A DNA stretch of 64,000 nucleotides from Hemileia vastatrix (Eukaryota; Basidiomycota; Pucciniomycetes; Pucciniales; Zaghouaniaceae), in the NCBI GenBank assembly GCA_030280995.1, contig JASXTE010000001.1:31801700-31865699 (forward strand), in the 5' to 3' direction. The notes below the pieces were generated by a model, which was not told where the DNA came from, searched no databases, and worked only from the letters and a program-made list of their open reading frames with translations. The position numbers were made by a program, and so were the translations under genes. This document shows positions 1 through 64,000 of the stretch, piece by piece. Each line of letters begins with the position of its first letter. Positions within the stretch are counted from its first letter, which is position 1.

Positions 1-415
1 TTCTCACTCAGTTTTCACTGTTTTCTGGCCACAATTGGCTGTGTTTGTTGCAAGTGAGTTCTTCATTTAACTTAACTTTGGCAACTGTTTTCTCTGTTAT
101 AGTCTTGCAAGCTATAGCAAGTATTATTGCTGTCTCTGGTGTGGATTTGCAGCCTACATCAAGTATCTTTGCTGTCTCTTGTGTGGACTTTGTTCTACAT
201 TTCAGTTCTTTGGTCTGGTAGTCTATCTGGTGACTACTTTCTTGGCTCATCAAGCAGTCAAGTGTGTTTAAAAGGGGCTTTAGCAAAACAGGAACCAACT
301 TACTTTAGCAAGTAAATCTCACTCTATTTTTCTAAAGGGACAGGGGATTTTCTCTCTGGTTTTTCTCCAACTCCCTTGGTCAAGGCCTATAGCTAGTACT
401 ATAGGATTGTCTACA
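1..415 (+). repeat. 5' LTR of element A (3' part only)
   Basis: This matches 20901-21315 base for base apart from about seven substitutions. It ends in TGTCTACA, and the primer-binding site follows four bases later. A TATA-like TTTAAAAGG at 267-275 recurs in the other LTR at 21167-21175 and may be the core promoter. The upstream part of the LTR is outside the window. Confidence 0.92.
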
Positions 416-419
416 TTTC

Positions 420-437
420 TGGCGCCCAACGTGGGGT
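420..437 (+). other. Primer-binding site of element A (tRNA-Lys type)
   Basis: The 18 bases TGGCGCCCAACGTGGGGT lie just inside the 5' LTR. They match, except for the last base, the primer-binding site complementary to the 3' end of tRNA-Lys(1,2) known from several retroelements. The inverted copy A' has the same site with one change (37005-37022). Confidence 0.85.
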
Positions 438-506
438 AGAACTAGCTAGTTCTTTGGAATCTCTGTTTTCTTTGGTTGGCTCTTTTTGGTGTTTTGGACT
501 GGAGGA

Positions 507-2729
507 ATGGCTTCTGGTTCTGCTATTCCTGTGGTGACTGTCAGTGGGGGGGATGGTCCTCCTTCTGTGATGGTTAGGGAGTGTGTGAGGATTAAAACTT
601 GGGATGGTACCAAGTTTAATGGGGAGGATGTCAAGTGGTTTCTAGAGAAGTATGAAACTGCTGCTGGAGTGGATGGTGCTTCCTACCTGGACATGGTGAA
701 GCAGATTATCTTCTTCATTGGTGATAGGTCAGTGGAGAAGGAGATTGTGGCCATGTCTGGCTACAAGAAGAGGGATTGGAAATTGTTGTGTAGGGAAATG
801 GTGACAGATGGGGTGTCAGGTTCACTATGGTGGATCTGAACAAGGTTGTCAGTGAATGGCAATCTTATGGTGGTGTTGGTAACTTACATAGTTACAGGAA
901 GTTTCTGCTACAGTTTGATCCTGTGGTGGAATACTTGGTGGAAGTGGAGGAGCTGGCACATGAAAATGCTGCCAAAGATGTTTTTTGGTCTGCCCTGGCT
1001 AGAGATGTCAGGATGGATGTGTTGAAGGAGTTGTCAAGAAAGGAATTGATGAAGACTCTTTCTAATGGGGACCAGAAGTTGCCTGCCTTGGATAAGGTGA
1101 AGGAGGCTGTTGAGGCCCATTTGAAGTTATTGGCTGTGGACACCTATCAGGAGGGGTGTGCCAAGTATGTCAGAAAAGTCAGTGAGGCTTTGGCTGAAGA
1201 GGAATTTAGGGAGAAGAAGGAGGAGAAGGATTTGGTGCAGGTTCCCAAACAGGAGAGGGACCCAATGGTGGAGCAGTTGGCTGATCTGACAAAACAGCTG
1301 CACATTTTTGTCCAGGAGGCCAAGAAGGTTAATAAGGCACCTTCTCAGCCAAGAGATTTTGAAAGGAGGGCTGGTAGGAGTGATCCTTGGGTTTGCTCTT
1401 ATTGCAGTAGGAGGGGGCACAGGTCCAATGATTGTTGGGCACTGAACAGAGATGTGTCTGAAGGAAAAGTGGAGTTTGATGGCAGGGTTTTAAGTTCCCT
1501 GACGGTTCTTTTGTGAAGCCCAGTGAGGGGCAGGCTCCTGTTGATTTGGTCAGGAGAAGGGGTGGTCTCAATAAAGGGGGCCAAGGTTTGAGGAGATTCC
1601 TGATCAGGGGAAGTCTTCTGTTAAGGTAGATGAGGACGTCAAGGGAAAGGGGAAGGAGGTCAATAAGGTCTCTTTTTCTACTTCTTTTGGTGGTTTGGAG
1701 TTGTATTCTTGTGGTGGACAGTCAAGTGTTGAATGCTTGGCTGGTGTTTATGATGTGGAAGCAGGGAAGGTGGGTAGGCCTAAGAGCAGTTCTCAGGCCC
1801 AACCAAAGACAAACGCTTCAAAGGGTGATCCTAAGCTGAGTGCAGCTAGGAAGAGGTACAGCAAAGAGAAGCTGTACAATATGCAGAAGGGTATGGCTGA
1901 CATGGGCCCCCCTAGTTTTGGCACATTGGACATGAATGGTGAGCCAATGCCAATGGAGGTGGATTCTGACTCCAAGGAGGATGTCCCTTTGGCTTCATTG
2001 CCAAAGCCTGTTTGAGTCAGAGGTTCTGGTGAGGGATCTGGTTTGGTTCCTGTTAATGGTAAATCTGTTGGTGGTGCTGGTCCTCAAGAATCTTCTAGGA
2101 CCAAGGTGGTGAAGCAAAGAGCTCACTTTGAGAGGCCAGTAGTGTCTGGTCAAGTTAATGTTATGGACTCTGTCCTGGAAACGATGAACCAGGGTCAGGT
2201 TTCCCTATCTTATGGGGAATTGTATGCTTTCAGTACAGGGTTGGCTGATAGGCAGAAAAAGTTGTTGACCAGGAGAAGGGTTTCTTCTGGTGAGGTATAA
2301 TACATTTGTGATTCTGCTGAAAAGTTTGGTGAGGGGTTGGAAACTCATTTTTCTGCTCCTCTGGGATATGTCAATGTCACTCTGAATGGCAGGGAGGAAA
2401 GGGCATTGGTGGATTCAGGTTCTCAGATAAACCTGATTTCTTTGTTTGAGGTAACTCATATGGGCCTCCCCATCAAAACTGGTATTGGTGGGAATTTGAG
2501 AGGTATCGGTGGCCATGTAACTGAATTGTTTGGAACTTCAGAGTTTGTGAAGTTAGATGTTGGAGGAGCCTCAGGGAAGGTTCATTTTTACATTGCTAAA
2601 GGTAATGTAAAAGCATTTTTGGGTGGGCCATTCTTGATGGATTTTCAGGCAAGAATAGGTTATCAATTTGATTTGGGAATCAGTTTGGAGTTGACTGGTG
2701 AAGATGAAAGGAGGCTTCACATGAGGTAA
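507..2729 (+). pseudogene. Element A gag-protease, frameshifted and stopped
   Basis: This is the Gag capsid/nucleocapsid precursor followed by an aspartic protease. The ATG at 507 starts a frame that shifts near 807, where one base is missing relative to A', and continues at 827-1516. That part carries a CX2CX4HX4C zinc knuckle (CSYCSRRGHRSNDC) near 1395-1435. A base is missing near 1494 relative to A', so the frame shifts again. It then runs in the frame of 1695-2729, with in-frame TGA at 2013 and TAA at 2298 where A' has sense codons. The protease (2337-2729) has the DSG active-site motif near 2413. Both copies stop at the same place after the protease, so this end is probably the real gag-pro terminus. 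This copy is non-functional. Confidence 0.85.
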
Positions 2730-3124
2730 TAATCCCCTGGAGAGGATGGTTGGGAGACTAGGCCTGGTTTATCTTCAATGTGCCAGTGGATGGACTGCTG
2801 CAGGAGAAGGAAGGAAGTGGGTGCTGCCTCTGGTTTTTTGGAGTGCAGTTCAGGCTCTATTGAGAGTCTGTCTTTTTTAGAGTAATGAGGGCTGATCACC
2901 CTAGTGCTACAACCTCTCCCTGAGATGAGGAAATCCCAGGTTGTAGTAGGTCAGCTCCCTTGGAGATATACCAAGTGGATTTTAAACTTTCTCTTTTTAA
3001 TGTTTCTCTTCTCTGCAAGTATTCATCAAGTTTTTTATCAAGTCTCGGTTCTCTCTCAAGATTCTTAATTATTTTTAATTCAAGTTCAAAGAAGAACATT
3101 GGTTATATATCTTTATTGAAAGAT
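2730..3124 (+). other. Gag-pro / pol junction of element A, no gene seen
   Basis: About 395 bases separate the protease stop from the first plausible pol ATG at 3125. The matching stretch in A' is also free of a conserved reading frame. It may act as a spacer or as a reinitiation or splicing region for pol, which lies in a different frame from gag-pro. Confidence 0.5.
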
Positions 3125-3126
3125 AT

Positions 3127-3273
3127 GCGGAAAAGTTTTAGGGCAGTGAGATTGGGGTCTAAAAGTAAGTCCTCCCAATTGTGAACCACTAGGGTTTCTT
3201 CTACACCTTTCAAAAACATTACCTGGGCCACACCTGTGAGCATTGGGGAAACCCCTGGTTATTTTTGTAGGTC
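3127..3273 (+). repeat. 147-bp direct repeat in the pol linker, copy 1
   Basis: Bases 3127-3273 recur at 3574-3720 at the same length with scattered substitutions. Both copies are in the pol frame, so the linker protein carries the same segment twice (SKSKSSQL ... FKNIT). Short LQHE(V/D)KL units between them add a smaller repeat. A' has the same arrangement. Confidence 0.85.
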
Positions 3274-3573
3274 AGAAGAAAACTCAAGAAAAGAAGATAA
3301 AAATTTCAAGATAATTCATGAAAATCAAGAAAAAAATCTGAAGATAATGAAGAAAGAAGATGCAAAATATTTTTGTGAAGATCGTCAAGATCTATTTTTG
3401 GGCCTCCAGCATGAGGTTAAACTGCAGAAAATTTTGAAGAAAGAATATCATCAAGATCAATTTTTGGACCTCCAGCATGAGGATAAACTGCACAATTTTA
3501 GAAGATTTGATTCAGAAGATGAATCAAGATTTGAAGATTTGGAAGTTGGAAGTGAGGATGAAGACGTGGAATT

Positions 3574-3720
3574 GCAGAAAAGTTTTGGAGTGGTGAGATT
3601 GGTGTGTAAAAGTAAGTCCTCCCAATTGTGCACCGCTAGGGTTTCTTCTACACCTTTCAAAAACATTACCTTGGCCACACATGTGAGCAATGGGGAATCC
3701 CTTGGTTTTTGTTCCAGGTC
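3574..3720 (+). repeat. 147-bp direct repeat in the pol linker, copy 2
   Basis: This is the second copy of the segment at 3127-3273. It is still open, whereas copy 1 has picked up a stop at 3182. The duplication predates the split of A and A', because both elements have it. Confidence 0.85.
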
Positions 3721-6700
3721 TGGTGGTGAAGATTTCCTGAAGATCCCTCAAGTTGAAGGTGGAGCGGCAAAGTATAAGAAGGTAGTGCAGAAGATTAGGC
3801 CTGTCAATGAGCCTATGCCTGTGGGTTTGAATCCGCCTTTGAAGAGACCTCCTTTGTCAAGAGATCTGTACTGTACTCCTTTGGTGAAGAATCCTCCAGA
3901 ATTTGTAGAGACGGTGAGGGTGACCGTGGAAAGATTGAAAGTTGTTAATTTTGGTCCTGATGGGTGGTTGTCTGAGTAAGAAAAGAGGTTGTTGTTGCAC
4001 GTTATTGTGCTAAGGGAAAAAGCGGTGGCATTTGTTGAGGAGGAAAGGGGTATATTGAAGCACTCTTATGGGGAACCTTACTTGATTCCTGTTGTTTGTC
4101 ATGAACCTTGGCAAATCAAACCTATTCCGATTCCAGCCGTTATTCGAGAGGATTTTGTAGAGATTGTTAGGAAAAGAGTCAGGACTGGGTTATATGAACA
4201 ATCAACATCCAGTTACTCAAGTCCAGTTTTCTGTGTAAAGAAGCAGAATGGAAAGTTGAGGGTGGTTCATGATCTTAGAGCCTTGAATAGAGTCACTATC
4301 AAGGACGCTGGTATGCCACCAAGTGCAGAGGATTTTGTTGAAGCTTTTTCTGGAAGGGTGTGTTATGGTTTGGGTGATATTATGGGTGGTTATGATGAGA
4401 GGAAACTCCATACAGATTCAAGGCCTCTCACAACTTTTGAGACTCCTTTGGGAAGATTTAAGCTCACTAGGTTGCCTCAAGGAGCAACTAATTCAGTGGC
4501 AGTATATCAAGCACAGATGGCTTGGATTTTACAGGATGAGGTTCCTACTCATGCTGGAATTTTTATTGATGATGGTGGAATTAAAGGACCATCCACTGAT
4601 TATGGTAATGAGGTGTTATCGGAGAACCCTGGAATAAGGAGGTTTGTGTGGGAATATGCAATAGCTCTAGAGAGAGTGTTGTTCAGGATTGAAGAGGCTG
4701 GTTTGACCGTTTCAGGGTCAAAATTCTGTTGTTGTGTTCCTGCTTTGGAAATTCTGGGTCATGTGGTATGTAAAGAGGGAAGGATTATGGCAAAGAAGAA
4801 GATTAAAAAAATTCAGGCATGGCCAAGGCCTAAAAATACTACTGAAGTCAGAGGATTTTTGGGTGTTTGTGTATATGTCAGGATTTTCATTAAGGATTTT
4901 TCTTTGTTGGCTTCACCTTTAAGAAGGTTGACCAGAAAAGATGCAGATTGGGAATGTACAGAAGAGTGTGAAGAGGCTTTTCAGAAGCTGAAAAAGGTTG
5001 TTGGTGAAGATATAATTCTTCACAAGTTGGATTATGGTGTTGGTGCTGGAAAGATTTATCTGGCAGTGGACTCAAGTTATATTGCTGCTGGTGCTGTTTT
5101 GTCTCAGGAGGATAAGACTGGGAGGGTCAGGCCAGTAAGGTATGAGTCTGTGGTGTTTAATGAGGTGGAATCTAGGTATTCTCAACCTAAGTTGGAATTG
5201 TGTGGCGTAGCTAAAATTTTAAAGAAGCTACAGACAGTTTTGTGGGGGCAGAATTTTGAGCTGCAGGTGGATGCAAAATCTTTGGTTCAGATGATCAATA
5301 AACCTAGTCTTCCAAATGCTCCAATGACTAGGTGGGTGGCATTTATTCAACATTTTTCTTTTGACCTGGTACACAAACCAGGTAAAACTTTTACTATGCC
5401 TGATGGATTATCAAGGAGGCCACCTACAGATGAGGATTCTGATTCTGAAGAGTTTGACCAAGATGTTCCAGTGATTAGGGCCAGCACAAAGGGTGATGAG
5501 GATTTTTCTTTCCTCCCCCATGAGGCTAAACTGGATGATTGTTCTGACCTCCCCCAAGAGGTTAAACTGGCTGGATCTGATCTTGATTCTGGTGATCAGG
5601 ATGTTTTTGTTGATGAAGATGGAGTTGTTGTTTGGGACAGCTCAAAATTGGAAAAGAGTGTTTTTGTTAGTGAACTGGATTCTCACAAGGTTCAGTGGAA
5701 AGAGAAGGATGTGCCAAAATTTAAGGATTGGTGTCCTGGTTGGGGTGCTCAATTGGCTCATGTTCACACTGGTGATTTTGATGACAGAGTTGTACCCTTG
5801 GATGTTGTTTTGTTGGATTTTGAAGATGAGACCTGGGGTCAATCTGGGTTTTATTTTATTTTGGTGGAATATCTGTTGACCTTGGAGAGGCCAGATAGTT
5901 GTGATGATGATACTTGGTTGGATATCAAGAAGAAGAGTCCTGGATTTTATGTGTCAGGAAGGCACTTGATGAGAAGGAGACATCCTAATCCTCAAGTGGT
6001 GGTGACTCAGAAGAAGGGTCAAGAATTGGTTTTGAAGTCTTTGCATGAAGACCTTGGTCATAGAGGCTTTGGGGAGACTTATAGAAGAGTAGCAGACAGA
6101 TTTTGGTGGCCGGGTATGAAGTTGGCTGTGCAGGGTTGGGTTCAATCTTGTGAAGAATGTCAAAGAAGAAGTCACTTGAAACCTAAAGAGGTGGGCCGTG
6201 CTACTGGTGAATCAACTGTTTTTGGAAGGGTCAGTCTGGATGCTGTCCATATTAAAGAGGGCAGGTATAAATACTTAATTGTTGCTAGGGATGATTTGTC
6301 TGGTTGGGTTGAGGCAGTGCCTCTGGTTAATTTGACTGCCAAGAATGTGGCAGAGTTTTTGAAGAAGGAGTGGATTTATAGGTATGGGTTGATGAAGTTG
6401 GTGACTTTTTATGGTGGGCCAGAGTTTGGTGCCGAATTTAAAGAAGCTGTGGCTAGTGTTGGTTCTAGGGTTAGAGTGGCTACACCGTATTATCCTGAAG
6501 CTGAAGGCATGGTTGAAAGAGGCCATCAAGTTATCAAGAATGCTTTGGTGAAGATGTGCGGAGATAGTGCTGAAAAGTGGAGGCATTATTTACCCTTGGT
6601 GTTATTTGCTGATAGGGTCACTGTGAAGAGGACAACTGGATATTCTCCTTATAAGCTAATGTTTGGTCAAAAAGCCGTTCTACCAGTGGACTTGGAAGCT

Positions 6701-7105
6701 GTCTCTTATCTTGGAATTGATTGGGATGACGTGCACTCAACAGAAGATTTTCTCTGTGCCATGATGCAACAGTTGGAATGTAGAGTGGAATGTCAGGAGA
6801 AGGCATACTCTAGAATGATGAAGATTAGGAATCAATCAGTCAGGTACTGGGACAAGAAGTTAGCTCATAGACTCAGGAATCCCTTGAAACCTGGTTGTCT
6901 GGTTTTGGTGTATAATAGAAGTTTGGAGAGTCAGTGGGGCAAAATGTTTGCTGACAGATGGAATGGACCTTACAGAGTCAGATCTCAGGCGTCTGGAGGT
7001 TCTTATGTTGTGGAAGAGTTGGATGGTGCAGTCTTGAAAAAGAGGGTGGCTGCAGACCAAGTGAAGAGGTTTTATCCCAGAGGCACTAGGCATGAAGAAG
7101 ATTGA

Positions 7106-8182
7106 CTCCGCAATGAGGATAAACTATGGAAGGTTTTTTGTTATGGAATTTTTTGGTGTTGCAGAGCAACTTTTGTGTTGGAAACTTTTTGTTAGAAGGT
7201 ACCCATGGGTGGGGCTTCTAGATTTGATCTTGGCAAGTGTAGGGGTGACTGATGGTCTGGCTGCTCTATCAACAGTTACCCCAGATTGTCTGTTTCCAAC
7301 CATTTCTCTTAATTTGGTTGAACCCTAGTATTGGTTTCTTTTCACAGGTTTTAGTCCTCTATGACTTTAAACTGGAATGTCCTCTGGTTTTCATGTGATT
7401 GTCTCTTCACTCTTATTGGTTTTGGTTTTTTTGTGTTGGATGTTGTGTTTTTTGTTAGAAGGTACCCAGGGGGGCTTCTAGATTTTATTTTGGCAAGTGT
7501 GGGGGTAAGTGATGAGCTGGCTGCTCTGTAGAACAGTTACCGCAGAATGTCTGTCTCAAGTCTTTTGTTTTTCCTAGTTGAATTCTAGTTCTGTTGTTTA
7601 TTATTCAGGTTTTAAGTCCGCTATGACTTTAAACTGGTTTGGGACTGGCTTCTTTATCTTTGGTTCTTTCAGATTGGTGGTGGATCACTGGTGGTCTCCC
7701 ATCATTTTTACTTATTGGAGGGAGCCCACCCAGTGATCATTTCTATGGATCGGACTTTTCCTTATTGGACAATTTATGGAGCTGGTTTTTCTTTGATTTT
7801 TTCAGTTATGGTTTTGCTAGATAGCAGTTTTAGATTATTTTCTTTTTTTTCTTTTTTTTCTTTTAATTTTTTTATGGGGGTTGTTTAGAATTATAAAATC
7901 AAAATATAGGGTGTTACCACATCAGGGTCACCTGGATGTGGGCAAGCATTGGTGGGGAAAGGCTCATCAATTGGCCGGGCAATGATATTTTCTTATTTTT
8001 AATTATTATTTATTTCATGTGTTTCTGTGTTTCATTATTTTTTATTATTTTCTGAATTTCTAAATTTTTTGAATTTCGTTTTCTGTTAACCATTTAAAAG
8101 AATTAATTGTGTATCCACATCAAGGTGCACTTGGATGTGGGTAAGGTATCAGGGGATCAGCTCATCAATTGGCTGGGGGATA
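7106..8182 (+). other. 3' non-coding region of element A with structured repeats
   Basis: There is no coding region here. It holds two copies of a roughly 180-bp unit (7194-7375 and 7456-7637). Each has a GGTACCC start, an imperfect hairpin built on GGGGTAACTG/CAGTTACCCC, and a final copy of the motif beginning AGTCCTCTATGACTTTAAAC. Further on are two copies of an approximately 80-bp unit (7911-7990 and 8110-8187), each with a 25-26 base near-palindrome (7917-7941, 8115-8140). The same elements occur inverted in A' at 29340-30300. Confidence 0.75.
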
Positions 8183-8187
8183 CCATT

Positions 8188-9365
8188 TGTCAGCCTAAAT
8201 ATCCTTAGGACTGAGTATTTCTTATGCTTAAAATTAGATAACCTTAACTAGATTAAGCTTATATCTTAAAAATAAGGTTAAAATAATAATATATATTATT
8301 TTATTATATATATATATAATTATTATTCTATTATATAATTTATAATAGTTTAAATAGCTTATCCATGGCCTAATAATACTTATTAAGGTGTTAATGGAGT
8401 CATAATATACTTATCTTAAGTGATATGAAGTAATTATTGACATACATAAGCTTATATGTATACATAAATCTCATATTCAGTGAAATATGCAGTATATTAT
8501 GTATATTTAGGTATATAAGTGGGTTTTAGCCCCTTAATAGCCTATAACCTTTGTTTTTCTGCTTATTTTAGGTCATATGGACGAAATCAGTGGACTCACA
8601 ACGCCTACAGAAGCATAGACACCTATATCAGGCGCATACACCCAGTTTGGACAACTAAAATTACTACCTTGGATGGTTATTCACAGATTTATGGGTTGGA
8701 AAGATGTTTTTGGGTTAATGTGGATGCTTGGGGATGTTATTGGGGGCTTGGACATTTTATTTGTTTCCTTTTTATGCTTTTAGTTTCATTAAATCTCTTT
8801 TTGATAATTTATTTTACCTGTTTCTTTATGGTATCCGCTTTTATCTGGGTTTTCTATTTATGGTATGACTCTGTGTTATTATTAATAGTGATGGAGGGTC
8901 CTTACTGGAGGTCTGGGTGTTGAAACTGCTTGAAGTGGACGCCATGGGGAGGTGATGGGCCCTCACAGTGCTGTAATTGCCGGGGATAGCAGTGACATCA
9001 TCTGGATTGAAGGTCTGTGCACTCCAGTGGATTTGGGTATAAGTAAGGATGGATTTTGACGGTTTATTATCATCATTCAATTACTACACTTCAAAAAAAC
9101 ACTATAATACAATTATTAGCAATCAGAAATATATTATAAAGCCCTTATAAATTGATATTATATTTATAATAAGCTATAACTATATTTTATTCTTCTATTT
9201 TCCACCACTAGCACGCATTTAAATCCAAGTATTGTGAGTTTTATTTGAGTATAACTATTCTATTAGTCTTCCCCTGAGGTTTAATCACTAAATCATTTAT
9301 AAATAAGTAGTAGGACCATAAAATAACACTATTATATCATACTTACATACTAGACTATACTGACA
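8188..9365 (+). repeat. 5' LTR of element B
   Basis: It runs 1,178 bp from TGTCAGCC to CTGACA, the same length as the 3' LTR at 15863-17040, with no net indel. A 134-codon open stretch (8519-8923, beginning with GTG) occurs in both LTRs; I do not regard it as a gene. Confidence 0.95.
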
Positions 9366-9367
9366 AT

Positions 9368-9380
9368 TGGGGGTCTTTCC
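9368..9380 (+). other. Putative primer-binding site of element B
   Basis: TGGGGGTCTTTCC starts two bases after the LTR end. C and D2 have TGGGGACCTTTCC in the same place, two bases inside their LTRs, so position and sequence are shared across the family. I cannot name the tRNA from memory. Confidence 0.7.
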
Positions 9381-9876
9381 TTATATTTTACTTATTATTT
9401 AGTATAAGCCTTGGGACGTGATTTTTACCTTAGTACAACTCAAAATTAACCAAATATTTGGGTCTGCTGAATATTAGTGGGTCATCATAACTCATTGATT
9501 GCGGAAAAGAACCTTTATAATAATTGTACTAATTTTTTACCATAAAAATTAGATATTTGCAGTAGTAACTGTACGCAATATAAACCCAATTTCACTTGGT
9601 ATTTGGACACTAATATAACACCCAATTAAATTGGTATTTGGCTAAAGCTTGGTAAGCTAATTATTCACCCTTATAGAGGTCTAGTTAAACTTATTTTCAT
9701 ATTTTTAACAGATTTTTTCAAATTTTTCTTATATTTTATTTAAATAAATAAAGATATAAATTCAGGGTAAGCTCCATTGCTTTTTTATTAGTAATATAAT
9801 TGCTAATATTATTTGTCTACTAATTCAACAGAGTTTTTTCCTTTTGTAGACGTAAAATATTGTTATTCTGAACAAT
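9381..9876 (+). other. Untranslated leader of element B
   Basis: About 500 AT-rich bases lie between the primer-binding site and the gag ATG, with no plausible reading frame. Leaders of similar length occur in C and D2. I see no distinct motif. Confidence 0.6.
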
Positions 9877-12800
9877 ATGAGTGCTCCCCAGGATAGTGTA
9901 AGTGAACAGCCTGCTTATAATACCAGGTCTAAAGCTAACAAAAACTTTCCAGGACATCACCATGGAGGGACAACAGTACCCCCAGCCAGAAAGCATGAGT
10001 ATAGAGGAAAAGGACGCCCTCTTAAAAAAGATAACTATAAAAAAGACATCTCCTCCTCTTCAGGATCAACTGTCCCACCTGGCCAAACAGGTTCTGAAGT
10101 TGGAGGAATCAAAATCTCTCATGTTCAAAGAAGTAGAGCAGTTGCAAAAAAATTGCAAGGTAGGATTTCAGCAGATGAATCAGGCAATGGCAGAATTAAA
10201 GGGAGGCCAGCCCAGTCAATCAAATCAGCAACCCCCTACCCAAGGAGGATCCACTCACTCCCAGGAGAAAATCCTGGTAGACAAATGGAAATGGGACTGG
10301 TTTCACCAACAGTGGACAAGCCACAGTTGCAACAGGGATCCGCCCCCTCATCTGACTTCCTCAGCTCACCCTTACAAGGGAAAAAAGCGCCAAAAATCAG
10401 GACTGGCAACCATCCCTTGGTAAGTAACTTACCCTCTCAGATTAGACATAATACTGATAATTACAATATAGGTAATTCTATTGATGTTAAATCTGTACAA
10501 AAAATAGAGGAGGATTTAAGAAATTTAGGTTTTAGAGTAGATACACCTGACTTGTCTTTTGTCCATAATAACAGTACTATATACAATGATAATACAGTTA
10601 ATCCTCAGTTGCAACCACCTACTAGTGAGATGAGAAGTTCACAGGAGAGTGAGAGAATTGAAAAGGAGGACATGGAATATTTTAACAATAATCCAACTGT
10701 CCATAGAATTGTTTCAGCATTGTGGAATAGAATGACTGATTGTGAGGAACAGACAGTTAAACTCACTAGTGATACAATTTCATCCTTAACATTGAACATT
10801 TCTCAATTAGCAACACGTAATAAAGAATTAGAGAAAGAACATTTGTCTCTAACTCTTAAATATGATTCATTGAGTAATAAATATAATGACCTTTCAAACA
10901 AATTTTGTGAGTTAGAAAAATTATATGAAACACACTTATTAAAGACTGAATCAAGAACAAAGTTATCTTTTGCACAGACAAATCAAAGTGTCTCTGAGCT
11001 GCTACAAAGATTAACTAAAGTTGAGATTGAAACTGCCAATCTACTGATGAACCAGGATAATCATAAGTATAATCAATATAATAATAATCCTTTCATTGGA
11101 AAAAGTGAATCTCATTCCTTCCCTGTACCACCACAATTAAAACCATCTGGTGGTAGTGTCAAATCTGAAAATATAAGTCACAAATCCGTGCAGGAAGAAA
11201 TACAAGACCATTTATCAAAAGTGAATGAGTTGTTGAATTTACCTAAGATTAGTGAGATAAAATCCAATCAGAAGAACTGGCCTAAAATAGATCAGTACCC
11301 AACTTATGATGGGGAAGCCAGCTCTGATTGGCAACATTTTATTCAAAGAATTGACAACTTGAAATTCTCATATAAGTTACCAGATGAACAGATAACATCA
11401 AAATTAATTTCTTTATTTAAGGATGTTGCTTTATTATGGTTTGAAGCTGTCTAAAGTGAGGGTAGAGACTACTCTTGGGCTGAATGGAAACAACTTATTG
11501 AAAAACAATTTGGAGGTTCTAAATTCAGGCTTACTCAGCAAAGACTGTATGAGAAGACTAGGTATAATCCGTTGAATGGTGACAAACCTATGGTATTTTT
11601 AATGAATTTAAACAAAATATTAAAAGCCATTGAGCCTCATATGGATTTTAACTTATGGAAAGATAAGATAATATACAAATTACCTATATCTGTCAGAGAC
11701 ATTGTTGTAGCTAGAACATTAAATGTTACTGAATATTCTGACTTTATTAATATTTGCAATGAAATATTATTAAACCATAAGTATGAATCAAGGTATTCCA
11801 CTTATAAGCAAAATGTTGAACCTGTAAAAACTCAGAATTCAAAAACACTTCAGGAGAAGCAGAAAAAACCTACTGCACCTGTAGTACCTAAAAAGTATGA
11901 AACAAATACTTGTTATAAGTGTAACAAACCTTGGGTCAAAGGTCACAAATGTGAGAAAAACATAAATATTGTTGAAAATCAATGTGAATCTGAAACTGAA
12001 ACTGAAAAAAGTAAAGAATCAAGTGATTATGACAGCAATATCTCATATAGTGATGAAAATGAAGTCTGTATGTTGGAAGATGATTTGTCCATCTTTGAAA
12101 ATCCAATATTAAATATGGACTCAAATGAATCTTTAATGAATTTTGAGGATGCTGAAATCATTAAGGATATACAAGCTGATAACTTTAGAATGACACCTAT
12201 CACGGTTCCAGCTATCATTTCTGGTGAAAATGTTAATATAGTATTGGACACAGGAGCTGCTGGTTCAGTTGTTTCCACTAATACATTACAGAAAATTGAT
12301 AGTGAATATAAGTTTAAGCTTGAACCACTTCAGAATAAAAATTGGAGAGGTTTTGGATCAGTACTACACCCCATTGGTAAATACAAAGCTGCTGTTTTCT
12401 TTAAACACCAACATGGTTATGTAAGGGTAACTTGTGACTTTGTAGTAATGGATAATACAAATTGTAGTAACTGTTTTATCATTGGAAATGATATTCTGAC
12501 TAAATTTGGTGTAAAATTAGACCCTGCTAATAACAATTTTACAATTGGCATGAATGGTAAAAGGAAGTTTAAAATAAATTCTTTTAACACTGTCTTACAC
12601 ATTGAGTCAGTAACAAATTCCCCGTCTAAAGGAAGAGAATCCAATGAGTTGGAACTTCTGGAAACAGAAATTTCAAAAGCATCATTTGGCACTCAGATAA
12701 GTGAAACTGAGAAAGATAATATTTTGGAATTAATTAAAGCTTTTCCAATGGCTTTTGCACATGGTACAAATGAACTTGGCCTTGTAAAAGAACATGAAAT

Positions 12801-15745
12801 GAAAATTAGTTTAACCTGTGATATGGATAATATTCCTGCTAGTCTTAAAAAGAAACCATACCCTGCTTCACCAATGAAGAGGAAAGACATAGAGGATAAT
12901 ATTAAGATGTTATTAAAAATGAACATTCTTGAGAAGGTTGAAACTACACCAAAATATTGTGTAATATCACCAGTGCTGATTTCTTATGAACAAGATAAAG
13001 CAAGACTGTGCGGTGATTATAGAGCATTAAATACATTTACAGTAGATGATATTTATCCCTTGCCAAGGATTGCCTCTATACATGCTACCCTTAAAGGTGC
13101 TAAATATATAAGTTGCCTAGATGGAAATAAAGGGTACCATCAAATTCCTGTTGAAAAGAATTCACAGAACTTTTTGTTGATAACAACACACATGGGAATT
13201 TATAAGTATGTCAGAATGCCATTTGGACCAAAGAATGCTCCATCAGTATTTCAAAAGTTAATGGATATAACATTCCATAATGAAATGATTGAGGGATGGT
13301 TAATGGTATACATTGATGACATCATAGTGTTCTCTAAAAATTTTGATGAACACTTAATCCATTTAAGGAAAGTATTTCAGAAAATGGATGAAATAAAAAT
13401 GACCCTTGCATTGAAAAAATGTAAATTTGGGTTTGAATCTTTAAAAGTGCTTGGTCATATTGTATCTGGCTTACAAATATGTGTAGACCAAAATAAAGTG
13501 GCTGCAATAAAGAATATTGGAATTCCTCAAAATGTGAAGGATGTACAATCTTTTCTTGGAATGTGTGGCTATTATAGAAAATATATAAAAAACTACCAAT
13601 CAATTGCTGCACCACTGACCACGCTGATAAAGAAATCAGAAGCTTTCATTTGGAATAATGAAAGACAACAAGCTTTTAATAAGTTGAAAGAATGTTTAAT
13701 GACAGCTCCTATCTTGGGATTACCAGATTTCCAATTACCTTTTGTATTATATACAGATGCAAGTTTTATTGGACTGGGTGCTGCTTTGCATCAAAAACAA
13801 CTTATTGAAGGTAAAATGTCAGAAGTAGTAATCTGCTATATTTCACGTACTCTGAGAAGTGGTGAATTAAAATATGGTGCTACTCAACTTGAATGTTTGG
13901 CAGTAGTATGGGCTCTTGAAAAGCTACATTATTACCTTGAAGACCAAAAATTTGAGTTAATAACTGACTGTAATGCAGTTAAGTCACTCTTAAACATGAA
14001 AACTCCTAATAGACACATGTTTAGATGGCAATTAGCTGTACAAGAATACAGAGGACGGATGACTATTACACATAGAGCAGGAACCTTGCACTCTAATGTA
14101 GATCTGTTATCTAGAGTACCTCTGCCTAATAATGATGATAATCCTGCTTATGTTCCTGAGTCAGAGATTATTAACATTTATGGCATTTATATTGTAGATC
14201 TTAAGGATGAATTTATGCAATCAATTCTTGATAATTATAATTCAGATCCTGACTTAAGTAAATTAACTACAATATTAAATGATCCATCTAATGCTTCAAT
14301 GAATGTTTTAATAAAAACATTACCAAATAAGTATAAAGAGGCATTAGAGAAAGGAAAATTTTCCATTGAGGATGGTTTTATATATTACAGGAAAAAATTA
14401 AGTAATGTAATTGTAATTCCCCCTTCAATGAAGGAGTTAATGTTAAGTATATGTCATGATGATATATTAGCAGGTCATTTTGACTACCATAAAACATTAA
14501 CCAGAGTAAAAAACACAGCTTGGTGGATTAACATGTCTGAGGATGTTCAGAAATATGTTGAAACATGTGATTCTTGTCAAAAATCTAAAAGATTAACAGG
14601 AAAAAGAGCTGGTTTATTACAACAAATTGAGCAACCAAAAGCTCCATGGGAAATCATTAACATGGACTTTGTAACAGGTTTGCCAATAGCAGGGCATAAA
14701 AGTTATAACTCCTGCTGGGTAATTGTAGATAGATTTACAAAGATGTGTAAATTTATTCCTACCCACAAAGAGGTTTCTGCAAAGGACTTAGCTTTTTTTA
14801 TGATGGACACAAATGTTAAATACAGCAGGTTTCCCCAAAGCAATAGTTTCTGACAGAGATCCTAAATTTACTTCTGAGTTCTGGACGTCACTTATGGATG
14901 TTTCAGGGTGTCAATTAAAACTTTCTACAGCACACCATCCACAAACTGATGGGCTATCAGAAAGAATGATACAAACCTTAGAAGATATGATAAGAAGATA
15001 CTGTGCTTTTGGTCTTAATTTTAAAGACAATGACAAATTCACGCATGATTGGGTAACCCTTATCCCAGGTTTAGAATTTTCATATAATAGTACAGTACAT
15101 TCTGTCACTGGCAAAAAGCCATTTGAGTTATGGTTGGGTTATGTACCTAATACCCCTGCTAAAACTCTTAATAAGTTACCTAGATTGGATATTCATCCAG
15201 GTACTAAATCTTTTCTTCAGATGCAGGAATTATGCAGAAAACATGCTCAAGAATGTATAAATAAGGCTTTTGAGTATGAAAAGAAAAGATGGGATAAAGC
15301 CCATAAAGAACAAATGTTCAAAGAGGGTGATGAAGTCCTTATTTCAACGCTACATTTCAATTTAAATGGTAATGTTAAATTGAAGGATCCATTCATTGGA
15401 CCATTTGTAGTTAAAAAGATGGTTGGTAATAATGCTGTTGAGGTTATTCTATATGCACCTTATGATAGAAAACATCCAGTATTTCCTATTTCTCTTATAA
15501 AACCATACCATTCTAATGATACTGCTCTCTTTCCAAGAAGATCAGGAAGGCATAAACAGCAACCTGAAGAAATAGTGGAAAAAGCAGAAATTGAAAAGAT
15601 ACTTAAAAAGAGACACCTTACAAAAGAAAAGGGAGTTGAGTGTCTATTAAGATTTAAAAATAAATCAAGTGAATATGACCAGTGGATTCCAGAAAATGAA
15701 ATCTCTGATCTTAAAAATCTCTTGAAAAAATTTAAATCTAAATAA
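9877..15745 (+). pseudogene. Element B Gag-Pol polyprotein with chromodomain; one stop, one frameshift
   Basis: This is a single Gag-Pol frame. Gag (9877 onward) has a coiled-coil-rich centre and a knuckle CYKCNKPWVKGHKC near 11911. The protease motif LDTGAAGS is near 12243, the RT catalytic box YIDDI near 13308, and RNase H TDASF near 13753. The integrase HHCC ends CDSCQ near 14568; its DDE residues lie at MDF (14664), SDRDP (14848, in the shifted frame) and SERM (14957). A C-terminal chromodomain-like segment ends with WIPENEI near 15695. The frame is broken by TAA at 11452, where C has Leu, and by one extra base near 14800, after which it continues at 14813-15745. Otherwise it is intact, so decay is slight. 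Confidence 0.93.
9962..10423 (+). CDS. +1-frame overlapping ORF inside gag of B, coiled-coil protein
   Basis: A 153-codon ORF in the +1 frame relative to gag, starting at ATG 9962 in a good context (ACCATGG). It shares MEGQ, an MS(I/M)EEK...LLK...IKK block, a heptad-like Leu/Val/Ile stretch (about residues 35-80), a (K/Q)WKWD(W/Y) box and a C-terminal Trp-stop with the ORFs at 52105-52554 and, in part, 62425-62940. In all three elements it ends in TGGTAAGT. The gag frame opposite it is Ser/Thr/Lys/Gly-rich and poorly conserved, so this frame looks the more constrained one. The function is unknown. The alternative is that it is an exon ending at a GTAAGT donor. Confidence 0.6.
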   Translation: MEGQQYPQPESMSIEEKDALLKKITIKKTSPPLQDQLSHLAKQVLKLEESKSLMFKEVEQLQKNCKVGFQQMNQAMAELKGGQPSQSNQQPPTQGGSTHSQEKILVDKWKWDWFHQQWTSHSCNRDPPPHLTSSAHPYKGKKRQKSGLATIPW

Positions 15746-15850
15746 TACTGTTCATTCAGTATATGTATTATAAAAATTATTTTTTATTTTATTATTTCAT
15801 TCCTTAAGATTAATTAAAATGTCTTAACATTTTTTTTTCTTGTTTTTTTT

Positions 15851-15862
15851 GGGGTGAGGGAG
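15851..15862 (+). other. Polypurine tract of element B
   Basis: GGGGTGAGGGAG follows a T-run and abuts the 3' LTR. It is the expected priming site for plus-strand DNA. Confidence 0.75.
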
Positions 15863-17040
15863 TTTCAGCCTAAATATCCTTAGGACTGAGTATTTCTTAT
15901 GCTTAAAATAAGATAACCTTAACTAGATTAAGCTTATATCTTAAAAATAAGGTTAAAATAATAATATATATTATTTTATTATATATATATATAATTATTA
16001 TTCTATTATATAATTTATAATAGTTTAAATAGCTTATCCATGGCCTAATAATACTTATTAAGGTGTTAATGGAGTCATAATATACTTATCTTAAGTGATA
16101 TGAAGTAATTATTGACATACATAAGCTTATATGTATACATAAATCTCATATTCAGTGAAATATGCAGTATATTATGTATATTTAGGTATATAAGTGGGTT
16201 TTAGCCCCTTAATAGCCTATAACCTTTGTTTTTCTGCTTATTTTAGGTCATATGGACGAAATCAGTGGACTCACAACGCCTACAGAAGCATAGACACCTA
16301 TATCAGGCGCATACACCCAGTTTGGACAACTAAAATTACTTCCTTGGATGGTTATTCACAGATTTATGGGTTGGAAAGATGTTTTTGGGTTAATGTGGAT
16401 GCTTGGGGATGTTATTGGGGGCTTGGACATTTTATTTGTTTCCTTTTTATGCTTTTAGTTTCATTAAATCTCTTTTTGATAATTTATTTTACCTGTTTCT
16501 TTATGGTATCCGCTTTTATCTGGGTTTTCTATTTATGGTATGACTCTGTGTTATTATTAATAGTGATGGAGGGTCCTTACTGGAGGTCTGGGTGTTGAAA
16601 CTGCTTGAAGTGGACGCCATGGGGAGGTGATGGGCCCTCACAGTGCTGTAATTGCCGGGGATAGCAGTGACATCATCTGGATTGAAGGTCTGTGCACTCC
16701 AGTGGATTTGGGTATAAGTAATGAGGGATTTTGACGGTTTATTATCATCATTCAATTACTACACTTCAAACAAACACTATAATACAATTATTAGCAATCA
16801 GAAATATATTATAAAGCCCTTATAAATTGATATTATCTTTATAATAAGCTATAACTATATTTTATTCTTCTATTTTCCACCACTAGCACGCATTTAAATC
16901 CAAGTATTGTGAGTTTTATTTGAGTATAACTATTCTATTAGTCTTCCCCTGAGGTTTAATCACTAAATCATTAATAAATAAGTAGTAGGACCATAAAATA
17001 ACACTATTATATCATACTTACATACTAGACTATACTGACA
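15863..17040 (+). repeat. 3' LTR of element B
   Basis: It is 1,178 bp and almost identical to 8188-9365. Its inner edge begins TTTCAG instead of TGTCAG; the outer edge keeps CTGACA. Confidence 0.95.
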
Positions 17041-17216
17041 CCATTTGTATTATTTTTTATATTTTATTTTATTTCATTTATTTTATTTCATTTCATTATA
17101 GTTATTAATTTTTAATTTTAGTATATTAGTAGATACAAAATAAAAAAGAAAATTCTGAAATTATTTTTATTAATTGTTTTATATAATTATTATGTTTCTA
17201 ATCTTTTTGCAGGAGC
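17041..17216. other. AT-rich spacer of element A after the B insertion
   Basis: This low-complexity TTTATT-type sequence continues element A after the CCATT duplication. It leads to the end of the antisense gene at 17217 and holds no gene. Confidence 0.6.
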
Positions 17217-18789
17217 TCATTGTCTGGATGATGATGCTTCTCGAGGCTGGTCCGGATTGTGATGACGTTTTTGTTTTTTATTGTTGGGATTGTGGGAAGC
17301 ACTGTGTTCTTTGAAGTGCATCCTGCTGGAGAGATTATAGGGATTGTAATGATCAGGGATTGGATTAGAGGGAAGTTCAGAGGAGGAAGAAGAAGAGGCA
17401 GGAATGGAGTGCTGGAGGGTGTGTTTAATGATCCTAGACATTTTCCAGTGGTCGTCCAGTAGGCCCTTTCTCAAGAATTTTTCTAAGTCATTCAAGGGTC
17501 CATGGAGGGCAAAGGCTTTTAGCATATTGGAACACATGGTGCTTAGGTGTTTCTTCATGTCTCCATAATCCAGGGTCAAAGAAGTTTCAAGAGGTTGGCC
17601 AACTCCAATAATAGATTCAGGAGGAGGGGTTCCAACTAGACAAGAAGAATTGGATCAGCAATTATTTTTGTTGAAGAGAGGGAATAACTAATTTGGTACT
17701 TACAGATTGGAAGCTCATCAAATCTGTAAGCAGCTGAGATTGGATCTCTTACAATTTTGTAATGGTCATAGTGGGTGGATCAACTAGGGAAAGATATGGA
17801 TTCTCTTGGTCTTCCTCTGAAGGATCCTGAGAAGGTGAACTGGGATGCTGATGTTCCTGGGGCCTAGTTGGAGCAGTGAGATTGTTGTTGTTGTTGTGGT
17901 TGTTATTTCTGTTGGATTCAGCTGGAGGAGGTGCTGGTGATGGAGTACCAGGGTTGTTAAAGGATGGAGCAGGAGAGGGGGATTTTGAAGCAGACTGCTC
18001 TCTTCTGGATGGAGAATTTGAAGAGATGGAACTGTCAGAAGAGTAGTTGGCAGACAGAGGAGAGGTGTAGTTTCTTTGTCTTAGTTGGGGACGAAGTTGT
18101 TGTTGTGGAGCAGTGTGTGGTGTTCTGGTTTCTTCTTGGGGTTCTCTGGCAGTTCTCTTAGAAATCTGGGAAATTTTGGTGTTTTTGGATTTTTGAAGGG
18201 TGGATTGCATTGCTCTGGGAGCAGTAGCAGGTAGTTGGGTTGAGTTGTTATTGTTGTCTGGATGAATTTGGCTATTTTCTGGCCGTTTTTGGAGGTTTTG
18301 GCCCTGATTTTCACTGTTTGGTGAGGCGGGCGGGCCGCCTGACGTCGGCCGAGCCGCCTTGACACGGTCTAGAAGCCTAGGGGTTGATTTTGAAGCTTTT
18401 GGAGCTAATTTAGTAGTGATAAAAGCAGTTTCTTGAGAAGCTAAGGCTGGTCTGTTGGGAAGAGTGCGGGAAGCTGAGCTTCTGGATCTTCTGGAAGGAG
18501 CTGAAGATAGAGAGGAAGAGGATGGACCAAGTTCTGGAGACCTGGTAGGGGATCTGGAGATGTACTTGTGAGAAGGAGAAGGCGGAGGAATAAGATAGTG
18601 GGCATCTCTGTCACATTTCTTTTTTTTGGAATAGCAAGAGTCACAAGCCCTGTTGTAGAATTTGGCTTCTGGATTTGGAAGAGTGAATGTGCAAGGTCTG
18701 CACATGTGGATGCACTGTTTGCAGGCATAGTCCCTTGGAGCAGTGAAGCAAGGAAGAGTAGAGGAGTCAACAGCAGGGGATCCAGACAT
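17217..18789 (-). pseudogene. Antisense gene 2 of element A: zinc-cluster protein, two exons, broken near the exon 1 end
   Basis: This gene runs opposite to gag-pol. Exon 1 (18789-17704) encodes a six-cysteine cluster CX2CX6CX15CX2CX6C (Cys 23, 26, 33, 49, 52, 59) with basic SKKKK before the last Cys, then a long Ser/Pro/Asn-rich region. A GTAAGT...CTAG intron at 17703-17636 (68 bp) precedes exon 2 (17635-17217), which encodes a C-terminal part without a domain I recognise. Relative to A', this copy has TAA at 17749-17751 and lacks one base shortly after, so the C-terminal part is cut off. The cysteine pattern is that of fungal Zn2Cys6 DNA-binding domains, but the basic run lies in the second half-cluster. 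A role in DNA binding is inference. Confidence 0.72.
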
Positions 18790-18936
18790 GATCTGTGGTG
18801 TGAAAGGTGATGAAAAGGATAAGAGAAAATTTTGTCAGTGATGAGTAGAAGATGAAGTGAAGGCGGACGCTCCGTGGGTCTAGCTGTGTGTGTATTGCAT
18901 GAAATTGGCTGAGTCAGATTCATGCAAGATTCTGAC

Positions 18937-19475
18937 AGTCCTCTATGACTCCAAACTGGAAATTTTATCAGTCCATCAAGACTCTAAACTGAAAAAAAAA
19001 GCTATGGTATCAAGTCAGTCCATCAAGACTTTAAACTGAAATCTGGTTTCTGTTAGTCCTCCAAGACTTTATACTGGCTGGTTTCAAGATTTTATCAAGG
19101 CCAGTCCATCAAGACTTTAAAATGAACACTGTGTTAGTCCCCCAAGACTTTAAACTGAGGGTTGTAAGTCCCCCAAGACTATAAACTGAGGAAAAAGTTT
19201 TTGTTGTTGGAGTTGGTTTTGAAAGATTGGTTGAGGGTATCCACAGGGGGAGCCTCCGAATTTAGAAAAGGAAAGTTTGGGGGTAATTGATGGGCTGGCA
19301 GCTCTATTCACAATTACCCCAGAATGTTAGTTTTTTCTCTGTGTCTTAATGTGGTTGATCTCTGGTTCTGGATTTATGATTTAGGTTTTTTGAGTCCCCC
19401 AAGACTTTAAACTGAGGGTGTTTGAGTCCCCCAAGACTATAAAATGAGGATGGTCCCCCAAGACTTAAAACTGAG
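18937..19475. repeat. Array of a ~23-bp motif between the two antisense genes of A
   Basis: Ten copies of a motif close to AGTCCNCCAAGACTTTAAAC plus TGA start at about 18937, 18970, 19017, 19055, 19103, 19136, 19167, 19393, 19425 and 19452. Two more lie after pol (7353, 7615). Spacing is irregular (about 30-50 bp), unlike a simple satellite. A perfect 10-bp-arm hairpin, GGGGTAATTG / CAATTACCCC, sits at 19280-19320. The array is just upstream of antisense gene 2 and downstream of antisense gene 1, so binding sites for a regulator are plausible. Confidence 0.8.
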
Positions 19476-19533
19476 GGTTGTTTGTGGTTACATCCTATAG
19501 AGGGTGTGGTCAATTTTTCTTTCTGAATCAAAC

Positions 19534-20174
19534 TCAAGTACTAGTGGAATTACAGAGGGAATCAAGAGATGAAATGAAGTGTTCAGAATTAGCCTTGAAC
19601 TGGTGAATGAGGTGTCTTCTGTTCTCAATGTCCTGTGGATCTCTAGCAGGAGTGGATTGGAAGTAGTGAAGCAGAAGTTGTTTCTGTTGAGATGTGTGTT
19701 GTTGGAACTTGGCCTTGATAGTGGGAAAGTGCGTTGGTGTTGGTGGTGCAATGGATCCTACATTGTTATCATCACTATCAGAAGAGGAAGGAACTGAGAA
19801 GTCCTCAGTTTTAAAGTTGAAGGAAGGAATGAATTTTCTTTACCATCAGATGGACCAGGGATGGGGGAACTAGTTGCTTTATGGGTTGTGGCACTCTTCT
19901 GGGAAGGGTGGGGCTTTTTGATTAATCTGGGTATCAGGATGGATGGCCTAGATCTTTTGGTGCTGGCAGAAGAAGGACCAGGTTGAGGCGGAGGTGAATC
20001 TGTTGTGGAAGAAAGTGGACCAGGTCTGTGGCAGGTCTTCATTCTGGAGTGGCAGACATTGCAGGACGTTCTGTATGTATGAACAGGTGGTGTCATGGCG
20101 CAGATTAAATTATTGTTGATGCAGTATTGGCAGGGGCCCATTTCAGAGGCAGATTTGGGAAGGAGGTTAAACAT
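19534..20174 (-). CDS. Antisense gene 1 of element A: small zinc-cluster protein, two exons
   Basis: Exon 1 runs 20174-19844, a 50-bp intron (GTAAAG...CTCAG) 19843-19794, and exon 2 19793-19534. Removing the intron joins the frames and gives about 196 residues. The six-cysteine pattern CX2CX6CX12CX2CX6C lies at residues 15-48, with basic residues (SRMKT) in the second half. A Pro/Ser-rich stretch, a basic patch (IPRLIKK), an acidic run after the junction and a Gln/His-rich helix-like tail follow. I chose the ATG at 20174 for its strong context (ACCATG). An upstream in-frame ATG at 20294 lies inside the 3' LTR. A' has the same exon structure and equal lengths, and both copies are open. The function is unknown; a DNA-binding regulator is my inference. 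Confidence 0.72.
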
Positions 20175-20212
20175 GGTGGTTGGATGAATAAAGAATGCGG
20201 ACATTCTCAATT

Positions 20213-20222
20213 GGAGGGAGGA
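20213..20222 (+). other. Polypurine tract of element A
   Basis: GGAGGGAGGA directly abuts the start of the 3' LTR (TGTGGTCTTCC). The same tract is at the LTR edge of A' (26283-26292, complement). It lies just upstream of the preferred start codon of antisense gene 1. Confidence 0.75.
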
Positions 20223-21315
20223 TGTGGTCTTCCAACATTGGCAGGGGCCTTTGTTGTGTGATTTGGCGCTGATTGTGCATGTCTTAATTGACATCTGTTA
20301 AGGAATTTGGTATTTTTCTGGGTTTATTCCGTGTATATTGGGTCTGCGGGTATGTGGGTACTATCATTGGATAGCCCTGGTTTTTCTCTATATTTTATGT
20401 CTTGAAGACATTTTTCATATTCTGAGTTTTAAGGGGTCATTTCCTCATTTTTCATTTATAAAAGATTGCTGTTTAATTTTGTTTTTCGTGTTTTATGGGC
20501 TAACCTTAAGTCTTAGGGTTAAGTGCTTAGTACCATTGGATAGAGCTAATTTTTCTCTATATTTCATGTCACAATGTTGTTATAGTGAAATTCCGTGTTT
20601 TAAAGGTTTTAGTAGTTGTAGCTAATTTTTCTAAGTAGATTAGTGGTTTTTATTGGTTTTCTGGCTTCAGGGAGGCCGGGCCGCTTCAGGCGGCATCTCC
20701 GACGTCGGGCGGCCCGCCCACCTCTGTTTTAGGAGGTTGGGGAGCGCTCCAGGAGAGTTTTTTATGCAATTTGGCGGGTACAGGCGCCAGATTGGTGGGT
20801 GCTCATGGGCTCTTAGTTAGTGGTCTGTGTGTACATAGTGAAAAAGACAGTTTGGGGCAACCTTAATCATCATACAACCATCAGGAGGTGATATCATTGT
20901 TCCTCACTCAGTTTTCAATGTTTTCTGGCCACAATTGGCTGTGTTTGTTGCAAGTGAGTTCTTCATTTAACTTAACTTTGGCAACTGTTTTCTCTGTTAT
21001 AGTCTTGCAAGCTATAGCAAGTATTATTGCTGTCTCTGGTGTGGATTTGCAGCTTACATCAAGTATCTTTGCTGTCTCTTGTGTGGACTTTGTTCTACAT
21101 TTCAGTTCTTTGGTCTGGTAGTCTATCTGGTGACTACTTTCTTGGCTCACCAAGCAGTCAAGTGTGTTTAAAAGGGGCTTTAGCAAAACAGGAACCAACT
21201 TACTTTAGCAAGTAAATCTCACTCTATTTTTCTAAAGGGACAGGGGATTTTCTCTCTGGTTTTTCTCCCACTCCCTTGGTCAAGGCATATAGCTAGTACT
21301 ATAGGATTGTCTACA
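20223..21315 (+). repeat. 3' LTR of element A
   Basis: It runs 1,093 bp from TGTGGTCTTCC to TGTCTACA. It contains a GC-rich palindromic patch (20671-20720, with GACGTC) in otherwise AT-rich DNA and a TATA-like TTTAAAAGG at 21167-21175. The antisense strand is open from an ATG at 20294 into antisense gene 1. Confidence 0.93.
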
Positions 21316-21956
21316 ACAAGAATGTGAAAGTAATTGTTTCCACCTTGAGCAGGTTTCTGGCTCAAAGGAATAGCAGTACCATCAAAAAAACCAATACATC
21401 CTGGGAAGCCCTCTGCTTGCATAACCTGAGATGATTCAAGTCGCTCTTCTTTTGTTGGCCAGGTGAGAAGTTGAGATTACAAGAAGTTTATGGCAGTGAT
21501 ACATTGTTTGGTATAAGTGTTAACTGAACCATACCCTAAATCAAAGACATTTTCTAAACGTTTCAAAGCGGCTCCATTACCATTTGAACCCAAATGACAT
21601 AGTGTGATGGCCAATTGAATTGAAGGATGTTGTTGTTCTTTTTGAGAATTATTGTGAAATATGGGATGATCCTGAATAAGCTCAAGCAATTTAAGGAAAG
21701 ATTCTTGAGAAGTCCTGAACAGCTGTCTAAAACTGGGTGTAGATAGTTTAAGAAGTGTTTGGATGGTGTACTTGGGGGTATGAGGTACTTGAGGCTTTCT
21801 GGGAAGAAGGTAATGTTTCGTGGCCATTTTTGATAAAAAGACAAAATCTTCTTCTAGATCAGAATCAGAATCGCAATCAGAGTCCAAGAGCAGTTCAAGA
21901 GCCATAAAAGTCATTGCTTTATGTAATTTATCACGATTTGAAAGTGAGATTGGCAT
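21316..21956 (-). pseudogene. Harbinger-like transposase (DDE_Tnp_4 type), truncated by element A
   Basis: The ATG is at 21956. The protein has an acidic N-terminal segment, a helix-rich middle with a DLGYGSVNTYT helix-turn-helix-like stretch, then an in-frame TAA at 21477-21479. The frame continues into GFPGCIGFFDGT, which resembles the first catalytic Asp region of PIF/Harbinger (HARBI1-like) transposases. H2 has GFVDGT there. The same stop is present in H2, so it predates their spread. The gene ends where element A inserted, and the other catalytic residues are missing. A single-exon start is assumed. Confidence 0.7.
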
Positions 21957-22262
21957 AACTCTTATATGATATGATATGAAGATGTAAGTGATGTACGATG
22001 TTTTGAGTTATGAAGTGTTATGCTGCCGAGTGCTGCGTATGAATGGGATGATGCTAAAAATCAGTGAAATGGGACTTGATGGTGAAATCAGCACTTTTGG
22101 TTGAGAAAGTGCGGATTTGAGTGAAATAAGTGACTTATTTCATTTTGAAATCCACCAGTATTGGGGCTAGTGTGTTTTGGAAATCCGCACTTATTTAAGT
22201 GCGGATTTGGTCAAATTTAAGTGCGGATTTGTAAGTGCGTATTTGCCAGAACTGACACCCCC
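21316..22262 (-). mobile_element. PIF/Harbinger-like DNA transposon H1, right part
   Basis: The fragment carries the 5' part of a transposase gene and a terminal inverted repeat ending at 22262 (outermost bases, read inward: GGGGGTGTCAGTTCTGGCAA). Copies of AAATCCGCACTTA lie inside the end, as transposase-binding subterminal repeats often do. It is nearly identical, inverted, to 38450-39395. Element A cut it at 21315/21316; the rest is off the left edge. Confidence 0.8.
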
Positions 22263-23358
22263 TATTAATTTTATTGTTTATATAAATTTTTTATACATTT
22301 AAATTAAACATAATATATTTTATATTCTACAAATAATGGTGCATTTTTATGTATATAATAATTATAAATTTATATTTAATTAATTAAAAACATATATTAT
22401 AATTATAAGTGTAAAATTGACTTATAATATAATTAAATTAATTATTTATATTTATATATTAAAATAACATTTTTTATAGTATTAAAAAATAAATAATGAA
22501 GCTTCTTTGACCCTTAATTGTGTCAGGAAAAAACTAATTAATACTAAATTGAAATTAATTACATATTTTGTTGCGTCAAAATATTTCTTGTTTCACTTAA
22601 AAATCCTTAAATCAGACTGTACCATCTGTTTTGAATTATTTTTCTCATAGCTCCTATGTTCCAGGCTTGTTTAGTTATTCACTATTTTTACTTACTGATT
22701 TGGGAATTAATTGTGGGAAAATTGGATTCTTAATTGGGGTATTTAATTAATTGTTTCAAGTTTTTCTCTACATTGTTATGTTTCACTTATTCTTTAATAT
22801 TCTTGTTTCATCCTATTATAATTCTTGTATTTACAAATATAGTGGCGCTTCAGAGGACCCATTGCCTATAAAAGGGCCTTGGATAATCACCTGTAGCCTC
22901 AACACTTACTATACACTCAACAAATTTAATATACTTTTACATTACGTCTATATTCTTTTTATTAGTAATAAAATTCTAATTAAAATTCTATATAACAATT
23001 TAAAGGTTGCTTTAAGTCTGATAGTAATCACAGTGTCTGCCGCGCATAGCCCTTACTTGAAATAATATTATTATTAATAAAACCCAATTTTGTGTCACCT
23101 CTCAAGTTACTTGTCGTTTCTTTCCTTTAAATAAACTAAATAAACCTTTATATTTTATTTCTTTTATTTTTCTCCTTGTCCTCCTCCATTTTTTTCCCCT
23201 TTCCTTACCTTCTTCTAGACAATTGACCGACAATTTCTTTATTTTTCTCTCTTACTTTCTTAAGCTATCAATTATTATAAAAATCTATTTTAGCATTTTT
23301 ATTTAGTTCCTTTTAGTTTCTTCTCCCTTTTCTCCTTCTTCTAGACGACTGGCCGATA
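22263..23358 (+). repeat. 5' LTR of D1, 5' part displaced by H1
   Basis: It aligns by eye with about 60635-61614 of D2. It keeps a TATA box (TATAAAA, 22867-22873) in the phrase CCTATAAAAGGGCC. A roughly 130-bp stretch around 23215-23340 is extra relative to D2 and is shared with the D1 3' LTR. The end reads CCGATA instead of CCGACA. Confidence 0.75.
22867..22873 (+). promoter_or_regulatory. TATA box in the D1 5' LTR
   Basis: TATAAAA lies in a conserved context (CCTATAAAAGG) in three D-family LTRs: here, 25052-25058 and 61237-61243. Confidence 0.6.
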
Positions 23359-24039
23359 ATTGGGCGCCTTTCCAAACAATGACAATGATACAAGACTTTG
23401 CGACAAACTTCATTGTGCACGGACCACCCAAGCCAAAAAGCAAATTTTTGCCGCAACCATGTTTCAAACTTGGATTTGATCTTTTAGGTTTATATTGAAT
23501 TAAATAATATATTATTTTGAAGTGATTTCACAATCACTATAGTAAGTTAACCTTTGAACCTCTCACTTATATTATTAAATTTTTATTGCAATAACTGTGA
23601 TTGTTGCTTAATTGCTGATTCACTGAGTGTAAGTTTTCAAATTTTTTTAATTTTATTATTATTTCTAGTTGACCATAATAGAGTAATACTCTTAGTCATA
23701 GAAGATCATTAATTTTTAATAAATTTGAAAATTAATTTTATTAAAATATTTTTGATTTATTGGTTGACTATAATAGTACTCAGTACTTAGTCCCAATATT
23801 GCCAATATTTTATTTTTGTTGACTTATATAACCTTTGTTGGTTGGTCCCATTATTATTATTGTATTTTCTTAATAAACAATTGTAATTACATATATTTGG
23901 ATTACATTTTTTGTTAATTAATTGATTTTTGAATAAAAATTTAATTTTTTTTTTGTTAAAAATTTAATTATTCATATTTTATTTTGAAAATAACAATTTG
24001 AAGTATTAAAATAATTTTGATTCTTTGTTCACAGTTTCA
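23359..24039 (+). other. D1 primer-binding site and leader
   Basis: A degenerate primer-binding site (TGGGCGCCTTTCC, 23361-23373) is followed by about 660 AT-rich bases with no gene. It corresponds to 61615-62276 of D2. Confidence 0.6.
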
Positions 24040-24216
24040 ATGTCCAGTAGTTTGGCTAACAGCATGGATAACTTACATGTGGATGAGATTGAAATGGATG
24101 TTGACACTGAATCTGTAGCTTCTTCTAAATTAACTTACAAAAATTATTCAGGTGACAAAAAACCTTCAGGATGTACCACGAGCCCAGTAAATTTGATGTC
24201 AAATTACTGGAACTAA
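24040..24216 (+). pseudogene. D1 gag, first ~50 codons only
   Basis: The ATG at 24040 begins a protein matching the D2 Gag start (SSLANSMDNLHVDEIE here, SNNLAEKMDNMQVDEIE in D2). Similarity stops near 24185, and the frame then runs into the 3' LTR and ends at 24216. The junction marks a deletion of the rest of gag-pol. Confidence 0.75.
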
Positions 24217-25231
24217 AAGAGTACATAAAAATATGCTCATGATTTATATAAATTAATCTTATATTGCATAATGAAATAATATAATTATTTTATGAAATAT
24301 ACATAATAAGTATTATATTAATTTTACTATTATATAAATTATTTATACATTTAAATTAAGCATAATATATATTCTATAAATTATGGCACATTTTTATGTA
24401 TTTATAAAATAAAAATTAATAATTAATTAATTACAAACATATATTATAAATTATAAATTAAAATTTAAGCTATAATGTAATTAAATCAACTAATTAAAAT
24501 TATATATTAAATAAGGCAATACATATCTTATTAAACAATAATATTAGGCGCTTTTTTGACACTTAATTGTGTCAGTAAAATTATTAAATATATTATAACA
24601 CATATTTAATAAAATGGTATTAAAATTCTCACTTTAAATTAGAGATAGTATTAAATAAATTATTTGTTTCAATTAAACTAGTTATTGAATTAATTAAATA
24701 GTTAAACCAATTAATTAAAATTGCTTTATACTGGATTAAATTAATTACATGGATTTTTGTGTGAAAATAATTCTATTTGTTTTAATAAAACCTTTACATC
24801 TCACTGTAATATCTGTTTTGGGTTATTTTACTCACTTTTCTTATGTTTCAGACTTACTTAGTTACTAATTATTTTAAAAAATTGTTTTAGGAACTTATGG
24901 TTTAAAAATTTGTTACTTACTCACGGGTTTAGTTTATTGTTTCATGTTTTCTCTCAATCTCTATGTTTTAATTCTATTCTTTTATATTCTTGTTTCATTT
25001 TATTACTATTTTTTAATTACTCATTTGTAGCGCTTCAGAGGGTCCTTTGCCTATAAAAGGCTTTGGATATTCCCCTGTAGCTGCATCACTTATTATACAC
25101 TCAACTCAAATACAATTTTAAATATATTACATTTATTTTATTTTTTATTAGAAATATAAGTCTAAATTTAAAAAGTAAATCAATTATCTAAGGTTGCTAT
25201 AAGTCTATTAATAATTATAATTGTGAACCGT
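24197..25231 (+). repeat. 3' LTR of D1, left part
   Basis: It begins TGTCAAATTACTGG and aligns with D2 from 60480 on, with a TATA box at 25052-25058. It is interrupted at 25231 by A'. No polypurine tract precedes it because the internal region is deleted. Confidence 0.7.
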
Positions 25232-26282
25232 TGTAGACAATCCTATAGTACTAGCTATAGGCCTTGACCAAGGGAGTTGGAGAAAAGCCAGAGAGAAAAT
25301 CCCCTGTCCCTTTAGAAAAATAGAGTGAGATTTACTTGCTAAAGTAAGTTGGTTCCTGTTTTGCTAAAGCTCCTTTTTAACACACTTGACTTCTTGATGA
25401 GCCAAGAAAGTAGTCCCTAGATAGACTACCAGACCAAAGAACTGAAATGTAGAACAATGTCCACAGCAGATACAGCAATAATACTTGCTATAGCTTGCAA
25501 GACTATAAAAGAGAAACAGTTGCCAAAGTTAAGTTAAATGAAGAACTCACTTGCAACAAACACAGCCAAATTGTGGCCAGAAAACAGTGAAAACTGAGTG
25601 AGAAACAATGATATCACCTCCGGATGGTTGTATGATGATTAAGGTTTCCCCAAACTGTCTTCTTCACTATGTACACACAGATCACTAACTAAGAGCCCAT
25701 GCGCACCCACCAATCTGGCGCCTGTACCCACCAAATTGAATAAAATACCCTCCTGAAGCACTCCCCAACCTTCTAAAACAGAGGTGGGCAGGCCACCTGA
25801 CGTCGGAGGTGCTGCCTGAAGCGGCCCGGCCTCCCTGAAGCCAGAAAACCAATAAAAACCACTAATCTACTTAGAAAAATTAGCTACAACTACTAAAACC
25901 TTTAAAACAAAGAATTTCACTATAACAACATTGTGACATGAAATATAGAGAAAAATTAGCTCTATCCAATGGTACTAAGCACTTAACCCTATGACTTAAG
26001 GTTAGCCTGTAAAACACAAAAAACAAATTTAAACAGCAATCTTTTATATATAAAAAATGAGGAAATGACCCCTTAAAACTCAGAATATGAAAAATGTCTA
26101 CAAGACATAAAATATAGAGAAAAACAAGAGCTATTAAATGATAGTACCCACATACCCGCAGACCCAATATCCACGGAATAAAACCCGAAAAATACCCAAT
26201 TCTTTAACAGATGTCAATTAAGACATGCACAAACAGCACCAAATCACACAACAAAGGCCCCTGCAAATGTTGGAAGACCACA
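25232..26282 (-). repeat. 3' LTR of A'
   Basis: It is the complement of the A LTR, starting TGTAGACA and ending CCACA on the plus strand. It retains the long GC-rich patch at 25783-25835 that is shortened in the other LTR. Confidence 0.93.
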
Positions 26283-26330
26283 TCCTCCCTCCAATTGAGA
26301 ATTTCCACATTCTTTCTTCATCCAACCACC

Positions 26331-26971
26331 ATGTTCAACCTTCTTCCCAATTCTGCCTCTGAAATGGGTCCTTGCCAATACTGCATTGACAATAATTTAA
26401 TCTGCGCCATGACACCACCTGTCCATCCATACAGATCATCCTGCGATGTCTGCCAATCTAGAAAGAAGACATGCCACAGACCTGGTCCACTTTCTTCCAC
26501 AACAGATTCACCTCCACCTCAACCTGGTCCATCTTCTGCCAGCACCAAAAGATCTAGGCCATCCATCCTGATACCCAGATTAATCAAAAAGCTTCACCCT
26601 TCCCAGAAGAGTGCCAAAACCCATAAAACAACTAGTTCCCCCATCCCTGGTCCATCTGATGGTAAAGAAAATTCATTCCTTCCTTCAACTTTAAAACTGA
26701 GGACTTCTCAGTTCCTTTCTCTTCTGATAGTGATGATAACAATGTAGGATCCATTGCACCACCAACACCAACGCACTTTCCCACTATCAAGGCCAAGTTC
26801 CAACAACACACATCTCAACAGAAACAACTTCTGCCTCACTACTTCCAATCCACTCCTGCTAGAGATCCACAGGACATTGAGAACAGAAGACACCTCATTC
26901 ACCAGTTCAAGGCTAATTATGAACACTTCATTTCCTCTCTTGATTCCCTCTGTAATTCCACTAGTACTTGA
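26331..26971 (+). CDS. Antisense gene 1 of A': small zinc-cluster protein, two exons
   Basis: Exon 1 runs 26331-26661, a 50-bp intron 26662-26711 (GTAAAG...CTCAG), and exon 2 26712-26971. The spliced frame gives 196 residues, or 236 if the ATG at 26211 inside the LTR is used. Cys 15, 18, 25, 38, 41 and 48 form CX2CX6CX12CX2CX6C, with SRKKT between the last two. The order after the cluster is Pro/Ser-rich, basic, acidic (SSDSDDNN) and a Gln/His-rich tail with IHQFKANYEHF. Compared with the A copy there are many amino-acid changes, but exon lengths, intron ends, all six Cys and the stop are kept, which suggests constraint. It is antisense to pol, so its intron would not be spliced from the genomic RNA. 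Confidence 0.74.
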
Positions 26972-27029
26972 GTTTGATCCAGAAAATAAAATTGACCACA
27001 CCCTCTATAGGATGTAACCACAAAACAAC

Positions 27030-27475
27030 CCTCAGTTTTAAGTCTTGGGGGACTCAAAAACCTAAATCATAAACCCAGAACCAGAGATCAACCACATTAA
27101 GACACAGAGAAAAAACTAACATTCTGGGGTAATTGTAAATAGAGCTGCCAGACCATCAATTAACCCCAAACTTGCCTTTGCTAAATTCGGAGGCTCCCCC
27201 TGTGGATACCCTCCACCAATCTTTCAAAACCAACTCCAACAACAAAACTCATTCCTCAGTTTATAGTCTTGGGGGACTCACAACCCTCAGTTTAAAGTTT
27301 GGGGGACTAAACCAACAAAAATGCTCAGTTTAAAGTCTTGGGGGACTAACACAGTGTTCAGTTTAAAGTCTTGATGGACTAGTCTTGATAGAATCTTGAA
27401 ACCAGCCAGTTTAAAGTCTTGGAGGACTAACAGAAACCAGATTTCAGTTTAAAGTCTTGATGGACTAATGGAATT
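27030..27475. repeat. Array of the ~23-bp motif in A'
   Basis: Seven complements of the A motif (CAGTTTAAAGTCTTGGGGGA and variants) lie at about 27032, 27256, 27286, 27326, 27358, 27408 and 27446. Two more lie at 29881 and 30141. The conserved hairpin is at 27126-27167. The array lies between antisense genes 1 and 2, as in A. Confidence 0.8.
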
Positions 27476-27617
27476 TTGCATAAAATAGACGCAGCCTATT
27501 TCATACAGACCACCCCTACAGCCAACCTGCTGAGCTTCCACCTTCACTTCATCATCTACTCATCACTGACAAAAATCTCCTCCTATCCCTTTCCATCATC
27601 TTTTCTCACCACAGATC

Positions 27618-29170
27618 ATGGCTGGATCTCCTGATGTTAACCCTTCTACTCTCCCTTGCTTCACTGCTCCCAAGGACTATGCCTGCAAACAGTGCATCCA
27701 CATGTGCAGACCTTGCACATTCACTCTTCCAACTCCTGAAGCCAAATTCTACAACAGGGCTTGTGATTCTTGCTATTCCAAAAAGAAAAGATGTGACAGA
27801 GATGCCAACTATCTGATTCCTCCTCCTTCACCTTCTCATAAATACATCTCTAGATCCCCTACCAGATCCCCAGAGCTTGGTCCATCCTCTTCCTCTTTAT
27901 CTTCAGCACCTTCCAGAAGATCCAGAAGCTCAGCTTTCAGAACTCTTCCCGAAGGCCCAGCCTTAGCTTCCCAAGAAACTACTTTTATCTCCACCAAATT
28001 AGCTCCAAAAGCTTCAAGATCAGCTCCCAGACCTCTAGACCACGTCCAGGCGGCCCGTCCGCCTCACTGGACAGTGAAAATCCGGCTCAAAATCTCCAAA
28101 AACAACCGGAAAACAGCCAAATTCAATCAATAAACAAAAATAACTCTAGACAATCACCTCCCACTGCTCCCAGAGCAATGCAGCCAACCCTTCCAAGGTC
28201 CAAAAACTTCAAATTTTCCCAAAATTCTAGGAGACCTGCCAGAGAACCCCAAGAAGAAACCAGAACACCCAACACTGCACCCAAGCAAAAACTTCATCCC
28301 CAGCTAAGACAAAGAAACTACACCTCTCCTCTGTCAGACAACTATTCTTCTGACAGTTCCATCTCTTCAAAATCTCCATCCAGAAGAGATCAATCTGCTT
28401 CCAAATCACCCTCTCCTGCTCCATCTTTTAACAACCCTGGTACTCCATCACCAGCACCTCCTCCAGCTGAATCCAACAGAAATAACAACCACAACAACAA
28501 CAACAATCCCACTGCTCCAACAAGGCCCCAGGAACATCAGCCTCCTAGTTCACCTTCTCAAAATCTTTCAGAGGAAGACCAAGAGAATCCATATCTTTCC
28601 CTGGTTGATCCACCCACTATGACCATTACAAAATCTTCAGAGATCCAAATTCCAGCTGCTTACAAATTTGATGAGCTTCCAATCTGTAAGTAACAAATTA
28701 ATTTATCCCATTTCTTCAACAAAAATAATTACTGATCCAATTCTTCTTGTCTAGTTGGCACCCCTCCTCCTGAATCTATTATTGGAGTTGGCCAACCTCT
28801 TGAAACTTCTTTGACCCTGGATTATGGAGACATGAAGAAACACCTAAGCACCATGTGTTCCAATATGCTAAAAGCCTTTGCCCTCCATGGACCCTTGAAT
28901 GACTTTGAAAAATTCTTGAGAAAGGGCCTACTGGACGACCACTGGAAAATGTCTAGGATCATTAAACACACCCTCCAGCACTCCATTCATGCCTCTTCTT
29001 CTTCCTCCTCTGAACTTCCCTCCAATCCAATTCCTGACCATTACAATCCCTATCATCTCTCCAGCAGGATGCACTTCAAAGAACACAGTGCTTCCCACAA
29101 TCCCAACAAAAAACAAAAACGTCATCACAATCCAGACCAGCCTCCAGAAGCTTCATCATCCAGACAATGA
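27618..29170 (+). pseudogene. Antisense gene 2 of A': zinc-cluster protein, frameshifted in exon 1
   Basis: Exon 1 starts at the ATG at 27618 with Cys 23, 26, 33, 49, 52 and 59 in CX2CX6CX15CX2CX6C, plus extra Cys 14 and 30. The frame is lost near 28050, where a short GC-rich segment present in A is deleted, and resumes in another frame through 28178-28685. The intron 28686-28754 (69 bp, GTAAGT...TTGTCTAG, with CTGAT upstream of the acceptor) leads in phase to exon 2 at 28755-29170. The middle is Ser/Pro/Asn-rich and probably disordered. The exon 2 product has TLDYGDMKKHLS and a basic tail. A and A' carry different lesions, so their ancestor was probably intact. Confidence 0.72.
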
Positions 29171-30409
29171 GCTCCTGCAAAAGATTAGAAACATAATAAT
29201 AATATAAAACAATTAATGAAAATAATTTCAGAATTTTTTTTTTTTAAATCTACTAATATACTAAAAATTAAAAATTGTTAAATAAAATGAAATAAAATAA
29301 ATGAAATAAAATATAATATAAAAAATAATAGAAATGGTATCCCCCAGCCAATTGATGAGCTGATCCCCTGATACCTTACCCACATCCAAGTGCACCTTGA
29401 TGTGGATACACAATAAAATCTTTTAAATGATTAACAGAAAACAAAATTCAAAAAATTTAGAAATTCAGAAGATAATAAAAATAATGAAACACAGAAACAC
29501 ATGAAATAAATAATAAATAAAAAAAGAAAATAGCATTGCCCGGCCAATTGATGAGCCTTTCCCCACCAATGCTGGCCCACATCCAGGTGACCCTGATGTG
29601 GTAACACCCTATATTTTTGATTTTATAATTTTAAACAACCCCCATAAAAAATTAAAAGAAAAAAAGAGAAAATAGAAAATAATCTAAAACTGCTATCTAG
29701 CAAAAACATAACTGCAAAATCAAAGACAGTCCAGCTCCATAGATGGTCCAATAAGGGAAAATCCGATCCATAGAAATGATCACTGGGTGGGCTCCCTCCA
29801 ATAAGTAAAAATGATGGGAAACCACCAGTGATCCACCACCAATCTGAAAGAACCAAAGATAAAGAAGCCAGTCCCAAACCAGTTTAAAGTCATAGTGGAC
29901 TTGAAACATGAATAATAAACAACAGAACTAGAATTCAACTAGGAAAAACAAAAGACTTGAGACAGACATTCTGCGGTAACTGTTCTACAGAGCAGCCAGC
30001 TCATCAGTTACCCCCACACTTGCCAAAATAAAATCTAGAAGCCCCCCTGGGTACCTTCTAAAAAAAACACAACATCCAACACAAAAAAACCAAAACCAAT
30101 AAGAGTGAAGAGACAAGCACATGAAAACCAGAGGACATTTCAGTTTAAAGTCATAGAGGACTAAAACCTGTGAAAAGAAACCAACACTAGGGTTCAACCA
30201 AATTAAGAGAAATGGTTGGAAACAGACAATCTGGGGTAACTGTTGATAGAGCAGCCAGACCATCAGTCACCCCTACACTTGCCAAGATCAAATCTAGAAG
30301 CCCCACCCATGGGTACCTTCTAACAAAAAGTTTCCAACACAAAAGTTGCTCTGCAACACCAAAAAATTCCATAACAAAAAACCTTCCATAGTTTATCCTC
30401 ATTGCAGAG
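29171..30409. other. 3' non-coding region of A' with structured repeats
   Basis: There is no gene here. It is the complement of 7106-8187 of A plus the AT-rich spacer: two near-palindromes in repeat units around 29341-29412 and 29536-29605, two hairpin units around 29972-30060 and 30233-30320, and two copies of the 23-bp motif. It lacks the B insertion and so shows the empty site (…GGGATACCATTTCTATTA… on the complement). Confidence 0.75.
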
Positions 30410-33400
30410 TCAATCTTCTTCATGCCTAGTGCCTCTGGGATAAAACCTCTTCACTTGGTCTGCAGCCACCCTCTTTTTCAAGACTGCACCATCCAACTCT
30501 TCCACAACATAAGAACCTCCAGACTCCTGAGATCTGACTCTGTAAGGTCCATTCCATCTGTCAGCAAACAATTCCCCCACTGACTCTCCAAACTTCTCTT
30601 ATACACCAAAACTAAACAACCAGGTTTCAAGGGATTCCTGAGTCTATGATCCAACTTCTTGTCCCAGTACCTGACTGATTGATTCCTAATTTTCATCATT
30701 CTAGAGTATGCCTTCTCTTGAAATTCCTCTCTACATTCCAACTGTTGCATCCTGGCACAGAGCAAATGTTCTGTTGAGTGCACGTCATCCCAATCAATTC
30801 ACAGATAAGAGACAGCTTCAAAGTCCACTGGTAGAACGGCTTTGTGACCAAACATTAACTCATAAGGAGAATAGCCAGTTGTCCTCTTCACAGTGACCCT
30901 ATCAGAAAATAACACCAAGGGTAAATAATGCCTCCACTTTTCAGCACTATCTCCGCACATCTTCACCAAAGCATTCTTGATAACTTGATGGCCTCTTTCA
31001 ACCATGCCTTCAGCTTCAGGATAATATGGTGTAGCCACTCTAACTTTAGAGCCAATACTAGCCACAGCTTCTTTAAATTCAGCACCAAACTCTGGTCCGC
31101 CATCAACAGTCACCAACTTCATCAACCCATACCTATAAATCCACTCCTTCTTCAAAAACTCTGCCACATTCTTGGCAGTCAAATTAACCAGAGGCACTGC
31201 CTCAACCCAACCAGACAAATCATCCCTAGCAACAATCAAGTATTTTTTTTACCTGCCCTCTTTAATATGGACAGCATCCAGACTGACCCTTCCAAAAACA
31301 GTTGATTCACCAGTAGCACGGCCCACCTCTTTAGGTTTCAAATGACTTCTTCTTTGACATTCTTCACAAGATTAAACCCAACCCTGCACAGCCAACTTCA
31401 TACTTGGCCACCAAAATCTGTCTGCTACTCTTCTATAAGTCTCCCCAAAGCCTCTATGACCAAGGTCTTCATGCAAAGACTTAAAAACCAATTCTTGACC
31501 CTTCTTCTGAGTCACCACCACTTGAGGATTTGGATGTCTCCTCCTCATCAACCGCCTTCCTGACACATAAAATCCAGGACTCTTCTTCTTGATTGCCAAC
31601 CAAGTATCATCATCACAACTATCTGGCCTCTCCAAGGTCAACAGATATTCCACCAAAATAAAATAAAACCCAGACTGACCCCAGGTCTCATCTTCAAAAT
31701 CCAACAACACCACATCCAAGGGTACAATTCTGTCATAAAAATCACCAGTATGAACATGAGCCAATTGAGCACCCCAACCAGGACACCAATCCTTAAATTT
31801 TGACACATCCTTCTCTTTCCACTGTCCTTGTGAGAATCCAGTTCACTAACAAAAACACCCTTTTCCAAATTTGAGATGTCCCAAACAACAACTCCATCTT
31901 CATCAACAAAAACATCCTGATCACCAGAATCAAGATCAGATCCAGCCAGTTTAGCCTCTTGGGGGAGGTCAGAAAAATCTTCAGCACCCTTTGTGCTGGC
32001 CCTAACCACTGGAACATCTTCATCAAACTCTTCAGCCTCAGAATCTTCATCTGTAGGTGGCCTCCTTGATAATCCATCAGGCATAGTAAAAGTTTTACCT
32101 GGTTTGTGTACCAGGTCAAAAGAAAATTGTTGAATAAATGCCACCCACCTAGTCATTGGAGCATTTGGAAGACTAGGTGTATTGATCATCTGAACCAAAG
32201 ATTTTGCATCCACCTGCAGCTCAAAATACTGCCCCCACAAAACCGTCTGCAGCTTCTTTAAAATTTTAGCTACACCACACATTTCCAACTTAGGTTGAGA
32301 ATACCTAGATTCCACCTCATTAAACACCACAGACTCATATCTTACTGGCCTGACCCTCCCAGTCTTATCCTCCTGAGACAAAACAGCACCAGCAGCAATA
32401 TAACTTGAGTCCACTGCCAGATAAATCTTTCCAGCACCAACACCATAATCCAACTTGTGAAGAACAATATCTTCACCAACAAACTTTTTCAACTTCTGAA
32501 AAGCCTCTTCACACTCTTCAGTCCATTCCCAATCTGCATCTTTTCTGGTCAACCTCCTTAAAGGTGAAGCCAACAAAGAAAAAATCTTAATAAAAATCCT
32601 GACATATACACATACACCCAAAAATCCCCTGACTTCAGTAGTATTTTTAGGCTTTGGCCATGACTGAATTTTATTAATCTTCTCTTTCGCCATAATCCTT
32701 CCCTCTTTACATACCACATGACCCAGAATTTCCAAAGCAGGAACACAACAACAGAATTTTGACCATGAAATGGTCAAACCAGCCTCTTCAATCCTAAACA
32801 ACACTCTCTCTAGAGTTATTGCATATTCCCACACAAACCTCCTTATGCCAGGGTTCTCCGCTAACACATCATTGCCATAATCAGTGGATGGTCCTTTAAT
32901 TCCACCATCATCAATAAAAATACAAGCATGAGTAGGAACCCCATCCTGTAAAATCCAAGCCATCTGTGCTTGATATACTGCCACTGAATTAGTTGCTCCT
33001 TGAGGCAACCTAGTGAGCTGAAATCTTCCCAAAGGAGTCTCAAAAGTTGTGAGAGGCCTTGAATCTGTATGGAGTTTCCTTTCATCATAACCACCCATAA
33101 TATCACCCAAACCATAACACACCCTTCCAGCAAAAGCTTCAACAAAATCCTCTGCACTTGGTGGCATACCAGCCTCCTTGATAGTGACTCTATTCAAGGC
33201 TCTAAGATCATGAACCACCCTCAACTTTCCATTCTGCTTTTTTACACAGAAAACCGGACTTGAGTAGCTGGAAGTCGATTGTTTGTATAACCCAGTCCTG
33301 ACTCTTTCCCTAACAATCTCCACAAAATCCTCTCTAATAGCGGCTGGAATCGGAATAGGTTTGATTTGCCAAGGTTCATGACAAACCTCAGGAATCAAGT

Positions 33401-34318
33401 AAGGTTCCCCATAAGAGTGCTTCAATACACCTCTTTCCTCCACAACTAATGCCACAGCCTTTTCCCTTAGCACAATAACGTGTAACAACAACTTCATTTC
33501 TTCTTCAGGCAACCATTCATTAGGACCAAAATTAACAACTTTCAACCTTTCCACGGTCACCCTAGCCTTCTCTACAAATTCTGGAGGATTCTTCACCAAA
33601 GGAGTACAGTACGGATCTCTTGAAAAAGGAGGTCTCTTCAAGGGCGGATTCAAACCCACAGGCATAGGCTCATTAACAGGCCTAATCTTCTGCGCTACCT
33701 TCAACTTAAGGGATCTTCAGGAATTCTTCATCACCAGACCTGGAACAAAAACCAAGGGCTTCCCCATTTCTCACATTTGTGGCCAAGGTAATGTTTTTGA
33801 AAGGTGTAGAAGAAACCCTAGCGGTGCACAATTGGGAGGACTTAATTTTAGACCCCAATCTCACCACTCCAAAAATTTTCCGCAATTCCACATCTTCATC
33901 CTCACTTCCAACTTCCAAATCTTCAAATCTTGATTCATCTTCTGAAATTGTGCAGTTTATCCTCATGCTGGAGGCCCAAAGATTGATCTTGATGATCTTC
34001 TTTCTTCATAATTTTCTGCAGTTTAACCTCGTGCTGGAGGCCCAAAAATAGATCTTGACAATCTTCACAAAAATATTTTGCATCTTCTTTCTTCATTATC
34101 TTCAGATTTTTTTCTTGATTTTCATGAATTATCTTGAAATTTTTATCTTCTTTTCTTGAGTTTTCTTCTGACCTACAAAAATAACCAGGGGTTTCCCCAA
34201 TGCTCACAGGTGTGGCCCAGGTAATGTTTTTGAAAGGTGTAGAAGAAACCCTAGTGGTGCACAATTGGGAGGACTTACTTTTAGACCCCAATCTCACCGC
34301 CCCAAAACTTTTCTGCAT
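30410..34318 (-). pseudogene. A' pol: linker, RT, RNase H, integrase; several lesions
   Basis: It starts at the ATG at 34318, the counterpart of 3125 in A. The linker is frameshifted twice before the long open stretch 33704-31830, which holds the RT (FIDDG box) and RNase H. A frameshift near 31830 is followed by the integrase segment, with an in-frame TAA at 31372 next to the zinc-finger Cys pair, another within an A-run near 31250, and a stop at 30799. The integrase keeps the second catalytic Asp (TVDGGPEFG) that A has lost. A frameshift near 30600 garbles the C-terminus. No chromodomain is seen. Confidence 0.87.
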
Positions 34319-34710
34319 ATCTTACAATAAAGATATATAACCAATCTTCTTCCTTGAACTTGAATTAAAAATAATTAAGAATCTTGAGAGAGAACAGAGA
34401 CTTGATAAAAAACTTGATGAATACTTGCAGAGAAGAGAAACATTAAAAAGAGAAAGTTAAAAATCCACTTGGTATATCTCCAAGGGAGCTGACCTACTAC
34501 AACCTGGGATTTCCTCATCTTGGGGAGAGGTTGTAGCACTAGGGTGATCAGCCCTCATTACTCTAAAAAAGACAGACTCTCAATAGAGCCTGAGCGGCAC
34601 TCCAAAAAACCAGAGGCAGCACCCACTTCCTTCCTTCTCCTGCAGCAGTCCATGCACTGGCACATTGAAGATAAACCAGGCCTAGTCTCCCAACCATCCT
34701 CTCCAGGGGA

Positions 34711-36934
34711 TTATAACCTCATGTGAAGCCTCCTTTCATCTTCACCAGTCAACTCCAAACTGATTCCCAAATCAAATTGATAGCCTATTCTTGCCTGAAA
34801 ATCCATCAAGAATAGCCCACCCAAAACTGCTTTTACATTACCTTTAGCAATGTAAAAATGAACCTTTGCTGAGGCTCCTCTAGCATCTAACTTCACAAAC
34901 TCTGAAGTTCCAAAAAATTCAGTTACATGGCCACCGATCCCTCTCAAATTCCCACCAATACCAGTTTTGATGGGGAGGCCCATATGAGTTGCCTCAAACA
35001 AAGAAATCAGGTTTATCTGAGAACCTGAATCCACCAATTACCTTGCCTCCCTGCCATTCAGAGTGTCATTGACATATCCCAGAGGAGCAGAAAAATGAGT
35101 TTCCAACCCCTCACCAAACTTTTCAGCAGAATCACAAATGTATTCTACTTCACCAGAAGAAACTCTTCTCCTGGTCAGCAACTTTTTTTGTCTATCAGCC
35201 AACCCTGGACTGATAGCATACAATTCCCCAAAAGATAGGGAAACCTGACCCTGATTCATCCTTTCCAGGACAGAGTCCATAAAATTAAATTGACCAGACA
35301 CTACTGGCCTCTCAAAGTGAGCTCTTTGCTTCACCACCTTGGTCCTAGAAGATTCTTGAGGACCAGCACCACCAACAGGTTTACCATTAACAGGAACCAA
35401 ACCAGATCCCTCACCAGAACCTCTAACTCCAGCAGGATTTGGCAATGAAGCCAAAGGGACATCCTCCTCAGAGTCAGAATCTACCTCCATTGGCATTGGC
35501 TCACCATTCATGTCCAATGTGCCAAAACTAGGGGGGCCCATGTCAGCCATACCCTTCTGCATCTTGTACAGCTCCTCTTTGCTGTACCTCTTCCTAGCTG
35601 CAATCAGCTTAGGATACACCTTTGAAGCATTTGGCTTTGGTTGGGCCTGAGAACTGCTCTTAGGCCTTCCCACCTTTCCTGCTTCCACATCTTAAACACC
35701 AGCCAAGAATTCACCACTTGACTGTCCACCACAAGAATACAACTCCAAACCACCAAAGGAAGTAGAAAAAGAGACCTTAATGACATCCTTCCCCTTTCCC
35801 TTGCCATCCTCATCCTCCTTACTAGAAGACTTACCTTGATCAGGAATCTCCTCAAACCTTGGCCTCCTTTTATTGAGACCTCCCTTCTCCTGACCAAATC
35901 AACAGGAGTATGCCCCTCACTGGGCTTAACAAAAGAGCCATCAGGGAACTTGAAAACCCTGCCATCAAATTCCACCTTTCCTTCAGACACATCCCTGTTC
36001 AATGCCCAACAATCATTGGATCTGTTCCCCCTCCTGCTGCAATAAGAGCAGACCCAAGGATCACTCCTACCAGCCCTCCTATAAAATTCTCTAGGCTGAG
36101 AAGGTGCCTTATTGATCTTCTTAGCCTCCTGAACAAAAATATGCAGCTGCTTTGTAAGATCAGTCAACTGCTGCACCATTGGGTCCCTCTCCTGTTTGGG
36201 AACCTGCACCAAATCCTTCTCCTCCTTCTTCTCCCTAAATTCCTCTTCAGCCAAAGCCTCACTTACTTTGCTGACATACTTGGCACACCCCTCCTGATAG
36301 GTGTCCACAGCCAATAACTTCAAATGGGCCTCAACAGCCTCCTTCACCTTATCCAAGGCAGGAAACTTCTGGTCCCCATTAGAAAGAGTCTTCATCAATT
36401 CCTTTCTTGAAAACTCCTTCAACAAATCCATCCTGACATCTCTAGCCAGGGCAGACCAAAAATCATCCTTGGCAGTATTTTCATGTGCCTGATCCTCCAC
36501 TTCCACCAAATATTCCACCACAGGATCAAACTGTAGCAGAATCAGTAACTATGTAAGTTACCAACACCACCATAAGATTGCCATTCACTGACAACCTTTT
36601 TCAGATCCACCATAGTGAACCTGACACCCCATCTATCCACCATCTCCCTACAAAACAATTTCCAATCCCTCTTCTTGTAGCCAGACATGGCCACAATCTC
36701 CTTCTCCACTGACCTATCACCAATGAAGAAGATAATCTGCTTCACCATGTCCAGGTAGGAAGCACCATCCACTCCAGCAGCAGTTTCATACTTCTCTAGA
36801 AACCACTTGACATCCTCCCCATTAAACTTGGTACCATCCCAAGTTTTAATCCTCACACACTCCCTAACCATCACAGAAGGAGGACCATCCCCCCCACTGA
36901 CAGTCACCACAGGAATAGCAGAACCAGAAGCCAT
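34711..36934 (-). pseudogene. A' gag-protease, frameshifted
   Basis: The ATG is at 36934. The frame is lost at 36542, where bases present in A are missing, and continues at 36521-35604 with the zinc knuckle (CSYCSRRGNRSNDC, with the His changed to Asn). A further frame change near 35870 and an in-frame TAA near 35693 precede the 35688-35038 stretch. A TAA stands at 35038, just before the protease active site. The protease (35037-34711) has VDSGSQINL and ends at the same point as in A. The missing knuckle His is specific to this copy. Confidence 0.83.
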
Positions 36935-37004
36935 TCTTCCAGTCCAAAACACCAAAAAAAAGCCAACCAAAGAAAAAAGAGATTCCAAAGAACTAGCAAG
37001 TTCT

Positions 37005-37022
37005 ACCCCACGTTGGGTGCCA
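37005..37022 (-). other. Primer-binding site of A'
   Basis: On the minus strand it reads TGGCACCCAACGTGGGGT. It differs from A by one base at a CpG (TGGCGCCC in A). Confidence 0.82.
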
Positions 37023-37026
37023 GAAA

Positions 37027-38058
37027 TGTAGACAATCCTATAGTACTAGCTATAGGCCTTGACCAAGGGAGTTGGAGAAAAACCAGAGAGAAAATCCCCT
37101 GTCCCTTTAGAAAAATAGAGTGAAATTTACTTGCTAAAGTAAGTTGGTTCCTGTTTTTCTAAAGCTCCTTTTTAACACACTTGACTGCTTGATGAGCCAA
37201 GAAAGTAGTCCCCAGATAGACTACCAGACCAAAGAACTGAAATGTAGAACAATGTCCACACCAGAGACAGCAATAATACTTGCTATAGCTTGCAAAACTA
37301 TAACAGAGAAACAGTTGCCAAAGTTAAGTTAAATGAAGAACTCACTTGCAACAAACACAGCCAAATTGTGGCCAGAAAACAGTGAAAACTGAGTGAGGAA
37401 CAATGATATAACCTCCGGATAATTGTATGATGATTAAGGTTTCCCCAAACTGTCTTCTTCACTATGTACACACAGATCACTAACTAAGAGCCCATGCGCA
37501 CCCACCAATCTGGCGCCTGTACCCACCAAATTGAATAAAAAACCCTCCTGAAGCACTCCCCAACCTTCTTAAACAGAGGTGGGCGGGCCGCCTGAAGTGG
37601 CCCGGCCTCCCTGAAGCCAGAAAACCAATAAAAACAACTAATCTACTTAGAAAAATTAGCTACAACTACTAAAACCTTTAAAACACGGAATTTCACTATA
37701 ACAACATTGTGACATGAAATATAGAGAAAAATTAGCTCTATCCAATGGTACTAAGCACTTAACCCTAAGACTTAAGGTTAGCCTGTAAAACACAAAAAAC
37801 AAATTTAAACAGCAATCTTTTATATATAAAAAATGAGGAAATGACCCCTTAAAGCTCAGAGTATGAAAAATGTCTACAAGACATAAAATATAGAGAAAAA
37901 CAAGAGCTATTGAATGATAGTACCCACATACCCGCAGACCCAATATCCATGGAATAAAGCCAGAAAAATACCCAATTCCTTAACAGATGTCAGTTAAGAC
38001 ATGCACAAACAGCGCCAAATCACACAACAAAAGCCCCTGCAAATGTTGGAAGACCACA
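37027..38058 (-). repeat. 5' LTR of A'
   Basis: It is 1,032 bp and matches 25232-26282 except for scattered substitutions and a 19-bp deletion in the GC-rich patch (37577-37610). Confidence 0.93.
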
Positions 38059-38062
38059 CCGT

Positions 38063-38268
38063 GCACTGCTATATAACTTACAAAATTTAAATATTATAAA
38101 TTGAACCTCACTGTTGTGTCACTTCTCAAATATCTTTGTAGCATTTCTTTATTTTTCTCTCTTACTTTCCTAAGCTATCAATTATTATAAAAATATATTT
38201 TATCATTTTCCTTTAGTTCCTTTTAGTTTCTTCTCCCTTTTCTCTTTCTTCTAGATGACTGGCCAATA
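38063..38268 (+). repeat. 3' LTR of D1, right part
   Basis: It continues the D1 LTR after A' and matches 23090-23358 (GTGTCACTTCTCAA...CTGGCCAATA). The end has decayed from the expected CCGACA. Confidence 0.7.
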
Positions 38269-38449
38269 AAACCCCTCTAGAATGGCTTCCCAGCCTTCTA
38301 GCACCAAGGCGGGTGGTTGGCCTGATGTCGGGAGGCCCGCCTGAGGCATCTGAACCAGCCTGAAGCCAGAAAACCACCAAAAACCTCCAAAAATACCTAA
38401 AATACTTAGAAAAGTCTACTACAACTACTAAAACCTATAAAACACATTA
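38269..38449 (-). repeat. A-type LTR fragment, left of H2
   Basis: It resembles 37545-37690 of the A' LTR, including a GC-rich patch at 38307-38345 and CCTGAAGCCAGAAAACCA. It continues after H2 at 60429-60479, so H2 inserted into an old A-type LTR. Confidence 0.7.
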
Positions 38450-38480
38450 GGGGGTTTCAGTTCTGGCAAATCCGCACTTA
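38450..38480 (+). repeat. Left terminal inverted repeat of H2
   Basis: It is 31 bp starting GGGGGTTTCAGTTCTGGCAA. It pairs with 60398-60428 with one mismatch and equals the H1 end at 22262 apart from two changes. Several AAATCCGCACTTA copies follow within 100 bp. Confidence 0.8.
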
Positions 38481-38755
38481 CAAATCCTCACTTAAATTTG
38501 ACCAAATCCGCACTTAAATAAGTGCGGATTTCCAAAACACACTAGCCCCAATACTGGTGGATTTCAAAATAAAATAAGTCACTTATTTCACTCAAATACG
38601 CACTTTCTCAACCAAAAGTGCTGATTTCACCATCAAGTCCCATTTCACTGATTTTTAGCATCATCCCATTCATACGCAGCACTCGGCAGCATAACACTTC
38701 ATAACTCAAAACATCGTACATCACTTACATCTTCATATCATATCATATAAGAGTT

Positions 38756-39395
38756 ATGCCAATCTCACTTTCAAATCGTGATAAATTACATAAAGCAATG
38801 ACTTTTATGGCTCTTGAACTGCTCTTGGACTCTGATTGCGATTCTGATTCTGATCTAGAAGAAGATTTTGTCTTTTTATCAAAAATGGCCACGAAACGTT
38901 ACCTTCTTCCCAGAAAGCCTCAAGTACCTCATACCCCCAAGTACACCATCCAAACACTTCTTAAACTATCTACACCCAGTTTTAGACAGCTGTTCAGGAC
39001 TTCTCAAGAATCTTTCCTTAAATTGCTTGAGCTTATTCAGGATCATCCCATATTTCACAATAATTCTCAAAAAGAACAACAACATCCTTCAATTCAATTG
39101 GCCATCACACTATGTCATTTGGGTTCAAATGGTAATGGAGCCGCTTTGAAACGTTTAGAAAATGTCTTTGATTTAGGGTATGGTTCAGTTAACACTTATA
39201 CCAAACAATGTATCACTGCCATAAACTCCTTGTAATCTCAACTTCTCACCTGGCCAACAAAAGAAGAGCGACTTGAATCATCTCAGGTTATGCAAGCAGA
39301 GGGCTTCCCAGGATGTATTGGTTTTGTTGATGGTACTGCTATTCCTTTGAGCCAGAAACCTGCTCAAGGTGGAAAAAATTACTTTCACATTCTCG
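38756..39395 (+). pseudogene. Harbinger-like transposase of H2, 5' part
   Basis: The ATG at 38756 starts 159 codons to TAA at 39233-39235. The same frame then continues with LTWPTKEERLESSQ and GFPGCIGFVDGTAIPL, the first catalytic Asp region of DDE_Tnp_4 transposases. Similarity to H1 runs to about 39395, which is also where H1 is cut. After that I see no recognisable transposase sequence, so the later catalytic residues are not found. The protein starts with an acidic Asp/Ser-rich patch. Sharing the stop with H1 means the family was already mobilised in trans or tolerated the stop. Confidence 0.7.
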
Positions 39396-39591
39396 TCAAA
39401 AATTTTCACCAAAATATTTACAAGTCAAAATAATTCTATATCTGTTTTAAAAAATTGGCAATACTCTTCCCTGCATTTTATTGAAGCAAGGGGTGGATAT
39501 CACCAAAATTTTTCTAAGTCATCAATTTCACATGTCAGATTTGAAAATTTGGCAATACCCCCCCTGCATTTTATTCAAGTAAGTGTGGAAG
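39396..39591. repeat. Short direct repeat after the transposase relic
   Basis: Two related units of about 50 bp, each with TTGGCAATAC(T/C)...CCCTGCATTTTATT(G/C)AAG, occur around 39455-39495 and 39546-39585. No gene is seen. Confidence 0.55.
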
Positions 39592-39795
39592 TCATCTAAG
39601 TTTAATATAATTACATAAATTATTAAATAAATATCTAATATATATCACTTTCCCTAGTTTAAAGTAATGACAATCCCTCAAGCCAAAATGCAGATCAAAT
39701 CTAGAAACAAAAGTTTGGGAATTTCCACAGGTATAGGCTAGAGGAACCCCATGAAACAAATAAATGTTATCATGATTACCATTTATACAACACAA
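39592..39795 (-). other. Open stretch of unknown origin inside H2
   Basis: A 67-codon minus-strand open frame with a protein-like composition (INGNHDNIYLFHG, FVSRFDLHFGL). It lies downstream of the Tet-like relic on the same strand. I do not recognise it. It may be the remains of that gene's 3' end or of another gene. Confidence 0.3.
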
Positions 39796-39889
39796 GGTCG
39801 TGGGCCCATTACTTTAGTTAAGGAAATTGATACATAAAAAATATTTATTAAAAATTTACAAAAAAATATAAAATTTTCGATGACAACTC

Positions 39890-40490
39890 TAATCCCCATA
39901 CTTTTTGGATCTAAATAAAGTTTTTTTAAATCGATTAACTTTACTTTCTTTAATTACCTTATTGATTCTTTGAATCAACTTATGACTGATTTGAAATGAG
40001 CAACCAAAATGTGTTAAATCTTGACAGGATTCCAAACCAGGAGGAGCTTTGGTCGTTTGATGATTATCCTTAGAAGAATTCCAAATAGTTTTGATGATAC
40101 CATTTCCCAAACCAAAATCAATGATGCACCGGTGGTCTGGAAAATATAAACCATTTCATTTGATTTTAGCTGGAGATGGTATTGGTTGGCCAGTAATCGG
40201 TTTGATATATGAGAATATACCAAAAGTAAAAACATTGGTGTCCTTGGTATTGGTGTGAATTTTATTGTGAAATCCAGAATGAGTGATAATAACATTAGAA
40301 AATAAAAGATATTCGTGGCTGATATCTTCCCATTTGGAGTCACACCAATTTTGTATTCCAAGTTTGGTTGCAAGTTCATGATTTTTTTCAAATGCTTTAT
40401 TACAGTGCTTTTTGAGTCAAAGAGCAAGAAAAGAGTTAAAGGAAGGTAGAGTGTCCCATAAGCAAAAATCTTCATCTTTTTGAGCTTTAG
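39890..40490 (-). pseudogene. Probable Tet-like 2OG-Fe(II) dioxygenase relic inside H2
   Basis: On the minus strand a frame with two internal stops reads through LWDTLPSFNSF, ATKLGIQNWCDSKWEDIS, HSGFHNKIHTN, FTFGIFSYI, IIDFGLGNGIIKTIWNSS, DNHQTT and THFGCSFQISHKL. From memory of the family, this order resembles the Tet-like 2OG-Fe(II) oxygenase domain common in basidiomycetes. There HxD and a later His bind iron, and a Cys-Gln-Ile-Ser-like segment is near the end. Here the HxD position reads HTN, so the Asp would be lost, while the later His (NHQTT) is kept. With two stops this copy is dead. The family call is from pattern memory and needs a profile search. Confidence 0.45.
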
Positions 40491-40624
40491 TGATATTCTT
40501 GAGAAACAAATATATGCCTATATAATTAAAATGCCTATCTAATAATCATATAAGAGTTTCAGAATCCTTATCCTCTAAATATGAAATATAAAAATGTGAA
40601 ATAAGACAAGTGAAATTTGGAAAA

Positions 40625-40933
40625 AAGGCTCAACTTCAAAGGTCAAAATCTCAGCAACCACTGAACCTAATTCAAACCTGTTTGTGGGAAATGAAAGATA
40701 TGTTTTAGTAGAATCTTCAGTTAAAGGACATGTGATTTAAATAAACCTAACCCTAATTTGTTACATAAAAAATGAAATAAAAATTTAAATTGGGAAGAAA
40801 AAGGCTCAACTTTAACGGTCAATATCTCAGCAACCACTGAATCAAATTCAAATCTGTTTGTGGGAAATGAAAGGTAGCCTTCAGGAGAATCTTCAGTAAA
40901 AAGAACATTAGATTCAAATAAACCTAACCCTAA
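40625..40933. repeat. Tandem duplication of ~135 bp
   Basis: 40625-40755 and 40797-40933 share GGCTCAACTT, ATCTCAGCAACCACTGAA, CTGTTTGTGGGAAATGAAAG and AAATAAACCTAACCCTAATT, with moderate divergence. On the minus strand the units lie upstream of the Tet-like relic and may be former coding repeats. Its origin is unclear. Confidence 0.75.
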
Positions 40934-40939
40934 TTCCAA

Positions 40940-41343
40940 GTCTGATTTTCAAAATTTTACAAAAACTTGAAAAGTGGTAATGAAGATGAGATCAAAAGGA
41001 GTTTTATAAGTTCACTGTTATCCAGATAAGAGTCATACATATATTCAAGTATGAACTTTTCATAAAAGGAATGAGATATCATATAGGCATGAAAAAAAGG
41101 AGATGAAACTTACCTTGATTGAAAAGTAGGAAAAATAGAGTGAGAAAGATTGATGTTCGAATTGTGGGGAAATTGAATATGGAGTAAGTGAAATGCATAA
41201 AGAATGTGCAATGTATGTGTTTCAATGAAATGGAGCCAAAAAAGTGAAATAAGGGAAAGGGGGGATAATGACCATGCCAAGGAGGGATGAAGAGTAGGGT
41301 GATGGAGCTAAAAAAGAAAGTAAAGAGGGAGAGAAAAAAAAGG
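40940..41343. other. H2 interior left of C, no gene seen
   Basis: AT- and purine-rich sequence with no convincing reading frame. On the minus strand a GTAAGT near 41115 could be a splice donor of an upstream exon of the Tet-like gene, but I cannot support an exon. Confidence 0.4.
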
Positions 41344-41348
41344 TTAAT

Positions 41349-42488
41349 TGTCAGCCTGTATATCTCCAGGACTGAGTAAAAATTGATTATAAGTTATTTT
41401 AAACACATGAACTATACATGGGAACAATAAATAAGAGTACACAAATAGTATACATAAGTAAAATTATGATAATACACAAAAAATGCCATTATAACACCTT
41501 ATATACACGCATATATCCACCTTTTATAAGTCTTATGTACTAAATATTAAATTGGAGTATGTTAGGGTAATCTTAAGAACCTTAAGTATAAGGCTACATA
41601 ATTTTTAAGTACACTTAAAGCTGTTATATTCATTGTTTTCTGCAAAAAACAAGAAATGCGCTTTATTTCACTTAAAAGTTGACTATATGCGCTATAAAAT
41701 TGAGAATATCAAAATTGCGCTTTGACAGATCAATTGGGCTCAATTAGAACTATTGATTTGGCTATTTAAATGCATAAAAATAACATTTTTCAAATTTGGT
41801 GTTTTTTATGCCAGAAATGGCTTCTGTGTACTGGCCACATACTGCCTGCTTTTTTCCCGTGTGAATAGCTTCATTTTTAGCAAAGTTAGCCTTTTCACAC
41901 TATAATTACCCCACATTCTACGCCCACTGTGGAGAAACACACTAAAATAGGCGACAGGCGCTTATTTAGTGTCCTAGCTTAATTAATAATGCATTGACCT
42001 TGTTTATATGCACTAATTTCATTAATAACCTCACTCTTGGCACTTTATTTCATCACCACGCTTAAATTCGCCTAATTTTAGTCAAAGATTTACCCGTGCA
42101 AGCGCCTGCCAAGAACTGCATGTAGTTACCCCACATCTCACGCTCTTTTTTTAAGTTTTTGGGTGGTTTCTCAGTCAATTTTGGTTATTTTTGAATGGGA
42201 ATTTCACGTAGTATAATGTCAGGATTAGCCCCATTATTTCTACAGTAAATCCCCCTTATTATTAAGCTATTATTAACCTTAAAAAGTCCCCTTTAGTTTT
42301 TTATATCATTGTTTTATATGCATATACTCTCTTTTTGTCTTTTTCTTTAATTTTGATGGATCTCCCTTATTATTACAGTATTTTGGCGGTTGTTACTTGT
42401 CTAATTATGTCATGGGTCACTAGGGATGTTGATGGGAAGGTCTATTAGTTGTTTTGAGGCGTCATTAACTGTGTATTGGGTGGTATAT
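41349..42488 (+). repeat. 5' LTR of C, left part
   Basis: It matches 58070-59209 of the 3' LTR. It is interrupted by E at the TATAT target (42484-42488) and resumes at 51070. Confidence 0.95.
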
Positions 42489-43262
42489 TGTCACCGGACG
42501 ACCTATGCACAAGGTCGAGGATGTTCCTGAAAGTGAGATGAGGGATTTAGAAACTTCTTCGAAGCACAGAGGAATGATTCGAGGAAATGATTCAAAGGTC
42601 ACTCAAAGTAATAGCTACAGGTTCGAGGTTTGTTCAAGAAGAATTATAGACTAGTTTCAGAGGTAATAGTAATTCTTAAAATCTCATGAAGGGTTGGAAA
42701 CTCAATAATCAAAGATTTAGGATTTAGAAATGAATATTGAGAAAATAAGAGAAAGATACAATAACAATGATTTTAACTTTTTAAAGATTTACCACTATTA
42801 ATGTAAATACAATTTTATAATTTAATTCTAAGGAATATCGAACCAAATACCCAACCCCTTTTATATCCTTTGTTCCTCCTCGCATTGACCTCCCTTCCAT
42901 TGCACCATTCCCATTCCATTGACCATTACTAACATACACTAAGACCTTCTTCGCTAAATATCCGTCCATGCTCAATTTACCCCTTTTTAATTAATTAACA
43001 AAACTTTAATAAAAACTACTACTGTACTATTTCGTTGAACCTAGCGCTGTGCGTCACTTATTGAAAAGGACTAATGTACCCTATTGGGAGATTGACTAAT
43101 TTAGATTTAGAGTTTAGGCTAGTGCAGTTAAATAGTAAGTACACAAAGGAAAATCGCAGTTGCTATGGAGAATTGCTTTCTGCGCTTCGAGTATAGATTT
43201 AGGACTCGATATTATTGATTTAATGAGTTGATTTCGCCTCGAGTGTCACGTGGCGCGTGACA
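42489..43262 (-). repeat. 3' LTR of E
   Basis: 774 bp. Its right edge is a near-palindrome (GTCACGTGGCGCGTGAC, 43244-43260) containing CACGTG. It is the 3' LTR with respect to gag-pol. Confidence 0.93.
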
Positions 43263-43272
43263 GATGCCCGGG

Positions 43273-43280
43273 TATAAAAA
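43273..43280 (+). promoter_or_regulatory. TATA box for the antisense gene of E
   Basis: TATAAAAA lies 10 bp inside the LTR edge and about 100 bp before the ATG at 43375. That spacing suits a fungal core promoter. It points in the antisense direction. Confidence 0.6.
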
Positions 43281-43374
43281 ATTGCGAGCTCCGTTGAGCT
43301 TGAGCCATCTTCCCACACTAGTTTCCCTTTTTCTAATAAATTTTTCCCTCACTTCTTAATTACTTATTTTTATA

Positions 43375-44327
43375 ATGAACTGCCCCACTCCCACACCTAC
43401 GCCTCCACACCCTAAAGCAGATGGGGGAATGATCACACGAAAGTTTTCACAGACTTGCACGGCTTGTGAAAGCATGGAGTATTTCTGTGTCAAAAGTACG
43501 GCGACCCAAGGCCCTCGCCAGAAATGTGAGTTTTGCCGTTGGCGGCGAGTGGCGTGTGATGCGTTGACGAAGAACGCGGAAATCGAAAAGCGATTTACCA
43601 AGACTAAGTTTTGGGTAATTCCTAAAACCAAAGAGGTGGTTGAAGACATTTGGGATGTCTTGATTGAAGATGAACAATCGGTGGGGGAAAATGATAAGGA
43701 ATTAAACAACAAGATCTCAACCTGGGTAACCCAGGCCACGAGTTCGAAGCGAGGTGTCAAGGAAGAGGTCGACGAGTTGGTGGAGGAGGATGAAGATGAA
43801 GTCCCTGTTCCAGGGCGGGCACCCAAGAAACGATGGGTGGTCATTGAGGACGATGAGGAAGAGAGAGAGGTAGAGGTCGAAGTGGCGCCAAGGTTATTTC
43901 TAGAGCCTGACCCCATCTTCGAGGTAAGTTTTATTTGTTTATTTTAGGGATGATGTTACTGATGAGTTTTTTGTTTTAGACATCGAATAACCTTGAAGAG
44001 CCGATTGCGGAGTTTGCGTCGGTTATACCAACTGAGGCAAACCCTCCGGCCCCAGAAGTAATTGAAGAACCTGAAGACACCCTGGACCAGGTGTGGTCGA
44101 AGAAACCCTGTCAAGGTCGACGAGTAAGGTTCGTGGAAGAATTATGTGGGGAGGTCGACACAATTATTGACGCGGCTTCCTTCGACATGGCAGAGGAGCT
44201 CTTGGAGATGGGAGAGGTGGTTCCGGTAGGAGAGGAGGAGGTATTTGAGAAATGCAGGAAGGAGATAAGGGTAGTTTTGGAGAAAATGAAAAGATTGGTT
44301 CGAGAGAAATTAAAAGAAAAGATTTGA
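43375..44327 (+). CDS. Antisense gene of E: zinc-cluster protein with acidic region, two exons
   Basis: Exon 1 runs 43375-43923, a 56-bp intron 43924-43979 (GTAAGT...TTTTAG), and exon 2 43980-44327. Splicing joins the two frames and gives 298 residues. The six-cysteine pattern CX2CX6CX12CX2CX6C lies at residues 28, 31, 38, 51, 54 and 61, with RWRR in the second half-cluster. Strongly acidic stretches follow (around residues 125-175), then a C-terminal helical, charged segment. The spacing equals that of antisense gene 1 of A, although E and A are different Ty3/gypsy lineages. Placement is also the same: antisense, between pol and the 3' LTR. It is open while gag-pol of the same element has eight stops. 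A DNA-binding regulator is inference. Confidence 0.74.
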
Positions 44328-44548
44328 AATGAAAAGGAGATGTAAAGAAGTAGAAAAAATTTGTATTTTAGTTTTATTTTATTTTTATTTTATTTATTTT
44401 TTTATTGTAGGTGAATGTTATTAATTTTATAAGATTTGAGAGAGAGAGAAAAAGAAAAAAAAGAAGTTTTAAATAAAAAATTTTAGAATTTGAAAGAAGA
44501 AATTTAAAGAAAGGAAAAAAGGTTGTTTAATTGAAGGAAGTTTTAATG

Positions 44549-44582
<34 letters not shown>

Positions 44583-44684
44583 AAGGAAATTTTTATGTAA
44601 GAAAAGAAAGAGAACAAAAAAGTAACGGTTTTGTGATTGAGATGAGTTTGTTAAATTGAGGATTTAATGAAAGAAAAATATATG

Positions 44685-44715
<31 letters not shown>

Positions 44716-45384
44716 AATTTTTAGTTGAAAAGAGAGGAAGAAGAAAGAAAAGAAAAAAACAGAATTTGGAATTTAAGAGAATTTGAAAAGAAGAATTATC
44801 TGTTTCAAAGAATTATTATAGGGATATTTAGAGGTTGAAGTTAAGTTCGAGGAAATGGTCGTGTCGTACAAGATTTGATGATTCGAAGGAAAGAAAGTTT
44901 TTAAAAGAGAAAATAAATTTGTGGAATAGAAATTTTTTGAAGAGAATTTTAAATTTAAGAAATGAATGTATTTAAAGAATTGAAAAAGAAAAGAAAGAAA
45001 ATATTTAGAGAGACTTAAGAGTTTTTTATTTTATTTTATTATTTATGTTTGTTCTATTTATTTTATTTTATTTTATTATTTATATTTATTCTATTTATTT
45101 TATTTTTATTTTATTTTATTTTATTTTATTTTATTTTATTTTATTTCATTTTATTTTATTTTATTTTATTTTATTTTATTTTATTTTATTTTATTTTATT
45201 TTATTTTATTTTATTTTAATTTTAATTTTGATTTTATTTTTAGTTGGTTTTGCAAGAAATTTTATAGAAGGAGAAGAAAGAAAAAAGAAGAGAGAAAAAA
45301 GAAAACAAGGCTAAGAAATTTAAGAGGTGTTTTAGATTTTAAAGAAAGAAAGAAAAAGAAAAGAAAATTTTAAATAAAGAAATT
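44328..45384. repeat. Low-complexity region of E: poly-T runs and a TTTTA microsatellite
   Basis: Purine-rich and AT-rich sequence with T-runs at about 44549-44575 and 44683-44711 and an ATTTT/TTTTA microsatellite at about 45024-45225. No gene is seen; the open frame over the microsatellite is an artefact of the repeat. Confidence 0.8.
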
Positions 45385-48300
45385 TTAAGGTTTTGGTTTT
45401 AAAGGATATTTCAAATGAAAAGATTTTAGGAGTTCAGGAGCATTAGAAACATTGATGGCTGGTTCCCAGGATGTTTTGTCTGAGTCATTGAGGAAGCCTT
45501 CCCATTCCACGAGGTATTGAAGTTTCCCCTTGCGTATTCTTGAATCAAGGATACGACTTACTTCCCACTCTAGATGATCTTCTACTTCGACCGGTTCCGG
45601 AGGGGGTTGGTTCTTGCCCGGGTATATTTCTCGAGCCAGTTCCAGGAGAGATACATGGAAAACAGGGTGAATCGCCTGCCATTCAGGAGGTAACTTGAAT
45701 CGAAATGCAGTTTTAGAGACTTCAGAGTCGATTTCGAATGGTCCCAAGCGCTTGTCAGCCAGTTTCTTTGATGTTCTTGTTGTTCTAATGTTTCGTGTGT
45801 CGAGCCATACTTTGTCGCCTGGTTTAAAGGAAGGAGCAGATTGTCGATGTTTATCGGCCTGTTCCTTGTATCTTCCAATCGCTGATTCCATGTTTGTTTT
45901 AAGTTCTTCTTGGAGTCTTGATATAGTTCGAAGATAATGTTCCGCAGGATGATTAGTTCCTACATGGATTGAGTTGAATCGAGGATGTCGTCCATAAATG
46001 GTTTTGAAGGGAGATTTTCGTGTCGAAGAATGAGTTGAGTTATTATAAGCAAATTCGACCAATGGTAACCATGTGGTCCAATCGTCTTGTTGGTAACTGA
46101 CATACATTTGAAGATATTGCTTGAGGATTTGGTTAACTCTTTCTGTTTGACCATCGGTTTCAGGGTGATAGGCCGTGGAGAGATTCCTCGTGATATTGAG
46201 TTGTCGACACAGTTGGGTCCAGAATGTGGATACAAACAATGAGCCTCTATCTGAAATAATATCATTTGGTAAGCCGTGTTTAGAAAATACATATTCTAGA
46301 AACAATTTTGACAAATCTTCTGCTGTAGCAGTAGTAGTGGTTTTAATAAAAATAGACATTTTTGAAAATCTATCTACTATTACTAATATAGCATCAAAAT
46401 CATTAGACATATGAAGTTGAGAAATGAAATCCATCGATAAAGATTCCTAAGGTTTAGAGGGAATAGGAAGTGGTTGAAGCAACCCATGCTTCCGGTGACG
46501 GGGAGCCTTATTCCTATTACATTCGTAACAAGCTTTTATATAGGCCTTGATTTCCCTGGTCATACATGGCCAGAAGAAATCCCTTGCTATTAACTGGTAG
46601 GTTTTATCAACCCCAAAATGACCAGCTAATGGAGGATCATGTCAACTGTTGAAAATCCATAATTTTATCTCATTGTTGTCGGGTATGACTACTCTACCTT
46701 CAAAGACTAATAGACCTGATTCAATACTAAATCTTTTGGCCCCTTGCTTTGAGAGTATTTTGTCTTTTAACCCTAAACAATAATCGTCCTTCGACTGAGC
46801 TTCGAGGATGTTGGATAGTGGATTTTGAAAAGATTGAATTGTCATCGAATTAAGTTGATGAGTTGTTAACATTGATTCGTTGAAGATTGATTGCACATTT
46901 GCTGGTTTCTTGTCAGCAAATGGGTCCCCCCGCTGTGGGTAAACGTCGTCCCGACGTGACAAGATATCTGGGACAATGCAGTTTTTTCCTGGGCGATAGG
47001 AAATAGAGAAAGAAAATTCAGACAAGAATTCAGCCCACCTGGCTTGATGCCTGGTTAACACTTTAGAAGAAATGAAGTATTTTAAAGCATTATGATCTGT
47101 TAAAATTTGAAAAGGACTATCTAGGCTGAGAAGAAAAGAATGCCATTTTTTAAGACAATGGATAATAGCTAAAAGCTCTTTGTCATGAATTTCATAATTT
47201 AATTCTGCGGCTATGAGTTTGTGTGACTCAAAAGCAACAGGATGAAACAAATTTGTTTCAGGATTTAATTGGGAGATGACCCCTGCAATAGCATAATCGC
47301 TCGCATCTGTCTCAACTATTGTCGAGGCAGAAGGATCAAAATGTCAAAGAATTGGGGCTGTGGTGAACACCGTTTTTAGTGCTTTGAATTCCTTTCGTGC
47401 TGTAGAAGTAAAAACAAAAGGAATATCTTTTCTAAGAAGAGAAGTAAGATTGGAAATAGTTTTAGAGTAATCTTTAATAAATCTTCTATAGAAGTTTGCA
47501 AAACCCAAAAATCCTTGGAGTGATTTAATGTTTTTGGGCTCAGGCCATTCCAGGATTTTCTGGACTTTTTTGTCATCCATGACTAAACCATCAGTGGACA
47601 ACGTAAAACCCAAAAAATAAATTGATTTGAGGCGGAATTCGCATTTATTATGCTTGGCGTAGAGACCATGATCTCGAAGACAATTTAGGACCTGTCGAAC
47701 ATGATGAATATGTTTATCCAGTGTTTTCGAGAATATTAAAATATCATCTAAATAGACGACTACAAATTGTTCAACAACATCTTGAAAGATATCATTAACA
47801 AAAGTTTGAAAAGTTGAAGGTGCGTTACATAATCCAAAAGGCATAACTAAATATTCAAAACTACCAAATCTAGTGCGCATTGCAGTCAGTGGTTCATGAC
47901 CTTCCCCAATGCGAATAAGATTGTAAGCGCCTCTAAGATCAATTTTAGAAAAGAAATTAGCACCATTGAAAAGGGTAAGAAGTAATGACATACGAGGAAC
48001 AGGATATGCATTCTTCTTTGTGACTGTGTTGAGCTTTCTATAGTCAACACACAACCTAAGACTACCATCCTTCTTTTTTACAAAGAGGACAGGGGAGCCG
48101 GTTGGAGATTTACTGGCTCTGATGAAACCTTTGGCTACATTCTCTGCAATGTAGTCTCGAAGAACTTGAGATTCGTCCTTCGATAAAGAATAGACAGGAC
48201 CTGCTGGAGGTACTGGGCCTATTAACTCTATTTGATGATCGTAGGGTCAATGAGGTGGTAACTTATCGGCCTTACAGATTGAGAAAACATCGAGGAAATA

Positions 48301-49040
48301 ATGGTAGATTTCCGGTAGTGTTGATTTAATGGCTTCAACGTTGATTTGGTCCTCCTCTTCATCTTCGAGAGAATCTGTCGAGGGGATACCTGTATTGAGA
48401 GAGCAGAATTCGATTACTTCGAGGCAATTTAAATCCTCTTCAAGTGAAGTCATCGAGCTAGAAGGGTTAGCCAATTGCTCATTTAAAGAAGGATCAGATG
48501 CTTGCAAGTCATCTGGCAGAGACTTGTCCTCTAGCAGGACGTTGTCAGGCGGGTTGTTTAACTCCCTATTGACCTGCATTGAAGAATCAGAAATATACTT
48601 AGAGCGTGGGGTGATCAATCCCCTAGTCCAATCAATTTCGGGATTCCAATGCGTTAAAAATTCATGGCCAAGAATGGTATCGTCCATCCTTGGGGCGTCC
48701 AAGACTGATAATTCCCACTCAAAGGGGGGAAAGTTTGGAAAGTTGAAAACCCATAAAACTTTCTTACTTACCCAATATTTGGGTTCCTCTGATTCGACCA
48801 AATAGATTGGAGTTCGATCGATATCTGTAAATGTTATTTGAAGCTTCTCGGCAAAAGATAAACTAACAAAAGAAATTGAAGCTCCTGAGTCTATAAGAAA
48901 ACTGAAGGGGATATCCTCCTTAAAAAGAATGAATCTCAAGCGGTTTAAGGCAACTCCAGTCCTTAAGACATGGAGGTTCTGTGCACTGGGAGAGATAAGA
49001 TAGTTTGCTTTGCACACAAGTAAACTATCTACTAGTTTTT
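45385..49040 (-). pseudogene. Element E pol: protease, RT, RNase H, integrase, chromodomain; four stops
   Basis: One minus-strand frame, interrupted by TGA at 48247-48249, 47344-47346 and 46642-46644 and by TAG at 46447-46449. The protease has LIDSGAS near 48890 and the RT has the VVYLDDI box near 47760. RNase H runs around ETDASDYA (47315) to TDHNALK. The integrase has an HHCC finger (CYECNRN, about 46520), MDF (46430), SDRG (about 46250) and a Glu at TERVNQ (46140). The C-terminal chromodomain (VSRILDSRIRKG ... LVEWEGF ... SWEPA) lies near 45560-45450. All three TGA stops fall where related proteins commonly have Arg, consistent with CGA to TGA change. Confidence 0.92.
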
Positions 49041-50219
49041 TGACCTCGAACTAGTACCTTCTCTTTCCTTCAACTTTACACAGTCTTCCAACTTGTTCTT
49101 ACCCCCACAATACATACATAACCCATTATCTGCTCGTCTTTTCCTCTCAGCTTCTTTAAGTTCCCCTTTAGGATCCAGTACTTTGCTGATATTGCCTGGG
49201 GTTGAGCCTTTTGGTCAAGGTTTATCCTTTCCCTTATTGGGTTTGGATTGAGTCGAGGAGGATTGATTTGGTCGTGGGTGTGAAGAAGGTCCCAATTTAA
49301 AATTTAGGCCTTGAGATTTGTTGGCATATTGACGATGTTGAAGTCCTCCTTGATAAACGCCGTCAAGTTCGAGGGTTCAATCCATTAAATCCGTTAAAGT
49401 AGTCATCTTCTGACCGTGAAGATTTAATTGATCTAGAATCCTCGAAGGAAGCCCTTTCTTGAAATGATACTTAAGGGCAGCATCATTCCAACCTACTTGA
49501 GTTTGAAGTGCTCTGAAGTTCGAGATATATTCAGAGGCTTCACCATTATCACTCATGCAAAGAAAATCAAGTTCAATTTCGGCGTTGTCCGTTTCATTAG
49601 GGTCCCCAAACAACATAAAAAGTTGGTCTTCGAACTTTTCCCAATTATTGATAAGTAAGTGGGTTTCTGTCAAAGAAAGCATGAGTAGATAAGGTTCGAA
49701 CCATCTTTCTGCTTTCCCGGCTAGGAATGAAGAAGCTTAAACAACCTTTGATCGGTCACTGTTAAAGGTTCGAGGGTCATTATGGAAAAGTAGCTTGCAG
49801 GTTTGCAAGAAGGGTCACAATCTGTCGGGGTGATCTCCGTCGAATTTGTCAGGAGATTTCATAGAAGGAAATTTGAACTTAGATCCCTCTGAAGACGTTG
49901 GATGTGACAGGGCATTCATGAAAAGTCTCATGAAATCTTCCAGAGAGTTAGATGGTCCAGGTTCTGAGGATTGGCCAGCAGGGTGATTGGCAGGGACGGA
50001 TGGTGCCTTGTGCATTGTATCCTCTCCTTCTTCTTCGTCACTAGAATCCTCAAAATCTTGTGGGATGTCTTCTACAGATTGAACTGAATGTTGCCGTTCC
50101 CTAAGGTTGAGTGGTTCCAAAGAGTGAGTGCGAGAAACAGACCTTGTGGCTGTTGGCCTGCCTCTAGCGCGAGCTCTAGTAGTAGCGCCCGTAGGAGGAG
50201 TGCGTTGAACAGGTGCCAT
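49041..50219 (-). pseudogene. Element E gag, four in-frame stops
   Basis: The ATG is at 50219. The Arg/Ala-rich N-terminus is followed by an acidic patch (SSDEEEGED) and KSPDKFDGD. TGA at 49815, TAA at 49737, TGA at 49377 and TGA at 49215 interrupt the frame. The segment 49682-49377 is the typical chromoviral Gag core (LINNWEKFEDQL, YISNFRALQTQ). Near 49100 a CX2C-type knuckle (CMYCGGKNKLEDC) is one residue short and lacks the His, and the frame changes to that of pol nearby. That may be a single deletion in the knuckle. Confidence 0.87.
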
Positions 50220-50290
50220 TTAAAATTTTAGAAACACCTAAAAGGACGTAGTAGTGCAAAGAATGAGAACTACGGAGAATTAAATTATAC

Positions 50291-51064
50291 TTTCACCGGA
50301 TGACCTACGCACAAGGTCGAGGATGTTCCTGAAAGTGAGATGAGGGATTTAGAAACTTCTTCAAAGCACAGAGGAATGATTCGAGGAAATGATTCGAAGG
50401 TCACTCAAAGTAATAGCTACAGGTTTGAGGTTCGTCCGAGAAGAATTATAGACTAGTTTCAGAGGTAATAGTAACTCTTAAAATCTCACGAAGGGTTGGA
50501 AACTCAATAATCAAAGATTTAGGATTTAGAAATGAATATTGAGAAAATAAGAGAAAGATACAATAACAATGATTTTAACTTTTTAAAGATTTACCACTAT
50601 TAATGTAAATACCATTTTATAATTTAATTATAAGGAATATCGAACCAAATACCCAACCCCTTTTATATCCTTTGTTCCTCCTCGCATTGAACTCCCTTCC
50701 ATCACACCATTCCAATTCCATTGACCATTACTAACATACACTTAGACCTTCTTCGCTAAATATATGTCCATGCTCAATTTACCCCTTTTTAATTAATTAA
50801 CAAAACTTTAATAAAAACTACTACTGTACTATTTTGTTGAACCTAGCGCTGTGCGTCGCTTATTGAAAAGGACTAATGTACCCTATTGGGAGATTGACTA
50901 ATTTAGATTTAGAGTTTAGGCTAGCGCAGTTAAATAGTAAGTACACAAAGGAAAATCGCAGTTGCTATGGAGAATTGCTTTCTGCGCTTCGAGTATAGAT
51001 TTAGGACTTGATATTATTGATTTAATGAGTTGATTTCGTCTCGAGTGTCACATGGCACGTGACA
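50291..51064 (-). repeat. 5' LTR of E
   Basis: 774 bp, equal in length to 42489-43262. Its inner edge begins TTTCACC where the other copy has TGTCACC. Between it and the gag ATG (50220-50290) I see no clear tRNA-type primer-binding site. Confidence 0.93.
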
Positions 51065-51069
51065 TATAT

Positions 51070-51430
51070 CAAGGGATTTATTGGGGAACTCAGTGTGTAT
51101 AAAAGGAGGAGGTTTTTGGGTCTTGTTTCTACATTCTTTATCATTACAATTTAACCAATATAACCAAATAAATTACAATACATATCAATTAGTACTTTTA
51201 TAAGACTTTTGAATAGTATCTGAATTATATAATCTATTTTTCTACCAACTACAAAGATTGTAAGCCATATATAAGAATAGTGAGAATTATATTACTGAGA
51301 CCTTTATATTTGACTATATTTTACAACTTAGTGGATTAAAACTACAGTATTCATATAGGACCATTCAAATCTTCTAGACAACTGACTATTCAAGCTAGTT
51401 CACGTCTTTGTACTTGACCTTAGCCTGAAA
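51070..51430 (+). repeat. 5' LTR of C, right part
   Basis: It matches 59210-59570 after the TATAT duplication. It contains TATAAAA at 51098-51104. The inner edge ends CTGAAA instead of CTGACA. Confidence 0.95.
51098..51104 (+). promoter_or_regulatory. TATA box in the C 5' LTR
   Basis: TATAAAA sits in GTGTATAAAAGGAGGAGG, identical in the 3' LTR (59238-59244). It is about 330 bp before the LTR end. The E insertion separates it from all upstream LTR sequence. Confidence 0.6.
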
Positions 51431-51432
51431 AT

Positions 51433-51445
51433 TGGGGACCTTTCC
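51433..51445 (+). other. Putative primer-binding site of C
   Basis: TGGGGACCTTTCC lies two bases after the LTR end, the same position as in B and D2 and identical to D2. Confidence 0.72.
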
Positions 51446-52016
51446 TCAAGAATTCTGTTATAATCCAGTAAGTGAAATTTTCAAAGAAGGTACATGTAAA
51501 TAATATCCCTATAGAAATATTTGGATAATTACAACAGGTTGGGGTCACTTATATAGTGATTTCAGAAAAAGAAGCCCTGTTATATAATAAAATTGTGATA
51601 TTGAATCATCAATTTTACCACTAATTTAACATATAATTGTTCTTAGTGGGAGTCTGTCAATAGACCAATTAAATTTGTGATCTTTGCAGATGATAACCAA
51701 TTAAAACTGATTAATTGTTTTCTTTTTACAGGAATCTTAATCCCTTTTTATTGGTTTGTTAAATTCATTTAATATTTGGAAAGAATCTTACTAACAAATT
51801 TTCTTTTTTAAATATAAATACACGGCTACATATTGTAGACCAGTTAAATCAAGTGACCACATAAAAGCATATTTGACTTTTTGGCACTTAAATATTCACT
51901 TAATACCAATAAGTAAGCAATAAAATTGTCTTCAGTGGTATTAATAAATACTGATTAAACTCCTTTTTGAAGTTTTTCATATCTAAACTTTCAATTCTCT
52001 AAAATTCCACGTAAAA
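51446..52016 (+). other. Untranslated leader of C
   Basis: About 570 AT-rich bases up to the gag ATG, with no plausible gene. It is similar in length to the leader of B. Confidence 0.6.
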
Positions 52017-55000
52017 ATGTGTGACAACAATGACATTGTAAGTAATAAGGCAAAACCTTATAACTTAAGAACTAGAGCTGAAAGACCTGTTACAGGACAT
52101 TCAAATGGAGGGTCAAGAATCACCAGTAACAATAAACAACACCCCACCAATGTCCATGGAGGAAAAGAAAAAGCTCTTAAAACAAATGTCAATAAAGAAG
52201 TCCAAAAACACCTTACAAGAGCAAATTCACTCCCTCTCAACCCTACTGAATACACTAACAATAAGAGTAAACAATATGTTAGACCAGATCAACAATCTGG
52301 AGAAAAGGGTGGCACAGGGCTTTATAGAAGTCAACCAGGCTCTAGTGGATATAAGGTCTCATCAACAACCAGTGGCACCAAATACCACAGCAACACCTCC
52401 AGTCCCAGAAGAGGACCAAAAGATAACTGTAAGCAAATGGAAGTGGGATTGGTATGCCCAAAACTACAACAGTCCTCCTCAACAGGGATCCAGCAGTCAC
52501 CCTTACAGGGGAAAGCCAAGGAGAGGCAGGGGAAATGGAATAAGACTGTGGTAAGTCATCCATCTTCTCAAGATCAATTATATAATCCTAACAATCAATT
52601 ACTTATAGGTAATGAAATTGATAGAGAGTTATTGGATATAATTGATAAGGATTTAAAAAATTATTCATTTGAAAATAACATGTTAGACTTGTCATTAAAT
52701 GAGGACAATGTACATAGTTTTATTGATCACCAGGAAAATACTATTAATATAAAAATGGAATCAAATGAATTAAAAATTGACCCTGATGATGAATCTTCTG
52801 AATTGGAAACAGAAAAAATTGAATATTTTCTAAAAGAAAATCCAATGGAATCAAAAATAATTAGTAAATTATTATTAAGAATTGAAAAATTGGAAGAATT
52901 CTCTAGAGAGTCCAACAATAATACGGAAAGTGTATTATTAAACATCACACAATCATTGAGTAAAACAGCCAATAAGTTAAAAGTTATTGAGAATTCAAAT
53001 AATGAATTGATCAATGAAAACAAAAGATTAAATTCTGAGATTAAAAATTTAGAAATTAAATTAGAATATTCTCAGAATATTATGGCCACCATAGAGGGAC
53101 GTGTAAAATTGTCTTTTTCAAATGTAAATGATACCTTAACTCATGTACCTGTGATAAAAGATAGGTTACAAAGAGTAGAAAGTGAAGTAGCTAACATTTT
53201 GAAAAATACTGAAACAATAAAGGATAATACCTCTTATGTAGGAAGAGTACCAGTTTTTATGAAACACTCTGATGATAAACCAATGATGGAACATGAACAT
53301 AGTGTCATTGGCTCTGAGAATATAAAATCAGTAAAAGATGAAATAAATGATCATCTTTCTAAAGTAATTGAATTACTCAATATTCCTCAGGTTAGGGAAG
53401 TAAAAACTAGCCAAAAGAACTGGCATAAGTTAGATCAGTACCCTTCTTTTGACGGGGATTCAAAATATGATTGGCAACAATTCATAGAAAGAATTGATAA
53501 CTTAAATTTTTCATACAAATTACCTGATGAAGAAATTACTTCAAAGTTAATATCTTTATTTACAGATGTGGCCTTATTATGGTTTGAATCTGTATTGAGT
53601 GAGGGAATTAATTACTCCTGGAATGAATGGAAGGCACTAATTGAAAGGCAATTTGGTGGCCCAAAATTTAGAATCACTCAACAAAGATTGTATGAAAAGG
53701 CCAGATATAATCCAAATGCTGGAGATAAACCCATGGTCTTCTTAATGAATTTAATAAAAATCATGAAAGCTATGGATCCAAAAATGGATTATGAAGAGTG
53801 GAATGAAAAAATAATATACAAGTTGCCTATATCAGTTAGAGACATTATTGTAGCTAGAACTGAAACTATCAGAGACACCTCTGGATTCATTAATATATGC
53901 AATGAGATATTATTAAACCACAAGTATGAAACCAAGTATAGTAATTACAGACAAAGTGTTGACGTGGTAAAGCCTACTACAAGTAAGTTACCAGTGGAAA
54001 AGAAAAAACCTTCAGCTCCCCTTGTCCCTAAGAGACAAGAAAATAACACTTGTTACAAATGTAATGAACCTTGGGTTAAGGGTCACACGTGTAATAAGAG
54101 AATAAATGTTATTGAAACCTCACAAAATTCTGAACCTAGTAATCAAGAAGATGAGAATGTGGAATCTAGTGAGGATTGCAAAAGTAACATATCTTACAGT
54201 GATGATGAAAATAAGATATTTGTATTAGAACAGGATATAATGTTCCTGAATGATGCTATACCTCATACAGACACATCTTTAAATTCCATAGAGGAAGCTG
54301 AAATAATTAAAGATGTATCTCATGACACTTACAAAATAGCACCTATCAGAGCACCTATTATCATATGTGGAAAAGAAATGAATGCCATTCTTGACACTGG
54401 GGCTGCAGGTAGTGTAGTTTCACTTAATACATTAATGAAACTTGATAGTAAGTACCAGGAAAAACTAGAACCTGTTCAGACAAAGAACTGGAGGGGTTTT
54501 GGTTCAGTATTAAATCCAATTGGCAAATAAAAAACTGCTGTATTCTTTAAATATAATAATGGATATGTTAGAGCAGTTTGTGAATTTGTAGTAATGGATA
54601 ATAATAATTGTAGTGATTGGTTTATTATTGGCAATGATTTATTGACAAAATTTGGCATTAAACTAGATCCTGCAAACAGTTGTTTCACCATAGGCGTAAA
54701 TGGTAAAAGAAAATTCAAAATATGTTCTGAAAATTCTGTATATGCCATTTCTCCTAGAGAAGAACAACTGCAAGGTGGAAGAACCACCAATGAAGTGGGT
54801 GAATTGGAAAATGAAATCCAAAAGGCCTCTTTCAGTCCTCAACTCTCAAAAATTGAAGAAGAAGATATTTTGAGATTGATTAAATCATATCCTATGGCAT
54901 TTGCTCATGGTTCAAATGAACTAGGATTGGTCAAAGACCATGAGATGAAAATCTCTCTAAGCTGTGATCTGGATAATATTCCTGGCAGCTTAAAAAAGAA

Positions 55001-57890
55001 ACCTTACCCAGCATCTCCTGCAAAAAGGAAAAATATTGAAGACAATATAAAAATGTTGTTGGAAATGGGTATTGTTGAAAAAGTGGACACAACACCTAAG
55101 TATTGTGTCATTTCACCAGTTTTAATCTCTTATGAAAAAGATAAGGCAAGATTATGCGGTGATTATAGAGCTCTGAATACATACACAGTAGATGATATTT
55201 ACCCTCTACCAAGGATAGCTTCTATCCATGCTACCTTACAAGGAGAAAAATATATTTCCTGTCTGGATGGGAACAAGGGTTACCACCTGATTCCTGTGGA
55301 AGGAAATTCTCAAAATTACTTATTAATAACCACACATATGGGTATATATAAGTATGTGAGAATGCCATTTGGCCCAATGAATGCACCTTCAGTCTTCCAA
55401 AAATTGATGGATAGTGTCTTTCATCAGGAAATGGTTGAAGGATGGCTATTGGTCTATATTGATGACATCATAGGGTTTTCAAAAACATATGATGAACATT
55501 TAAATCACCTGAAAAGAGTCTTTCAAAAAATGGATGAAATTAATATGACTATTGCATTAAAGAAATGTAAGTTTGGATTTCAATCCTTGAAAGTACTTGG
55601 ACATGTTGTATCTGGATTACAAATTTGTGTTGACCAGAATAAGGTGGCAGAAATTAAAAACATTGGGATACCTTAAAATGTAAAAGAGGTTCAAAGTTTT
55701 TTGGGTATGTGTGGATATTATAGACAATATATTAAAAATTACCAATCCATTGCAGCCCCTTTAACAACATTAATCAGGAAGAATGAGGCTTTCATTTGGA
55801 ATAATGAAAGATAACACGCCTTTAATAAATTAAAGGAATGTTTAATGTCAGCTCCAATATTGGGACTGCCAGATTTCACCCTACCTTTTATCTTGTACAC
55901 TGATGCAAGTTTCATAGGTTTAGGTGCTGCTTTACAGTAGAAACAGATCATAAATGGAAAATTATCTGAAGTAGTTATCTGTTATATATCCAGAACCTTA
56001 AGAAAAACAGAATTAAGGTATGGTGCCACACAGCTAGAATGTTTAGCCGTGGTGTGGGCTTTGGAGAAACTTCATTACTATCTGGAAGACCAGAAGTTTG
56101 AACTTATAACAGATTGCAGTGCAGTAAAATCATTACTAAACATGAAAACACCTAATAGGCACATGTTTAGATGGCAACTAGCTGTACAAGAGTACAGAGG
56201 AAGAATGACAATCACTCACAGAGCAGGAACATTGCATTCAAATGTGGATTTATTATCCAGAAGTCCTTTGCCAAATGATGCTGACAACCCAGCTTATGTA
56301 CCTGAAAATGAGGTTATACATATATTTGGGATTTATATAGTGGATTTAGAAGAAGAGTTTATGCAAACTATATTGTAAAATTATTCATCTGATAAAGATT
56401 TGTCTAAACTATCTACCATTCTTAATGATCCAACAAATGCCTCCATGGGTGCATTAATTAAAACCTTGCCTCCAAAGTATAAAAATGCGTTGGAAAAAGG
56501 TAAACTATCAATTGAAGATGGATATATATATTACAGGAAAAAGTTAAGCAATGTAATAGTAATACCACCTTCTATGAAAGAGTTAATGTTGAGTACTTGT
56601 CATGATGACATCTTAGCTGGTCATTTTGACTTTAATAAAACATTAACCAGAGTTAAAAATACAGCCTGGTGGATAAACATGAAAGAGGATGTACAAAAAT
56701 ACATTGAAACATGTGACTCTTGTCAGAAATCTAAAAGATTATCTGGGAAGAGGGCTGGGTTGTTACAACAAATAGAGCAGCCAAAAGCTCCATGGGAAAT
56801 TATAAACATGGATTTTGTAACTGGCTTGCCATTAGCAGGAAAAGAAAGTTTCAATTCTTGCTGGGTAATAGTGGATAGATTAAATAAAATGTGTAAGTTT
56901 ATCCCTACCCATAAAGAGGTATCTGCAAAAGACTTGGCATTACTATGGTGGACTCAGATGATGAATACTGCTGGGTTCCCCAAAGCCATAATCTCTGACA
57001 GAGACCCTAAATTTACTTCAGAGTTCTGGACATCTTTGATGGAAGTATCAGGTTGTCAATTAAAATTGTCTACAGCACACCATCCACAAACTGATGGGCT
57101 GGCTGAGAGGATGATACAAACTCTAGAAGACATGATCAGAAGATATTGTGCCTTTGGATTAGAATACAAAGACAATGAGAAATTCACACATGACTGGGTA
57201 ACATTAATTCCTGGCCTTGAATTTGCTTATAACAGCACAACTCATTCTGTAACAGAGAAGAAACCATTTGAACTCTGGCTGGGATACGTACCAAATACCC
57301 CAGTAAATCATTTAAATAAATTACCAAGGTTGGATATACACCCTGGCACTAAATCCTTTATTCATATGCAACAAATGTGTAGAAAGCATGCATAAGAATG
57401 CATCCAAAAAGCATTTGAATATGAAAAGAAAAGGTGGGACAAATCTCATAAAGAATTTGAATTCAAAAAGGGAGATGAAGTCCTCATATCAACACTATAT
57501 TTTAACTTACAAGGTAATGTTAAATTAAAGGATCCCTTTGTAGGACCTTTTGTAGTAAGTAAAATGGTTGGGAATAATGCAGTGGAAGTCATATTATATG
57601 CTCCATATGATAGGAAACATCCAGTTTTCCCTATCTCATTATTGAAACCTTACCATGCAAATGATCCTGACTTATTTCCAAAAAGAAAGGGAAGGCCTAA
57701 AAAGCAACCTGAAGAAATTTTGGAAAAAGCAGAGATTGAAAAAATACTCAAGAAAAGAATCCTTACTAAAGAAAAAGGAACTGAGTATTTACTAAGATTT
57801 AAAGGGAAATCAAATGAATTTTATAAATGGATACCTGAAAATGAAATTTCTAATTTATCCACCCTTCTTAAAAAATTTAAACAGAAATAA
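52017..57890 (+). pseudogene. Element C Gag-Pol polyprotein with chromodomain; six stops, no frameshift
   Basis: One frame of 1,958 codons, interrupted by stops at 54528 (TAA), 55674 (TAA), 55812 (TAA), 55938 (TAG), 56376 (TAA) and 57393 (TAA), with no indel shifting the frame. In B, four of these positions are Gln, one Tyr and one Asp. Gag has coiled-coil segments and a CYKCNEPWVKGHTC knuckle near 54050. The protease is LDTGAAGS near 54392, the RT YIDDI near 55458, and RNase H TDASF near 55900. The integrase has CDSCQ (56717), MDF (56810), SDRDP (56995) and AERM (57105). The chromodomain-like tail ends WIPENEI near 57845. It is closely related to B throughout. Confidence 0.93.
52105..52554 (+). 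CDS. +1-frame overlapping ORF inside gag of C, coiled-coil protein
   Basis: 149 codons from ATG 52105, in the +1 frame of gag. It shares MEGQ, MSMEEKKKLLK, IKKS, the QGF(I)EVNQAL block, KWKWDW and the Trp-stop within TGGTAAGT with the B ORF. Residues 35-85 form heptads (LNTLTIRVNNMLDQINNLEKR), a probable coiled coil. It stays open here although the Gag-Pol frame of the same element has six stops further downstream. The opposing gag frame is open too but low-complexity. The function is unknown. Confidence 0.62.
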   Translation: MEGQESPVTINNTPPMSMEEKKKLLKQMSIKKSKNTLQEQIHSLSTLLNTLTIRVNNMLDQINNLEKRVAQGFIEVNQALVDIRSHQQPVAPNTTATPPVPEEDQKITVSKWKWDWYAQNYNSPPQQGSSSHPYRGKPRRGRGNGIRLW

Positions 57891-58058
57891 ATTTCTTTTC
57901 AACCAGCTGAGGGGTTAAAAACCAGTACTCATAATATTTTATTATGTTTTATTTCTTTAAAGTTTAATCTTTAATGCTGCAGAATTATTCTGAATACCTA
58001 AAAATTACAAATTAATAAAATAAAATGTATAACTTATCATTTTTTTATTGTTTTTTTT
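57891..58058 (+). other. C 3' untranslated stretch
   Basis: An AT-rich stretch of about 170 bp between the pol stop and the polypurine tract, without a gene. Confidence 0.5.
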
Positions 58059-58069
58059 GGGTGGGCAAG
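58059..58069 (+). other. Polypurine tract of C
   Basis: GGGTGGGCAAG follows a T-run and directly abuts the 3' LTR, as in B. Confidence 0.72.
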
Positions 58070-59570
58070 TGTCAGCCTGTATATCTCCAGGACTGAGTAA
58101 AAAGTGATTATAAGTTATGTTAAACACATGAACTATACATGGGAACAATAAATAAGAGTACACAAATAGTATACATAAGTAAAATTATGATAATACACAA
58201 AAAATGCCATTATAACACCTTATATACACGCATATATCCACCTTTTATAAGTATTATGTACTTAATATTAAGTTGGAGTATGTTAGGGTAATCTTAAGAA
58301 CCTTAAGTATAAGGCTACATAATTTTTAAGTACACTTAAAGCTGTTATATTCATTGTTTTATGCAAAAAACAAGAAATGCGCTTTATTTCACTTAAAAGT
58401 TGACTATATGCGCTATAAAATTGAGAATATCAAAATTGCCCTTTGACAGATCAATTGGGCTCATTTAGAACTATTGATTTGGCTATTTAAATGCATGAAA
58501 ATAACATTTTTCAAATTTGGTGTTTTTTATGCCAGATATGGCTTTTGTGTACTGGCCACATACTGCCTGCTTTTTTCCCATGTGAATAGCTTCATTTTTA
58601 GCAAAGTTAGCCTTTTCAAACTATAATTACCCCACATTCTACGCCCACTGTGGAGAAACACACTAAAATAGGCGACAGGCGCTTATTTAGTGTCCTAGCT
58701 TAATTAATAATGCATTGACCTTGTTTATATGCACTAATTTCATTAATAACCTCACTCTTGGCACTTTATTTCATCACCACGCTTAAATTCGCCTAATTTT
58801 AGTCAAGGATTTACCCGTGCAAGCGCCTGCCAAGAACTGCATGTAGTTACCCCACATCTCACGCTCTTTTTTTAAGTTTTTGGGTGGTTTCTCAGTCAAT
58901 TTTGGTTATTTTTGAATGGGAATTTCATGTAGTATAATGTCAGGATTAGCCCCATTATTTCTACAGTAAATCCCCCTTATTATTAAGCTATTATTAACCT
59001 TAAAAAGTCCCCTTTAGTTTTTTATATCATTGTTTTATACGCATATACTCTCTTTTTGTCTTTTTCTTTAATTTTGATGGATCTCCCTTATTATTACAAT
59101 ATTTTGGCGGTTGTTACTTGTCTAATTATGTCATGGGTCTCTAGGGATGTTTATGGGAAGGTCTATTAGCTGTTTTGAGGCGTCATTAACTGTGTATTGG
59201 GTGGTATATCAAGGGATTTATTGGGGAACTCAGTGTGTATAAAAGGAGGAGGTTTTTGGGTCTTGTTTCTACATTCTTTATCATTACAATTGAACCAATA
59301 TAACCAAATAAATTTCAATACATATCAATTAGTACTTTTATAAGACTTTTGAATAGTATCTGAATTATATAATCTATTTTTCTACCAACTACAAAGATTG
59401 TAAGCCATATATAAGAATAGTGAGAATTATATTACTGAGACCTTTATATTTGACTATATTTTACAACTTAGTGGATTAAAACTACAGTATTCATATAGGA
59501 CCATTCAAATCTTCTAGACAACTGACTATTCAAGCTAGTTCATGTCTTTGTACTTGACCTTAGCCTGACA
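58070..59570 (+). repeat. 3' LTR of C
   Basis: 1,501 bp, uninterrupted, TGTCAGCC...CTGACA. The TATA box is at 59238-59244. It serves as the reference for the empty E target site (GGTATATCAAGGG near 59203-59215). Confidence 0.95.
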
Positions 59571-60397
59571 TTAATTATACCATTGTAATCCAAAATAACC
59601 ACTTACAACAAAAACTTAGATAAAAAAAATAAAATAAACAGAAAAAAACAAAAAAAATTATAATTAGTAATCAAAAAATCAAAAAAAAGAATAAAGTGAC
59701 TTACCTGGAGAGATGAGATGACAAAATGAATGAAACCAAATTGTTTGAGGGATGTTGGAGGAGAATAGGAAAAGGATATGAGGGTTGAATGAAAAAAAAA
59801 TCACTGACAAAATATGCGATTTCAGAAAATATGCGATTTCATGTTGAGCTGGTGAAAGAAAACCAATGAGCCATCCAAAAAAAAATTTCACCATAAATTC
59901 CAAAAAAAAATGAATATGCAACAAACCAAAATAACAACCCAAGTGAATGAAGTACACAAAGAGGACATTTGGAGAGTACAAAATGGTATGGGAAAAAAAG
60001 GGATGATGTGGCCAACATGTGGTTTTGAAAAAAAAATCATGTAAAAAGTGATGATTTGAGGTCAAAACTGACACCCATAGAAAAAAGATTAAGAAGTAGA
60101 AGAAATAAGTAAAAAAGAATGTAAACATGCCTGGTCAAAATATTGAAAATTTCAGGAAGGGGTGTGTGCCGAGGATTGATGGGTAGGTAGCGAGGAAGGT
60201 CAGTGTGTCACATGTGACAGGGATGGGGTAAGAAAGAAAGGGATGTTTTGTGGCCAAAATGTGGTTTTGAAAAAAAACGGGAAATAAGTGCTGATTTGAG
60301 GTCATAACTGACACCCTTTTTTGAAATAAGTGACTTTTTTGCAAAATTTAAGTGCTGATTTGTAAGTGCTGATTTGGTTTGAAATCCGTACTTAAGT
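59571..60397. other. Right interior of H2 with a direct repeat, no gene seen
   Basis: It begins with the TTAAT duplication of C. Two units of about 75-95 bp (to 60076 and to 60316) share GGATG...GTGGCCAA(C/A)ATGTGGTTTTGAAAA and GATTTGAGGTCA(A/T)AACTGACACCC. The second half resembles the transposon end, as if an end had been duplicated. Long minus-strand open frames here are Phe-rich and not convincing. Confidence 0.6.
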
Positions 60398-60428
60398 TAA
60401 GTGCGGATTTGCCAGAACTGACACCCCC
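60398..60428 (-). repeat. Right terminal inverted repeat of H2
   Basis: 31 bp ending CTGACACCCCC, the complement of 38450-38480 with one mismatch. AAGTGCTGATTT copies lie just inside. Confidence 0.8.
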
Positions 60429-60479
60429 TATTATTAGACTAACAACATTGAGAAATGAAATGTAGAGAAACATTAGCCC
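60429..60479 (-). repeat. A-type LTR fragment, right of H2
   Basis: It resembles A' LTR sequence around 37695-37735 (AACAACATTG...GAAATGTAGAGAAA). It continues 38269-38449 across H2 and is followed by the D2 LTR. Confidence 0.6.
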
Positions 60480-61614
60480 TGTCAGCCAGGCTATTCCAGG
60501 AGTCCAGTAAATGATATGTAACTTATAAAACCTGAAAGAGTGGGTAAGAATTGTATTTAATGAATATAACTTAATATTTTATTGCATAATGAAATTATAT
60601 AAGTATTTTATTATATACAAGTGTTACATTAAATTTATTGGTTATATAAATTTTCATATACAGTTAAATTGAACATAATATAATATATTCTACAAATAAG
60701 GGCGCATTTTTATGTATTTAATAATTATAAATTTATATTTAATTAATTGAAAAACATATATTATAATTATAAGTGTAAAATTGACTTATAATATATTTAA
60801 ATTAATTATTTAAATTTATATATTAAATAACACCTCTCATATAAAACAATAATTAATGACGCTTCTTTTGACCCTTAATTGTGTTAGAAAAAAAACCAAT
60901 AAATTAATTTATACTAAATTGAGATTAATTACATGTTTTGTTGCGTCAAAGTATTTTTTGCTTCACTTAAAATATCCTTTAATCAGACTGTACCATCTGT
61001 TTGGAATTATTTTTCTCATAGTTCCTATGTTCCAATCTTGTTCAGTTATTCACTATTTTCACTTACTGATTTGGGAATTAATGGCGGGAAAATTGGATTC
61101 TTAATTGGGGTTTTAATTATTTGTTTCATGTTTTTCTCTACATTGTTATGTTTCATTTACTCTTTGATATATTTGTTTTATTCTATTCTAATCATTGTAT
61201 TTACAAATATAGTAGCGCTTCAGAGGACCCATTGCCTATAAAAGGGCCTTGGATAATCCCCTGTAGCCTCATCACTTATTAAACACTCAACAAATTAAAT
61301 AACTATTTTATTACGTTTATATTTTTTTTATTAGTAATACAATTCTAATTAAAAGTCTATATAACAAATCAAAGGTTGCTTTAAGTCTGATAGTAATTAA
61401 AAGTGTTTGCCGCGCAGAACCCTTACATTGAATAATATTATTATTAATAAATTCTAAGTTTTTGTCATCTCTCAAAGTTTCTCGCCGTTGTTTTTCCCTC
61501 TTAAATAAATTAAATATATTATTACATATTATTTCTTTTATTTTCCCTTGTCCTCCTCCTTCTATCCTCCTTTTCTCCTATTTTTCTTACCTTCTTCTAG
61601 ACGACTAACCGACA
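60480..61614 (+). repeat. 5' LTR of D2
   Basis: 1,135 bp from TGTCAGCC to CCGACA. A TATA box is at 61237-61243 (CCTATAAAAGGGCC). It is related to the D1 LTRs at 22263 and 24197. Confidence 0.85.
61237..61243 (+). promoter_or_regulatory. TATA box in the D2 5' LTR
   Basis: TATAAAA is conserved with the two D1 LTRs, together with CGCTTCAGAGG just upstream. Confidence 0.62.
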
Positions 61615-61616
61615 AC

Positions 61617-61629
61617 TGGGGACCTTTCC
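61617..61629 (+). other. Putative primer-binding site of D2
   Basis: TGGGGACCTTTCC lies two bases after the LTR end, identical to C. Confidence 0.72.
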
Positions 61630-62276
61630 AAACGACGAACGACAAAACGCACGGACCACCTAGCAAAAAAGAAACTTTTGCCGCGACCGTGTTTCGAACT
61701 TGGGTTCGATTTCTTAGGTTTATATTATATTAATTTTTATATTATTTTGAAGTGATTTTTTGATCACTATAGTAAGTTCACCTTTGCACCTCTCACTCAT
61801 ATTACTATATTTTTACTGCAATAACAGTGATTGTGGCTTAATTGCTGATTCACTGAGTGTAAGTGTTCAATTATTAAAATTTTTTTTTCCTAGTTGACCA
61901 TTATAGAGTGTTAAATCCTCTTAGTCCTAGAAGAATTGACATTTTTATTAATACAAATTGAATTATTAAATTAATTTTTTTTATTATTAATTATTGTTAA
62001 TTTTGGTTGACTTAAAAGTACTTTGTGCTTAGTCCCAAATATATTGCCATATTTAATATTGGTAATTAATTGGTTGAATTAACTTGATTGTTATTCCCAA
62101 TTTAACCTTGCAATCCATTTTTTTTTAAATTAATTTTTTATAATTATTACTTTATATTGAAAAAATTTTTTTTCTATAATTTAATTAATAAAATTTTTTT
62201 ATTATTTGGAGCAATTATTGACTAACTTTTATTATTTTTTTAAAAATAAGAAGTAAATTAAAATCTTCCCACTAGT
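61630..62276 (+). other. Untranslated leader of D2
   Basis: About 650 AT-rich bases with no plausible gene. It aligns with 23374-24039 of D1. Confidence 0.6.
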
Positions 62277-64000
62277 ATGTCCAACAATTTGGCAGAAAAA
62301 ATGGATAACATGCAAGTGGATGAAATAGAAATTGACTATGATGCTGACACTGTAAGTTCTTCTAAAGTTGGTCATAAAAAATCTTATGCTAACACAAAGA
62401 ATTCACATACTGCAGGATGTGGAAATGACAGGAAATGCAAACAAACCAAACCCCCTTCCCCCAGTACCACAGAAGGAAGTAAAGCCTCTAGTGCCTCAAG
62501 AAGGTCTTCCAAAAGGCTTCAAAATAAAAAAGCTTCCTCTGCCACAACAAATCAGCAACCTATCCAGTCATATAAAAGAGTTGAAGACAGAAAATATGAC
62601 GTACAAAGCAAAGGTAGACACATTGTTGGATCAGGTCCAAGAACTCAGGAACCAGATTCAGGCCCAGGCCCCTCCTCAGTTGCCTCCCAATCAACCTTCA
62701 CAGCCACCCAGCTCAACCATCCAAAATCCAAATACTATGGAAGTAGAGCAATGGAAATGGGATTATCTAATGAGTCACTACCAACAGAATGTGCAACACC
62801 CTCCTCATCATCAGCCTGGCCCATCCAGAACACCCAATTTCCATCCACCTCCTCATCCCTACCAACAAGGCAGGAGAAAGAAGGCCCAAGCACAATCCCA
62901 AACCCAGCCCCAGGGGAAGTTTCCTCCTCTGCCATGGTAAGTAATTTGGTTGATAGTCACTTGGGTATGTTTTCTAATAAATCTTCTTCTGCAGGTAATA
63001 TTATTGAACATGGTGAAAGAACAGTTAAACCTGTTAAAAGACAGCTTCCTGTAACTAGTAGCCCTATTGATGTAATTAGCAAATTGTCATTTGATCAACC
63101 TTTACATTTAACTTCTACATCTTTAATTAATCCTTCTCTTGCAATTAAAAATGATTCTGTTCCCCCTGAAATCTATACCTTAATTGAAAAAACTTCTGAG
63201 GAAATATTGAAAGATACCCTTGATTTTAATATTGTGAAAGACAAACATGTGAGAGATGTGTTAATCCATGAAAATGATAGATTAAATAATTTACAATTGC
63301 AATGTAAAGTGAGTTCTTCTGTAAAAGATACAGCTTATTTATAAATCAAAGAAACCTTGAATATTGTTCTTAGTCAACAAAAACAAATAAGAAGTGACCA
63401 TAGAGCTATCTCAGATAGAAATATCAGTCTACATAAGACCTTGAGTGAATTGAAACCCCTTATTGAGGAAAATTATTCATTCAAGAATGAAATAAAATCT
63501 CTGCAAAATGAGTTTAAGAAGCTAAAAAATGATTTCCATGCACTAAGTACCAAACACTCAGTTTCTGAGGACAGAAATGTTCTATCTCTTGCAAAGGTAA
63601 ATGACCAGATGTCTGAAATTCCAAGAATAAGAAACTATGTGTCTGACCTACAGGAAAAGTTCTCCACCTTAACCATCAATAATGAATTAAATGAGATTTC
63701 TGTAAATAAGCTGCATAAAAATAAAGGAAAAAAACCTGAGCAAGGTTCATCCTTTCTTCCTCATATTTCAACCATTAAACAAAACTGACAATGAGTCTGT
63801 AAAATCTTTTGCTACTAGCAAAATATCTTGTGATGGTCATGCACCAGCTGTTTCTGTAAATAATGAAATTTCTGAACACCTGGCTAAACTTCAGGAATTA
63901 TTAATAATGAATAATTCAAACCAAAAAGTGGACCATCCCAGTAGTCAGAAAAATTGGCCTAAGTTAGACCAATACCCTACCTTTGATGGTGATTCTTCCT
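62277..64000 (+). pseudogene. Element D2 gag, one stop and one frameshift in the visible part
   Basis: The ATG at 62277 starts a frame with an acidic N-terminus (MDNMQVDEIEIDYDAD) and a Ser/Thr-rich stretch opposite the overlapping ORF. TAA at 63342-63344 is in-frame, and the same frame resumes with coiled-coil sequence (63357-63788). The frame then shifts by one near 63780 and continues to the window end with the conserved Gag segment NWPKLDQYPTFDGD. It corresponds to residues 1 to about 480 of B and C Gag. Confidence 0.83.
62425..62940 (+). CDS. +1-frame overlapping ORF inside gag of D2, coiled-coil protein
   Basis: 171 codons from ATG 62425, again in the +1 frame. The N-terminus differs (Pro/Lys-rich), but a leucine-rich coiled coil (ISNLSSHIKELKTEN, VDTLLDQVQELRNQI), the QWKWDY box and the Trp-stop in TGGTAAGT align with the B and C ORFs. 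It is followed by a Pro/Gln-rich tail with HPYQQGRRKK, comparable to HPYRGKPRRG in C and HPYKGKKRQ in B. This third, more distant copy is the best evidence that the frame is real. Confidence 0.6.
   Translation: MTGNANKPNPLPPVPQKEVKPLVPQEGLPKGFKIKKLPLPQQISNLSSHIKELKTENMTYKAKVDTLLDQVQELRNQIQAQAPPQLPPNQPSQPPSSTIQNPNTMEVEQWKWDYLMSHYQQNVQHPPHHQPGPSRTPNFHPPPHPYQQGRRKKAQAQSQTQPQGKFPPLPW

Follow-up and report, generated by a model that had tools for sequence, protein, structure and literature searches.

The antisense gene carried by element E, a Ty3/gypsy chromovirus in the window (the whole 64 kb stretch of DNA analysed here), is a genuine, selected accessory gene of a large element family. The gene occupies positions 43375-44327 of the plus strand, lies wholly within E on the strand opposite to gag and pol, between pol and the 3' LTR, and encodes 298 amino acids. 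The decisive evidence that it is real and selected is the selection detected across 37 genomic copies. Its product comprises an N-terminal six-cysteine cluster, an acidic middle and a basic C terminus, which is probably helical. Judged by sequence, the cluster resembles a GAL4-type Zn2Cys6 domain with its two halves swapped; the resemblance is clear for the antisense genes of a second element, A, but only suggestive for E. E therefore probably carries its own gene regulator.

Element E and the layout of its antisense gene

The features of E are as follows.

42484-42488 and 51065-51069, strand not applicable: target-site duplication (TSD) TATAT of E, two copies
42489-51064, minus strand: element E, a degenerate copy of a Ty3/gypsy chromovirus, recognized by its LTR pair and TSD, Pfam domains and eight stops
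42489-43262, minus strand: 3' LTR of E, 774 bp
43263-43374, plus strand: gap between the LTR and the ATG, with a TATA box at 43273
43375-43923, plus strand: exon 1 of the antisense gene, 183 codons, ATG at 43375
43456-43557, plus strand: six-cysteine cluster CX2CX6CX12CX2CX6C, Zn2Cys6-like, with halves apparently swapped
43924-43979, plus strand: intron, 56 bp, GT-AG
43980-44327, plus strand: exon 2, 115 codons and a stop at 44327
44328-45384, strand not applicable: spacer between the gene and pol, low-complexity purine/poly-T
45385-49050, minus strand: pol frame, from the protease region to the integrase and chromodomain, with four in-frame stops
49054-50219, minus strand: gag frame, with four in-frame stops
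50291-51064, minus strand: 5' LTR of E, 774 bp, with 27 differences from the 3' LTR

The initial annotation described an antisense two-exon gene between pol and the 3' LTR of E, and this gene is indeed present inside an LTR pair flanked on both sides by the TSD. The TATA box, the canonical intron and the 298-residue frame attributed to it are all seen in the sequence, as are the eight stops reported for gag-pol (four in each frame). The TATA sequence, TATAAAAA, starts ten bases beyond the LTR, and a TATA sequence adjoins the LTR in 20/20 fetched copies of E. Aspartate and glutamate account for 26% of residues 64-298. At 43255-43281 the 3' LTR lacks a bordering polypurine tract, and the antisense TATA region stands there in 20/20 copies; the same place beside the 3' LTR of element A reads GGAGGGAGGA. 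Between the gene and pol, a TTTTA-type repeat array is visible by eye at 45025-45225, with long poly-T runs close by.

E, which is inserted into an LTR of another element, C, possesses the Ty3/gypsy reverse transcriptase (RT) and the integrase with a C-terminal chromodomain that characterize chromoviruses (Pfam RVT_1, 1.1e-35; rve, 6.4e-11; Chromo, 2.1e-12). Its separation in lineage from A, proposed earlier, is upheld: the Pfam scan of A pol returned no Chromo among its matches, and the RT identity between E and A is 30%. In a protein search with the E integrase, the nearest sequences were unnamed metagenome proteins (67%), and among the 120 of 4344 matches listed all of the organism-named rows were Austropuccinia psidii (48-59%), a rust whose transposon-filled genome is described as CpG-depleted (PMC8063080); the host of E may be a rust too. 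Elsewhere in the window, three elements (9856/9902, 51987/52069 and 62262/62356) have, at the start of gag, an overlapping second ORF that is 161-194 codons long. Two ORF fragments, at 21477-22007 (minus strand) and 38705-39235 (plus strand), share 98.9% DNA identity and are presumably transposase-like, of the HARBI type.

Copies of the gene and selection on it

The assembly searched comprises 747.6 Mb in 791 contigs. With the gene DNA as the query, 40 of 3956 candidates were scored, the window's own match at 100% and the rest at 93-97%. With the exon 1 protein as the query, 150 of 6890 candidates were scored; all were full length with 92-100% identity, and 135/150 had no stop, a sample biased by consisting of the best scorers. 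The E family has at least 150 scored copies, and perhaps thousands. Absence of the gene from other E copies had been named in advance as the finding that would count against it. The layout LTR-antisense gene-pol-gag-LTR was instead found in all 20 whole copies fetched (equal 5-bp TSDs in 17/20; median non-CpG LTR divergence 0.0098), and at 7/7 further loci an LTR lies on one side of the gene and pol on the other. All sampled copies were recovered by the gene query, so that gene-less copies of E would escape notice. Four gene copies at a spacing of about 7.67 kb occur at G000:C19:2616003-2639980, and a piece of the gene lies beyond the LTR at L067; both are probably a tandem array of E.

Selection was evaluated in the window copy, the 20 whole copies and 16 gene-only copies, three tandem copies being left out. 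Non-CpG variants present in at least three of these 37 copies comprise 20 synonymous and 9 nonsynonymous changes (pN/pS 0.11; 8, 1 and 20 at the three codon positions). For the same class, pN/pS is 4.16 and 2.58 in the two remaining forward frames of exon 1. When all non-CpG variants are included the ratio is 0.39, and many of these variants are private, hence probably post-insertion. In the 21 copies that allow comparison with gag and pol, the gene has a pN/pS of 0.08 in the shared non-CpG class, compared with 0.16 in pol and 0.02 in gag, and for all variants the three values are 0.36, 0.57 and 0.52, respectively; the selection on the antisense gene is therefore of the same order as that on gag and pol. 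Within the 34-codon cluster the counts (4 synonymous and 7 nonsynonymous, 37 copies) are too small to show selection. The ATG is kept in 37/37 copies and the GT-AG boundaries in 36/37; Cys38, Cys51 and Cys54 are kept in 37/37, Cys31 and Cys61 in 36/37 and Cys28 in 34/37.

Several other arguments carry less weight. The contrast between an intact gene and the eight stops of gag-pol, offered in the initial annotation, is not significant: 1.48 stops would be expected in the gene, and the probability of none is 0.23 by length and 0.15 by CGA codons, so that the intact ORF was rejected as proof. At least one in-frame stop is present in 21/37 gene copies and none in 16/37, indels set aside. On the same basis, 20 copies contain 14 in-frame stops in the gene (5960 codons), 28 in gag (7760) and 90 in pol (24420); 16 of the 30 stops in the 37 gene copies fall at CGA positions of the window copy. 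ORF length is marginal on its own, 195 codons being reached in 103/2000 simulations. Codon usage favours the claimed frame in exon 1 and a reverse frame in exon 2, and was likewise rejected as proof. The six-cysteine pattern CX2CX6C-(5-16)-CX2CX6-8C, on the other hand, exceeds chance: it occurs five times in the six frames of the window, every time in an antisense gene (once in E and twice in each of A genes 1 and 2), and in 0/60 simulated windows.

The six-cysteine cluster in E and A

The cluster of E has the six-cysteine arrangement CX2CX6C...CX2CX6-8C of Zn2Cys6 domains (PF00172), and its spacing lies inside the usual range of the GAL4 type. As the initial annotation stated, the first antisense gene of A (gene 1) has the same spacing; in gene 2 the middle interval is X15. 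A profile of five clusters gave GAL4 as its best PDB match (E-value 0.043), with the second half of the profile on the first half of GAL4 and the first half on the second. Pfam Zn_clus was matched by 5/5 cluster pieces below the cut-off, the best stretch of each being in the swapped place. E itself scored 14.2 bits against a cut-off of 21, again swapped and not in the native order, whereas the GAL4 control was collinear with 48.3 bits. The five clusters come from three genes and therefore do not represent five independent cases.

The halves were also compared separately with those of GAL4, LAC9, PPR1 and PUT3; HAP1 was left out, as the spacing CX2CX6C is not present in its second half. The swapped order scored higher in 11/12 comparisons, and against shuffled sequences p was below 0.05 in 8/12 for the swapped order and in 0/12 for the native order, while canonical ordered pairs were collinear in 12/12. 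For E alone, the swapped order reached significance in two of four comparisons (p = 0.007 for PPR1, 0.037 for LAC9, 0.17 for GAL4 and 0.30 for PUT3), and against PUT3 the native order scored one point higher. In the profile test, swapped LAC9 and GAL4 obtained 24.7 and 19.5 bits versus 15.0 and 16.5 bits in native order, but doubled-half controls came close to the swapped values (LAC9 2-2, 20.3 bits; GAL4 1-1, 18.9 bits). The halves alone matched Zn_clus in just 2/5 pieces, which counts against a permutation; alternatively, the fold may be pseudo-symmetric, its basic residues having shifted from one half to the other. In PDB searches with single clusters, A gene 1 matched GAL4 at an E-value of 3.2, and no Zn2Cys6 chain was found with E or A gene 2. 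AlphaFold models were weak (mean pLDDT 51 and 68) and gave no PDB fold match. Pfam matches of E to TRAM and Death_3 were below the cut-off and were rejected. A binuclear zinc fold and DNA binding are predicted properties of the E cluster.

The two antisense genes of A resemble that of E in lying antisense beside the 3' LTR, in having two exons and an N-terminal six-cysteine cluster, and in showing signs of purifying selection. Between two copies of A, dN/dS is 0.30 for gene 1 (13 synonymous and 13 nonsynonymous changes; 0.86 in exon 2, from 4 changes) and 0.16-0.32 in three parts of gene 2; a value of 0.59 for A pol was discarded owing to a poor global alignment. Of the six frames, just the claimed one is free of stops in each of three pieces, although the mirror frame here too has low ratios. 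A differs from E in lacking a chromodomain, in having two antisense genes, in intron phase (1 in both A genes and 0 in E, from the coordinates) and in encoding proteins rich in serine, threonine and proline rather than acidic ones. The clusters of the two A genes are alike beyond the cysteines (p about 0.001), whereas that of E, the cysteines aside, resembles those of genes 1 and 2 no better than shuffles do (p about 0.19 and 0.53). The exchange between lineages envisaged earlier is therefore unsupported, at least as a recent event, and the intron phases also differ; the genes may stem from separate captures from a common source or from a very old shared origin. The suggestion of a shared, useful function loses its arguments from intactness and exchange, and retains the finding that two distantly related Gypsy lineages have a useful gene placed alike in antisense, with purifying selection in E and, from two copies only, in both A genes.

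Possible roles of the gene and comparison with known systems

We regard it as reasonably probable that this resident accessory gene of the E family codes for a nuclear DNA-binding regulator that acts on the element's own LTR or promoter region. Transcription of the gene, opposite in direction to that of gag-pol, would start from a TATA promoter of its own next to the 3' LTR, and the transcript would be spliced once; the product, by virtue of its Zn2Cys6-type cluster with putatively swapped halves, would bind zinc and DNA in the nucleus, its target would be the LTR or promoter region of E, and it might control E transcription or counter silencing to the benefit of the element. The acidic middle and basic C-terminal end fit a dimerising activator. 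A scan of the E LTR revealed few CGG triplets and nothing striking, which counts against this reading.

An anti-silencing factor, which would bind E DNA as a shield against methylation or heterochromatin and not as a driver of transcription, is unlikely but a serious rival, since E has retained its CpGs: the observed/expected CpG ratio is 0.58-0.91 in the LTR, gene, pol and gag of E versus 0.08-0.12 in the tested stretches of A, B and C. The CpGs of E nevertheless decay, as its two LTRs differ at 15/29 CpG sites and at 12 of the 716 remaining positions, and A is CpG-poor despite having two such genes. Retention of CpG may reflect a recent invader or another methylation history. TCGA sites number 59 in E and 0-1 per tested stretch of A, B and C.

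A little less likely still is that the protein serves E in some different way, for instance in packaging, in entry into the nucleus or in selecting integration sites, its zinc cluster then binding nucleic acid; the gene is fixed and selected as gag and pol are, but an antisense gene that stands apart and has a TATA box and an intron of its own would suit a regulator better than a structural partner.

It is very improbable that the selected protein is instead encoded by the 195-codon mirror ORF at 43356-43943 on the minus strand, with the plus frame as its shadow. This ORF is open and shares third positions with the plus frame in exon 1, where its pN/pS values in four classes are 0.48, 0.32, 0.33 and 0.07; those of the plus frame (0.33, 0.22, 0.24 and 0.07) are lower in three classes and equal in the shared non-CpG class, and discordant sites are too few to tell the strands apart by substitutions (8 versus 6 in exon 1). 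The plus strand is favoured for two reasons: the six-cysteine pattern, the intron and the TATA box all lie on it, and in the window copy exon 2 has a stop in every reverse frame. Capture of a functionless host gene once, by the window copy only, can be dismissed for the sampled copies in view of the layout common to 20/20 whole copies, their independent TSDs and the selection on the gene, even though the 150 scored protein matches, all at least 92% identical, reached no host homologue outside the E family.

Returning to a regulator encoded by the element, a broader reading is tentative and somewhat doubtful: that two distant Gypsy lineages of one giant fungal genome, the E family being widespread, bear spliced antisense genes, kept by selection, whose product is a Zn2Cys6 regulator in circularly permuted form. 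This would be a new zinc-cluster topology, put to use by the elements as a transcription factor or an anti-silencing factor of their own. If this is true, LTR retrotransposons of at least two lineages in fungi bear their own opposite-strand DNA-binding regulators, as some plant elements seem to, and element expression control and escape from silencing become testable in transposon-swollen fungal genomes. Such genes would also be a reservoir from which new host transcription factors could come, and in the cluster a well-studied DNA-binding fold of fungi may have undergone circular permutation in nature.

Among 5.8 billion proteins, the E protein yielded 1541 candidates, none at an E-value of 0.001 or below at the sensitivity of the search; an alignment of five exon-1 sequences in the same kind of search yielded 2434, none at 10 or below. 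Viral contigs queried with the E integrase, exon 1 and the cluster alignment contained no relative. In chromovirus-like contigs from prokaryote assemblies an antisense cluster was present at 0/43 loci, a weak negative as just 18/43 had 900 bp downstream; one locus (L011) had a sense-strand cysteine-rich match. The literature, with subscription journals covered incompletely, yielded no fungal retrotransposon with a zinc-cluster gene in antisense and no permuted Zn2Cys6 domain.

Three known systems invite comparison. HBZ of HTLV-1 is a spliced bZIP gene. Like the gene of E it is antisense near the 3' LTR and acts as a nuclear regulator, a role that is proposed for E; it differs in encoding a bZIP protein rather than a zinc cluster and in belonging to a mammalian retrovirus, and no homology is claimed. 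Compared with GAL4-type Zn2Cys6 domains, the E cluster has six cysteines and a second half resembling the first half of GAL4, but its basic half comes second, its swapped-order match is weak and below the Pfam cut-off, and it is borne by a retrotransposon. A study of plant Ty3/gypsy elements (PMC11963269), in which HBZ is named, describes ORFs of the Retand lineage that stand in antisense orientation in the interval from pol to the 3' LTR, 97% of clusters having a TRP28 domain (PF04195) that is thought to bind DNA; Grande and RIRE2 are named alongside Retand, and a regulatory role is suggested. E shares with Retand, as described there, a family-wide antisense ORF in this position, probably DNA-binding, and the Retand-like architecture is seen in 20/20 whole copies of E, all found through the gene. 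E differs in being a fungal chromovirus, in having a six-cysteine cluster in place of TRP28 (PF04195 is absent from the Pfam matches of its protein, and its chromodomain places it outside the Retand lineage), in the intron and TATA box of its gene and in the selection measured on it. E and Retand thus share the same architecture with another protein, one whose zinc-cluster topology is possibly new.
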